From: Actinophytocola sp.
GTDB taxonomy: Bacteria > Actinomycetota > Actinomycetes > Mycobacteriales > Pseudonocardiaceae
Direction: 5' to 3'
Length of the DNA: 50,309 bases
NCBI GenBank assembly: GCA_009377385.1
Contig: WHUD01000001.1
Span: 1 to 50,309, forward strand
In this document: positions 1-50,309 of the stretch, piece after piece
How positions within the stretch are numbered: position 1 is the first letter of the stretch
Layout of the letters: each line of letters starts with the position of its first letter
Program-made: the position numbers and the translations under genes
Notes under the pieces: generated by a model
Database searches by the model: none
Seen by the model: the letters and a program-made list of their open reading frames with translations, nothing else
What the model was told of the DNA's origin: nothing

Positions 1-2
1 CC

Positions 3-242
3 CCGCCGAGCTGGGATGAGATGGTCGACAGGCTCGTAAGCAGGGGCACCGAGTCCTCCGCCGACGTCAGCAGGCGGCTGGCGACCGCAAAGCAGGAGCT
101 GGCGGCGCAGCGGGAGTTCGACGAGGTCATTGTCAACGCCGACCTGCAGCGGACCGTCAAGCAGTTGCTAACCTTGATACTTGGAGACGCGCCTGACACG
201 GGCGCGACATCGACTATCCCAGCACAGGAGCGTTGCGAGTGA
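3..242 (+). CDS. gmk: Guanylate kinase, C-terminal part (5' truncated by window)
   Basis: Guanylate kinase phosphorylates GMP to GDP with ATP in purine nucleotide metabolism. Only the last 79 or so residues are present. They read in from the window edge as [18 protein letters not shown], matching the conserved PPS-x-x-E-L-x-x-RL-x-x-RGTE segment of the family, followed by the lid and C-terminal helix region with the conserved [10 protein letters not shown]. The stop codon overlaps the next start by four bases (GTGA), so gmk and rpoZ are translationally coupled, as in other actinobacteria. Identification rests on these motifs and on the gmk-rpoZ-coaBC-metK order. Confidence 0.9.
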
Positions 243-511
243 CCACCACGCTTGGTCTGTCGGGCGACAAGCTCGAAGGCATCACGAACCCGCCGATCGA
301 CGACCTGCTCGACAAGGTCAGCTCGAAGTACGCCTTGGTGATCTACTCGGCGAAGCGCGCACGGCAGATCAACGACTACTACGCGCAGCTCGGCGAGGGC
401 CTGCTCGAGTACGTCGGCCCACTGGTCGAACCCGGCCCGAGGGAGAAGCCGCTCTCCATCGCGCTGCGGGAGATCCACTCCGGCCTGCTTGAGCACACCG
501 AAGGCGAGTGA
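239..511 (+). CDS. rpoZ: DNA-directed RNA polymerase omega subunit
   Basis: The omega subunit binds the beta-prime subunit and helps assemble and stabilise RNA polymerase. The product is about 90 residues, the usual actinobacterial size, and carries the omega core [20 protein letters not shown] followed by the conserved run of residues around AKRARQIN. The GTG at 239 overlaps the gmk stop and has an AGGAG element eight bases upstream. A TTG six bases earlier is possible but less likely. The gene sits between gmk and coaBC in the classical order and overlaps any upstream start of coaBC. Confidence 0.93.
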
Positions 512-546
512 GCCCGAGCGGCTCGCCCGTCGGTTCAGGACACCCC

Positions 547-1779
547 ATGGCTCGTGAGCCGCGTCCCGGCGCCCGCGTCGTGCTCGGCGTCGGCGGCGGC
601 ATCGCGGCGTACAAGACCTGCGAGGTGTTGCGCGGGCTGACCGAGTCCGGCCACGACGTCCAGGTCGTGCCGACGGCGGCCGCGCTGAACTTCGTCGGGG
701 CCGCCACCTTCGAGGCGCTGTCCGGCAACCCGGTGCGCACCGGAGTGTTCTCCAACGTGCCCGAGGTGGAGCATGTCCGCACTGGCCAGCAGGCCGACCT
801 CGTCGTGGTCGCGCCCGCCACCGCTGACCTGCTCGCCAAGGCCGCCACCGGCCTCGCGGACGACCTGCTCACCAACACGCTGCTCACCGCGCGCTGCCCG
901 GTGGCCTTCTTCCCCGCGATGCACACCGAGATGTGGGAGCATCCCGCGACCCAGGCCAACGTCGCCACGCTGCGGGAGCGGGGCGCGATCGTGCCCGAGC
1001 CGGACTCCGGCAGGCTCACGGGCGTGGACACCGGCAAGGGCCGCCTCGCCGACCCTGCCGAGATCATCGATCTCGCACAGCTCCTGCTCGCCAACCCCGG
1101 CGCGCTGCCGCGCGACCTCACCGGGATGCACGTCGTCGTCTCAGCTGGCGGAACCCGGGAGCCGCTGGATCCGGTGCGCTACCTCGGCAACCGCTCGTCC
1201 GGCAAGCAGGGCTACGCGCTCGCGCGGGTGGCCGCCGCACGGGGTGCCCGGGTCACGCTGGTCGCCGCGCACACGGTGTCGCTGCCGACACCTGCCGGAG
1301 TGGAGCTGGTCAGCGTCTCCACCGCCGCTCAGCTCGGCGACGCCGTGCTCGACGTCGGCGCGCAGGCCGACGTCGTCGTCATGGCGGCGGCCGTCGCCGA
1401 CTTCCGGCCGAGTGAGCTGGCCCAGTACAAGATCAAGAAGACCGACGGCGAACCGGCCCCTGTGGTGCTGGAGCGCAACGCCGACGTCCTCGCCGAGCTG
1501 GTGCGTCATCGGCGTCCGGAGCAGATCATCGTCGGGTTCGCCGCCGAGACCGGCGACGTCACCGGCGACGTGCTACACCACGCCCGCGCCAAGCTACGCC
1601 GCAAGGGCAGCGCCCTGCTGGTCGTCAACGCCGTCGGTGAGGGCCAGGCGTTCGAGGTCGAGGACAACGCTGGCTGGCTGCTCGCCGCGAACGGCGACGA
1701 AACCCAGATCCCATTCGGCTCGAAATCGCAACTGGCCGCCGCGGTGTGGGACGCCGTTGCCTCGCTGCGCCAGCCGTGA
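547..1779 (+). CDS. coaBC: Bifunctional phosphopantothenoylcysteine decarboxylase/synthetase
   Basis: CoaBC makes 4'-phosphopantetheine for coenzyme A: CoaB joins cysteine to phosphopantothenate using CTP, and the FMN-dependent CoaC half decarboxylates the product. The flavoprotein N-terminal half shows VGGGIAAYK, the APATADLLAKAATGLADDLL segment and the decarboxylase PAMHTEMW motif. The C-terminal synthetase half starts near residue 190 with VVVSAGGTREPLDPVRYLGN and contains the KIKK motif. About 410 residues is the normal fusion length. The ATG at 547 has AGGA six bases upstream. A GTG at 508, overlapping the rpoZ stop, would add 13 residues and cannot be excluded. Confidence 0.95.
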   Translation: MAREPRPGARVVLGVGGGIAAYKTCEVLRGLTESGHDVQVVPTAAALNFVGAATFEALSGNPVRTGVFSNVPEVEHVRTGQQADLVVVAPATADLLAKAATGLADDLLTNTLLTARCPVAFFPAMHTEMWEHPATQANVATLRERGAIVPEPDSGRLTGVDTGKGRLADPAEIIDLAQLLLANPGALPRDLTGMHVVVSAGGTREPLDPVRYLGNRSSGKQGYALARVAAARGARVTLVAAHTVSLPTPAGVELVSVSTAAQLGDAVLDVGAQADVVVMAAAVADFRPSELAQYKIKKTDGEPAPVVLERNADVLAELVRHRRPEQIIVGFAAETGDVTGDVLHHARAKLRRKGSALLVVNAVGEGQAFEVEDNAGWLLAANGDETQIPFGSKSQLAAAVWDAVASLRQP

Positions 1780-1858
1780 TGCACTCGCGGCGTTATGAGC
1801 GCGAATGCGCGTAATCTGATCCCTAGCGCGGATAGCGCGTAGGGCGAAGAATCGAGGC

Positions 1859-3064
1859 ATGACCGTGACCGCATCGCAGAGGAAGCTGTTCAGTTCCGAG
1901 TCGGTGACCGAAGGGCACCCGGACAAGATCTGTGACGCCATCAGCGACTCGGTGCTCGACGCGCTGCTGGCACAGGACCCGCAGAGCAGGGTCGCGGTCG
2001 AGACGCTGATCACCACCGGCCAGGTGCACGTCGCCGGCGAGGTAACCACCCAGGCGTACGCGGATATTCCGACCATCGTGCGGGGCACGGTGCTCGACAT
2101 CGGCTACGACAGCTCAGCCAAGGGCTTCGACGGGACGTCCTGCGGGGTCAATGTCGCCATCGGCTCGCAGTCGCCCGACATCGCCCAGGGCGTCGACACC
2201 GCGTACGAGTCGCGGCTCGAGAATGCGCTCGACGAGCTGGACCGGCAGGGCGCTGGCGACCAGGGGCTGATGTTCGGCTACGCCTGCACCGACACCCCCG
2301 AGCTGATGCCGCTGCCGATCGCGCTGGCTCACCGGCTCTCCCGCAGGCTCAGCGCGGTGCGCAAGAACGACGTGCTCGGCTACCTGCGCCCGGACGGTAA
2401 GACCCAGGTGACCATCGAGTACGCCGGTGACCAGCCGGTGCGGCTCGACACCGTTGTCATCTCCACCCAGCACGCCGAGGACGTCGACCTCGACACGCTG
2501 GCCACCGACCTGCGGGCGCAGGTGATCGCTCCCGAGCTGGCGGAGCTGGCGCTGGACTCCGACGACATGCGGGTGCTCATCAACCCGACAGGCCGGTTCG
2601 TCGTCGGTGGCCCGATGGGTGACGCGGGGCTGACTGGCCGCAAGATCATCGTCGACACCTACGGCGGCATGGCCCGCCACGGCGGCGGCGCGTTCTCCGG
2701 CAAGGACCCGTCGAAGGTGGATCGGTCCGCCGCGTACGCGATGCGCTGGGTCGCCAAGAACGCCGTGACCGCCGGGCTCGCCAGCCGCATCGAGGTGCAG
2801 GTCGCCTACGCCATCGGCAAGGCGTCTCCCGTCGGGTTGTTCGTGGAGACCTTCGGCACCGAGACCGTTGACCCCGCCAAGATCCAGCAGGCCATCACCG
2901 AGGTGTTCGATCTGCGGCCCGCCGCGCTGATCCGGGACCTCGACCTGCTCCGCCCGATCTACGCGCAGACGGCGGCGTACGGTCACTTCGGCAGGCTCGA
3001 CGTCGATCTGCCGTGGGAGCGGACCGACCGCGCCGACGCGCTGAAGCAGGCCGCTGGCGGCTGA
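1859..3064 (+). CDS. metK: S-adenosylmethionine synthetase
   Basis: MetK forms S-adenosylmethionine from methionine and ATP. The 401-residue product has the ATP-binding [12 protein letters not shown] near the N-terminus, the second signature [13 protein letters not shown] and the P-loop-like [19 protein letters not shown]. Length and motif order are standard. The ATG at 1859 follows a 79-base gap after coaBC, which could hold its own promoter (a TAATCT hexamer lies about 40 bases upstream), although the order with coaBC suggests read-through as well. The 3' end, including the stop codon, is partly duplicated just downstream. Confidence 0.97.
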
Positions 3065-3108
3065 CCGGAGCGGCGGCGGCTGCTGGCCGCTGCTGGCGGC
3101 TGACCGGA
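3053..3108 (+). repeat. Direct repeat of the metK 3' end
   Basis: The 17-mer GCTGGCGGCTGACCGGA occurs at 3053-3069, where it contains the metK stop codon, and again at 3092-3108. The copies are 39 bases apart and the sequence between them is GGC/GCT-rich and low in complexity. It looks like a slippage duplication of the metK tail in the metK-priA spacer. No function is evident. Confidence 0.7.
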
Positions 3109-3218
3109 TCGGCGGGCCAACAGTGCTGTCGGCGGCTGCTGCTATCGTCGGCCGGTGACATGGTCGACACACGAGGCGTTTCCGCTGTTCACGCGGGTGC
3201 CGTGAGCACGGAGCGGTA

Positions 3219-5273
3219 GTGGCCACCGCGCGAGCAACGCGCAAGGGGGAGCGGCGCCCGGCACCGCTGCTGCCCGTCGCGCGGATCTACGTCGACGTCG
3301 GACTGCCGCACCTTGACCGCACCTTCGACTACCGCGTCGCTGACACCGAGCACGATGACGCCGTCGTCGGCTGCCGAGTGCGGGTGCGGTTCGCGGGCCA
3401 GCTCGTCGACGGCTACCTCGTCGAACGCGCGGACACCACCGACCACACGGGACGACTCGCGTACCTGGAACGCGTCGTCTCGCCGGAGCCGGTGCTCTCG
3501 CCCGAGATCGCCACCCTCGCCCGCGCTGTCGCGGACAAGTACGCGGGCACCATGGTCGACGTCCTCCGGCTGGCGATCCCGCCCCGCCACGCCAGGGTGG
3601 AAAAAGAACCCGTGTCCCCCGTTCCGGACGCCGTGTCCCCCGTTCCGGGCGCTGTGTCCCCCGTTCCCGACGTCGTGTCCCACGGCTGGGGCGGCTACCA
3701 GCACGGCGACGCGCTGCTGACCGCGCTCGGCGGTGGTGCGCGAGCACGGGCGGTGTGGCAGGCGCTGCCCGGTGAGGACTGGCCCGCCCGGCTCGCGGAG
3801 GCCGCCAGCGCCGTCGCTGCCAGCGGCAGGGGCACCGTCATCGTCGTCCCGGACTACCGCGACGTCGCTCGCCTCCACGCCGCGTGCGCCGCACTGCTCG
3901 GCGACCAGCAGGTCGTCGCGCTGTCAGCCGATCTCGGGCCAGCCGAGCGCTACCGCCGCTGGCTGCGCGCCCGCAGGGGCGTCGCGCGGGTCGTCATCGG
4001 CACCAGGGCGGCGATGTTCGCGCCGATGACCGACCTCGGGCTGCTCGTGGTGTGGGACGACGGCGACGACTTGCACGCCGAACCCCGCGCGCCCTACCCG
4101 CACGTGCGCGACGTGCTGGTGCAGCGGGCTCACCTGTCCGGCGCGTCGCTGCTGGTGGCGGGCTTCGCCCGCACAGCGGAGGCGCAACTGCTGGTGGAAA
4201 GCGGCTGGGCGCACCCCGTTGTGCCGGACCGCACCAGCCTGCGCTCCCGCGCGCCGAGGGTGACCGCCTTCGGCGAGGACTTCGACCTGGCGCGCGATGA
4301 GGCCGCCCGCGCTGCACGGCTGCCGGCCGTGGCGTTCGAGGCGGCCCGCGCCGCCTTGAAGGCAGGCGCTCCGGTGCTGGTGCAGGTGCCCCGGCGGGGC
4401 TACGTGCCGTCGCTGGCGTGCGGGTCCTGCCGCACCCCTGCCCGCTGCCGACGCTGCGCCGGGCCGCTCGCCGTGCCTGCCGGGCAGCCGGACGGCCAGC
4501 AGGAGACCGCCCGAGCGCCCGCCTGCGGCTGGTGCGGCGTGCCGGAGTCGCGGTTCCGCTGCTCCGCGTGCGGCTCCGCGCAGCTGCGGGCGCAGATCAT
4601 CGGGGCACGTCGCACCGCGGAGGAGCTGGGCAGAGCGTTCCCCGGCGTCACGGTGCGCACCTCCGGCGGCAGCGAAGTGCTCGCGCACGTCGACGGCTCA
4701 GCCGAGTTGGTCATCGCCACCCCCGGCGCGGAACCAGTCGCCGACGGCGGCTACGGCACGGCACTGCTGCTGGACGGCTGGGCGCTGCTCGGCAGGCAGG
4801 ACCTGCGCGCGGGGGAGGAGACGCTGCGCCGCTGGATGACCGCCGCCGCGCTGGTGCGGCCCGGCGAGCAGGGCGGCAGGGTCGTCGTCGGCGCGGACGT
4901 CGGGCTGGTTCCGGTGCAGGCGCTGATCCGGTGGGAACCGGCGTGGCACGCCGAGCGGGAGCTCGCCGAACGGCGTGAGCTGGGCTTCCCGCCAGCCGTG
5001 CGGATGGCCAGCCTGGAAGGCGAGCCGGAGCCGCTGGCCGCCGCGCTGGACGAAGTCACGCTGCCCGAGTCTGCCGAGGTGCTCGGGCCGGTGCCGGTCA
5101 TGACACCGCAGCGGCAGGGCGAGCAGCGCGAGCTGGAACGGGTGCTGCTGCGGGTGCCGAACGCCGACGGCAAGTCCCTCGCCGCCGCGCTCGCCGCGCT
5201 GCAGGCTGGCAGGGGAGCGCGGAAGGAACCGGACACCGTGCGGGTGCGGCTCGACCCGCTGAGCCCGATCTGA
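3219..5273 (+). CDS. priA: Primosomal protein N' (PriA), actinobacterial degenerate form
   Basis: PriA recognises abandoned replication forks and starts primosome reassembly. The product has the PriA DNA-binding N-terminus ([20 protein letters not shown]) and the zinc-binding cysteine pairs CGSC, CRRC, CGWC and CSAC around residues 400-450. The helicase motifs are missing: the Walker A position reads [10 protein letters not shown] with no GKT, and the DEEH position reads WDDGDD, so ATP hydrolysis is unlikely. This matches known actinobacterial PriA proteins. A three-unit seven-residue repeat (VSPVPDA type, about residues 132-152) lies between the N-terminal domain and the degenerate helicase core. 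The GTG at 3219 gives 684 residues. Confidence 0.92.
3612..3674 (+). repeat. Three in-frame 21-bp tandem repeats inside priA
   Basis: Units 3612-3632, 3633-3653 and 3654-3674 share GTGTCCCCCGTTCC/CGACG and encode [14 protein letters not shown] and VSPVPDV. A partial fourth unit (GTGTCCCACG) follows. The same unit recurs outside genes at 30534-30554, so this is a dispersed family and not just local slippage. Confidence 0.85.
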
Positions 5274-5327
5274 TCGCTCAGGATCACACCTGCACGGCCA
5301 CCGCGCTGCGCTCGTCGTCGCCGCCCG

Positions 5328-5333
5328 TAGACT
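5328..5333 (+). promoter_or_regulatory. Putative -10 element of fmt
   Basis: TAGACT lies ten bases before the fmt ATG. It fits the actinobacterial TANNNT -10 consensus. No clear Shine-Dalgarno sequence lies between it and the start, so the transcript would have a very short or no leader. No convincing -35 was seen. Confidence 0.45.
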
Positions 5334-5343
5334 CGGCTGCACT

Positions 5344-6273
5344 ATGCGTGTGGTCTTCGCGGGGACACCCGAGGTGGCAGTCCCGTCCTTACTCGCCCTG
5401 CTCGCGTCCGAGCGGCACGAGGTCGTCGCCGTCGTCACCCGCCCAGACGCGCGGGCGGGCAGGGGGCGCAAGCTGGTGCGCTCACCGGTCGGCGCGAGTG
5501 CCGACGAGCACGGCATCGAGGTGCTCACCCCCGCCGAGGCAGGCGCTCCCGAGTTCCTGGCGCGGCTGCGCGAGCTTGCGCCCGACGCCTGCCCGACCGT
5601 GGCCTACGGCGCGCTGCTGCCGCAGTCCGCGCTGGACATCCCCGCGCACGGCTGGATCAACCTGCACTTCTCGCTGCTGCCCGCCTGGCGCGGCGCCGCC
5701 CCGGTGCAGGCCGCGATCAAGGCGGGTGACGAGATCACCGGCGCGTCGACGTTCCAGATCGTGCCGGAGCTGGACGCTGGCCCGGTGTACGGCGTCGTGA
5801 CCGAGCCGGTGCGCGGCGACGACACGGCCGGCGCGCTGCTCGGCAGGCTCGCGGAGTCCGGCGCGGTGCTGCTGCGGTCCACACTGGACGGTGTCGAGGA
5901 CGGCACGCTGCGCGCCGTGCCGCAGCAGGGCGACGGCTCCAGCTACGCGCCCAAGGTGACCGTGGAGCAGGCCCACATCGCGTTCAACACCCCCGCCATC
6001 GCGGTCGACCGACACGTCCGCTCGGTCACGCCCGAACCGGGCGCGTGGGCCGAGTTCCGAGACGAACGCCTCAAGCTCGGGCCGGTGCGGATCGCGCCGG
6101 ACGCCGACGGCCTCGCGCCGGGCGAGATCACGGCCGAGCGGCACCGGGTGCTGGTCGGCACCGCGACCGACCCGGTCGAGCTGACCGAGGTGCAGGCCCG
6201 GGGCAAGAAGCGGATGGCAGCAGAGGACTGGGCACGCGGCACCCGCATCGACGAAGGAGAACAGCTCCGATGA
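5344..6273 (+). CDS. fmt: Methionyl-tRNA formyltransferase
   Basis: Fmt formylates the initiator Met-tRNA with 10-formyltetrahydrofolate. The 309-residue product starts [20 protein letters not shown], as in the family. It carries the catalytic and folate-site segment [20 protein letters not shown] with conserved Asn and His, then the [17 protein letters not shown] region, and a C-terminal OB-like domain from about residue 205. The stop overlaps the rsmB start (ATGA at 6270-6273), so the pair is coupled. Confidence 0.96.
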
Positions 6274-7694
6274 GGCACGACCGGCGCAAGCCACCCCGGC
6301 CCGACCGGAGCCGTCCCGCCCGCCGCAAGGAAGGGCCACGGACACCGCCAAAGGTCGACCCGGCGCGGCAGGCAGCGTTCGACGTCTTGCGCGCGGTCAG
6401 CGAGCGCGACGCCTACGCCAACCTGGTGCTGCCCGACCTGCTGCGGGAACGCCGCGTCACCGGCCGCGACGCCGCGCTGGCCACCGAGCTGGCCTACGGC
6501 ACCTGCCGCGCGCGAGGGCTGCTTGACGAGATCATCGCGGCCTGCAGCGATCGTGGACTGTCCAGTGTGGACTCCGCAGTGCTCGACGTGCTGCGGCTCG
6601 GCGCGTACCAGCTGCTGCGGACCAGGGTGCCGGAGCACGCCGCCGTGACGTCGAGCGTGGATCTCGCGCGGGCCGCGGCCGGTTCGTATGTCACCGGGTT
6701 CGTGAACGCCATGCTGCGCAGGATCTCGGAGAAGGACGAGCAGCAGTGGGTCGACGAGCTCGCGCCGTCGCCCGAGCAGGACCGGATCGGCAACGTCGCG
6801 CTGCGCACCGCGCATCCCCGCTGGATCGCGCGGGCCTTCGCCGAGGCGCTCGGCACCTCCGGCGACGAGCTGACCGCCGCGCTGCAGGCCGACGACACGC
6901 GCCCCGACGTCCATCTGGTCGCGCGGCCCGGTGCGATCAGCGCCGACGAGCTCGCGGCGATCACCGGGGGTGACGTCGCGCCGTACTCGCCGTACGGGGT
7001 GCGGCTGCCGCCGGGTTCCGGTGACCTCACCGAGTCCGAGCCGATGCGCGAAGGGCTGGCCGCCGTGCAGGACGAGGGCAGTCAGCTCTGCGCGCGGGCA
7101 GTCACCACCGTGCCGCTGGACGGCTCCGACGAGCGGTGGCTCGACCTGTGCGCCGGTCCGGGCGGCAAGGCCGCATTGCTCGGCGCGCTGGCCTCGATCC
7201 AGGGCGCGACGGTCGACGCCGTGGAGAAGGCCGAGCACCGCGCGAAGTTGGTGGAGCATGCAATCGAAGGCCTCCCGATAACGGTGCACGTCGCCGACGG
7301 TCGCGACCCCGGCCTTTCACCTGGCTACGACCGGGTGTTGGTCGACGCGCCCTGCACCGGGCTCGGCGCGCTCCGCAGGCGTCCGGAGGCGCGCTGGCGG
7401 CGGCAGCCCTCGGACGTCTCAGGGCTGACCAAGCTGCAGGCGGAGCTGCTGACGTCGGCGCTCGACCTGACGCGGGTCGGCGGCGTGGTGTGTTACGTCG
7501 TGTGCTCGCCGCACCTGGCGGAAACCGACGGCGTCGTCCGTGAGATCGCGCGCCGCAGTGGCGCGGAGATCCTGGACGCCCGCGAGCAGTTCCCCGACAT
7601 GCCCGACCTCGGCGATGGCCCGTTCGTGCAACTCTGGCCGCACCGCCACGGCACGGACGCGATGTTCTGCGCCCTGCTGCGCAAGGCGCGTTAA
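6270..7694 (+). CDS. rsmB: 16S rRNA (cytosine-967-C5)-methyltransferase RsmB
   Basis: RsmB methylates a cytosine of 16S rRNA using S-adenosylmethionine. The product begins with a basic tail, followed by a NusB-like RNA-binding domain ([12 protein letters not shown] to about residue 160). The Rossmann methyltransferase domain has the SAM motif [14 protein letters not shown], the cysteine motif [18 protein letters not shown] and the second, catalytic cysteine in [12 protein letters not shown]. The ATG at 6270 overlaps the fmt stop. It is preferred over in-frame starts inside fmt, which would put unrelated sequence before the NusB domain. Confidence 0.94.
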
Positions 7695-7741
7695 GCGTCA
7701 CACCTGCCCGCACCCCTGCCGTGCTCCAGACGCCGGAATCG

Positions 7742-7747
7742 TAGACT
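7742..7747 (+). promoter_or_regulatory. Putative -10 element of a leaderless rpe transcript
   Basis: TAGACT ends eight bases before the rpe GTG at 7755, which places the expected transcription start at or within a base or two of the start codon. No Shine-Dalgarno sequence is present. The same arrangement is seen at uvrC. Confidence 0.5.
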
Positions 7748-7754
7748 ACGTACC

Positions 7755-8468
7755 GTGACGAACCGCCCGATGATCGCGCCCAGCATCCTGTCCGCCGACT
7801 TCACCCGCCTCGGCGAGGAGATCACCTCGATCGCGGGCGATGGCGACAACCGGGCCGACTGGGTGCACGTCGACGTCATGGACGGCCACTTCGTCCCGAA
7901 CCTCACGATCGGCCTGCCGGTGGTGCGTTCGCTGCTGACGACGTCCGACGTGCCGCTCGACTGCCACCTGATGATCGAGGACCCCGACCGGTGGGCGCCG
8001 GGCTACGCCGAGTCGGGCGCGTACAACGTCACCGTGCACGCCGAGGCCGCCCGCGACCCGATCATGCTGGCCAAGAACCTGCGGGCGGCCGGGTCGCGCG
8101 CCGGGCTCTCGGTCAAGCCGAAGACCCCGCTTGACGACTACGTCGAGGTGCTCAAGCACTACGACACGCTGCTGGTGATGTCGGTCGAGCCCGGCTTCGG
8201 CGGGCAGTCGTTCATCCCCGAGGTGCTGGACAAGGTCCGCACCGCGCGCAGGCTCGTCGACACCGGACACCTGACGCTGCTGGTGGAGATCGACGGCGGC
8301 ATCAACAACGACACCATCGAACAGGCTGCCGAGGCCGGGGTGGACTGCTTCGTCGCGGGCACCGCCGTCTACGGCGCCGACGACCCCGGCAAGGCGGTCG
8401 CGGCGCTGCGGGAGCAGGCGGCGTCGGCGGGATGCCGGCACAGGGGCGCACAGGACGGCCCCGGCTGA
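7755..8468 (+). CDS. rpe: Ribulose-phosphate 3-epimerase
   Basis: Rpe interconverts ribulose 5-phosphate and xylulose 5-phosphate in the pentose phosphate pathway, upstream of the ribulose 5-phosphate used for riboflavin. The TIM-barrel signatures are all present: IAPSILSADF, WVHVDVMDGHFVPNLTIG with the metal and catalytic residues, DCHLMIEDP, MSVEPGFGGQSFIP and the phosphate-binding VEIDGGINNDTI. The C-terminal 15 or so residues extend beyond the barrel and overlap the ribD start by one base (TGATG). The GTG at 7755 is chosen because MIAPSIL follows within five codons. Confidence 0.95.
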   Translation: MTNRPMIAPSILSADFTRLGEEITSIAGDGDNRADWVHVDVMDGHFVPNLTIGLPVVRSLLTTSDVPLDCHLMIEDPDRWAPGYAESGAYNVTVHAEAARDPIMLAKNLRAAGSRAGLSVKPKTPLDDYVEVLKHYDTLLVMSVEPGFGGQSFIPEVLDKVRTARRLVDTGHLTLLVEIDGGINNDTIEQAAEAGVDCFVAGTAVYGADDPGKAVAALREQAASAGCRHRGAQDGPG

Positions 8469-9487
8469 TGACCCCGGAACAGGCCATGCGGGACGCGATC
8501 GCGCTCAGCGAGGCCGTGCGGGGAACGACGAGCCCGAATCCGCCCGTCGGGGCGGTGATCTGCAATACGTGCGGCGTGCCGGTCGGACGCGGCGCCACCC
8601 AGCCGCCCGGCGGGCCCCACGCCGAGGTCATGGCGCTGCGCGACGCCGGGGACCGCGCCAGGGGCGGCACCGCCTACGTCACCCTGGAACCCTGCGCCCA
8701 CCACGGCCGCACCCCGCCATGCACCGACGCGTTGCTGGCCGTCGGTGTCCGCGCGGTGCACTACGCCGTCGCAGACCCTAGCCCGCTCGCCCAGGGCGGC
8801 GCGGCCGTGCTGGAGCGGGCGGGCGTCACCACGAGCGCGGGCCTGCTCGCCGAGGACGTCCGGCGTGGTCCGCTGCGCGCGTGGCTGCACTACATTCGCA
8901 CCGGCCGCCCGCACGTCACCTGGAAGTACGCCGCGACGCTGGACGGCAGGGTCGCCGCAGCCGACGGCACCAGCCGGTGGATCTCCGGCGAGCAAGCCCG
9001 CGCCGAGGTCCACGCGCTGCGCACCCAGGTCGACGCCATCGTCGCGGGCACGGGCACGGTCCTCACCGACGACCCGCAGCTCACCGCCCGCGACGCCGAG
9101 GGCCGCCCGCTGCCACGCCAACCGCTGCGCGTCGTGGTCGGCACCACCGCGCTCCCCGAGACCGCGCGGGTGCTCGACGACAGCGCCGAGACCGTGATCG
9201 TCGCCACCCACGACCCGGACAAGGTGCTCGCGGAACTCGCCGAGCGGGGCGTCGTCGACGTGCTGCTGGAAGGCGGCCCGACGCTGGCAGGGGCGTTCGC
9301 TGCAGCTGGCAGGATCGACCGGCTGCTCGGCTATCTCGCCCCCGCGCTCGCTGGTGCGGGTCCGGCCGCCCTCGGGGATGCTGGAGTGTCAACGGTCACC
9401 GACATGCACCGGTGGGTGGTCGAAGAGGTCACCATGACAGGGGATGATGTGCGGGTCAGCGCGATACCGGCTGCCCGGCAGGACTAG
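8468..9487 (+). CDS. ribD: Bifunctional riboflavin deaminase/reductase RibD
   Basis: RibD catalyses the deamination and then the NADPH-dependent side-chain reduction of the pyrimidine intermediate in riboflavin synthesis. The N-terminal zinc deaminase domain has TSPNPPVGAV, the zinc ligand and catalytic pair in HAEVMAL, and the PCAHHGRTPPC zinc motif. The reductase domain starts near residue 145 with RPHVTWKYAATLDGRVAAADG and ends with the LLEGGPTLAGAF segment. The ATG at 8468 shares one base with the rpe stop. An upstream in-frame ATG at 8432 lies inside rpe and is less likely. Confidence 0.95.
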   Translation: MTPEQAMRDAIALSEAVRGTTSPNPPVGAVICNTCGVPVGRGATQPPGGPHAEVMALRDAGDRARGGTAYVTLEPCAHHGRTPPCTDALLAVGVRAVHYAVADPSPLAQGGAAVLERAGVTTSAGLLAEDVRRGPLRAWLHYIRTGRPHVTWKYAATLDGRVAAADGTSRWISGEQARAEVHALRTQVDAIVAGTGTVLTDDPQLTARDAEGRPLPRQPLRVVVGTTALPETARVLDDSAETVIVATHDPDKVLAELAERGVVDVLLEGGPTLAGAFAAAGRIDRLLGYLAPALAGAGPAALGDAGVSTVTDMHRWVVEEVTMTGDDVRVSAIPAARQD

Positions 9488-9496
9488 GAGGTAGGC

Positions 9497-10150
9497 GTGT
9501 TCACCGGAATCGTCGAGGAGATCGGTGAGGTCATCGGCATCGAACAGGTGCCGAACGCCGCCCGGCTGAGCCTGTCAGGACCCCTGGTGACCACCGACGC
9601 GGAGCACGGCGACTCGATCGCGGTCAACGGCGTCTGCCTCACGGTGGTCGACGTCTCCGGCTCCACCTTCACGGTGGACGTCGTGCACGAGACGCTGGAG
9701 CGTTCCAGCCTGGCCAAGGTGCACGTCGGCGACGGCGTGAACCTGGAGCGCGCCGCCGCGGTCGGCGGCAGGCTCGGCGGGCACATCATGCAGGGCCACG
9801 TCGACGGCACCGGCACCTACCTCGCCCGCGACGGCTACGGCATGACGCGGTTCGCGCTGCCGAGGAACCTGTCCCGTTACGTCGTGGAGAAGGGCTCGAT
9901 CGCGGTGGACGGCGTGTCGCTGACGGTGGCGTCGGTGACCGACGATGAGTTCGCGGTCGCGCTGATCCCCACCACCCTCGAGATGACCAACCTGGGTACC
10001 AAGACACCAGGCGATCCGGTGAACCTGGAAGTCGACGTGCTTGCCAAGTACGTGGAACGGCTGATCGCGGCGCCCGCCGGGAATGCCAGCGCCCATCCCG
10101 GCGCTCAATCCGGTGGCGGCCCTGGCGATAATGTCGGCGAGAAGGAGTGA
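9497..10150 (+). CDS. ribE: Riboflavin synthase alpha chain
   Basis: This enzyme dismutates two 6,7-dimethyl-8-ribityllumazine molecules into riboflavin and the pyrimidine precursor. The product begins with the invariant MFTGIVEE and contains two lumazine-binding barrels: the first has [12 protein letters not shown] near residue 35, the second [12 protein letters not shown] near residue 135. The conserved [17 protein letters not shown] lies between them. About 25 Gly/Ala/Pro-rich residues extend past the usual end. The start follows an AGGAGG site nine bases after ribD, and the stop overlaps a GTG just before ribBA. Confidence 0.96.
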
Positions 10151-10152
10151 GC

Positions 10153-12430
<2,278 letters not shown>

Positions 12431-12461
12431 GCACGCGGTAGGGGCGCATCGGGCTTTCGCA

Positions 12462-12911
12462 TCAGAGCGCGACGATGCGCACCCGGTCGTCGAATCGCGT
12501 GAAGTCGCCGACGTTGAGGGTCACGAGGGCATCGACGCCGTGCGTCAGCATCGTGGCGACGATGTTCGCGTCATGCACTTGTTTGCCCCCGCGGTCGACC
12601 TCGGCGACAAGCTCGAGCAAGCGGGTATGGACCTTCTCGTTCTCAGCGAGCAGGCGCATGCGTTCCGCCAACGCCCTGACGTTGCCGACCGAGTCCGCCA
12701 GGCTGAGCCCCAGCCCGTTCCGCGCCTCGGGGCGCGTCGCTACCGAGAGGTACTCGCGCAAAATCTGACCGCTGGTGTACAAAGTCGTCCCACGCGCGGG
12801 CCATTCGTCCAGCGCGGCACGCGCGCGGGCGTGCTCCGCGCGGCCAGCGTCTGTGGCGGCGAGCAACACGTTGGTGTCGAGGACGATTCGGTCAGCCACC
12901 TTCGTCGTCAT
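12462..12911 (-). CDS. PIN-domain ribonuclease toxin (VapC family)
   Basis: PIN-domain toxins cleave RNA with magnesium. The fold is recognised from VLDTNVLLAATD at the N-terminus with the first catalytic Asp, a central Glu in REYLSVA, HDANIVATML with the third acid, and the final acidic residue near VGDFTRFDDRV. The 149-residue length is typical. The start lies inside the end of the upstream antitoxin gene (20-base overlap), the standard arrangement of vapBC. Its RNA target cannot be deduced. Confidence 0.88.
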   Translation of the reverse strand: MTTKVADRIVLDTNVLLAATDAGRAEHARARAALDEWPARGTTLYTSGQILREYLSVATRPEARNGLGLSLADSVGNVRALAERMRLLAENEKVHTRLLELVAEVDRGGKQVHDANIVATMLTHGVDALVTLNVGDFTRFDDRVRIVAL

Positions 12912-13122
12912 AGATGTCCTCTCGCCGCCAGGTTGCCTTCACGGATGTCGTCGTGGTGACCAACTGGATAGGGGCCGGTGCCTGGGCAGGCACGGGCTCT
13001 GCGGCGGCGTTCTCAAGGATCTCCAGCACCTCTTGCTGCATCGATCGACCATGCCGCTCCGCTCGTTCACGCAGCGCCGAGAGCGTGGACTCCGGCACGT
13101 TGCGGACGTGGATGGCAGGCAT
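12892..13122 (-). CDS. FitA/VapB-type ribbon-helix-helix antitoxin
   Basis: The 76-residue protein begins with a ribbon-helix-helix DNA-binding motif, MPAIHVRNVPESTLSALRERAERHGRSMQQEVLEILENA in outline: a beta strand, then two helices with the AERHGRSMQQEV pattern typical of FitA-like antitoxins. Its C-terminal tail (about residues 45-76) is rich in Pro/Ala and acidic residues and would wrap the PIN toxin encoded next. It probably autorepresses by binding the palindrome immediately upstream. The start at 13122 has no clean Shine-Dalgarno sequence. Confidence 0.87.
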   Translation of the reverse strand: MPAIHVRNVPESTLSALRERAERHGRSMQQEVLEILENAAAEPVPAQAPAPIQLVTTTTSVKATWRREDIYDDEGG

Positions 13123-13132
13123 GCCTTCATGG

Positions 13133-13158
13133 TAGCGCTAGCGCTAGCACTAGGCTAG
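13133..13158 (-). promoter_or_regulatory. Palindromic operator/promoter of the vapBC pair
   Basis: TAGCGCTAGCGCTA at 13133-13146 is a perfect 14-base palindrome built from TAGCGC units, followed by CACTAGGCTAG with further TAG/CTAG half-sites. It ends ten bases upstream of the antitoxin start on the minus strand. Ribbon-helix-helix antitoxins bind such short inverted repeats, so it is the expected autoregulatory site. TANNNT-like hexamers within it could serve as the -10. Confidence 0.6.
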
Positions 13159-13198
13159 TTGCGGGCAGCTGGGGCAGGGTTCGCCGCCCAGGGCATGT

Positions 13199-13996
13199 TC
13201 ACACCGCCAGGTCCGCCACCACAGGGGCGTGGTCGGACACGCCGGTGCCCTTGCGCTCGTCGCGGTCGACGTAGCAGTCCGTGACCGCCGTCGTGAAGGC
13301 GGGATTGCCGTACACCAGGTCGATCCGCATGCCGTTGTTGTTCGGGAACGCGAGCTGGCGGTAGTCCCAGTAGGTGTACGGATGGTCGTGCTTCAACGCG
13401 CGCGGGAACACGTCCGTGAGCCCGGCCTCCCGCAACGCGGCCAGCGCGGTGCGCTCCGGCTCGGTCACGTGGGTGCTCTCCGCGAACCGGCTCACGTCCC
13501 ACACGTCGTCGTCGGTTGGCGCGACGTTGAAGTCCCCGAGCACGGCGAACGGACGCGCGTCGGCTAGCTCAGCAACCGCCGTGGCGCGCAGCGCCTCGAG
13601 CCAGCGGAGCTTGTACTCGTAGTGCGGGTGCGACGGCTCGCGGCCGTTGGGGACGTACACCGACCACACCCGCACGCCGTCGCAGGTCGCGCCGATCGCG
13701 CGCGGCTCCGTGGTCTCGAACAGCGCGCCGTCGGCCAGGTAGCCGGGCTCATCGGTCAGCCCCCGCGTCACATCCGCGAACCCCACCCTGGACAGGATCG
13801 CGACGCCGTTCCACCGTCCGGTGCCGTGCGCGGCGATGTCGTAGCCCAGCTCGGCGACCTCAGCGGCCGGGAACGCCTCAGTTGCGCACTTGGTCTCCTG
13901 CAGGCACAGCACGTCCGGCTTGGCCCGTTCCAGCCACCCGAGCAGCCGGGGCAGCCGGGGCCGCACCGAGTTCACGTTCCACGTAGCGATCCGCAC
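13199..13996 (-). CDS. xthA: Exodeoxyribonuclease III (AP endonuclease)
   Basis: The enzyme cleaves DNA at abasic sites and removes 3' blocking groups in base excision repair. All endonuclease/exonuclease/phosphatase-family motifs are visible: MRIATWNVNSVRPRLPRLLGW, CLQETK with the metal-binding Glu, VYVPNG, GDFNVAPTDDDVWD with the catalytic Asp/Asn, YTYWDYR, RIDLVYGN and the terminal SDHAPVVADL. The 265-residue length is normal. It stands between the toxin-antitoxin pair and the MDMPI-type gene on the minus strand, only 13 bases after the latter. Confidence 0.95.
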   Translation of the reverse strand: MRIATWNVNSVRPRLPRLLGWLERAKPDVLCLQETKCATEAFPAAEVAELGYDIAAHGTGRWNGVAILSRVGFADVTRGLTDEPGYLADGALFETTEPRAIGATCDGVRVWSVYVPNGREPSHPHYEYKLRWLEALRATAVAELADARPFAVLGDFNVAPTDDDVWDVSRFAESTHVTEPERTALAALREAGLTDVFPRALKHDHPYTYWDYRQLAFPNNNGMRIDLVYGNPAFTTAVTDCYVDRDERKGTGVSDHAPVVADLAV

Positions 13997-14009
13997 GATC
14001 CGACCCTAA

Positions 14010-14801
14010 CTACCGGCTCCACCGCACCCGCACCAGATCGGGCCATGCCCGCAGCGCGTCGGCGTCCCCGATGGTCGCCAGCGCATCGAGCGGGCGACGG
14101 TTCCACAGCGCGAGGTAGACATCCTCCGCGCTGCCGCGCACGGTGACGTCCGCCCCGCCAACGGCACCACTCGCGGGCAGATCCGTCACTCGTTCGGTGA
14201 CGACCGGCTCGGTGCTGACCCGCAGCAGCCAGCCCACCCCGGTGTCGCTGGCATGCAGCGCGATGGTGACCGGCGCGTCGCTGCGGAGCTTGCCGGAGCG
14301 GCGGACGACGAACCCGGTCACCAGCTCGTCGATCCCGTCGGTGGCGACGGCGGGGTCCACCGGGGTCGGGCCGTCCGCCGCCAGTTCGACGTCGACGCCG
14401 TGCATCGTGGTCTCGTGCGTCTGCCTGCGGGCCCAGAACACCAGCGGTGACGGCGCAGGCAGGAACGACCAGCACTCCAGCTCGGCAGGCGCCGACTCGA
14501 TGGCGTTAATCAGCGCGGCGTGGCCCTCCCGGAACCAGTCAAGCAGCGCGTCGTCCGCCGGGCGGCGGTCGGCGTCGCGGTGCGGGTCAGCGCCGGGCTC
14601 GACCGCCTCGCCGGGCGAGGTCAGCGCCTCCCGCACGTGGCGGGTGGCCCAGCGGTGCACTCCGCTGGTGTGGAAGACGAGGTCGCGCACCGTCCAGTCC
14701 GGGCAGCTCGGCACCGCCGCGTCGAAATCCGCCCGCTCGACGGCCGAGACCAGCCGCTCGCCCGCGTCGCGCAGCGCGGCGACGTACTCCGGTATCTCCA
14801 T
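14010..14801 (-). CDS. Maleylpyruvate isomerase/DinB-family, probably mycothiol-dependent
   Basis: The 263-residue product matches the actinobacterial family with an MDMPI/DinB-like four-helix N-terminal domain. It begins MEIPEYVAALRDAGERLV and shows VPSCPDWTVRDLVFHTSGVHRW with the family W-x-x-x-D-L-x-x-H metal-site pattern; further histidines occur in RRQTHETTMHGVDVELA. The C-terminal part, from about residue 180, is the small MDMPI C-terminal domain. Members use mycothiol as cofactor where studied, but this substrate is unknown. The start at 14801 is preferred over an upstream in-frame start because homology-like sequence begins there. Confidence 0.8.
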   Translation of the reverse strand: MEIPEYVAALRDAGERLVSAVERADFDAAVPSCPDWTVRDLVFHTSGVHRWATRHVREALTSPGEAVEPGADPHRDADRRPADDALLDWFREGHAALINAIESAPAELECWSFLPAPSPLVFWARRQTHETTMHGVDVELAADGPTPVDPAVATDGIDELVTGFVVRRSGKLRSDAPVTIALHASDTGVGWLLRVSTEPVVTERVTDLPASGAVGGADVTVRGSAEDVYLALWNRRPLDALATIGDADALRAWPDLVRVRWSR

Positions 14802-14814
14802 GCTTGGCAAGCAT
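14800..14814. promoter_or_regulatory. Palindrome at the MDMPI-type gene start
   Basis: ATGCTTGGCAAGCAT is a 6-3-6 inverted repeat whose left end overlaps the ATG of the minus-strand gene starting at 14801. It could be an operator, but with a single instance this is only a suggestion. Confidence 0.3.
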
Positions 14815-14892
14815 GCCAGAGCCCACCGACGGTTCCGGTTCGGCCTGCGGAGCGTGATCGGGTGGGGGCGGTATGCGGTCGGTGCCCCGACG

Positions 14893-14898
14893 TAGGCT
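14893..14898 (+). promoter_or_regulatory. Putative -10 element of leaderless uvrC
   Basis: TAGGCT ends seven bases before the uvrC GTG at 14905, and no Shine-Dalgarno sequence intervenes. Transcription would start at or next to the start codon. Confidence 0.5.
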
Positions 14899-14904
14899 GG
14901 TGCC

Positions 14905-16926
14905 GTGGCTGACCTGTCCACTACTCGTCATGCGTCCCTGTCCCGTGGGGCGTCGCGCAACGGCTCGTTCCGCCCGTCGCCGGGAAGCATCCCTGACGCG
15001 CCGGGCGTGTACAAGTTCCGCGACGCCGACCGCAGGGTGATCTACGTCGGCAAGGCGAAGAGCCTGCGCAGCAGGCTCAGCAGCTACTTCGCCGACCCCA
15101 CCGGGCTGCACCCGAGAACGCGGCAGATGGTCAGCACGGCGGCCGACGTCGAGTGGACCGTTGTCACCACCGAGGTCGAGGCGCTCCAGCTGGAGTACAA
15201 CTGGATCAAGGAGTTCGACCCCCGGTTCAACGTCCGCTACCGCGACGACAAGTCGTACCCCGTGCTCGCGGTGACGCTGAACGAGGAATTCCCCCGCCCG
15301 CATGTCTACCGGGGGCCACGCAAGAAAGGCGTGCGCTACTTCGGCCCTTACGCGCACGCCTGGGCGATCCGCGAGACTCTCGACCTGCTGCTGCGGGTGT
15401 TCCCGGCCCGCACCTGCTCCAATGGCGTGTTCCGCAGGCACAAGCAGATCGGACGCCCCTGCCTGCTCGGCTACATCGACAAGTGCGCCGCGCCCTGCGT
15501 CGGCGAGGTGAGCCCGGAACGGCACCGGGAGATCGTCGAGCAGCTGTGCGACTTCCTCGCGGGGCGCACCGAGAGCATGGTGCGCGACCTGGAGCGGGAG
15601 ATGACCGCAGCGTCCGAGTCGCTTGACTTCGAGCGTGCCGCCCGGTTGCGGGACGACATCGCCGCGCTGCGCAGGGCGATGGAGAAGCAGGCCGTGGTGT
15701 TCTCCGACGGCACAGACGCCGACGTCGTCGCGTTCGCGCACGACGAGCTGGAAGCGGCGGTCCAGGTCTTCCACGTGCGCGGTGGCAGGGTGCGCGGCCA
15801 GCGCGGCTGGGTGGTCGACCGCGACGAGGCGCCTGAGGAGACGACCGGCACCGACGCGGTCCGCGCGCAGTTGGTGGAGCAGTTCCTCGCCCAGTTCTAC
15901 GGCGAGCAGGCCGAGCTGGCAGCCCAGGCCGAGGGCAGCGGTCCGCCGGTGCCGCGCGAGGTGCTGGTCCCCGCGTTGCCGGACGACGCCGATGCCGTTG
16001 CGGAGTGGCTGTCCGGGCTGCGCGGCTCGAAGGTGCGACTGCGGGTGCCGCAGCGCGGCGACAAGCGCGCGCTGGCCGAGACGGTGGAGCGCAACGCGAA
16101 GGAGGCGCTGACGCAGCACAAGCTCCGCAGGGCGTCCGACCTCACGTCCCGCTCCGCCGCGCTGAACGAGCTGCAGGACCTGCTCGGCCTCGACACCGCC
16201 CCGCTGCGGATCGAGTGCGTCGACATCAGCCACATCCAGGGCTCGGACGTCGTCGCGTCGCTGGTGGTCTTCGAAGACGGCATTCCGCGCAAGTCGGAGT
16301 ACCGCCGGTTCGCGATCAAGGAGGCGGCGGAGAAGGGCGACGTCGCCTCGATCGCCGAGGTGGTGCGCCGCCGCTTCGCCCGGTACCTCGCGGAGGCGGA
16401 GGGAGCCGAGACGTCGGACACCACCGACGCCCCTGAGCCGCCGGACCCCAAGCAGCGCAAGTTCGCCTACCCGCCGAACCTGCTCGTCGTGGACGGCGCC
16501 GGCCCGCAGGCCACGGCAGCCGCAGACGTCCTCGGCGACCTCGGCATCACCGACATCGCCGTGATCGGCCTCGCCAAACGGCTGGAGGAGGTGTGGCTGC
16601 CCGCAGACGAGTTCCCGGTCATACTGCCGCGTACCGCCGATGCGCTGTACCTGCTGCAGCGGGTGCGCGACGAGGCCCACCGGTTCGCGATCCGGTATCA
16701 CAGGGACAAACGGGCCAAGCGCGTGCGAGCATCAGAACTCGACGCCGTGCCGGGGCTGGGGAAGGCCCGCAAGGCCGCGCTGATCAAGCACTTCGGCTCG
16801 GTCAAGAAGCTCAAGCAGGCACGGGTCGACGACATCGCCGATGTCAAGGGATTCGGCCGGACCACAGCGGAAACGGTCTACGCGGCGCTGCACGGCACGC
16901 CACAGGACAAGGACGGACAACAGTGA
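14905..16926 (+). CDS. uvrC: Excinuclease ABC subunit C
   Basis: UvrC makes the two incisions of nucleotide excision repair with UvrB. The domains in order are GIY-YIG nuclease ([20 protein letters not shown], residues about 31-50), the cysteine-containing region ending [11 protein letters not shown], the UVR motif that binds UvrB ([16 protein letters not shown], about residue 235), the RNase H-like endonuclease domain ([20 protein letters not shown], with catalytic Asp in DISH), and two helix-hairpin-helix motifs at the C-terminus ([12 protein letters not shown] and [10 protein letters not shown]). At 673 residues it is full length. The GTG at 14905 may be leaderless. Confidence 0.97.
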
Positions 16927-17825
16927 ACATGAGCCAGAACAGCACGCAGGGCGACGGCTCTGGCATGGAGGTCGCGGTCGTCACCGGGCTGTCAGGGGCG
17001 GGGCGCAGCACGGCGGCGAAGTGCCTTGAAGATCTCGGCTGGTTCGTCGTCGACAACCTGCCGCCCGAGCTGATCATCACGATGGTGGAGCTCGGCGCGC
17101 AGGCACGCGGCGCGATCACCAAGGTCGCCGTCGTGATGGACGTCCGATCGCGGGCGTTCACCGACGACCTCTCCGCCGTGATCAAGGAGCTGGACGCGCA
17201 GGGCTACAAGCCGCGCGTGCTGTTCCTCGAAGCGACAGACGAGGTGCTGATCAGGCGGTTCGAGCAGGTGCGGCGCACTCACCCGATGCAGGGCGACGGC
17301 AGGCTGTCGGACGGCATCGTCGCGGAACGCACGCTGCTCGCGCCGCTGCGCGACGAGGCGGACCTGGTGCTTGAGACGTCCTCGCTGTCGGTCCACGACC
17401 TGCGCGCCAAGATCGAGGAGACCTTCGGCAGCGAGGCGAGCCTGCGCACCAAGATCACCGTGCTGTCGTTCGGCTACAAGTACGGCCTGCCGATGGACGC
17501 CGACCTCGTCGTGGACGTCCGGTTCCTGCCGAACCCGTTCTGGATCCCCGAGCTTCGCGACTTCACCGGACTCGACACAGAGGTGAGCAACTACGTGCTC
17601 ACCCAAGAGGGTGCGGAGGACTTCCTCACCCGCTACCAGGAGCTGCTGCGGATCGTCGGGGCGGGCTACCGCAGAGAGGGCAAGCGCTACCTGACGCTCG
17701 CGGTCGGCTGCACCGGCGGCAAGCACCGCAGCGTCGCGATGTCGGAGGACCTCGCCCGGCGGCTCTCGGCCGAGGACGACTCGCTGTCGGTCAAGGTCGT
17801 GCACCGGGACTTGGGCCGTGAGTAG
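16923..17825 (+). CDS. rapZ: RNase adapter protein RapZ (nucleotide-binding)
   Basis: The family binds nucleotides and UDP/glucosamine-phosphate signals; in E. coli it directs RNase E to the small RNA GlmZ, but the actinobacterial role is less defined. The P-loop reads [20 protein letters not shown] near the N-terminus, followed by [12 protein letters not shown]. The C-terminal domain carries [26 protein letters not shown] and the terminal [11 protein letters not shown]-type motif (here [13 protein letters not shown]). The GTG at 16923 overlaps the uvrC stop; an ATG at 16929 is an alternative. It is part of the conserved uvrC-rapZ-yvcK-whiA cluster. Confidence 0.95.
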
Positions 17826-18804
17826 GGAAGACGCGAACCGCCCGCTGCGCGCGGTCGCACTCGGCGGCGGGCACGGCCTGCACGCCACGCTGTGCGCGCT
17901 GCGGCAGCTGACCCCGGACGTCACGGCCGTGGTGACCGTCGCGGACGACGGCGGCTCATCCGGCAGGCTGCGCAGCGAACTGGGCGTGCTCCCGCCGGGT
18001 GATCTTCGGCAGGCGTTGTCCGCGCTCGCGACGGCGGAGGACGGTGACGCGCTGTGGGCGCGGGTGTTCCAGCGCCGGTTCGGCGGCAGCGGCGCGCTCG
18101 CGGGCCACGCGGTGGGAAACCTGCTGCTCGCCGGGCTGTTCGAGGAGGTGGACGACCCGGTGCGGGCGCTCGACGAAGCCTGCGCGCTGCTGGGAATCTC
18201 CGGGCGCGTGCTGCCGATGTCGACCGACCCGCTGTGCATCGAGGCCGAGGTGTCCGGGCTCAACGGTTCCGACGAGCCGAGCACCATCCGGGGGCAGGTC
18301 GCGGTCGCGAGCACACCCGGCAGGGTGAGACGAATCTCGCTACACAACGCCCGGAACCGGGACGTCGCGCCGCAGGCCTGCGCCGCAGCGGTCGACTCGG
18401 TGCTCGACGCGGACGTCGTCGTTCTCGGTCCTGGATCCTGGTTCACCAGCGTGCTGGTGCACCTGATGTTGCCCGGCCTGCGCGATGCGCTGGTCCGTAC
18501 GGCGGCGCGTAAGGTGGTTGTGCTGAATCTGGTGCCGCAGCCGGGGGAGACGGCTGGGTACTCGCCGGAACAGCACGTCGACGTGCTCCGCGCGCAGGCT
18601 CCCGAGTTGCGGGTGGACGCGGTGATCGCCGATCGTGGGTCGGTTCCCGCTCCCACACGGCTATACCGCGCCGCCGACGAGATCGGGGCGCGGGCGGTGC
18701 TCGCCGACGTGGCCGACCCGAGCGTGTCCGGCAGGCACGCTCCGGATGCGCTCGCGGCGAGTGTGCGAGAGGCTTTCGGGATTCACGGGGCGCCAGGCGC
18801 GTAA
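17818..18804 (+). CDS. yvcK: YvcK/CofD-like UDP-GlcNAc-binding protein
   Basis: YvcK-family proteins bind UDP-N-acetylglucosamine and are needed for normal morphology or growth on gluconeogenic carbon. The product is 328 residues, with the nucleotide-binding start ALGGGHGLHATLCALRQL, the VTVADDGGSSGRLRSELG motif and PPGDLRQALSAL, then the mid-region FGGSGALAGHAVGNLLLAGL and the VVLGPGSWFTSVLVHLM signature. Function in this organism is inferred from the family. The GTG overlaps the rapZ end by eight bases. Confidence 0.93.
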   Translation: MSREDANRPLRAVALGGGHGLHATLCALRQLTPDVTAVVTVADDGGSSGRLRSELGVLPPGDLRQALSALATAEDGDALWARVFQRRFGGSGALAGHAVGNLLLAGLFEEVDDPVRALDEACALLGISGRVLPMSTDPLCIEAEVSGLNGSDEPSTIRGQVAVASTPGRVRRISLHNARNRDVAPQACAAAVDSVLDADVVVLGPGSWFTSVLVHLMLPGLRDALVRTAARKVVVLNLVPQPGETAGYSPEQHVDVLRAQAPELRVDAVIADRGSVPAPTRLYRAADEIGARAVLADVADPSVSGRHAPDALAASVREAFGIHGAPGA

Positions 18805-18853
18805 CGCGCAGCGGCAACATCCGAAAGGGTGAGCGAAAGGAAGTGGAGGGGCT

Positions 18854-19840
18854 ATGGCGATGACCGCCGCCGTCAAGGACGAGCTGAGCAGGCTGGAGTT
18901 CACCAAGATCGGGCCGAGGCGTTCCGAGGTGGCGTCGATGTTGCGATTCGCGGGTGGCCTGCACATCGTGAGCGGCAGGGTGGTCGTCGAGGCCGAGCTG
19001 GACACCGGCTCGGTCGCGCGCAGGCTGCGCAAGGAGATCCACGAGCTGTACGGGCATCAGTCCGACGTCCACGTCATCTCGTCGAGCGGCCTGCGCAAGG
19101 GCACCCGGTACGTCGTGCGCGTCGTCAAGGACGGCGAGGGCCTTGCGCGGCAGACCGGACTGATCGACCAGCGAGGGCGGCCGGTGCGTGGCCTGCCCGC
19201 CGCCGTCGTCTCCGGCGGAATCGCCGACGCCGAGGCGGCATGGCGCGGCGCCTTCCTCGCGCACGGTTCGCTCACCGAGCCGGGTCGCTCGTCGTCGCTT
19301 GAGATCACCTGCCCAGGGCCGGAGGCGGCGCTAGCGCTGGTCGGCGCGGCGCGCCGGATCGGCATCCAGGCGAAGTCACGCGAAGTCAGGGGAACGGACC
19401 GGGTCGTCGTCCGCGACGGGGACGCCATCGGCGTGCTGTTGACCAGGCTCGGTGCGCACACCAGTGTGCTGCGCTGGGAGGAGCACCGGATGCGCCGCGA
19501 GGTGCGGGCGACGGCGAACCGGCTGGCGAACTTCGACGACGCGAACCTGCGGCGGTCCGCGCGGGCGGCGGTCGCCGCGGCGGCAAGGGTGGAGCGCGCG
19601 ATGGACATCCTCGGCGAGAGCGCCCCCGAGCACCTGTTGTCCGCTGGCAGGCTTCGGCTGTCGAACCGGCAGTCGTCGCTCGAGGAGCTTGGCCAGCTCG
19701 CCGACCCGCCGATGACCAAGGACGCTGTGGCAGGCCGGATCCGCAGGTTGCTCGCACTGGCGGACAAGCGCGCCAAGGATCTGGGCATCCCGGACACCGA
19801 GTCCGCCGTCACCGAGGAGATGCTCGAAGCCGAAGCGTGA
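18854..19840 (+). CDS. whiA: Sporulation/cell-division transcription regulator WhiA
   Basis: WhiA has an N-terminal LAGLIDADG-like fold without nuclease activity and a C-terminal helix-turn-helix, and controls division genes (with WhiB in Streptomyces). The product shows the family start [16 protein letters not shown], the sequence [19 protein letters not shown], the [18 protein letters not shown] linker and the C-terminal [23 protein letters not shown]-type segment (here [10 protein letters not shown]). The 328-residue length is standard. It follows yvcK by 49 bases, with AGGAAGTGGAGGGG upstream of the ATG. Confidence 0.96.
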
Positions 19841-19862
19841 CGGCCGGTCACCACCGGTAACG

Positions 19863-21425
19863 GTGAACGGCGGGCCCAGGTGCGGCGAGCTGGAGGCTGG
19901 CAGGCTACCGTCTGACGTCGTGCGTGAGGATGCGAGCGGGATGATCGTCGACGGCGGCCTTGCCCGCAGGCTCAAGGCGCTCGCGTGCACCGCCCCGTTG
20001 CACGACCTCGATGCCCGCAAGGCGAAGCTGGACTGGGCCGACGCCACGGCATACCAGATGGCCGAGATCGCGTTGCACACCATCGACCAGGTCACCGTGG
20101 CGATGGACTTCGACACCGGCGCGAGCCACGAGGTGATCGTGCGCAGGCTGTTGCCGTTCATCGCGGCGCAGGCGCCGCACCGGGGGAAGGCCGAGCACGA
20201 GAAGGTGGCTCGCTGGGTGCTGGACAACCTGCTCAACGTCGGCACGGTGGATCGCGGGTTCCGCAGCATCTATGGCACCGTCGGCCCCGACGGCGCCTAC
20301 GAGCGCAGGGCGTTCGACTTCAAGCTGCTCGTCGAGCTGTCCGCGCCGAACGGTGAGATCTACCTGCGCGCCACCGACGAGGCGATCAACGTGCTTGTCG
20401 GGGCGCTGGACACCGATGTCGAGTCCGCGCAGATCGCCGCGGAGGTGAAGCTGGAGAACCTGATCAAGCGCGGCAGGCTGGCCGACGCCAAGCTGGCCGC
20501 CGAGCAGGCTCGCTACCGCACCGTGCAGTACGGCGAGACGTTGCGGACGATCCTGGACGCCACCCGCCGCGACGTCCGCTCAGTCGACTGGGAACACGCC
20601 GTGCCTGAGCTGCTCGACTCGGCACTGGAGCACATCGAGTCGCGGTTCCAGGCGGAGAACGCAATTCTGCGCAACATCACCAAGGCCCGCGACGAGGCGG
20701 AGGACCCCGGCCGCAAACGTAGCGCTGCCGAGTTGGTGGAGATCGTCACCGACTGCATCACTCGCCACACCCAGCTCCAGGCCAGGCTGCAGGCCGCTGG
20801 CGCCTACTTCCGCGCCGAGCAGGACCGGCAGCAGTTCGCCGGGCCGCCCCGCAAGGGCGGCGTCGACGTCTTCGGGCAGATACTGGTGCCCACCATGGGA
20901 CTCGGCGTCGGCGACGCCAAAGCGACGGTGGAGGCGTACTTCCGCGCGGCCAGTGGGCCGAGCACCCCGGGCGTCGCCACGCTGCCGTCGCTGGTGTCGA
21001 TGCTGCTGCGGCCGGCCCCGGAGCGCAGCACGCTGGTCGGTGAGCTGCCGGAACCGGAGCTGGCGCCCGCCGAGGACACTGATCGGTTCAGCCAGGAGCA
21101 CTGGCGGCGCGCCGACGAGCTGCTCGACCTCACCGAGGTGCCGCGCAGGCTCTCCGGGCTGCTGGAGGAGGCCCGCGAGACCGACGCCGAGCTGGCGCGG
21201 CTGGTCGCGCTGCGGGTGCTGCACGCCTACAGCCCCGAGGTCGGTGCCGCGGTGCGCACCGGAGAGGCCACCGCGCTGATCGCCGTCGACGACGGCACCC
21301 CGCTGGACGACCCGGAGTTCGGCGGCATCGACCTGCTGGTCGTTGCGGCGATGGTGTCGGCGGAGCTGGCGGAGCCCGGCGCGGATCCCGACGACGCCCC
21401 CGCCCCAGCCGAGGAGGTCGCGTGA
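19863..21425 (+). CDS. Putative kleisin-like (MukF/MksF/JetA-like) subunit of an SMC-type complex
   Basis: I do not recognise a named family with certainty. The product is about 520 residues. Its N-terminus has a helical, possibly winged-helix region (LARRLKALACTAPL to ALHTIDQVTVAM). A long helical centre follows at about residues 180-290 (IAAEVKLENLIKRGRLADAKLAAEQ), recalling the pattern of MksF/JetA proteins. The C-terminus is acidic and Ala/Pro-rich. Function is inferred mainly from position: it is the first of three coupled genes, and the third encodes a giant SMC-like ATPase. The start is unsure: GTG at 19863, or ATG at 19941 with GAGG ten bases upstream. The lack of DUF3375-like sequence argues against a canonical Wadjet type I JetA. 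Confidence 0.55.
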   Translation: MNGGPRCGELEAGRLPSDVVREDASGMIVDGGLARRLKALACTAPLHDLDARKAKLDWADATAYQMAEIALHTIDQVTVAMDFDTGASHEVIVRRLLPFIAAQAPHRGKAEHEKVARWVLDNLLNVGTVDRGFRSIYGTVGPDGAYERRAFDFKLLVELSAPNGEIYLRATDEAINVLVGALDTDVESAQIAAEVKLENLIKRGRLADAKLAAEQARYRTVQYGETLRTILDATRRDVRSVDWEHAVPELLDSALEHIESRFQAENAILRNITKARDEAEDPGRKRSAAELVEIVTDCITRHTQLQARLQAAGAYFRAEQDRQQFAGPPRKGGVDVFGQILVPTMGLGVGDAKATVEAYFRAASGPSTPGVATLPSLVSMLLRPAPERSTLVGELPEPELAPAEDTDRFSQEHWRRADELLDLTEVPRRLSGLLEEARETDAELARLVALRVLHAYSPEVGAAVRTGEATALIAVDDGTPLDDPEFGGIDLLVVAAMVSAELAEPGADPDDAPAPAEEVA

Positions 21426-22222
21426 GCCCAAAGGACGCAGCGAAGAACGCCGAGGCGGCGGCACGCCTGATCGCCTACGGGTTGCGGCCGAAGCAGTTGC
21501 CGGCCCGCGACGCGAGCTACGCCGAGCTGGTGCGCCGCTACGGCGAGGACCGCGAGTTCACCCAGCTCACCCACGCGGTCGCGGCCGGGCTCGGGCTGAT
21601 GGTGCTCGACGTCAGCAACCAGGCCGGCGCGGTGCTCGCCGCGACCGACGAGTCCGCGTTCGAGATCAAGATGGACAGCTACGCGCGGCAAAGCAAGATC
21701 CGCGAACGCCGCGAGACCGAGAAGGTCATGCACGGCGTCATCCACCTCGCGGTTGCGGCGCTGGCGTTCCCGCGTCCGGACGATCTCGGCAACGACACGT
21801 ACGTCGGCCGCGTCAGCGTCGACCAAGTCGACGCCGTGGTGCGGGAAGCCTGCCGCATCCTCGACGAACGCGCCGAACAGGCCGAGGCCAACGACGACCC
21901 GCCGTCCGACGCGCCCGAGCTGGAGCAGGCGTGGCGCGCGTACGCGCGGCGGCCGGAGACCGCGACAACCAAGGACGGCAGGCTCGCGCCGGACACCACC
22001 CGAGGCATGATCAGCAGGGCGTTGCGGTTCCTGGCCGAGCAGGGCTTCCTGGTGCACGTCAACGCCGACGGCGGCGGCACCTACCGGACGACGCCGCGCT
22101 ACCAGGTGCAGGTGCGGGAACTGGCGGCCGACGCCGCGTTCACAGAGCTGCTTGAACTCGACGTGGTGGCGATCTCCGGCGAGGACGGGTCACTGCGCGC
22201 TGGCACAACCGGGACTCTCTAG
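21422..22222 (+). CDS. Putative KITE-like (MukE/MksE/JetB-like) subunit
   Basis: The 266-residue protein overlaps the upstream stop (GTGA) and ends 12 bases before the SMC-like gene, so its product almost certainly acts with both. The N-terminal half includes ASYAELVRRYGEDREFTQLTH and a hydrophobic core (AAGLGLMVLDVSNQAGAVL). The C-terminal part looks like a winged helix: DTTRGMISRALRFLAEQGFL is a recognition-helix-like segment and a Gly-rich turn (NADGGGTYRTT) fits the wing. Tandem winged-helix KITE proteins bind SMC-kleisin complexes. The assignment is by architecture and context, not by a recognised signature. Confidence 0.55.
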   Translation: MSPKDAAKNAEAAARLIAYGLRPKQLPARDASYAELVRRYGEDREFTQLTHAVAAGLGLMVLDVSNQAGAVLAATDESAFEIKMDSYARQSKIRERRETEKVMHGVIHLAVAALAFPRPDDLGNDTYVGRVSVDQVDAVVREACRILDERAEQAEANDDPPSDAPELEQAWRAYARRPETATTKDGRLAPDTTRGMISRALRFLAEQGFLVHVNADGGGTYRTTPRYQVQVRELAADAAFTELLELDVVAISGEDGSLRAGTTGTL

Positions 22223-22234
22223 GAGGCTGCTGCG

Positions 22235-25200
22235 ATGTACGAGCTATCCCGGGTGCGGCTGCACTCCGTTGGCCCAGCGGGCGCCCGGTACCAGGACGTG
22301 GTGCTCGACCTCAGCGGCGTGGGCGAGCCGGTCAGCTCGCCATCGCAGGAGGCGCTGTTCAGCGCGGGCGTGCACCTGGACAACGAGCAGGCAGGCCCGC
22401 CGAGGCGGCCCTCTCCAGCGAGCGTGCTGTTCCTGGAGAACGGTGGCGGCAAGTCGGTGCTGATCAAGCTGATCTTCTCGGTGATGCTGCCCGGCCGCAG
22501 GCAGGTCGTTGGTACCACCAACACCCGGGTGCTTGAGAAGTTCGTCGGTGCCAAGGACGTCGCGCACGTGGTGCTGGAGTGGCAGCACACCCAAACGGGG
22601 CAGCGCGTGATCACCGGCAAGGTCTCGGAGTGGCGCGGGCACGTCGTCTCCTCCGATCCCGCGAACCTGCTCGACTCCTGGTACTGCTTCCGGCCCAGCG
22701 TGTCGTTGCAGCTCGACTCGCTGCCGCTGACCGAGGACAACCGGCTGCTGACGATGTCGGCGTTCAAGGACCGGCTCGACGCGCAGTACCGCGAGGCCAC
22801 CGAGATCGAGCTGTTCTGGACCCGCAAGCACCACGAGTGGACCGAACACCTCGGCATGGTCGGGCTGGACACCGAACTGTTCCGCTACCAGCGCGCGATG
22901 AACGCGGGGGAGGGCGAGGCCGCCGATGCGTTCTCGTTCGGCACCGACGAGGCGTTCGTGGAGTTCCTGCTGCGCGCGGTGCTTGACGAGCAAGCGCCCG
23001 CCGACCTGGCCGATGTGGTGCGCAACTACGCAGACAGCCTGAGCCAGCGCGGCGAGCTGATGACCGAGCGGAGCTTCGTGTCCGGCGCGATGGAGCTGCT
23101 GACGCCGCTCGTCGAGTCGGAGTCGTTCGCGTCGGCGTCCCGCTTGCTCGCGGAGACCGCCGCACGGGAGGCCGGTGAGTTCGCCGCGGCCGTCATCGCC
23201 CGCGACACCGCGGAGAAGGAACGGCTGGGCGGGCTGTCGCAGCAGGTGGACGAGCTGCGCGACGCCGAACGCCTCGCCGAGGGTGACCTGCGCAGGCGCA
23301 ACGCCGTTGTCACCGAGCTGCGCCGGGTCGTGGCGGGACTGCGGCTGGACGCCGCGCAGGCCGACTCCGACCGGCTCGCCGAGCAGGTCGCCGAGGCCCG
23401 CACGACGGCGCGCGCCTGGCGGGCGACGTCGACTGTGCTGGGCCACATGGCCGCCGCGCGCAAGGCGGACGCCACCCGCAAGCTGGTCGGCAGCCGGGAG
23501 CAGCGTGCGCAGCCCGCGCTGGCCGCCAAGGAAGAGGCCGCGACGGCACTGGCGCGCGGCTTGCTCGCCATCGCCGAGGGCGCAGGGGCGGACGCCGACG
23601 CCGCCGAACACGAGGCCGACGAGGCGCGTACCGCCGCCACCGAGGCACAGCGCGAGCGCGACGCCGCCACCAGGGCCGCCGCCGAGCACGGCGCCCGCGC
23701 GGACTCCCTGCAGACCCGCGTCGACGAGGTCAACGAGAGCGTCAAGGAGGCGATCGCGGCGGGCGCGCTGCCAGCGGGCACCGAGGTCGCCGACGCCGAG
23801 CGGCAGGCCCGCGCCGCCGCCGAGGACGCCGAGGCCGCCTTGGTGCGGTCCGAACGCGAGCTTGAGCGGGTGGAGTCCGAACTCGCCGACGCACAGGACA
23901 CGCTGCACGGCCTCGACCAGCGGCAGTCCGCGGCGGCCACCGCGCGAGAGCACGCCGACGCCGAACTCGCCACCGCCCAGCGCAGGGCCGATGCGCTGGC
24001 GGGCGAGCCGAGGCTGGCCGAGGTGCTCGGCGTCGACGACGTCCGGCTGGACTCCGACCTTGAGGCGCTACGGGCACGGCTGGCCGAGGCACGCAGCGAG
24101 ACCGAGCGGGCGCAGACCGAGCGGTGGGTCGCCGCGTCGAACGACGAACGCGCATTGGCCGCACTTGGCAGCGGCGGACTGCTGCCCGCACCCGACGACG
24201 TCCGCGAGGCGTTGGATCTGCTGGAGCAGCACGGCATCACGGCGTGGTCCGGCTTGCGGTTCCTGTCCACACTGGACGCCGAGAGCAGGCGGACCGCGCT
24301 GCGGCGGCATCCGCACCTTGTCTCCGGTGTGCTGATCAACGACCCCGCCCGGCTGGCGCAGGCCGAGCAGGTGCTCACCGAGGCCACGTTGCTGCCCAGC
24401 GCGGTGCTCGCCGTGGGCGTCACCAGCACGATCACCTCGGACGGCACCGACGCGGCCGCCGGTGCCGAGTTCATCGTGCCGCCGAACCCCGCGCTGTACG
24501 ACGAGGACGCGGCGGAGGAGACGCGGGAGGCGATCTCGGCGCGGCAGTCCAGCAGGCAGGAGGAGATCGCGCGGCTGGGCGAGCGCGCCGAGGCCGACGC
24601 CGCGCTGGAGTGGAAGCTGGCCGCCTGGCGGGAGGACTACCCCGCTGGCGCCCTGACGACGCTGGCCGAGCGCGCGGACACCACCAATTCCGAGCACGAC
24701 TCCGCCACCGCCGCCGCGCGGCAGCAGCGCGCCACCGTGGACCGGCTCACCGAACGGCGGACGGAACTGCGCGCCGAGGTCCCCGCGCTGCGCGACGCCG
24801 CACGGAAAGCCGCGTCGGACCTGGGCATCATCGGTGAGCTCGCCACCGCCGCAGCCAGGATCGGGCAGTGGACGGACGAGTGCGCCACCGCGCGGGAAGC
24901 GGCCGAGCAGGCGCGACAGGAAGCGGAGACGGCGGAGGTGTCCGCGACGCGCTGGCGGGAACGGGTCGCCGAGGCGCAGCGGAAGGCCGACGAGTACAAG
25001 CGGACGGCCTCCAGCGCGCGGGCGGAGCTGGCCGAGGTGCCTGGCGGCGGCTCGGTGAGTACGGACCAGCCGGTGCCGGAGGAGCCGGTCGCTGTGCTGC
25101 GGCAGAGCTTCACGGCGGCAGCTGCGGCGTACGCGAAGGTGGAGGTCGGCAACGACCTGCGCGCCGAGCTGGACCATGCGGAGCACGCCGAGGCGACCGC

Positions 25201-26701
25201 GCGCGCCGCGCTTGAGGCGCTCGACCCTGACGTCCGGATGCTGGCGACGAAGCTGCTCGACACCCCGGACGGCTCGGACGCCGCCGCGCGGGAGGCGGCG
25301 GAACGCCGTGCTGAGCGGGCGCTGCAGGCGTTGGAGATGGAGCGCGGCGACGCGATCGGCGTCCTCGCAGCGCGCAGGGCGGAGTACGAGGCGCTGCCGG
25401 CCGCGCCGTCCGTTTTGGACTCGATGGAGCGGCCGAGCTCGATCGCCTACGGCATGGACCTGATCGAGTCCGCGACGGAAGAGGTCTCGTCCGCCGCGCG
25501 TGAGGCGGAGGAGTTGCAGGCCGCCCGGGCGGAGGCAGAGCACGCGCTGCAGACGGCGGAGGCCGCCGCGACCGGCTTCGGCATGCTCGCGGAGTCGTTG
25601 ACCGCCGTCGCCGAGGGGCACACCGGAGAGGACGTCACCCCGGACGACGGCGACGTCGAGACCGCGCGAGAGCGGGCGCAGACGCTGACCAGCAAGCTCA
25701 GCACCGCGCAGGCCGCGGTGACAGACGCCGAGAAGAAGGTGCGCGGTTACGTCGATGAGCTGGTGCAGTACGCGGCGGAGAAGCGGTTCGAGGAGCTGGG
25801 CAGCCCGGTGCGTAGGCAGATCATCTCGGTGCGCCGCGATTCGCTGCCCGAGCACGCCGAGGAGTGGGTCGCCGCGCTGCGGCCCCGGCTGCGCACGCTG
25901 ACCGGCGACCTCGACCAGATCGACCGGCACCGCTCGGGCATCGTCACCCGGCTGCAGGGCATGGTCGAAGGCGGGCTCCGGGTGCTGCGGGCGGCGCAGC
26001 GGCTGTCGCGGCTGCCGGACGGCCTCGGCGACTGGTCGGGCAGCGAGTTCCTGCGCATCCGGTTCACGGAGCCGGACGAGTCGCAGCTCGCCGAGCAGTT
26101 GGGGGAGGTCGTCGACGAGGCGGCGGCGTTGCAGGTGCGGGACGCGAAACGCGGCAAGGGCGGTAAGGACAGCAAGACCGACGGGATGTCGTTGCTGCTG
26201 CGCGGCGTGCGGGCGGCCGTGCCGAAGGGCTTCCGGATCGACATGCTCAAGCCGGACTCGGTGCTGCGCACGGAACGGCAGCGGGTGTCCGAGATCCGCG
26301 ACGTCTTCTCCGGTGGTCAGCAGCTCACGGCGGCGATCATCCTGTACTGCACGATGGCCGCGCTGCGCGCCAACGACAAGGGACGCCTGCGCGACCGGCA
26401 CTCCGGCGTGCTGTTCCTCGACAACCCGATCGGCCGCGCCTCGGCGGGCTACCTGCTCGAACTGCAGCGCGCCGTCGCGGAGGCACTGGGCGTGCAGCTG
26501 ATCTACACGACGGGCCTGTTCGACGCCGGGGCGCTGAGCGAGTTCCCGTTGATCATCCGGATGCGCAACGACGCCGACCTCCGCGCTGGCCGCAAGTACC
26601 TGTCGGTCGACGCCACGATCCGCAATGCCCTCGACGAGCTTGGCGAGGAGGACGGCGTCGCGCGGCTGTCTGCGACTCGTGTGTACCAGCGCACCGGCTG
26701 A
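22235..26701 (+). CDS. Giant SMC/MukB-like coiled-coil ATPase
   Basis: The 1488-residue product has ABC-type ATPase halves at the two ends and a long coiled coil between. Walker A is ENGGGKSVLIKL at about residues 68-79. Roughly residues 300-1250 are Ala/Glu/Arg-rich with heptad character. The C-terminal head has a signature-like VFSGGQQLTAAIIL near 1358 and a Walker B strand VLFLDNPIGRAS near 1393-1404, where Asp1396 is followed by Asn and Pro instead of the usual catalytic Glu. A conserved-looking LIYTTGLFDAGALSEFPLII follows. The layout is that of MukB/MksB/JetC or Rad50-like proteins. An AGGAGG site precedes the ATG. It is the last gene of the operon. Plausible roles are plasmid or phage defence, or chromosome organisation. 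Confidence 0.75.
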   Translation: MYELSRVRLHSVGPAGARYQDVVLDLSGVGEPVSSPSQEALFSAGVHLDNEQAGPPRRPSPASVLFLENGGGKSVLIKLIFSVMLPGRRQVVGTTNTRVLEKFVGAKDVAHVVLEWQHTQTGQRVITGKVSEWRGHVVSSDPANLLDSWYCFRPSVSLQLDSLPLTEDNRLLTMSAFKDRLDAQYREATEIELFWTRKHHEWTEHLGMVGLDTELFRYQRAMNAGEGEAADAFSFGTDEAFVEFLLRAVLDEQAPADLADVVRNYADSLSQRGELMTERSFVSGAMELLTPLVESESFASASRLLAETAAREAGEFAAAVIARDTAEKERLGGLSQQVDELRDAERLAEGDLRRRNAVVTELRRVVAGLRLDAAQADSDRLAEQVAEARTTARAWRATSTVLGHMAAARKADATRKLVGSREQRAQPALAAKEEAATALARGLLAIAEGAGADADAAEHEADEARTAATEAQRERDAATRAAAEHGARADSLQTRVDEVNESVKEAIAAGALPAGTEVADAERQARAAAEDAEAALVRSERELERVESELADAQDTLHGLDQRQSAAATAREHADAELATAQRRADALAGEPRLAEVLGVDDVRLDSDLEALRARLAEARSETERAQTERWVAASNDERALAALGSGGLLPAPDDVREALDLLEQHGITAWSGLRFLSTLDAESRRTALRRHPHLVSGVLINDPARLAQAEQVLTEATLLPSAVLAVGVTSTITSDGTDAAAGAEFIVPPNPALYDEDAAEETREAISARQSSRQEEIARLGERAEADAALEWKLAAWREDYPAGALTTLAERADTTNSEHDSATAAARQQRATVDRLTERRTELRAEVPALRDAARKAASDLGIIGELATAAARIGQWTDECATAREAAEQARQEAETAEVSATRWRERVAEAQRKADEYKRTASSARAELAEVPGGGSVSTDQPVPEEPVAVLRQSFTAAAAAYAKVEVGNDLRAELDHAEHAEATARAALEALDPDVRMLATKLLDTPDGSDAAAREAAERRAERALQALEMERGDAIGVLAARRAEYEALPAAPSVLDSMERPSSIAYGMDLIESATEEVSSAAREAEELQAARAEAEHALQTAEAAATGFGMLAESLTAVAEGHTGEDVTPDDGDVETARERAQTLTSKLSTAQAAVTDAEKKVRGYVDELVQYAAEKRFEELGSPVRRQIISVRRDSLPEHAEEWVAALRPRLRTLTGDLDQIDRHRSGIVTRLQGMVEGGLRVLRAAQRLSRLPDGLGDWSGSEFLRIRFTEPDESQLAEQLGEVVDEAAALQVRDAKRGKGGKDSKTDGMSLLLRGVRAAVPKGFRIDMLKPDSVLRTERQRVSEIRDVFSGGQQLTAAIILYCTMAALRANDKGRLRDRHSGVLFLDNPIGRASAGYLLELQRAVAEALGVQLIYTTGLFDAGALSEFPLIIRMRNDADLRAGRKYLSVDATIRNALDELGEEDGVARLSATRVYQRTG

Positions 26702-26751
26702 TCGCTGGGTCAGCACGGCGGAGCGCGCTGCTGTCTGCTCGGCGACCATCG

Positions 26752-28155
26752 TCAGAAGGGTGGGTCGTCGGGTTGTCGGGGTTCGGGTATGCCGGGTGGG
26801 CCTGGACTGTCCTGTGTGGACTCCGGGTTGTCTGCTTCGGTGGCTGGTTTCGTCGTCGTTGTTCGTGGTTTCGGTTCTGCTGTAGTTCCTGGTTGTCGTC
26901 TTGGTTTCAGCACGGGTCTGCGTTGTCGGGTGATGCGGTGCCCGGTGGGGGTGGTGATGGTGACGGTCTGCTTGTCGGGGCTGAAGTCGATGCGCCAGCC
27001 GGGTTCTTCTTTGAGGTTGTTGTGGTGGGCGCAGGCGGCTTCGCCGTTGTTGACGCTGGTGTCACCGCCGTGGTGGCGGGGTTGGATGTGGTCGAAGTGG
27101 CAGTGTTGGGCGGTGCGGTGACAGCCGGGGATGGCGCATTCGCGGTCGCGGGTGTGGATGACTTCGCGGATGGTGGCGTTGGGGCGGTAGCGGCTGCGGC
27201 CGAGGTCGAGGGGCGCGCCGGTGGCGGGGTCGCAGACGACTTTGCGCCAGATGCTGTTCGGGTTGGTCATGAGGTGGCGGGCGATCGGTGCGGGGATATG
27301 GCCGTAGCCGGCGAGTTCGCAGCCGTCGTCACTGATGTCGAGGGCGGTGTCGAGGGGCATGTGCAGGTAGACCATCGCCGCCGGTGACGCCCCGCCTGTC
27401 TCACTGGTGGTGGGGTGCAGGAGGCGGTCGGTGAGGATGTCGGCGCGGAGTTGGTCGAGGCTGCGCTGCTCACCACGGTGTCGGAGGCGGCGGGCTTCGG
27501 TGTCGATGCTGGCGTAGGCGGCCTGCGCGGCTTCGGCGGGTAACTGAGCGGTGAGCCGGGACATGCTGTCCTCACCGGGTAGGAGTTCGACCTTGCGGCC
27601 GGTGCGGGCGCGGCGGGCACGGTCGGTGAGCCCGTCGGGGTCGACGGTGTGCACGGCGCGGCGGGCGGTGCGGCGGATCTCGGTGGGGTTCTTGCCCGCG
27701 AGGTGACCGGCGAGACGGGCGTCGACCCGGCGGGCGGTGTCGTCGTCGAGATGGACGGTGAGGTCGAGGACGCGGCTGGCGGGATAGGGCTCGACGTGCC
27801 CGTCGTGCATCGCGGCGAGCAACACGGGGTGGCGGTGGCGGAGTTGGTGGGCCTGGGTGAGGCGGTCGGCGGCCTGGTGGCGGGTGATCCGCAGCGTGTA
27901 GGCGATCTCGTCCTCGGTGCCGGGGGCGTCGTCGCGGAGGCGGGCGAACCGGGCCAGCAGCCTCGCTTCGAGGGCCCCTGCGCGGGCGCGCAGCTTGCGC
28001 AGCGAGTCGAGCGCGGCGAGGGTTTCGGCATCGGTGAGGGCGTCGAGGTCGGCGTCGTCGAGGGTGAGCGCGTCGTGGTCGTGCCATTCGGGGTCGCGGG
28101 GCAGAAAGCCCTGCGACCGATCCAACCGAAGGGTATCGCTCACATGTTCGATCAT
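26752..28155 (-). CDS. DUF222 / HNH endonuclease domain protein (13E12-repeat type)
   Basis: The product matches the multicopy actinobacterial family with an N-terminal DUF222 domain and a C-terminal HNH nuclease module. The DUF222 part covers about residues 25-300 (LRKLRARAGALEARLLARFA, ITRHQAADRLTQAH, DGHVEPYPASRVLDL). The HNH site spans RDRECAIPGCHRTAQHCHFD, then HIQPRHHGGDTSVNNG and CAHHNNLK, with paired cysteines, the DH and the final H-N-N all present, so it looks intact. The Pro/Thr-rich tail is disordered. Biological role is unknown. It is convergent with the SMC-like gene 50 bases away and is not its missing nuclease by family. Start chosen at 28155 (MIEHVSDT). Confidence 0.85.
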   Translation of the reverse strand: MIEHVSDTLRLDRSQGFLPRDPEWHDHDALTLDDADLDALTDAETLAALDSLRKLRARAGALEARLLARFARLRDDAPGTEDEIAYTLRITRHQAADRLTQAHQLRHRHPVLLAAMHDGHVEPYPASRVLDLTVHLDDDTARRVDARLAGHLAGKNPTEIRRTARRAVHTVDPDGLTDRARRARTGRKVELLPGEDSMSRLTAQLPAEAAQAAYASIDTEARRLRHRGEQRSLDQLRADILTDRLLHPTTSETGGASPAAMVYLHMPLDTALDISDDGCELAGYGHIPAPIARHLMTNPNSIWRKVVCDPATGAPLDLGRSRYRPNATIREVIHTRDRECAIPGCHRTAQHCHFDHIQPRHHGGDTSVNNGEAACAHHNNLKEEPGWRIDFSPDKQTVTITTPTGHRITRQRRPVLKPRRQPGTTAEPKPRTTTTKPATEADNPESTQDSPGPPGIPEPRQPDDPPF

Positions 28156-28375
28156 ATCCACGGTTAGACAACGACGGCACGGCATGACCGAAGGTCAACC
28201 CAGGCGTGCGATTACCACGAATGGACGAGCGCCCGTTGATCTCCGCCGCTTCGAGTTTCGGCACGTCGCCGGGTCTGCGCGGGGTATCCGCCTCCCATGC
28301 GGGTGAGGCATCTTACCGTCGCGTAGCTTTACACTGACCGACGTCGTTATGCCGTTACCCGACGAGGAGGTTTCC

Positions 28376-28858
28376 GTGGCTGAACCGACCGCGCAGAGTT
28401 CGATCGACATCGCGGCGTCGCCCGAGCTCGTGTACGAACTGGTCTCTGACGTGCCGAACCTCCCGGACTGGGCGGCCGAGATCCAGCGCTGCACGTGGAC
28501 CGGAGGTGCGACCGGCCCTGCCGTCGGCGCCAGGTTCACGGGGCGCAACGAGCACAAGAAGCGCAAGTGGGGCAGCCTCTGCGTCGTGACGGCGGCGGAT
28601 CCGGGCAGGGAGTTCGGCTTCCAGGTGCGGATCGCTGGCGTGCCGTCCGCGCTATGGCGGTACCAGATCGAACCGACCGACACCGGCTGCCGGGTCACCG
28701 AGAGCACGCGACGTCTCACGCCCCGGCCGGTGGCGCTGGCGGTGAACCGGCTCCTGCTCGGCATCAGGGACCGAGATGACCACAACCAGGCCAACATCGA
28801 GCGCACCCTGGCCGGGCTCAAGGAACACGCCGAGTCGCAAGCGGCCAAGCGGGCCTGA
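28376..28858 (+). CDS. SRPBCC-family polyketide cyclase/dehydrase-like protein
   Basis: The 160-residue product has the START/Bet v1-like pattern of small actinobacterial SRPBCC proteins: SIDIAASPELVYELVSDVPNLPDWAAEI at the N-terminus in outline, a central beta-sheet segment (GARFTGRNEHKKRKWGSLC) and a terminal amphipathic helix (DDHNQANIERTLAGLKEHAE). Such proteins bind hydrophobic ligands; the ligand here is unknown. The GTG at 28376 is preceded by a strong GAGGAGG six bases upstream, which decides the start over the in-frame ATG at 28349. It is a single-gene unit. Confidence 0.85.
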   Translation: MAEPTAQSSIDIAASPELVYELVSDVPNLPDWAAEIQRCTWTGGATGPAVGARFTGRNEHKKRKWGSLCVVTAADPGREFGFQVRIAGVPSALWRYQIEPTDTGCRVTESTRRLTPRPVALAVNRLLLGIRDRDDHNQANIERTLAGLKEHAESQAAKRA

Positions 28859-29036
28859 CACTCAACGTCGCACCGGAACCGGATACACCACCGGCCGCGT
28901 TGGCGACATTACGCGCCGGGCAGTCGGCAGCCCAGTGCGCCAGCGCCTTGTGGTCGGGATCGTCGAGCGTCATGGTCCTCCCTGCGCCTGCCGGTACACC
29001 CAGAGTGCCGAGGACGTCCCGCCTGGCTACCCCGGT

Positions 29037-30470
29037 TCACCGCACCGGCTCAGCGGAGCCATCCGCGCCGAGTCGACATGGCGTCACCACAGTGCCGATC
29101 GGCTCCCGCACCCACCAGGCGCCTGTTTCCTTCCGTTCTGCGCGAGTTGTGTAGCGGTAGTGGAACAGCCGCGCCCGCACCAGCGCGGGCGGCTCGTCGG
29201 GGAACGGGTTGTGGCGCACCAACTTGAGCGTCGTGCGGTCGCCGGTGAGCAGCCTGCCGACCAGCGCGGGCAACCAGCCGGAACCGTAGCGCGGGGACAG
29301 CGAGGCGAACCACAGCAACCAGTCCAGCCGGAGGTGGTACGGAGCGATCTGCGGCGGACGTCGATGGGGATCGCCCGGCTTGCCCTTGAATTCGTACTCG
29401 CGCCACTCCGGGTCGTCGGCGTCGGCGGCGCCCTCGATGATCACCTCGTTGCGCTGCCGGGTGACCGAGCCGAACGCGCCGTAGGTGTTGACAAGGTGGA
29501 ACTTGTTGAAGCTGTAATTCATCAACTGGGTGCCGCCGATCAGGTTGCGGATCGGCCAGTAGCTGAGCACGACGGTCAGCACCGTCACGCCGATCACGAC
29601 GCCGCTGAACCACGTCGTCGGCGCGGCGAGGTCGTCAGGCGCTGACCAGACAAGAGAACCGTCCACAGCGGACACCGCGATGGTGATCGTGACGACGTTC
29701 AGCCAAGCGAAGTTGCCGGACGCCACCAGCCAGCACTGCGTCACGATGATGATGGCGGCGGCGACGGTCGCGGCGGGCTGCGGCGCGAACAGCACGAACG
29801 GCACCACGAGCTGCGTCGCGTGGTTGGCGGCGACCTCGACCCGGTGCAGCGGCTTCGGCAACTGGTGGAAGTACCAGCTCAGCGGGCCGGGCATCGGCTG
29901 CGTCTCGTGGTGGTAGTAGAGGCAGGTCAGGTCACGCCAGCATGGGTCGCCGCGCATCTTGATCATCCCGGCGCCGAACTCGACGCGGAACAGCAGCCAC
30001 AGCAGCAACCACAGCGTCAGCACCGGCGGCTCGACGGACGCCGGGCCGAGGAAGATCGCCAGGAAGCCGGTCTCGAGTAGCAGCGACTCCCAGCCGAACG
30101 AGTACCAGATCTGCCCGACGTTGACGATCGACAGGTACAGCACCCACGGCACCGTCCACAGCAGCATGTAGCCCCACACCGGCAGCAGGTCCGCGAGCCC
30201 GAGCAGCAGCGCAGCCGACACGACGACGCCGAGCCACGCCACCGCGGCGAAGGACCGGTCGGAGTAGTGCCAGTGGAACAGGCTCGGGGCCTCGCGGAAG
30301 GTGCGCTTGGCCAGGTAGCGCGGGATCGGCAGCAGGCCGCGCTCACCGAGCAGCGCACGGAACTGGTTGACGGCCACCAGGAACGCCACCAGGTAGAGGG
30401 CAGCGAGCATGCGCTGGAACACCAGGCGTGATGTCCAGTACGTCGGGTCCGCGAACCAGTCCCAGCTCAC
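29037..30470 (-). CDS. Lipase maturation factor (LMF1)-family membrane protein
   Basis: The 477-residue product has about nine hydrophobic segments in its first 320 residues and a soluble C-terminal domain. It matches bacterial LMF-family proteins: YWTSRLVFQRMLAALYLVAF at the start, QIWYSFGWESLLLETGFLAI, FRVEFGAGMIKMRGDPCWRD, LTCLYYHHETQPMPGPLSWY and NYSFNKFHLVNTYGAFGSV. The vertebrate homologue helps lipoprotein lipase fold; the bacterial role is not known. It is followed on the minus strand by a 178-base gap and preceded by the 21-bp-repeat cluster. The family call is firm, the function is not. Confidence 0.85.
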   Translation of the reverse strand: MSWDWFADPTYWTSRLVFQRMLAALYLVAFLVAVNQFRALLGERGLLPIPRYLAKRTFREAPSLFHWHYSDRSFAAVAWLGVVVSAALLLGLADLLPVWGYMLLWTVPWVLYLSIVNVGQIWYSFGWESLLLETGFLAIFLGPASVEPPVLTLWLLLWLLFRVEFGAGMIKMRGDPCWRDLTCLYYHHETQPMPGPLSWYFHQLPKPLHRVEVAANHATQLVVPFVLFAPQPAATVAAAIIIVTQCWLVASGNFAWLNVVTITIAVSAVDGSLVWSAPDDLAAPTTWFSGVVIGVTVLTVVLSYWPIRNLIGGTQLMNYSFNKFHLVNTYGAFGSVTRQRNEVIIEGAADADDPEWREYEFKGKPGDPHRRPPQIAPYHLRLDWLLWFASLSPRYGSGWLPALVGRLLTGDRTTLKLVRHNPFPDEPPALVRARLFHYRYTTRAERKETGAWWVREPIGTVVTPCRLGADGSAEPVR

Positions 30471-30533
30471 CGCCCCGATTCTCGCGCGATGACCGGCATC
30501 GCGCAGCAGCCACTACGAGGCGCCGCGTGCGTC

Positions 30534-30575
30534 GTGTCCCCCGTTCACGACGCCGAGTTCCACGTTCGGTGCGGC
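30534..30575. repeat. Intergenic copy of the 21-bp repeat family
   Basis: The unit at 30534-30554 (GTGTCCCCCGTTCACGACGC) matches the priA units at 3612-3674. A degenerate second unit at 30555-30575 (GAGTTCCACGTTCGGTGC) keeps the 21-base period. With flanking GTC the first unit also forms the short inverted repeat GTCGTG/CACGAC. It lies between two minus-strand genes. Confidence 0.7.
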
Positions 30576-30584
30576 ACGAGCCGG

Positions 30585-31898
30585 CTACGACGCGCTGTGG
30601 GTGGCGACGCTGTGGGTAGCGACGCGGTGCGGGGCGGTCCGCAGCGGGTGCCGCAGCTCGACACCGCTCGGACGGGCGAAGATGAGCACCGCGAGCACCG
30701 TGCACGCGATGGTGAGGATGCCGCCGCCGAGCAGCGACCACCTGGCGCCGAACAGGTCAGCCACCCAGCCGATCACCGGTGCACCTGCCGGGGTACCGCC
30801 CATCAGGATCATCACGTACAGCGACAGCACCCTGCCGCGCATGTGGGCAGGCACGGTCGTCTGGATGTAGCCGTTGGCAGCGGTGAGCACGGTCATGGTC
30901 ATCACGCCGATCGGCACGAGCGAGACGGCGAACAGCGCGTAGTTCGGCATCAGCCCCGCGGTCACCTCGAGCACGCCGAACGCCACCGCGCCGCCGACGA
31001 CCAGTCGCTGTCTCGGCGTCGTCCTGCGTGCCGCGAGCAGTGCGCCGGAGAGGCTGCCGATGGCGAGGATCGAGCCGAGCAGGCCGTATGCGTGCGGGCC
31101 CTTGTCGTAGATCGCGGTGGCCATCAGGGCCGTCGTCATCTGGAAGTTCAGCCCGAACGTGCCGACCCCGAAGACCACAAGCAGCACCAGCATCAGGTCG
31201 GGCCGGCCGCGCACATAGCGCACGCCCTCGGCGAGCCTGGCGAACGCGCCGCCGTCCGACGTCGATGCCGCTGCGGGGGCAGGGCCGCTCAGCAGTAGCA
31301 ACGCCAGCACCGGCGCGCCGAACGAGACGGCGTTGAGCAGGAACACCGGCCCTGTGCCGATGGTGCCGATCAGCACGCCCGCGAGGCCGGGGCCGATGAG
31401 CCGGGCGGCGTTGAACGACGCGCTGTTGAGGGCGACGGCGTTCGCGAGCTCGCCGTTGTCGACCAGCTCGCCGACGAATGCCTGCCGCGCCGGGTTGTCC
31501 AGGGCGGTGCCGACGCCGAGCAGGAACGCGAGCACGTAGACGTGCCAGATCTGGGCCGTTCCTGTGACGACGAGGACGCCGAGGGTGAGGCCGGTCGCTC
31601 CCATGAAGGCGTTGGTCGCCAGCAGCAGCTTGCGCTTCGGCAGCCGGTCCGCCAGCAGTCCGCCGAACGGTGTGACCAGCAGGAACGGCAGGAACTGGAG
31701 TCCGGTGGTGATGCCGACGGCTTCCGCGCCGCCGCCGAGCACGACGAGCACAAGCCAGTCCTGCGCCACCCGCTGCATCCAGGTGCCGATATTGGAGACC
31801 ACCATGCCGAACCAGAACAGCCGGTAGTCGCGGTGGCGCAGTGATCGGAACATGGACCTGGATGAGGGGGCTTTGCGCAGCAGCGGAAACTCCTTCAC
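30585..31898 (-). CDS. MFS efflux transporter (EntS/MFS_3-like)
   Basis: The 437-residue product has the 12-helix pattern of the major facilitator superfamily. The start FRSLRHRDYRLFWFGMVVSN and the segment GTWMQRVAQDWLVLVVLGG are typical of the enterobactin-exporter-like MFS_3 family. The loop 2-3 motif GGLLADRLPKRKLLL and the later LGVGTALDNPARQAFVGELV agree. Members export small molecules by proton exchange; the substrate is unknown. The C-terminus ends in a duplicated VATHS created by a 15-bp tandem repeat. An AT-rich palindrome about 70 bases upstream (31968-31982) may bind a MarR-type repressor, though no regulator gene is adjacent. Confidence 0.88.
   Translation of the reverse strand: MKEFPLLRKAPSSRSMFRSLRHRDYRLFWFGMVVSNIGTWMQRVAQDWLVLVVLGGGAEAVGITTGLQFLPFLLVTPFGGLLADRLPKRKLLLATNAFMGATGLTLGVLVVTGTAQIWHVYVLAFLLGVGTALDNPARQAFVGELVDNGELANAVALNSASFNAARLIGPGLAGVLIGTIGTGPVFLLNAVSFGAPVLALLLLSGPAPAAASTSDGGAFARLAEGVRYVRGRPDLMLVLLVVFGVGTFGLNFQMTTALMATAIYDKGPHAYGLLGSILAIGSLSGALLAARRTTPRQRLVVGGAVAFGVLEVTAGLMPNYALFAVSLVPIGVMTMTVLTAANGYIQTTVPAHMRGRVLSLYVMILMGGTPAGAPVIGWVADLFGARWSLLGGGILTIACTVLAVLIFARPSGVELRHPLRTAPHRVATHSVATHSAS
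30594..30623. repeat. 15-bp tandem duplication at the MFS C-terminus
   Basis: GCTGTGGGTGGCGAC (30594-30608) and GCTGTGGGTAGCGAC (30609-30623) differ at one base. On the minus strand they encode VATHS twice at the end of the transporter. Confidence 0.75.
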
Positions 31899-32184
31899 GG
31901 CTCGGTGTGGCGGTGATCGGAAGCCGGCGACGCTGGTAAGCAGGCCAGCTAGTAGTTACTCTAGCTCCTTAGCCTTGCTAAGTAAAAACCTCGGGACTGT
32001 CTCGTTGACCACATCTGTCCCGCTGGCGAACAGCGGAACGGCCCCTGGATCACATGACGTCTCGTTGCTCCACGCGCCGTTCTCGTCGGCGCAGCGCACA
32101 CCGGCCGCGCGCGGTGTGACGTCTCTCTGCGCACCAAGGCAATCCGCCGATGCCACGGCGCCGAATCCGCCTACGCACAGACGT
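31899..32184. other. Intergenic region with AT-rich palindrome; no supported gene
   Basis: Between the MFS start and the actP terminator I see no convincing coding sequence. Bases 31950-31990 are markedly AT-richer than the surroundings and contain CTTAGCCTTGCTAAG (31968-31982), a 6-3-6 palindrome about 70 bases upstream of the MFS start on the minus strand. Such TTAG/CTAA sites are typical of MarR-family operators. The rest (about 32000-32184) holds nothing I can identify. Confidence 0.45.
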
Positions 32185-32219
32185 GGGGCCGCGCCTATGC
32201 CAGGCATAGACGCGGCCCC
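32185..32219 (-). terminator. Hairpin terminator downstream of actP
   Basis: GGGGCCGCG at 32185 pairs with CGCGGCCCC ending at 32219. The inner CTATGCC/GGCATAG arms also pair, giving a nearly uninterrupted stem of about 16 pairs with a small loop. It begins 16 bases after the actP stop on the minus strand. There is no long U-tract, which is usual for actinobacterial terminators. Confidence 0.75.
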
Positions 32220-32234
32220 GTGCGACGGCGGTGG

Positions 32235-33842
32235 TCAGTGCGCGGCGGCCTTCTCCGCTCCCGCACCGGTCAGCGACCGGACCTCCATCTCGGCGTACTT
32301 CTGCTCGTCGTGCTCCGACGAGAGCATCGTGCCGAGCCAGCCGAGGAAGAACGACGCCGGGATCGACACCAGGCCAGGGTTGGCCAGCGGGAACCAGTCG
32401 AAGTCGGCGTTCGGCAGCATCGCCTCTGAGTCACCGGACACCGCAGGCGAGAACACGATCAGCACGATGGTGATCGTCAGCCCGCCGTAGATGCTCCACA
32501 GCGCGCCCGAGGTGTTGAACCGCTTCCAGAACAGCGAGTACAGCAGCGTCGGCAGGTTCGCCGACGCCGCCACCGCGAAGGCCAGCGCGACAAGGAACGC
32601 CACGTTCTGGTTCTTGGCGAGGATGCCGCCGACGATGGCGACCGCGCCGATGACACACGCGGTGATCCTGGCGACGCGCACCTCGTCCTGTTTGCTGTCG
32701 ACCTTGCCCCTCTTGATCACGTTGGCGTAGATGTCATGCGCGAACGACGCCGACGCGGTGATCGTCAGCCCCGCCACGACCGCGAGGATGGTCGCGAACG
32801 CCACCGCCGCGATGAACCCGAGCAGCACCGGACCGCCGAGTGCCTGCGCGAGCAGCGGCGCGGCCGCGTTCTCCTCGCCGGGTGCGTTCGCGATGACGTC
32901 GGAGCCGACGATCGCGCCAGCGCCGTAGCCGAGCACCAGCGTGAACAGGTAGAACAGCCCGATCAGCCCGATCGCCCACACCACGGAGCGCCGTGCTTCC
33001 TTGGCCGTGGGCACGGTGTAGAAGCGCATCAGCACGTGCGGCAGCCCCGCGGTGCCGAGCACAAGTGCGATCGCGAGCGACAGGAAGTCGAGCTGGGTCA
33101 TCGCGTCCGCGCCGTACTGCGCACCGGGGCTGAGCAGGCTCTCGCCGCCCTTTCCTGCCTTGTCGACGGCGCCCTGCAGCAGCGCGGAAAGGTTCAGCCC
33201 GTACTTGGCGAGCACCCACACCGTCATGAGCGCGGCACCACTGATCAGCAGCGCGGCCTTGATGATCTGCACCCATGTGGTGCCCTTCATGCCGCCGACG
33301 AGCACGTAGATGATCATCACGACGCCGACGACAGCGATCACGATCGACTGGCCAACGCCGCTCGAGATGCCGAGCAGGACCGACACCAGGATGCCAGCGC
33401 CCGCCATCTGGGCGAGCAGGTAGAAGAAGCTCACCGCGAGCGTCGACGTCGCGGCCGCCGCGCGCACCGGGCGCTGCCGCATCCGGAACGCCAGCACGTC
33501 GCCCATCGTGAACTTGCCGGTGTTGCGCAGCAGCTCGGCGACAAGCAGCAGCGCGACGAGCCACGCCACGAGGAACCCGATCGAGTACAGGAAGCCGTCG
33601 TAGCCGTAGATCGCGATGGCGCCCGCGATGCCGAGGAACGACGCCGCCGACAGATAGTCGCCGGAGATCGCGATGCCGTTCTGCGGCCCGGAGAACGCCC
33701 TGCCTGCCGCGTAGTAGTCCGACGCCGTCTTGGTGTTGCGGCTCGCCCGCAGCACGACGACCAGCGTGATCACGACGAACGTCGTGAAGATGCCGATGTT
33801 GAGCGCTGGGCTTGAGCCCTGCAGTTCCTGCGCCAGGATCAT
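32235..33842 (-). CDS. actP: Sodium:solute symporter, acetate/monocarboxylate permease (ActP/MctC-like)
   Basis: The 535-residue product is an SSS-family symporter with about 13 membrane helices. It has the ActP-like start LNIGIFTTFVVITLVVVLRA, TASDYYAAGRAFSGPQNGIA, ISGDYLSAASFLGIAGAIA and GLPHVLMRFYTVPTAKEARR. These closely follow acetate permeases and the corynebacterial monocarboxylate carrier. The start overlaps the DUF485 stop by four bases, the standard yjcH-actP arrangement. Upstream LytTR-type repeats are shared with acs, supporting acetate or short monocarboxylates as substrate. The exact substrate is inferred. Confidence 0.88.
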   Translation of the reverse strand: MILAQELQGSSPALNIGIFTTFVVITLVVVLRASRNTKTASDYYAAGRAFSGPQNGIAISGDYLSAASFLGIAGAIAIYGYDGFLYSIGFLVAWLVALLLVAELLRNTGKFTMGDVLAFRMRQRPVRAAAATSTLAVSFFYLLAQMAGAGILVSVLLGISSGVGQSIVIAVVGVVMIIYVLVGGMKGTTWVQIIKAALLISGAALMTVWVLAKYGLNLSALLQGAVDKAGKGGESLLSPGAQYGADAMTQLDFLSLAIALVLGTAGLPHVLMRFYTVPTAKEARRSVVWAIGLIGLFYLFTLVLGYGAGAIVGSDVIANAPGEENAAAPLLAQALGGPVLLGFIAAVAFATILAVVAGLTITASASFAHDIYANVIKRGKVDSKQDEVRVARITACVIGAVAIVGGILAKNQNVAFLVALAFAVAASANLPTLLYSLFWKRFNTSGALWSIYGGLTITIVLIVFSPAVSGDSEAMLPNADFDWFPLANPGLVSIPASFFLGWLGTMLSSEHDEQKYAEMEVRSLTGAGAEKAAAH

Positions 33843-34174
33843 CGCGACTCCCCCTCGACCTCGTACCTGAGCCGGTCGGCGACCGGGTCAAGGTTCCGGT
33901 TGGCGAAGCGCACGTACAGCGCGGTGATCGCGAACGTCGAGACGAACTGCAGCAGGCCTAGCACCAGCCCGACGTTGATGTTGCCGACGAGCTTGGTGGC
34001 CATGAACCCGTGCGCGTAGTCGGCGAGCAGCACGTACAGCAGGTACCAGCCGAGGAACAGTCCGGTCATGGGGAACACGAAGCCGCGTAACCTGCGGCGG
34101 AGCTCGGCGAAGTCGGCACTGCGGTGGACGTCGGTCCACACTTCGTCAGTGACCTCGCGCTCGGAGACAGTCAC
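33839..34174 (-). CDS. DUF485 membrane protein, partner of ActP
   Basis: Small DUF485 (YjcH-like) proteins with two membrane helices are encoded directly before actP-type symporters. Here the product (about 111 residues) has RLRGFVFPMTGLFLGWYLLY and VGLVLGLLQFVSTFAITALY as its two hydrophobic segments, with LADYAHGFMATKLVGNINVG between, the usual family core. The GTG at 34174 is preferred because the in-frame ATG at 34189 lies on the AGGAGG ribosome-binding site itself. Direct repeats at 34249-34279 probably control this gene and actP. The biochemical role of DUF485 is not established. Confidence 0.87.
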   Translation of the reverse strand: MTVSEREVTDEVWTDVHRSADFAELRRRLRGFVFPMTGLFLGWYLLYVLLADYAHGFMATKLVGNINVGLVLGLLQFVSTFAITALYVRFANRNLDPVADRLRYEVEGESR

Positions 34175-34248
34175 GAGAGACCTCCTCATCGAAGTCAGGT
34201 GGTTCGGGCCACGTTAGGGAGGTCACAAGGGCGGTGGAATCGCAAGAC

Positions 34249-34279
34249 GACCAACCGTCAGCGCGTGCGACGAACGGTC
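34249..34279 (-). promoter_or_regulatory. Putative LytTR-type operator upstream of DUF485-actP
   Basis: Read on the minus strand, GACCGTTCGTC (34279-34269) is followed by GACGGTTGGTC (34259-34249), two direct repeats 20 bases apart. The first is identical to the first repeat upstream of acs. The site is centred about 90 bases before the DUF485 start, matching the acs position. It overlaps the last codons of the upstream symporter gene. Confidence 0.55.
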
Positions 34280-35973
34280 AATGAGCGGTTCGGCCGCGCC
34301 GCCGAGCGGTGATCCTCGGCGAGGTGCAGCCGCAGCATGGCGGGCATCGACCACGCGGGGGGCCTGCCGCGCAGCGACACCAGCACCATCGTCAGGAACG
34401 CGAGCGGCACCGTCCACGGCGCCGGTTGGGCGAGCAGGATCGCCTGCCAGCCGGAAACGCCGGGCCCGAACAGCGTGACGGCGATGGCGCCTGACGACGC
34501 CAGCAGCCCGGCGAGCACACCGCTGACCGCACCGGCCGCCGTGAGCCTCGGCCACCAGATGCCGAGCACCAGCATCGGCGAGAACGTCGAAGCCGCCACG
34601 GTGAACGCCCAGGTCACCAGCACCCCGGCGTCCAGGTGCTTGGCGAACAGCGCGAGGCCGACGACGATCGCCGCCAGCGCGACGACGGTGGCCCGCAGCC
34701 TGCCGAGACCGGCGGGCGCCAGGTCGTGCGCGACGGCGCCGGACGCCGCGAGCAGCAGCCCGAGCGAGGTGGCAAGGAACGCCGCGAACGCGCCGCCGGT
34801 GAGCAGCGCCGTGAACAGCGCGCCCTGCCAGCCGGTGTCGACCTGCATCGGCAGCGCGACGACGGCGGTGTCGGTCGCGCCAGCCAGATAGAGCTGCGGC
34901 ACAAGCACGCTGCCGAGCACGCCGTAGATGCCAGGGAACAGGTAGAACACGCTGAGCAGCGCCACCGTGATCGCGGCCGTGCGTCTCGCGGCGCGGCCAT
35001 CGGGGCTGGTGTGGAACCGCATGATCACGTGCGGCAGCCCCATGGTGCCGAGCATGGTCGCGATCAGCACCGCGAGCGTGCCGAGCAGCGGATACCCCGC
35101 GCCCGCGAAGTTCAGCAGCGGGCGCTGCCAGTCCGGCCCGCCCGGCTGGCTGATGCCGCCCACCTCGGGCACCCGCGCGCCCTCCGGGAAGACCAGCGTG
35201 CTGTCCGCTGGCACGTGGTGTGTTCCCTCGGACAGCCGCACCGGTGCGCCCTCCTGGGTGAACGCGGTGACCGGGTCCGTGACGTCCAGGGTGACGTCGA
35301 CCCGGAACGTGACCGGGGTGTCGTGCGGGAAGTGCGTGTACTCGGTCGGCTGCACCGCCGCGTCGCGCATGCTCGCGCCAGCGGTCAGCACCAGCCAGAT
35401 CGCGGGCACGATGAACAACACCAGCTTGAGGCAGAACTGGAACGCCTGCACGTACGTCGCGGCGCGCATCCCGCCGAGCGCGAGCGTCGCGGCGACCGCC
35501 GTCCCGGCGAGCACGACGCCGACCCAGTACGGCGTCGTGCTGACCACGCTGAGCACCAGCCCTGCGGTGCGGAACTGCGGCACAAGGTACAGCCCAGCGA
35601 TGACGAGCACGACGACGGCGGCGAGCTTGCGCAACCGGGGCGATGCCAGCCGCGCCTCGGCGAAATCCGGCACGGTCAACGCGCCCGACCGGCGCATCGG
35701 CGCAGCGACAAGCACGAGCATCGCGATGTAGCCCGCCGCGAACCCGACCGGGTACCACAGCGCGCCGACGCCGTCCTTGAGCACGAGGCCGGCGACGCCG
35801 AGGAACGATGCCGCCGACAGGTACTCGCCGGACACCGCCGCCGCATTGAGCAGCGGCGTCACCCGGCGGGACGCCACAAGGAAGTCCGACGTGGTGCGCA
35901 TCGCCGCGATCCCGCGCACGCCGATGACCAGCGTGATCAGCACGACCGACGCGGCGGCGAGCCCAGCTGCCAT
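34258..35973 (-). CDS. Second sodium:solute symporter, co-transcribed with LytSR-type genes
   Basis: The 571-residue product is another SSS symporter: MAAGLAAASVVLITLVIGVR at the start, RTTSDFLVASRRVTPLLNAA, VSGEYLSAASFLGVAGLVL and GLPHVIMRFHTSPDGRAARR. It differs from the neighbouring ActP by a soluble insertion of about 70 residues (near residues 195-275, TEYTHFPHDTPVTFRVDVTL onward) between membrane segments. It overlaps the small membrane-protein gene by ATGA and ends a four-gene operon starting with the sensor kinase. In comparable systems such transporters may serve in sensing as well as transport. The substrate is probably a monocarboxylate, but this is inference. The 3' end holds part of the downstream operator. 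Confidence 0.85.
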   Translation of the reverse strand: MAAGLAAASVVLITLVIGVRGIAAMRTTSDFLVASRRVTPLLNAAAVSGEYLSAASFLGVAGLVLKDGVGALWYPVGFAAGYIAMLVLVAAPMRRSGALTVPDFAEARLASPRLRKLAAVVVLVIAGLYLVPQFRTAGLVLSVVSTTPYWVGVVLAGTAVAATLALGGMRAATYVQAFQFCLKLVLFIVPAIWLVLTAGASMRDAAVQPTEYTHFPHDTPVTFRVDVTLDVTDPVTAFTQEGAPVRLSEGTHHVPADSTLVFPEGARVPEVGGISQPGGPDWQRPLLNFAGAGYPLLGTLAVLIATMLGTMGLPHVIMRFHTSPDGRAARRTAAITVALLSVFYLFPGIYGVLGSVLVPQLYLAGATDTAVVALPMQVDTGWQGALFTALLTGGAFAAFLATSLGLLLAASGAVAHDLAPAGLGRLRATVVALAAIVVGLALFAKHLDAGVLVTWAFTVAASTFSPMLVLGIWWPRLTAAGAVSGVLAGLLASSGAIAVTLFGPGVSGWQAILLAQPAPWTVPLAFLTMVLVSLRGRPPAWSMPAMLRLHLAEDHRSAARPNRSLTVRRTR

Positions 35974-36386
35974 CAGCGGTCGGCTCCAGCGGCATCTGCC
36001 CGGCCGATACCGCCCTCCGCGCGGCCGGTGCGGTGATCGGCGGGATCGTCCTCGGCGGCCTCGGCCCGGCGCAGCTGCCACCATGCGAGGCAGACCATGA
36101 TCGGGTACGGCAGCACAGCGAGCAGCAGCCACGACACCCGCACGCCGAACAGCCGCAACTCGGTCAGCGCTGGCGCGAGCGCGAACAGCACAGCGAGCCC
36201 GAGCAGCATCGTCGCGGTCGCGGCGAGCGCGACGGCGCCACGACGTCGTTGCCGCCGGTAGGCGCGCAGCGCGCGGTCGGTGTCACCCGGATCGAGCCGA
36301 GGCATCCGCCACGGGCCGCGCAGCCTGCGCCGGGAGCGGGCGAGCCTGGTCTGTGGGCTCATCACCGCGACGCGCTTGGTTGACAT
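35973..36386 (-). CDS. Small membrane protein between response regulator and symporter
   Basis: I do not recognise a characterised family. The 137-residue product has a very basic N-terminus (RLARSRRRLRGPWRMPRL), two hydrophobic segments (GAVALAATATMLLGLAVLF and VSWLLLAVLPYPIMVCLAWW) and a charged C-terminus. Both ends overlap neighbours as ATGA, so it is made together with the regulator and the symporter. Position and two-helix topology resemble the DUF485-type subunit that precedes the other symporter, suggesting an accessory subunit of this transporter. Confidence 0.75.
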   Translation of the reverse strand: MSTKRVAVMSPQTRLARSRRRLRGPWRMPRLDPGDTDRALRAYRRQRRRGAVALAATATMLLGLAVLFALAPALTELRLFGVRVSWLLLAVLPYPIMVCLAWWQLRRAEAAEDDPADHRTGRAEGGIGRADAAGADR

Positions 36387-37165
36387 CAGCCGCGACGTTC
36401 CTGCCTGCTCAGCTCGCTGTTGCGCGCCGCGTGCAGCAGCCGTTCCCGCAGCTCGCGGGCGTGCCGCCTGCTGACGGGGACGTCGCCGAGCTCGGTGTGG
36501 GCGAGCAGCCCGCCGACCGAGTCGCTGCGCAGCTCGGTGACGGCGTCGATCGCGACGAGGAACCCACGGTGGGTACGCACGAAGCCGGTGCCCTCCCAGT
36601 ACTCCTCCAGCCGGGAGATCGGCATTCGCACCGTGTGCACGCCGTCGCGGGTGTAGAGCTTGACGTAGTCACCCTGCGCCTCGACGTACTGCACGTCGCT
36701 GCGCCGGACGTACTGCGTCCTGCCAGCGGACTCGACGGGCAGCACAGCCATTGCGTCCGGCCCAGCCGCGTCGGGGGCGGACGCCGGCAGCATCTTGACC
36801 ACCTTGGCCAGCGCTGCGGCGAGCCGTTCCGCCCTGACCGGTTTGAGCAGGTAGTCGACGGCGCCGATGCCGTACGCGGTGAGCGCGTGTCCGTCGTAGG
36901 CTGTGACGAACACGATCACCGGCGGCTCGCTGAGCTTGGCGAGCAGCGACGCCAGTTCGAGGCCGTCGAGCCCTGGCATGGAGATGTCGAGGAACACGGC
37001 GTCGAACCGCTCGCTCTGCAACGTCTTCAGCGCGCCGAGCGGGTCGGCCGCCGATGCGACGTCTGCGACATGCTCGTCATCGCGCAGCAGTTGGCACAGG
37101 TCGGCGAGGGCTGCGGGGACGTCGTCCACCGCGAGCACCCGCAGCCCCGATCGTGTCGATGTCAC
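36386..37165 (-). CDS. LytTR-family response regulator
   Basis: The receiver domain (about residues 8-125) has the acidic pair in LRVLAVDDVPAAL, the phospho-acceptor Asp near residue 60 in VFLDISMPGLDGLELA, Thr in FVTAYDGHALTAY and Lys in YLLKPVRAERL. The DNA-binding LytTR domain, from about residue 155, has VQYVEAQGDYVKLYTRDG and TGFVRTHRGFLVAIDAVTEL, followed by PVSRRHARELRERL. The GTG at 37165 overlaps the kinase stop. LytTR proteins bind direct repeats about two helical turns apart, as seen before acs and DUF485-actP, so it is the likely activator of both. Confidence 0.92.
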   Translation of the reverse strand: MTSTRSGLRVLAVDDVPAALADLCQLLRDDEHVADVASAADPLGALKTLQSERFDAVFLDISMPGLDGLELASLLAKLSEPPVIVFVTAYDGHALTAYGIGAVDYLLKPVRAERLAAALAKVVKMLPASAPDAAGPDAMAVLPVESAGRTQYVRRSDVQYVEAQGDYVKLYTRDGVHTVRMPISRLEEYWEGTGFVRTHRGFLVAIDAVTELRSDSVGGLLAHTELGDVPVSRRHARELRERLLHAARNSELSRQERRG

Positions 37166-38244
37166 CGTGGCATCACTCCCGGCTGGAACTGCGGCACCCG
37201 CACGATCACCCGGGTGCCTTCTCCTGGCGCCGTCTCGATCACCAGGCCGAACCATGATCCGTATACCGTACGCAGTCTGCGGTCGACGTTGGCGATGCCG
37301 AGGCCGGTGTGGTCGCTTGAGCCGTCGAGCAGCCGCTCCGCGGTCTCCGGGTCCATCCCTGCGCCGTCGTCCTCGATGCTGATCACGCAGTCGTTGCCCT
37401 CGGCCTCGCCGTGCACCTGGACCAGCCCGCCGTCGGCGCTCGGCTCGACGCCGTGCCGGATGGCGTTCTCGACGAGCGGTTGCAGCGCCAGGTACGGCAG
37501 CGGCACCGCGAGGACGTCCGGCGCGACCCTGACCTGCACCCGCAGCCGCTCGCCGAGCACCGCCCGTTGCAGCGCGAGGTAGGTCTCGATGGCGTGGAAC
37601 TCGTCCGCGACCGTGGTGTACTCGCCGTGCTTGGCGAGGCTGTAGCGGATGTAGTCGGCGAAGTCGAGCAGCAGTTCGCGCGACCTGTCCGGGTCGGGCT
37701 TGACCTGCGAGGCGATCACGGTGAGCGCGTTGTAGACGAAGTGCGGCGAGATCTCCGCCCGCAGCGCACGAAGCTCGGACTGCGCCGCCTGCTCCGCGGA
37801 CGCCTCCAGCCGCGCGCGCTCCAGCGCGTCGGAGACCAGCAGCGCCACCTCGCGCACGTCGCGCAGCGGGACATCGCCGTCGACGACGACCGCGCCGACC
37901 ACCTCGTCGTCGGCGTCAAGGGCGACGGCGGCGAGCGGCGGGCGGCTGCGCTGGGTCTCGGCGTGCAGGACCTCGTCGGCAAGAGCTTTCGCCGTCGCCG
38001 GGTGGTGCGGCGTGCCCGACCAGGTGAGCGAGCCGGACAGGTCGGCGAGCCCGACGGCTCTCGCGCCGAGCAGCTTGCGGATGCCGCGCGCCGAGGCACG
38101 CACGCCGGGTCCGGTGAGTCCGTCGCCGACGCCGCCCGCGATGGCTCTTGCCGCGCGCAGCATCGCGACCGGTTCGGCGCGCGCCCTTGTGAATCGGAGC
38201 CTGCGGCCCGGTTCCCGCTCGGCTGAGACCTGCTCGGTCGACAC
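37162..38244 (-). CDS. LytS/YpdA-type sensor histidine kinase without membrane segments
   Basis: The 360-residue kinase has a GAF-like N-terminal domain (about residues 25-145), the His-kinase dimerisation motif RAEISPHFVYNALTVIAS with phospho-acceptor His168, and a HATPase domain with LQPLVENAIRHGV (N-box), DDGAGMDPET and HTGLGIANVDRRL. No transmembrane helix is visible, unlike classical LytS, so it probably senses a cytoplasmic signal or couples to the co-transcribed symporter. It heads the operon kinase-regulator-small membrane protein-symporter, divergent from acs, with a shared 200-base control region. Confidence 0.9.
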   Translation of the reverse strand: MSTEQVSAEREPGRRLRFTRARAEPVAMLRAARAIAGGVGDGLTGPGVRASARGIRKLLGARAVGLADLSGSLTWSGTPHHPATAKALADEVLHAETQRSRPPLAAVALDADDEVVGAVVVDGDVPLRDVREVALLVSDALERARLEASAEQAAQSELRALRAEISPHFVYNALTVIASQVKPDPDRSRELLLDFADYIRYSLAKHGEYTTVADEFHAIETYLALQRAVLGERLRVQVRVAPDVLAVPLPYLALQPLVENAIRHGVEPSADGGLVQVHGEAEGNDCVISIEDDGAGMDPETAERLLDGSSDHTGLGIANVDRRLRTVYGSWFGLVIETAPGEGTRVIVRVPQFQPGVMPR

Positions 38245-38330
38245 GGCACTGCTCCCGTCTGTGTTGCCGCTGGGGGCTGTCGTTCGGGCTATGGTACGGC
38301 GCGGTTGACGACGTCGACGTCACGCTCATC

Positions 38331-38362
38331 GACCGTTCGTCCCGGTCGCGTGACCGTCCGTC
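38331..38362 (+). promoter_or_regulatory. Putative LytTR-type operator between the kinase gene and acs
   Basis: GACCGTTCGTC (38331-38341) and GACCGTCCGTC (38352-38362) are direct repeats 21 bases apart, two helical turns, differing at one base. They lie 83-114 bases upstream of the acs start in the divergent control region. The pair upstream of DUF485-actP has the same first repeat, orientation and distance. Confidence 0.6.
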
Positions 38363-38444
38363 GTGAATGCAACGTCTTTGCGATGTGTCACCGCCTACCG
38401 TGACCAGCTACGCGAGTACGCGACGTCCAGCCACGGAGGTGTAC

Positions 38445-40466
38445 ATGAGCAGCGAGGCTCTGGATAACTTGCTGACCGAGGAGCGCACGTTCGCGCCGAG
38501 CGAGGATTTCGCGGCGCGGGCGAACGCGACCGCCAAGTCCTATGCGGAGGCGGACGAGGATCGGGACGCCTTCTGGGCGCGGCAGGCGGAGCGGCTCGAC
38601 TGGGACACCCCGTGGGACCAGGTCGTCGACTGGTCGGACGCGCCGTTCGCGAAGTGGTTCGTCGGCGGCAGGCTGAACGTCGCCTACAACTGCGTCGACC
38701 GGCACGTCGTCGCTGGTTACGGCGACCAGATCGCGATCAACTGGGTCGGCGAGCCCGGCGACACCCGCGACATCACCTACGCCGAACTGCGGCGCGAGGT
38801 GTGCCGGGCGGCGAACGCGCTGGCATCACTTGGCGTCGGCGCAGGCGACCGCGTCGCGATCCAGCTGCCGATGATCCCGGAGGCGATCGTGGCGATGCTG
38901 GCGTGCGCGCGGCTCGGCGCGCTGCACAGCGTCGTCTTCGGCGGGTTCTCGCCTGCCGCGCTGCGGTCCAGGGTGGACGACGCGCAGGCGAAGGTCGTCA
39001 TCACCTCCGACGGTCAGTACCGCAGGGGTGAGGCCGCACCGATGAAGGCGAACGTCGATGAGGCGCTGGACGGCGCCGAGTCCGTCGAGACGGTGCTGGT
39101 CGTACGGCGCACCGAGCGGGAAGTCGGCTGGGTCGACGGTCGTGACGTCTGGTGGCACGAGCTGGTGGACACGGCCTCGCCGGAGCACACCCCGGAGGCG
39201 TTCGACTCCGAGCACCCGCTGTTCATCCTCTACACATCGGGCACCACCGGGAAGCCGAAGGGCATCCTGCACACCTCGGGCGGCTACCTGACGCAGGCCG
39301 CCTACACCCACCACGCGGTGTTCGACCTCAAGCCAGAGTCCGATGTGTACTGGTGCACCGCCGACATCGGCTGGGTGACCGGGCACTCGTACATCGTCTA
39401 CGGGCCACTGGCCAACCGTGCCACCCAGGTCGTCTACGAGGGCACGCCGAACACGCCGCACGAGGGACGCCACTGGGAGATCGTCGAGCGGTACGGCGTG
39501 ACGATCTATTACACCGCGCCGACGTTGATCCGGACGTTCATGAAGTGGGGTGAGGACATCCCAGCTCGGTACGACCTGTCGTCGTTGCGGCTGCTTGGGT
39601 CGGTCGGTGAGCCGATCAACCCGGAGGCGTGGATGTGGTACCGCACCCACGTCGGAGCCGGGAGCGCTCCGATCGTGGACACCTGGTGGCAGACCGAGAC
39701 CGGCGCGATCATGCTGTCGCCGTTGCCGGGCGTCACCGCGACGAAGCCGGGGTCGGCGCAGCGACCGCTACCGGGGATCTCCGCCAAGGTCGTCGACGAC
39801 GAGGGCACCGAGGTCCCGCACGGCGGTGGCGGCTACCTGGTGCTTGACAAGCTGTGGCCGTCGATGTTGCGTGGCATTTGGGGCGACGACGAGCGCTACC
39901 GCGAGACGTACTGGTCCCGTTTCGCCCAGCAAGGCAGCGCTGATGGTTCGACCCTGCAAGCAGGTCTCACGGCTGATGGTTCGACCCTGCAAGCAGGTCT
40001 CACGTATTTCGCCGGGGATGGCGCGAAGTACGACGACGACGGCGACGTCTGGCTGCTCGGCCGGGTGGACGACGTCATGAACGTCTCAGGACACCGGATC
40101 TCCGCAACGGAGGTGGAGTCGGCGCTGGTGTCGCACCCGAACGTGGCCGAGGCGGCGGTGGTCGGCGCCAGCGACGCCACCACCGGTCAGGGCATCGTGG
40201 CGTTCGTGATCCTGCGTGGCGCGGCCGACGGCGAGGGCTCGACGGCCGCGCTGCGCGACCACGTCGCGGTGGAGATCGGTCCGATCGCGAAGCCGAAGCG
40301 GGTGCTCGTCGTTCCCGAGCTGCCGAAAACCCGGTCCGGGAAGATCATGCGCCGCCTGCTGCGCGACATCGCGGAAGGTCGCGCCACCGGCGACACGTCG
40401 ACGCTCGCCGACGCCTCCGTCATGGAGCAGATCTCGGCCGGACTCCGCGACGGCGCCGACGGCTGA
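38445..40466 (+). CDS. acs: Acetyl-CoA synthetase
   Basis: Acs activates acetate to acetyl-CoA via acetyl-AMP. The product (about 674 residues) has KWFVGGRLNVAYNCVDRHV, the AMP-binding loop YTSGTTGKPKGILHTSGGYL, WWQTETGAIMLSPLPG, the YFAGDGAKYDDDGDVWLLGR hinge region and the acetylatable catalytic lysine in PKTRSGKIMRRLLRDIAEG. A duplicated 11-residue insert (ADGSTLQAGLT twice) sits just before YFAGDG where other family members have only a few residues. The ATG at 38445 follows GGAGG by five bases. The gene is divergent from the two-component operon and shares its proposed operator. Confidence 0.96.
   Translation: MSSEALDNLLTEERTFAPSEDFAARANATAKSYAEADEDRDAFWARQAERLDWDTPWDQVVDWSDAPFAKWFVGGRLNVAYNCVDRHVVAGYGDQIAINWVGEPGDTRDITYAELRREVCRAANALASLGVGAGDRVAIQLPMIPEAIVAMLACARLGALHSVVFGGFSPAALRSRVDDAQAKVVITSDGQYRRGEAAPMKANVDEALDGAESVETVLVVRRTEREVGWVDGRDVWWHELVDTASPEHTPEAFDSEHPLFILYTSGTTGKPKGILHTSGGYLTQAAYTHHAVFDLKPESDVYWCTADIGWVTGHSYIVYGPLANRATQVVYEGTPNTPHEGRHWEIVERYGVTIYYTAPTLIRTFMKWGEDIPARYDLSSLRLLGSVGEPINPEAWMWYRTHVGAGSAPIVDTWWQTETGAIMLSPLPGVTATKPGSAQRPLPGISAKVVDDEGTEVPHGGGGYLVLDKLWPSMLRGIWGDDERYRETYWSRFAQQGSADGSTLQAGLTADGSTLQAGLTYFAGDGAKYDDDGDVWLLGRVDDVMNVSGHRISATEVESALVSHPNVAEAAVVGASDATTGQGIVAFVILRGAADGEGSTAALRDHVAVEIGPIAKPKRVLVVPELPKTRSGKIMRRLLRDIAEGRATGDTSTLADASVMEQISAGLRDGADG
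39939..40004 (+). repeat. Two in-frame 33-bp palindromic repeats inside acs
   Basis: Identical 33-base units (39939-39971 and 39972-40004) each contain the near-palindrome GACCCTGCAAGCAGGTC and encode ADGSTLQAGLT. A homologous unit, in opposite orientation, is duplicated inside copA at 46258-46322. Confidence 0.9.
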
Positions 40467-40483
40467 TTCCGACGGCCGGGGGT

Positions 40484-40534
40484 GGCCGAAGGTGGCCTTG
40501 GGTACATATCTCGTACCCAAGGCCACCTTCGGCC
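40484..40534. terminator. 22-bp perfect hairpin between acs and the methyltransferase gene
   Basis: The left arm 40484-40505 (GGCCGAAGGTGGCCTTGGGT, then AC) is the exact complement of 40513-40534, with a 7-base loop (ATATCTC). It begins 17 bases after the acs stop, and the convergent methyltransferase gene ends at 40559, so it can stop transcription from both sides. Perfect arms of this length suggest a repeated genomic element as well as a terminator. Confidence 0.8.
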
Positions 40535-40558
40535 CGCCAAGCCACGCCGTCGACGTCG

Positions 40559-41371
40559 TCACGCTCGGGTGGCGACGGCGATGAGGTACTCCCAGTCGCA
40601 GACAACGGTGCCGTCCGTTGCCTTGTTGTGGGACGTGGCCAGGGCGGCGAGGTCGGCACGGAACTGCAGCTGTCGCTCCGCGTCGAGCGTCTGTGCCGCC
40701 ATGTAGGTCGGCCCGTAGTGCGTCAGGAAGTGCTCGGCGAAATGCTCCGGTGACCGGAACCGCTGGGTGACCGTGTGTATGGTGCATGTCAGCGAGGAGA
40801 TCCGGTCGCCGAACAGCTCACGCACGACGTCCTCGCTACCCCAGCGCGGCGGCGGGAGCGCGCCGGGTGGTGGCGCTGCGTGGCGCGCCACGGTCTTGAG
40901 CATCTGGCCGATGAAACCGGTCGGCGTCCAGCTCGCGACGCCGATGCGGCCGCCTGCGCGGCACACCCTGGCCAGTTCGTCGGCCGCGCGCTGGTGGTCA
41001 GCGGTGAACATGACGCCGATGGCGGAGAGCACGTAGTCGAACGCGCCGTCCTGATACGGCAAGTTCTCCGCGTCTGCCTGGCGGAAAGTGATGTCGAGCC
41101 CTTCCGCAGCCGCCCGCTGCTGCGCGATCTCCACCAGCTCGGGCACGTAGTCGATGCCGGTGACGTCGCAGAACCGGCGGGCGGCGGCCAGCGCGACGTG
41201 GCCGGTTCCAGTGGCGACGTCGAGCACCGTCGAACCGGAACGGAGGTCGACGGCGTCGCACAGCTCGTCCGCGAGCGGCACGGTGAGCCACGCGATCTTG
41301 CCGTAGTCTCCGCTGCTCCAGGTCTTGTGCTGCTTCTGCTTGATCTGCTCGAAGGTCAGTGTGGCGGTCAT
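40559..41371 (-). CDS. Class I SAM-dependent methyltransferase
   Basis: The 270-residue product shows the Rossmann methyltransferase motifs: motif I VLDVATGTGHVALAAAR near residue 50, VTGIDYVPELVEIAQQRA (motif II acidic residue), the ADAENLPYQDGAFDYVLSAI segment and VCRAGGRIGVASWTPTG. This is the UbiE/COQ5-like Methyltransf_11 type. Small-molecule methylation is likely, but the substrate cannot be read from the sequence. The ATG has GAGGAG upstream. About 240 bases without a gene separate it from the upstream regulator gene. Confidence 0.87.
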   Translation of the reverse strand: MTATLTFEQIKQKQHKTWSSGDYGKIAWLTVPLADELCDAVDLRSGSTVLDVATGTGHVALAAARRFCDVTGIDYVPELVEIAQQRAAAEGLDITFRQADAENLPYQDGAFDYVLSAIGVMFTADHQRAADELARVCRAGGRIGVASWTPTGFIGQMLKTVARHAAPPPGALPPPRWGSEDVVRELFGDRISSLTCTIHTVTQRFRSPEHFAEHFLTHYGPTYMAAQTLDAERQLQFRADLAALATSHNKATDGTVVCDWEYLIAVATRA

Positions 41372-41614
41372 GGGAGCTCCTCGTGGTTGTGGTTGTGTGG
41401 GGTTGGGTCAGTGGCAGGGTCCGTGCCACACGGCCTGCTCGAACCCGGACTCGGCGGCGGCGCGGTGCAGGCCGCGCGCTTCCGCATGGCTTGTCTCCGT
41501 TCCTGCTGTTCGACTGGTCGTCGCTCGGATCGATCCTGCGCTGCGGCAGGCGTGGCAACATGCGTCGTCTTGCCGTGTTCCTGGCGGGCGGTTGCCGTAC
41601 TTTCCGGCTCTCGC

Positions 41615-44476
41615 CTACGGCGGGGCGACGTCCAGCAGGCCGAGCTCAGCGGCGCGGCTCACAGCAGCGGTGCGCGTCGAGCTGTCGAGCTTGGTCAGCA
41701 GGTTGCGCACGTGCATGTCGACGGTCCTTGTGCTGAGAACCAGCTCGTGCGCGATCTGCCGGTTGGTGCGGCCACCGGCGAGCAGCCGGACGACTTCCCT
41801 CTCCCTGCGGGTCAGGCCTGCGGGCTCGAGCGTCCGCGCGGCGAGCCTGCCGAGCCTGCGGTCGACCGGCTCGCCCATCCCCGCCAGCTCGCTGGCGCAG
41901 CTGCGGGCCAGCGGTTTGGCGCCGAGCTGGCGGGCGGTGCGGTATGCGGTGGTCACCGTGTCGACCGCCGCCGTGCGGTCGTCACAGCCCGCGAGCGCGG
42001 TGCCCCAGCGCAGCTGGCTGAGCGCGTGCTCATACGGCGCGGTGATGCCGCCGAGTAGCTCGACCGACCTGCCGAACTGGGCGGCGGACAGCTCGGTGTC
42101 GCCATCGGCCAGCGCCAGCTCGCCACCCGCGTGCGCGAGAGCGGAGAGCATCTTCGGCGAGCTGTTCCTTGTGGTCGCCGCTGCGATCATCCGGTGGCAG
42201 CGGGCAAGGTCGTCGTGGGCGCCGTGCATGGCGAGGAAGGTGGCGACCCACCGCAGCGCGGGCAGGGCGAACACCCAGTCCTCCACCTCATGACACCGGT
42301 CGAGCAGCACGGACACGGTGCGCCGCGCGCCCGCGCTGTCGTCGGCGAGATCGGCCGCGACCGCGACGCCCCATGTGGCGCCGACCTCGATTCCGAAGAC
42401 GCCGCTGGTACGGCCGAAGTCGGCTGCCTGTCGCAGCGTGTTCCTGACGCCCCGCCGGTCACCGCGCAACACCGTGATCAGGCCGCGCTCCTCCTCGGCG
42501 ACCATGCGCAGCAGCTCCGGCGTGCGGGTGTCGTCGAGGACCTGGCGCGCGATGGCGAGGGCCTGGTCCCAGTCGCCGAGCAGCCGCACCGCAACGGTCA
42601 TGCAGGCGACGCACGCCTGTTGCGTGTGGTCGATTCCGTGCGTGCGGCACAGCTCGACGCCGGACTCGAACGCGTCGGCCGACGCCGTGTAGTCAGCTGC
42701 CCTGAGCAGCGCGACGGCCAGGTCGTAGTAGCCGCGCCCCGCCGTTTCATGGTGCCGCTCGGCCAGCGCCATCCGCAGGCCGGACCGTGCTATCGCGACG
42801 CCGCGCTCGGTCTCGCCCATCGCGGCGCGCACCGATCCCTGCAAGGCGAGCGCGAGTGCCTTGAGGTCGACCCGGTTCGCGGCGTCGGCGTCCTTGTCAG
42901 CGGCGACGACGACCTCGAGCGCCTCGGTGACGTGTCCTGCCGACTCCAGCTGTTCGGCGAGCGCCAGCCGTTCCGTCGCAGCCTCGGCCCTGTCGCCAGC
43001 GACGGCGAACGCGTCGACCGCCGCCTCGCGGGCTGCCCGCGCGCCCGCCCAGTCGCCGAGCATGCCAGCGGCGGTCGCGATCCGCCGGTGCGCCGCCGCG
43101 GCCGCCGCGACGTCGCCGCGTGCCTGGCGTGCCTCGGCGACCTGTGCCCACGTGGCCGCTGCGGCGTCGTACTCGCCGCACATCTCCGCGCAGTCGGCGA
43201 GCCGTTGCAGCGCCTCGGTCCGGCCGTCGGGGTCGGTGTCTTCCGGCCAGATCGCGAGCGCGCGCCTGCCGAGTGCAGCGGCGTCCCGGTAGGCGTGCAC
43301 GGTGCAGTAGCGGTTGGCGGCGGCGAGCAGCAGCGGTCGCGCCCGTTCTGGCTCGTGGGCGGCGATCCAGTGCTCTGCGATCGTCTCCGGCACCGCGTCG
43401 CGTGCGGTGAGGTGCTCGGCGACCAGCCGATGATGGGCACGACGTCGTGCCCAGGGGATCGCCCGGTACAGCGCGTCTCGTGCGAGGGCGTGCCGGAACA
43501 CGGCGGTGTCCGCTGTCTGCTCGGTGAGCAGTCCGGCTTCGATGAGCAGATCGACGTCGGCCGCGTCGACGAGGCTTGCCAGCGTGGGGAGGTCGACCCG
43601 CACACCGAGCACGGCGGCCATCTCCACCGCGGTCTCGCACTGGCGACGCAGCCCAGCGGTGTGGAGCAGCACCGCGTCGAGCACGCTCTCTGGCAGCGGC
43701 AGCTCGGTCCCCTTGGCCATGGCGAGGACGCCGTCGTTGCGCAGCGTCGTTGTCTCGATGAGCGCCCCGGCGAGCTCCTCGATGTAGAACGGCAGGCCCC
43801 CTGACTTCTCCCGTACCGTGCGAGCGAGGCCGGGCGAAGGCATCGCGCCGAGGCAATCGGTGAGCAGGTCCGTGGTCTCGGCATCGCCGAGTGGCCGAAG
43901 CGGGACCTCGACGAGACGTCCCGCTCGGCGCAGCTCGGACCGCATGGCACGCACCGGATGCGCCCGTGGCAGCTCCTCGCCTCGGTAGGTGGCGATCAGC
44001 AGCAGCGGCTCATCTGCGAGAGACGTCGTCAGCGCGGGCAGCATGTCGACGGTGGCTGCCTGCGCCCAGTGCAGGTCCTCCAGCACAACGACGGTTGGCG
44101 CCTGCCGCGCGACGTCACGGAGGGTGCGGCGAACGGCGGCGACAAGCTCGGGAGCGTCGGTGGCAGGGCCGGGCTCGCCCAGCTCCGGCAGCAGGATCCG
44201 GGCGTGCGGGTGCAGCATGTCGGCGCCGAACCGATCGACGGCGTCCCTGAGGACGTCCGCGATGGGCGCGTAGGCGCCGGTGCCCGTCGTCGCGGTGCCG
44301 CGCAGCAGGTATCCGGCCCAGTCGGCAAGCGCCTCGGTGACCAGCCTGGTCTTGCCCGCACCCGCGTCGCCGCTGACCAGCAGGACTCCGCCCTCGCCAC
44401 GGCGGCATCGCGCCAGTGCGGCGGCCAGCCCGTCGCACTCAACGGACCGGCCAACTAGCGGGGACTGTCGCACCAC
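41615..44476 (-). CDS. Large ATP-binding LuxR-family (LAL/MalT-like) regulator
   Basis: The 953-residue product has an N-terminal AAA/STAND ATPase: Walker A VSGDAGAGKTRLVTEALADW near residue 35 and Walker B VVVLEDLHWAQAATVDML near 130. A long helical TPR-like middle follows (about residues 350-870). The C-terminal LuxR helix-turn-helix starts at about 885: LTRREREVVRLLAGGRTNRQ, then IAHELVLSTRTVDMHVRNLL. LAL regulators activate secondary-metabolite or sugar genes in actinobacteria after binding ATP and an inducer. The target is unknown; the nearest gene on the same strand is the methyltransferase. GTG at 44476 or 44473 can serve as start. Confidence 0.9.
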   Translation of the reverse strand: MVRQSPLVGRSVECDGLAAALARCRRGEGGVLLVSGDAGAGKTRLVTEALADWAGYLLRGTATTGTGAYAPIADVLRDAVDRFGADMLHPHARILLPELGEPGPATDAPELVAAVRRTLRDVARQAPTVVVLEDLHWAQAATVDMLPALTTSLADEPLLLIATYRGEELPRAHPVRAMRSELRRAGRLVEVPLRPLGDAETTDLLTDCLGAMPSPGLARTVREKSGGLPFYIEELAGALIETTTLRNDGVLAMAKGTELPLPESVLDAVLLHTAGLRRQCETAVEMAAVLGVRVDLPTLASLVDAADVDLLIEAGLLTEQTADTAVFRHALARDALYRAIPWARRRAHHRLVAEHLTARDAVPETIAEHWIAAHEPERARPLLLAAANRYCTVHAYRDAAALGRRALAIWPEDTDPDGRTEALQRLADCAEMCGEYDAAAATWAQVAEARQARGDVAAAAAAHRRIATAAGMLGDWAGARAAREAAVDAFAVAGDRAEAATERLALAEQLESAGHVTEALEVVVAADKDADAANRVDLKALALALQGSVRAAMGETERGVAIARSGLRMALAERHHETAGRGYYDLAVALLRAADYTASADAFESGVELCRTHGIDHTQQACVACMTVAVRLLGDWDQALAIARQVLDDTRTPELLRMVAEEERGLITVLRGDRRGVRNTLRQAADFGRTSGVFGIEVGATWGVAVAADLADDSAGARRTVSVLLDRCHEVEDWVFALPALRWVATFLAMHGAHDDLARCHRMIAAATTRNSSPKMLSALAHAGGELALADGDTELSAAQFGRSVELLGGITAPYEHALSQLRWGTALAGCDDRTAAVDTVTTAYRTARQLGAKPLARSCASELAGMGEPVDRRLGRLAARTLEPAGLTRREREVVRLLAGGRTNRQIAHELVLSTRTVDMHVRNLLTKLDSSTRTAAVSRAAELGLLDVAPP

Positions 44477-44493
44477 ATGCGAAGTTTAAACCT

Positions 44494-45084
44494 TTAGTCT
44501 GGTTTTTGCCGCAGTACGCGGTAGGACAGCAGGGCGACAAGGGCGACGGCCGCGCCGCCGGTGAGCCAGACCGCCATCGGCGTCCCGCTGTCATCGATGT
44601 CGCTCGTCGGCTCGTACTGCGCCGCCTGGCCGCTGCCCGCAGGCGGGCGGCCATCGCCGAGCGCGGCTGGCGGCTGCTCCGGCATCTCGCGGGTGCCGCC
44701 ACACAGCGACGCGGTCAGCCCGCCGTTGTCGTCGAACTCGGTGAACACCAGGAACGGGCCTTCGCCCTCGATCTCAAGCCCGCAGCTCGCACCGGAGTTC
44801 GCGGTGCGCACCTGTGCCATCCTGCCGACCTGACCCTTGTAGACGTCGGACACCTCGAAGGTCAGCGTCGCGGGGTCCATGCTCGACGTCAGTGGGACCG
44901 GCTCCTTCCGGTCGATCAGCTTGCCCGAGAAGATGACATCGGCACTTTCGACGTACTCCTCGTCAGTCATCGGCGCGCACGAACACGCCAGCGCAGGCGC
45001 CGCGCCGAGGACGGCGACCAACTGCAGCATCCCCGCGAGGGCAACGGTCGCCAGCACCGCGCCGGTCGCTCTCGTCAGCCTCAT
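44494..45084 (-). CDS. TIMP-like secreted, membrane-anchored protein
   Basis: The product (about 196 residues) has a signal peptide (MRLTRATGAVLATVALAGML onward) cleaved near the Ala-Leu-Ala before CSCAPMTDEEYVESADVIFS. This Cys-rich start and the VFTEFDDNG and CGGTREM segments match bacterial proteins of the tissue-inhibitor-of-metalloproteinase-like (OB-fold) group. A C-terminal helix (MAVWLTGGAAVALVALLSY) with basic tail RVLRQKPD anchors it to the membrane, so the domain lies outside the cell. No protease target is known. It is divergent from the copper genes, whose control region begins 95 bases upstream. An ATG nine bases earlier is an alternative start. Confidence 0.75.
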   Translation of the reverse strand: MRLTRATGAVLATVALAGMLQLVAVLGAAPALACSCAPMTDEEYVESADVIFSGKLIDRKEPVPLTSSMDPATLTFEVSDVYKGQVGRMAQVRTANSGASCGLEIEGEGPFLVFTEFDDNGGLTASLCGGTREMPEQPPAALGDGRPPAGSGQAAQYEPTSDIDDSGTPMAVWLTGGAAVALVALLSYRVLRQKPD

Positions 45085-45182
45085 CCCAACCAACCCACCC
45101 CGTCGTTCCCGCTCATCCGCCTCGTAGTGAGGTCGTGTCGTATACCTGACGGCGTTACGGCCACGAAGGTTGCATCACGCGG

Positions 45183-45240
45183 TTGACTCATACCCCCGGC
45201 GGGTATAGTGTCGGCTGCGGATGATACCCACGAGGGGTAT
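45183..45240 (+). promoter_or_regulatory. copZ-copA promoter with two CsoR-like operators
   Basis: Two 17-base palindromes share the form ATACCC-N5-GGGTAT: 45190-45206 (ATACCCCCGGCGGGTAT) and 45224-45240 (ATACCCACGAGGGGTAT), 34 bases apart. Such TACCC/GGGTA sites are typical of the copper repressor CsoR. The first lies between TTGACT (45183-45188) and TATAGT (45204-45209), where bound repressor would block polymerase. The 15-base spacer is short. csoR is not in this window. Confidence 0.75.
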
Positions 45241-45271
45241 ATTGGGCCCGGGCACACAGGAGGAGAACGTC

Positions 45272-45484
45272 ATGGCTACTGCTACCTACACCGTCACCGG
45301 CATGACCTGCGGACACTGCGTCCAGTCGGTCACAGAGGAGGTCAGCGATGTTCCTGGCGTGACGGACGTCGCCGTGGATCTGCCGACCGGCGCGGTCACC
45401 GTCACCTGCGACGCGCCCGTGTCCGAGGACCAGATTCGTGCCGCCGTGACCGAGGCCGGCTACGAGCTGGTCAGTCAGGGGTAG
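45272..45484 (+). CDS. copZ: Copper chaperone CopZ (heavy-metal-associated domain)
   Basis: The 70-residue protein is a single HMA domain with the metal-binding motif [11 protein letters not shown], where two cysteines bind Cu(I), and a conserved C-terminal half ([27 protein letters not shown]). It carries copper in the cytoplasm to the ATPase encoded five bases downstream. The ATG has a strong AGGAGGAG site about six bases upstream. The tandem CsoR-like sites precede it. Confidence 0.93.
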
Positions 45485-45488
45485 CGGG

Positions 45489-47825
45489 GTGAGTACGACG
45501 CAGCAGGAACCGGCTACGGCGGACGTCGAACTCGCCATCCAAGGCATGACCTGTGCGTCCTGCGCGAACCGAATCGAGCGCAAGCTCAACAAGCTCGACG
45601 GAGTGCGGGCCACGGTCAACTACGCCACCGAGACGGCGGCCGTCAGTTACCCGACGGAACTCGACCCCGCCGCGCTGCTGGACACGGTGTCGGCTGCGGG
45701 CTACTCGGCCACGCTGCCGGAGCCGAAGGGCGCGGACGACGTCGAGGGCGCCGAGGGCTGGCACGACGACAGGGCCGCTACCGAGACGCGCGCGGCGCGC
45801 GACCGGCTGCTGGTCTCGGCAGTGCTGTCGGTGCCGGTGATCCTGCTGGCGATGGTGCCCACGCTGCAGTTCACCTACTGGCAGTGGATCTCGCTGACGC
45901 TGGCGAGTCCGGTCGTCGTCTGGGGCGGGTTCCCGTTCCATCGCGCGGCGCTGAAGAACCTGCGCCACGGCACCGCCACGATGGACACCCTCATCTCGAT
46001 GGGCACCATCGCGGCCTACCTGTGGTCGCTGTATGCGTTGCTATGGGGCGGCGCCGGGATGCCAGGCATGACGCACCCGTTCGAACTGACCATCCAGCGC
46101 GGCAACGGCCCGGCGGCCATCTACCTCGAGGTCGCGGCGGGTGTCACGACGTTCATCCTGGCGGGGCGCTACTTCGAGTCCCGCGCCAAGCGGCGGGCCG
46201 GTGCGGCGCTCCGGGCGCTGCTCGAGCTGGGTGCCAAAGAGGTCTCGGTGCTGCGTGCCGAAGACCCGCTTGCGGGGTCGAGCATCGGAACCGAAGACCC
46301 GCTTGCGGGGTCGAGCATCGGACACCGCGTGGAGCAGCGGATTCCGGTCGAGCAGCTCGCGGTCAGCGATGAGTTCGTGGTGCGGCCTGGTGAGAAGATC
46401 GCCACCGATGGCGTCGTCGTCGAGGGCAGTTCCGCGGTCGACGAGAGCATGCTGACCGGCGAGTCGGTGCCGGTGGAGGTCGTCGCGGGCGACAGCGTCA
46501 CCGGCGGCACGGTCAACGCGGCGGGTCGGCTCGTCGTCCGAGCGGCGCGAGTCGGCTCGGACACCCAGCTCGCGCAGATGGCGAAGCTGGTCGCTGACGC
46601 GCAGAGCGGCAAGGCGGCGGTGCAGCGACTGGCCGACCGGATCTCGGCGGTATTCGTGCCGATCGTGATGCTGCTCGCGGCTGGCACGCTGACGTACTGG
46701 CTGGTCACCGGAGCCGGGACGCAGGCGGCGTTCACTGCGGCCGTCGCGGTGTTGATCATCGCATGCCCGTGTGCGCTCGGCCTCGCCACGCCGACGGCGC
46801 TGCTTGTCGGCACCGGACGTGGCGCGCAGTTCGGCATCCTGATCAAGGGGCCGGAGGTGCTCGAGTCCACCCGGCGGGTCGACACGGTTGTGCTGGACAA
46901 GACCGGCACCGTGACCACAGGCCGGATGGAGTTGGTCGACGTCCACGCTGCCGACGGCGTCGACGTGACCGACGTGCTGCGGCTGGCTGGTGCGGTGGAG
47001 AACGCCTCCGAACACCCGATCGCGCAGGCCATCGCCAGGGGTTCACACGAGAGGGTCGGCGAGCTTGGCGCCGTGGCGGACTTCGTCAACCTGGAGGGCC
47101 TCGGTGTGCAAGGCGTCGTCGACGGGCACGCGGTGCTTGTCGGGCGGCAGTCGCTGCTCGACGACTGGAGCCAGCCGTTGCCAGCGAAGCTGTTGTCCGC
47201 TAAGCGGGCCGCAGAGGCTGATGGCGGCACGGCGGTCGCGGTGGCCTGGGACGGCGAGGCGCGCGGGCTGCTGGTCGTGGCCGACACGGTGAAGGAGACG
47301 TCTGCCGAGGCGATCGGGATGCTGCGGGGGCTCGGCCTGACGCCGGTGCTGCTGACCGGGGACAACGAGACGGTCGCGCGGTCGGTTGCTGCGCAGGTGG
47401 GCATCGACCAGGTGATCGCGGAGGTGCTGCCGAAGGACAAGGCCGACGTCGTCAGCCGGTTGCAGGCCGAGGGCAAGGTGGTCGCGATGGTCGGCGACGG
47501 CGTCAACGACGCGGCCGCGCTGGCCACCGCCGACCTCGGGCTCGCCATGGGCACCGGCACTGATGTCGCGATCGAGGCGGGCGACCTGACGCTGGTGCGG
47601 GGCGACCTGCGGGCGGCGGCCGATGCGATCCGGTTGTCGCGGCGCACGCTCGGCACCATCAAGGGGAACCTGTTCTGGGCGTTCGCCTACAACGTCGCGA
47701 CGCTGCCCGTCGCGGCCGCCGGGCTGCTCAACCCGATGCTTGCCGGTGCGGTGATGGCGTTCTCCTCGGTGTTCGTCGTCTCGAACTCGCTCCGGCTGCG
47801 CCGGTTCCGCGCCGCTGTGCGGTGA
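45489..47825 (+). CDS. copA: Copper-exporting P1B-type ATPase
   Basis: CopA pumps Cu(I) out of the cell with ATP. One N-terminal HMA domain ([20 protein letters not shown]) precedes eight membrane helices. The actuator domain has [10 protein letters not shown], the intramembrane metal site is [17 protein letters not shown] (CPC), the phosphorylation site is [12 protein letters not shown], the ATP-binding domain has the [12 protein letters not shown] His-Pro motif, and [18 protein letters not shown] and [20 protein letters not shown] complete the set. The 778-residue length includes a 22-residue duplicated insert ([11 protein letters not shown] repeat) in the actuator domain. The GTG start overlaps no neighbour but lies five bases after copZ. 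Confidence 0.95.
46258..46322 (-). repeat. Two in-frame 33-bp palindromic repeats inside copA
   Basis: Units begin at 46258 and 46291 and share 32 identical bases with a 33-base period. Each carries GACCCGCTTGCGGGGTC and encodes [10 protein letters not shown] on the plus strand. The reverse complement matches the acs repeat core. Confidence 0.9.
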
Positions 47826-47832
47826 GGGCTCG

Positions 47833-47860
47833 GTGGAGGCCGCGCCGAAGCGGCCTTCAC
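47833..47860 (+). terminator. Hairpin terminator downstream of copA
   Basis: GTGGAGGCCGC (47833-47843) pairs with GCGGCCTTCAC (47850-47860) around a GCCGAA loop, eleven pairs including one G-T. It starts eight bases after the copA stop and precedes the glycine riboswitch. Confidence 0.7.
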
Positions 47861-47948
47861 CACACCTCACAACCTTGAGGAGTAGACGTCGACGGCCTCG
47901 GCGCGTACGTTGATCGGGACGACAACTCCATAACGGGCCGCACGAGCC

Positions 47949-48162
47949 GGAGCGGGAGAGCCCTCGCACAGCGAGGCGCCGAAGGAGCAAGCTCCCCGCC
48001 AAACTCTCAGGTACCCATACCGCTTCAGGCAAGGCCACTCTGAAAAGCAGGCGCTGAGCGCCTCACCCACGGTGCAAGCCGACCGCGCACGAAGCGGGGC
48101 CGGTGAAGCTCTCAGGTTCATGACAGAGGGGGAGTTCCGACCCGTTAACCGAGGAGCTCCCA
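47949..48162 (+). ncRNA. Tandem glycine riboswitch controlling gcvT-gcvH(-glyA)
   Basis: The first aptamer (about 47949-48050) has CGGGAGAG, the GCGCCGAAGGAGCAA core, AAACTCTCAGG and CCACTCTGAAAAG. The second (about 48051-48131) has CACCCACGGTGCAAGCC and GTGAAGCTCTCAGGTTCATG, then ACAGAGGG. These are the conserved glycine-aptamer segments in the usual tandem arrangement upstream of glycine cleavage genes. GGGAGTTCC (48130-48138) can pair with GGAGCTCCC (48153-48161) just after the second aptamer and is a likely expression-platform hairpin. Glycine binding should raise expression. Confidence 0.92.
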
Positions 48163-48222
48163 GATGTCCGTTATCCCACCACGCCATCCGGTACCGCCGC
48201 GCGCTTCCGAGGAGTACCCGGC

Positions 48223-49320
48223 ATGAGCACGCCTTCTCCCCTGCACGAGGTGCACGCCGAGCTCGGCGCGTCGTTCACCGACTTCGCTGGCTGGAACATG
48301 CCCGTCCGCTACAGCAGTGAGCTGGCCGAACACCGCGCGGTGCGGGAGGCGGCTGGCTTGTTCGACCTCTCGCACATGGGCGAGATCGAGATCACCGGAC
48401 CCGAGGCCGCGCAGGTCCTCGACTACGCGCTGATCGGCAAGCTGTCCGCCGTCAAGGTGGGTCGCGCCCGCTACAGCATGTTGTGCGCCGAGGACGGCGG
48501 CGTGCTTGACGACCTGGTCACCTACCGGCTCGGTGAGGAGCGCTACCTCGTCGTCGCCAACGCCGCCAACGTCGGTGTGGTCGCGTCCGCGCTGGTCGAG
48601 CGCGCGGAGAAGTTCGACGCCGTTGTCACCGACCGCTCCACCGAGTACGCGCTGATCGCGGTGCAGGGGCCGAAGTCGGCGGACATCGTGCGCGCCGTCA
48701 GCGACGCCGACCTTGAGTCGTTGCGCTACTACGCCAGCATGCCCGCGACCGTCAACGGGATCGACCTGCTGCTGGCCCGCACCGGCTACACCGGGGAGGA
48801 CGGCTTCGAGCTGTACTGCGCCCCCGACCAGGCGCAACAGGTGTGGCGGACGCTGGAAGCGGCCGGTGAGCCGCACGGCCTGCTGCCCGCAGGGCTCGCC
48901 TGCCGCGACACGCTCCGGCTGGAGGCAGGAATGCCGCTCTACGGGCACGAGCTGTCCGCGCAGCTCACGCCGTTCGACGCCGGGTTCGACCGGCTGGTGA
49001 AGTTCGAGAAGGAAGGCGACTTCGTCGGTCGCGCCGCGCTCGCCGAGCGCGCCAAACAGCAGCCGAGCAGGGTGCTCGTTGGCCTGACCGGCACTGGACG
49101 TCGTGCGCCGCGTGCCGGTTACGCTGTGCTGGGCCCCGACGGCACCACCGAGATCGGCGAAATCACCAGCGGCGCGCTGTCGCCGACGCTGGGTTATCCG
49201 ATCGCGATGGCTTATGTTTCCGCCGAGTGCCGTGAGCCGGGCACGAGCCTGTACGTCGATGTGCGGGGCAAGGCACTGCCGGTCGAGGTAGTCGCACTGC
49301 CCTTCTACCAGCGATCCTGA
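48223..49320 (+). CDS. gcvT: Aminomethyltransferase, glycine cleavage system T protein
   Basis: GcvT transfers the methylene group from the aminomethylated H protein to tetrahydrofolate. The 365-residue product shows the family start [57 protein letters not shown], and the folate-domain signatures [17 protein letters not shown] and [20 protein letters not shown]. The ATG at 48223 has GAGGAG eight bases upstream and lies about 60 bases after the riboswitch hairpin. Confidence 0.96.
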
Positions 49321-49348
49321 TCCCTGCCGAAAGGACGAATTGCGAGAC

Positions 49349-49720
49349 ATGGACATCCCAGAACACCTCAAATACACCGAAGAGCACGAGTGGCTGGCGC
49401 TGGACGGCGACGTCGCGACCGTCGGCGTGACCGACTTCGCGCAGGACTCGCTCGGCGACATCGTGTTCGTGGAACTGCCGGACCAGGGCGACGATGTCAC
49501 CGCTGGAGAGCCGTGCGGCGAGCTGGAGTCGACCAAGTCGGTCAGCGAGCTCTACGCCCCTGTCACCGGCGAGGTCGTTGCGGTCAACGAAGCCATCAGG
49601 GACACGCCGGAGCTGGTCAGCAGCGACCCGTACGGCGAAGGCTGGCTGTTCCGGGTGCGGGTCGGCGAGCTGCCAGACCTGCTCGACGCAGCGGAGTACG
49701 CGGAAACCATTAAGGAGTGA
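49349..49720 (+). CDS. gcvH: Glycine cleavage system H protein
   Basis: GcvH is the lipoyl carrier that shuttles the aminomethyl group between the P, T and L proteins. The product of about 124 residues has [39 protein letters not shown] and the lipoylation motif [17 protein letters not shown], with the modified lysine in STKS. The start is ambiguous: ATG at 49349 gives [10 protein letters not shown], while TTG at 49340 is better spaced from AGGAC (49332-49336) and adds three residues. It lies in one unit with gcvT and glyA. Confidence 0.95.
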
Positions 49721-49726
49721 GCTGGG

Positions 49727-49768
49727 TTGTCCACATTCGATGCCGAGTTGTCCACAGTCGATCCGGAG
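49727..49768 (+). repeat. 21-bp near-duplicate at the glyA 5' end
   Basis: TTGTCCACATTCGATGCCGA(G) at 49727-49747 and TTGTCCACAGTCGATCCGGA(G) at 49748-49768 differ at a few bases and encode LSTFDAE and LSTVDPE. Both begin with TTG, so either could initiate translation. Confidence 0.7.
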
Positions 49769-50309
49769 ATCGCGGCAGCGGTCGACGCCGAACTGCGCCG
49801 TCAGCAGTCCACCCTTGAGATGATCGCGTCGGAGAATTTCGCGCCGGTGGGTGTGCTTGAGGCGCAGGGTTCGGTGTTGACGAACAAGTATGCGGAGGGG
49901 TATCCGGGTAGGCGTTATTACGGTGGCTGTGAGCATGTCGACGTCGTCGAGGACCTGGCGATCGAGCGGGTGAGGGCGCTGTTCGGGGCCGAGCACGCGA
50001 ACGTGCAGCCGCACTCGGGGGCGCAGGCGAATGCGGCGGCGATGGCGGCGTTGTTGCAGCCCGGGGACACGATCATGGGTCTGAGCCTGGCGCACGGTGG
50101 GCACCTGACTCACGGCATGAAGATTAACTTTTCGGGTCGGTTGTACAACGTCGTCGCCTATGAGGTCGACAAGGAGTCGGGCCGGGTCGATATGGGTGAG
50201 GTGGAGCGCCTGGCGAAGGAGACCGAGCCCAAGGTGATCATCGCGGGCTGGTCGGCGTACCCGCGGCAGCTGGACTTCGGGGAGTTCCGCCGGATCGCCG
50301 ACGAGGTCG
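49727..50309 (+). CDS. glyA: Serine hydroxymethyltransferase, N-terminal part (3' truncated by window)
   Basis: GlyA interconverts serine and glycine with tetrahydrofolate and pyridoxal phosphate, linking to the glycine cleavage genes upstream. The 194 residues present include [13 protein letters not shown], the [20 protein letters not shown] segment, [20 protein letters not shown] and [20 protein letters not shown]. The PLP-binding lysine is beyond the window. The probable TTG start at 49727 has AAGGAG (49712-49717) nine bases upstream; no ATG or GTG is suitably placed. The first seven codons are followed by a near-copy. Confidence 0.93.

What the first reader, a model, noticed from the sequence alone, without database searches (positions are those of the whole stretch)
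19863..26701. Three-gene SMC/MukB-like operon without a recognisable nuclease subunit, directly after whiA
Seen: three coupled genes for about 520, 266 and 1488 residues; the last has split ABC motifs (ENGGGKS near residue 70, FSGGQQ near 1358) around a coiled coil of roughly 900 residues. Known: MukBEF, MksBEF(G) and Wadjet JetABC(D) combine a kleisin, a winged-helix KITE protein and an SMC ATPase, and the defence versions add a TOPRIM nuclease (MksG/JetD). Inference: this is a related complex that lacks the nuclease locally, and its first gene does not look like the DUF3375 JetA of Wadjet type I. It may be an undescribed actinobacterial condensin-like or plasmid/phage-restricting system, or one that recruits a nuclease encoded elsewhere.
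Basis: partly seen in the sequence, partly recalled or inferred. Interest (0 to 1): 0.65.

Follow-up and report, generated by a model that had tools for sequence, protein, structure and literature searches.

The report
Core Wadjet complex without its nuclease
The three genes encode the DNA-looping motor of the Wadjet anti-plasmid system (type III) without the DNA-cutting subunit, and almost every Amycolatopsis and Streptomyces genome sampled carries the same vertically inherited, nuclease-free motor, so an immunity machine seems to have become a second, apparently unstudied chromosomal SMC complex.

Summary
The three coupled genes are at the stated coordinates. They are not an unknown family. 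PADLOC profiles identify gene 1 as JetA3 (E 1.9e-205) and gene 3 as JetC3 (1846 bits); gene 2 has a MukE/JetB-like KITE fold. This is a type III Wadjet motor without JetD, the nuclease.

The missing nuclease is real and general. JetD3 does not follow jetC in 68 of 77 readable related loci or in the window. In 61 of 71 such genomes JetD3 was not found anywhere; in the other ten it lies beside another jet copy (JetC only a fragment in one). JetA is in 80/80 Amycolatopsis and 193/199 genomes of a genus inferred to be Streptomyces; JetD3 is in only 15 of those 199. In the window's clade the locus sits in fixed core synteny, tracks its neighbours' phylogeny, has dN/dS about 0.01-0.16 and intact ATPase motifs, and coexists with canonical SMC. 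JetD-less forms recur on the tree. All four plasmid-borne JetC3 copies keep JetD.

Best reading: a domesticated, nuclease-free Wadjet motor working as a second chromosomal SMC complex, parallel to MksBEF. The anatomy and evolution are shown; the chromosomal function is inferred. No paper on it was found in the open-access library searched.

The parts
19863..21425 (+). jetA3, kleisin, 520 aa
   Evidence: PADLOC JetA3 E 1.9e-205 over residues 26-508. Model similar to the MukF N-terminal half (Z 11-12, residues 44-327) and to JetA 8q72_E (Z 8.6, 284 aligned), but mean pLDDT is only 62.5 and unrelated helical bundles score as high.
21422..22222 (+). jetB3, KITE protein, 266 aa, overlapping jetA by 4 bp
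   Evidence: No family-profile match, and the JetB of a complete JetABCD locus has none either. Model pLDDT 66.8. Best structural matches: E. coli Wadjet JetB 8as8_C (Z 8.5, 179 aligned), P. aeruginosa JetB 8dk1_F (Z 7.8) and MukE. The position between jetA and jetC is conserved in all relatives.
22235..26701 (+). jetC3, SMC ATPase, 1488 aa
   Evidence: PADLOC JetC3, 1845.7 bits, residues 1-1486. LENGGGKS, FSGGQ and VLFLDNPIGRAS conserved in JetD+ and JetD- relatives.
26702..26751 (.). where jetD is expected in a complete type III operon; none here and no remnant
   Evidence: JetD3 directly follows jetC in 9 related loci. No remnant above chance after jetC in the JetD- loci. No JetD3 in the window's genome G000.
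18854..19840 (+). whiA, upstream core-gene neighbour (with uvrC, rapZ and yvcK); context, not part of the complex
   Evidence: Pfam. In the Haloechinothrix/Amycolatopsis/Prauserella loci the jet genes lie between the uvrC-rapZ-yvcK-whiA side and gap-pgk-tpi.

Best explanation
This is a nuclease-free type III Wadjet motor (JetA kleisin, JetB KITE, JetC SMC ATPase) that has been domesticated as a core chromosomal complex. Inferred mechanism: JetC dimers bridged by JetA, with JetB, use ATP to capture and extrude DNA loops as in other Wadjet/MukBEF complexes. With no JetD, completing a loop on DNA does not lead to cleavage, so the motor works as a second SMC complex beside the canonical SMC, most likely in chromosome organisation or segregation. 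Shown: family identity of JetA and JetC, absence of JetD, fixed synteny, vertical descent, purifying selection and conserved ATPase motifs. Inferred: loop extrusion and the chromosomal role.
For: JetA3/JetC3 profiles; KITE-like and kleisin-like folds. jetC not followed by JetD in 68 of 77 readable loci plus the window. JetD3 not found anywhere in 61 of 71 comparable genomes; where present in the other 10 it lies next to another jet copy. JetA in 80/80 Amycolatopsis and 193/199 g77 genomes (192/194 of good quality), JetD3 in 15/199 of g77. Class sample: JetC3 in 61 of 395 genomes, JetD3 in 13. Fixed whiA-side to gap synteny; JetA/JetC distances track WhiA, YvcK, UvrC and Gap, Mantel rho 0.68-0.89. 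dN/dS 0.01-0.16. ATPase motifs conserved. Canonical SMC in 26/26 genomes checked. All four plasmid JetC3 records also carry JetD. Precedent: P. [quoted passage not shown]
Against: No experiment; loop extrusion by any type III complex is unproven. The residue after the Walker B aspartate is Asn where ABC ATPases usually have the catalytic Glu. JetD+ relatives share it, so it is not a mark of decay, but hydrolysis may differ from type I. The fold models are of modest confidence. Conservation and synteny do not by themselves separate chromosome maintenance from non-cleaving defence.
Confidence: 0.6

Rival explanations
1. JetABC still acts in defence without cutting: it loads on small circular or invading DNA and compacts, silences or mis-segregates it, much as Smc5/6 restricts extrachromosomal DNA.
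For: All characterised Wadjet systems are anti-plasmid (PMC10586767). The motor part is intact.
Against: Near-universal, vertically inherited and in fixed core synteny, unlike typical defence genes. The plasmid-borne copies all keep JetD, so cleavage appears to be retained where mobility is seen.
Confidence: 0.2
2. JetABC recruits a nuclease encoded elsewhere, for example the JetD of a type II Wadjet or an unrecognised nuclease.
For: The window's genome also encodes a complete type II Wadjet with JetD2 on another contig (L098).
Against: JetD3 is absent from most genomes and otherwise sits beside another jet copy. DUF2399 (JetD2-type) is present in only 21 of 65 such genomes. No gene is conserved next to jetABC across the JetD- lineages, and the HNH neighbour is unique to the window.
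Confidence: 0.12
3. A decaying remnant of a defence system that lost its effector.
For: JetD has been lost, apparently several times (tree needs 7 state changes).
Against: All three genes are open in all loci, dN/dS is far below 1, and the genes are kept in 80/80 and 193/199 genomes.
Confidence: 0.03
4. Annotation or assembly artefact: JetD lost at a contig break or replaced by the HNH insertion.
For: The window's genome is a 688-contig draft, and an HNH gene lies directly downstream.
Against: The downstream region is contiguous in the window. The JetD-less arrangement recurs in dozens of species, including complete chromosomes such as L075, and in Haloechinothrix halophila without the HNH gene (L019).
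Confidence: 0.01

Closest known systems
Wadjet type III (JetABCD)
   Same: Same JetA3 and JetC3 families, same gene order A-B-C; JetD3 follows jetC in sister loci
   Different: JetD3 nuclease absent at the locus and from the genome; core-genome synteny and vertical inheritance instead of patchy or plasmid occurrence
MksBEF of P. aeruginosa / MukBEF
   Same: Kleisin-KITE-SMC operon without a nuclease; [quoted passage not shown]
   Different: No profile match to Muk/Mks families; descends from type III jet genes; found mainly in mycelial actinomycetes
MksBEFG / EptABCD (type I Wadjet) of Corynebacterium and mycobacteria
   Same: Actinobacterial SMC-kleisin-KITE complex
   Different: Type I, has the MksG/JetD nuclease and restricts plasmids (PMC10123090)
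SMC-ScpAB
   Same: Chromosomal SMC complex, core gene
   Different: Separate protein; canonical SMC is present as well in 26/26 genomes checked

Membership tests
Wadjet type III | JetA3 subunit | tested here: met
   PDLC00567 E 1.9e-205 over residues 26-508
Wadjet type III | JetC3 SMC subunit | tested here: met
   PDLC00588, 1845.7 bits, full length
Wadjet type III | JetB3 KITE subunit | tested here: inconclusive
   No PADLOC JetB profile matches it, nor the JetB of a complete locus; predicted fold nearest to JetB 8as8_C (Z 8.5) and MukE
Wadjet type III | JetD3 TOPRIM nuclease in the operon (PADLOC requires all of JetABCD, PMC9252829) | tested here: not met
   None in the locus, none in genome G000
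Wadjet type III | Restricts plasmids by cleavage | not testable with these tools
   Needs experiment; unlikely without JetD
MukBEF/MksBEF | Sequence membership in Muk/Mks families | tested here: not met
   No Pfam match to any Muk family at E up to 1; no sequence match to solved Muk or Jet chains
MukBEF/MksBEF | Kleisin + KITE + SMC without nuclease | tested here: met
   Profiles and folds; JetD3 absent
SMC complex (general) | ABC head with Walker A, signature and Walker B motifs around a long coiled coil | tested here: met
   LENGGGKS, FSGGQ, VLFLDNPIG conserved; Asn in place of the usual catalytic Glu
SMC complex (general) | ATP-dependent DNA loop extrusion | not testable with these tools
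   Needs a single-molecule assay

The most novel reading that the evidence does not exclude
Streptomyces, Amycolatopsis and related mycelial actinomycetes carry an unrecognised second core SMC complex, domesticated from type III Wadjet by loss of the nuclease (apparently more than once), which helps organise or segregate their multigenomic hyphal chromosomes.
Probability: 0.5. Interest if true: 0.8.

Novelty: new variant of a known kind. Interest (0 to 1): 0.62.

Why it matters
Wadjet is known as a plasmid-cutting immune complex, and a review already speculates that MukBEF/MksBEF came from such systems by loss of JetD. Here that step can be seen on a tree: nuclease-free, vertically inherited forms recur, beside complete, apparently mobile JetABCD relatives, sometimes in the same genome (A. 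palatopharyngis, G246). If JetABC shapes chromosomes in Streptomyces and Amycolatopsis, a central model for bacterial chromosome folding and development has a second SMC that studies of SMC alone have missed. It also warns that JetABC hits in defence surveys need not be defence.

Tried and rejected
HNH (13E12) neighbour as replacement nuclease: absent from all 80 related loci. JetD supplied in trans: JetD3 elsewhere sits beside another jet copy, and JetD2-type genes are patchy. JetD remnants after jetC: only chance-level matches. Loss of JetD-interface residues: windows with relatively lower conservation in JetD- proteins (JetA segment 305-319, JetB 94-108, JetC 46-60) reach only z about -3 in a scan of many windows; inconclusive. 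Solved-structure search by sequence: no meaningful match for JetA, JetB or JetC. Phage records: no JetA. Retention versus regain of JetD in A. rifamycinica (L068): its JetD is sister to the JetD of L091/L095/L166 (99/96), as expected from the JetABC tree, but parsimony favours a gain; unresolved.

Full report
1. Observation. Three coupled ORFs of 520, 266 and 1488 aa lie at 19863-21425, 21422-22222 and 22235-26701 (+). They start 22 bp after whiA and follow uvrC, rapZ and yvcK. The SMC motifs are as described. The neighbour at 26752-28185 (-) is a DUF222-HNH protein.

2. Identity. Pfam and NCBIfam give nothing useful. PADLOC gives JetA3 (E 1.9e-205) for gene 1 and JetC3 (1846 bits, full length) for gene 3. 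Gene 2 matches no JetB model, but neither does the JetB of a complete JetABCD locus, so this is a gap in the library. AlphaFold models from family alignments are of modest confidence (pLDDT 67 and 63). The JetB model is closest to E. coli and P. aeruginosa Wadjet JetB (Z 8.5, 7.8) and MukE. The JetA model resembles the MukF N-terminal half (Z 11-12) and JetA (Z 8.6), although unrelated helical bundles score as high. The operon is therefore the motor part of a type III Wadjet.

3. The nuclease. In a complete operon JetD3 directly follows jetC. 80 related loci were fetched; in 77 of them jetC is readable to its end. Nine of the 77 have JetD3 after jetC (L068, L081, L082, L083, L088, L091, L095, L096, L097; profile-confirmed for examples). 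The other 68 and the window do not. A JetD3 profile searched in 79 genomes found none in the window's genome. Of 71 genomes whose locus has no adjacent JetD (two of these loci are cut by the contig end), 61 had none anywhere. Of the ten with a JetD3 elsewhere, eight have it beside a full second JetABC (L091, L175, L176, L178-L181, L183), one beside JetB and JetC (L177) and one beside only a JetC fragment (L182). These genome searches score a limited number of first-look candidates per genome, so single misses are possible. No JetD remnant was seen after jetC. The window's genome has a complete type II Wadjet on another contig (L098), but JetD2-type genes occur in only 21 of 65 comparable genomes.

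4. Distribution. JetA is in all 80 genomes of G017's genus, at 72-77% identity to the window. That genus is Amycolatopsis, inferred because G017 contig C45 has the same length as the A. regifaucium contig of L042. JetA is in 193 of 199 genomes of genus g77 (192 of 194 of good quality), while JetD3 is in 15 of those 199. g77 is unnamed; I infer Streptomyces from its share of the class sample, its genome sizes and a cvnABCD-type conservon next to the jet genes (own knowledge of conservons). In a sample of 395 genomes of the class JetC3 is in 61, from three families, and JetD3 in 13. Some genomes hold both an orphan JetABC and a separate JetABCD: A. palatopharyngis (L033, L091) and G246 (L161, L162).

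5. Evolution. In the Haloechinothrix/Amycolatopsis/Prauserella clade the genes lie between the uvrC-rapZ-yvcK-whiA side and gap-pgk-tpi, with variable genes in between. JetA and JetC distances correlate with those of WhiA, YvcK, UvrC and Gap (Mantel rho 0.68-0.89; highest of 500 permutations 0.28-0.48). The concatenated tree needs seven changes of JetD state. JetD-less groups are the window's clade, g77, family f32, Pseudonocardia, Sciscionella and Cellulomonas, with JetD+ loci interspersed; the root, and so the number of losses, is not fixed. A. rifamycinica (L068) has an intact JetD as a 1.08 kb segment after a jetC that is about 93% identical at the DNA level to its relatives. Whether this is retained or regained is open. 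All four plasmid JetC3 records also carry JetD.

6. Function retained. All three genes are open in all loci. dN/dS in JetD- pairs is about 0.01-0.16; one JetD+ pair gives 0.08-0.27. Walker A, signature and Walker B regions are conserved. The residue after the Walker B Asp is Asn in nearly all JetC3 examined, JetD+ and JetD- alike. Canonical SMC is also present in 26 of 26 genomes checked, so JetABC is an additional SMC.

7. Mechanism. Best supported is a domesticated Wadjet motor: an ATP-driven DNA-looping complex without cleavage, probably acting on the chromosome. This follows the precedent of P. aeruginosa MksBEF, which PMC10586767 says probably arose from JetABCD by JetD loss and contributes to chromosome organisation. 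The chromosomal role is inference. Non-cleaving defence is the main rival.

8. What is known. PADLOC requires all four genes and files MukFEB-like sets under 'Wadjet other' (PMC9252829). A survey of Actinobacteria reports Wadjet enriched in the phylum and, in Streptomyces, often towards the chromosome ends (PMC10482375). A 2026 Streptomyces SMC paper mentions SMC and MukB but, in the passages found, no second SMC of Streptomyces (PMC13121528). I found no paper on a JetD-less type III complex, but only an open-access library was searched, so novelty is provisional.

Noticed in passing
L098 (G000:C4:1-16426), 7920-16010, - strand: The window's genome also encodes a complete type II Wadjet (JetA2, JetB2, JetC2, JetD2).
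   Followed up: partly
window 26411-26443 (JetC residues 1393-1403): Type III JetC has Asn after the Walker B Asp (LDNP) where ABC ATPases usually have the catalytic Glu, in JetD+ and JetD- proteins alike.
   Followed up: partly
L068:16767-17810: A. rifamycinica alone in its clade has an intact JetD3 after jetC, as a clean extra segment; retained or regained.
   Followed up: partly
window 26752-28185: A DUF222-HNH (13E12-type) gene directly after jetC, absent from all 80 related loci; looks like a recent insertion.
   Followed up: yes
L159-L161, L163-L165, L172, L173: In genus g77 the jet genes lie next to a histidine kinase-roadblock-DUF742-GTPase set (conservon) and a LamB/YcsF-MFS-GntR set.
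   Followed up: no
L169, L171, L174 and the g77 loci: JetC of g77 and f32 is longer (about 1,520-1,730 aa in the matched segment) than in the window's clade, with length differences probably in the coiled coil.
   Followed up: no
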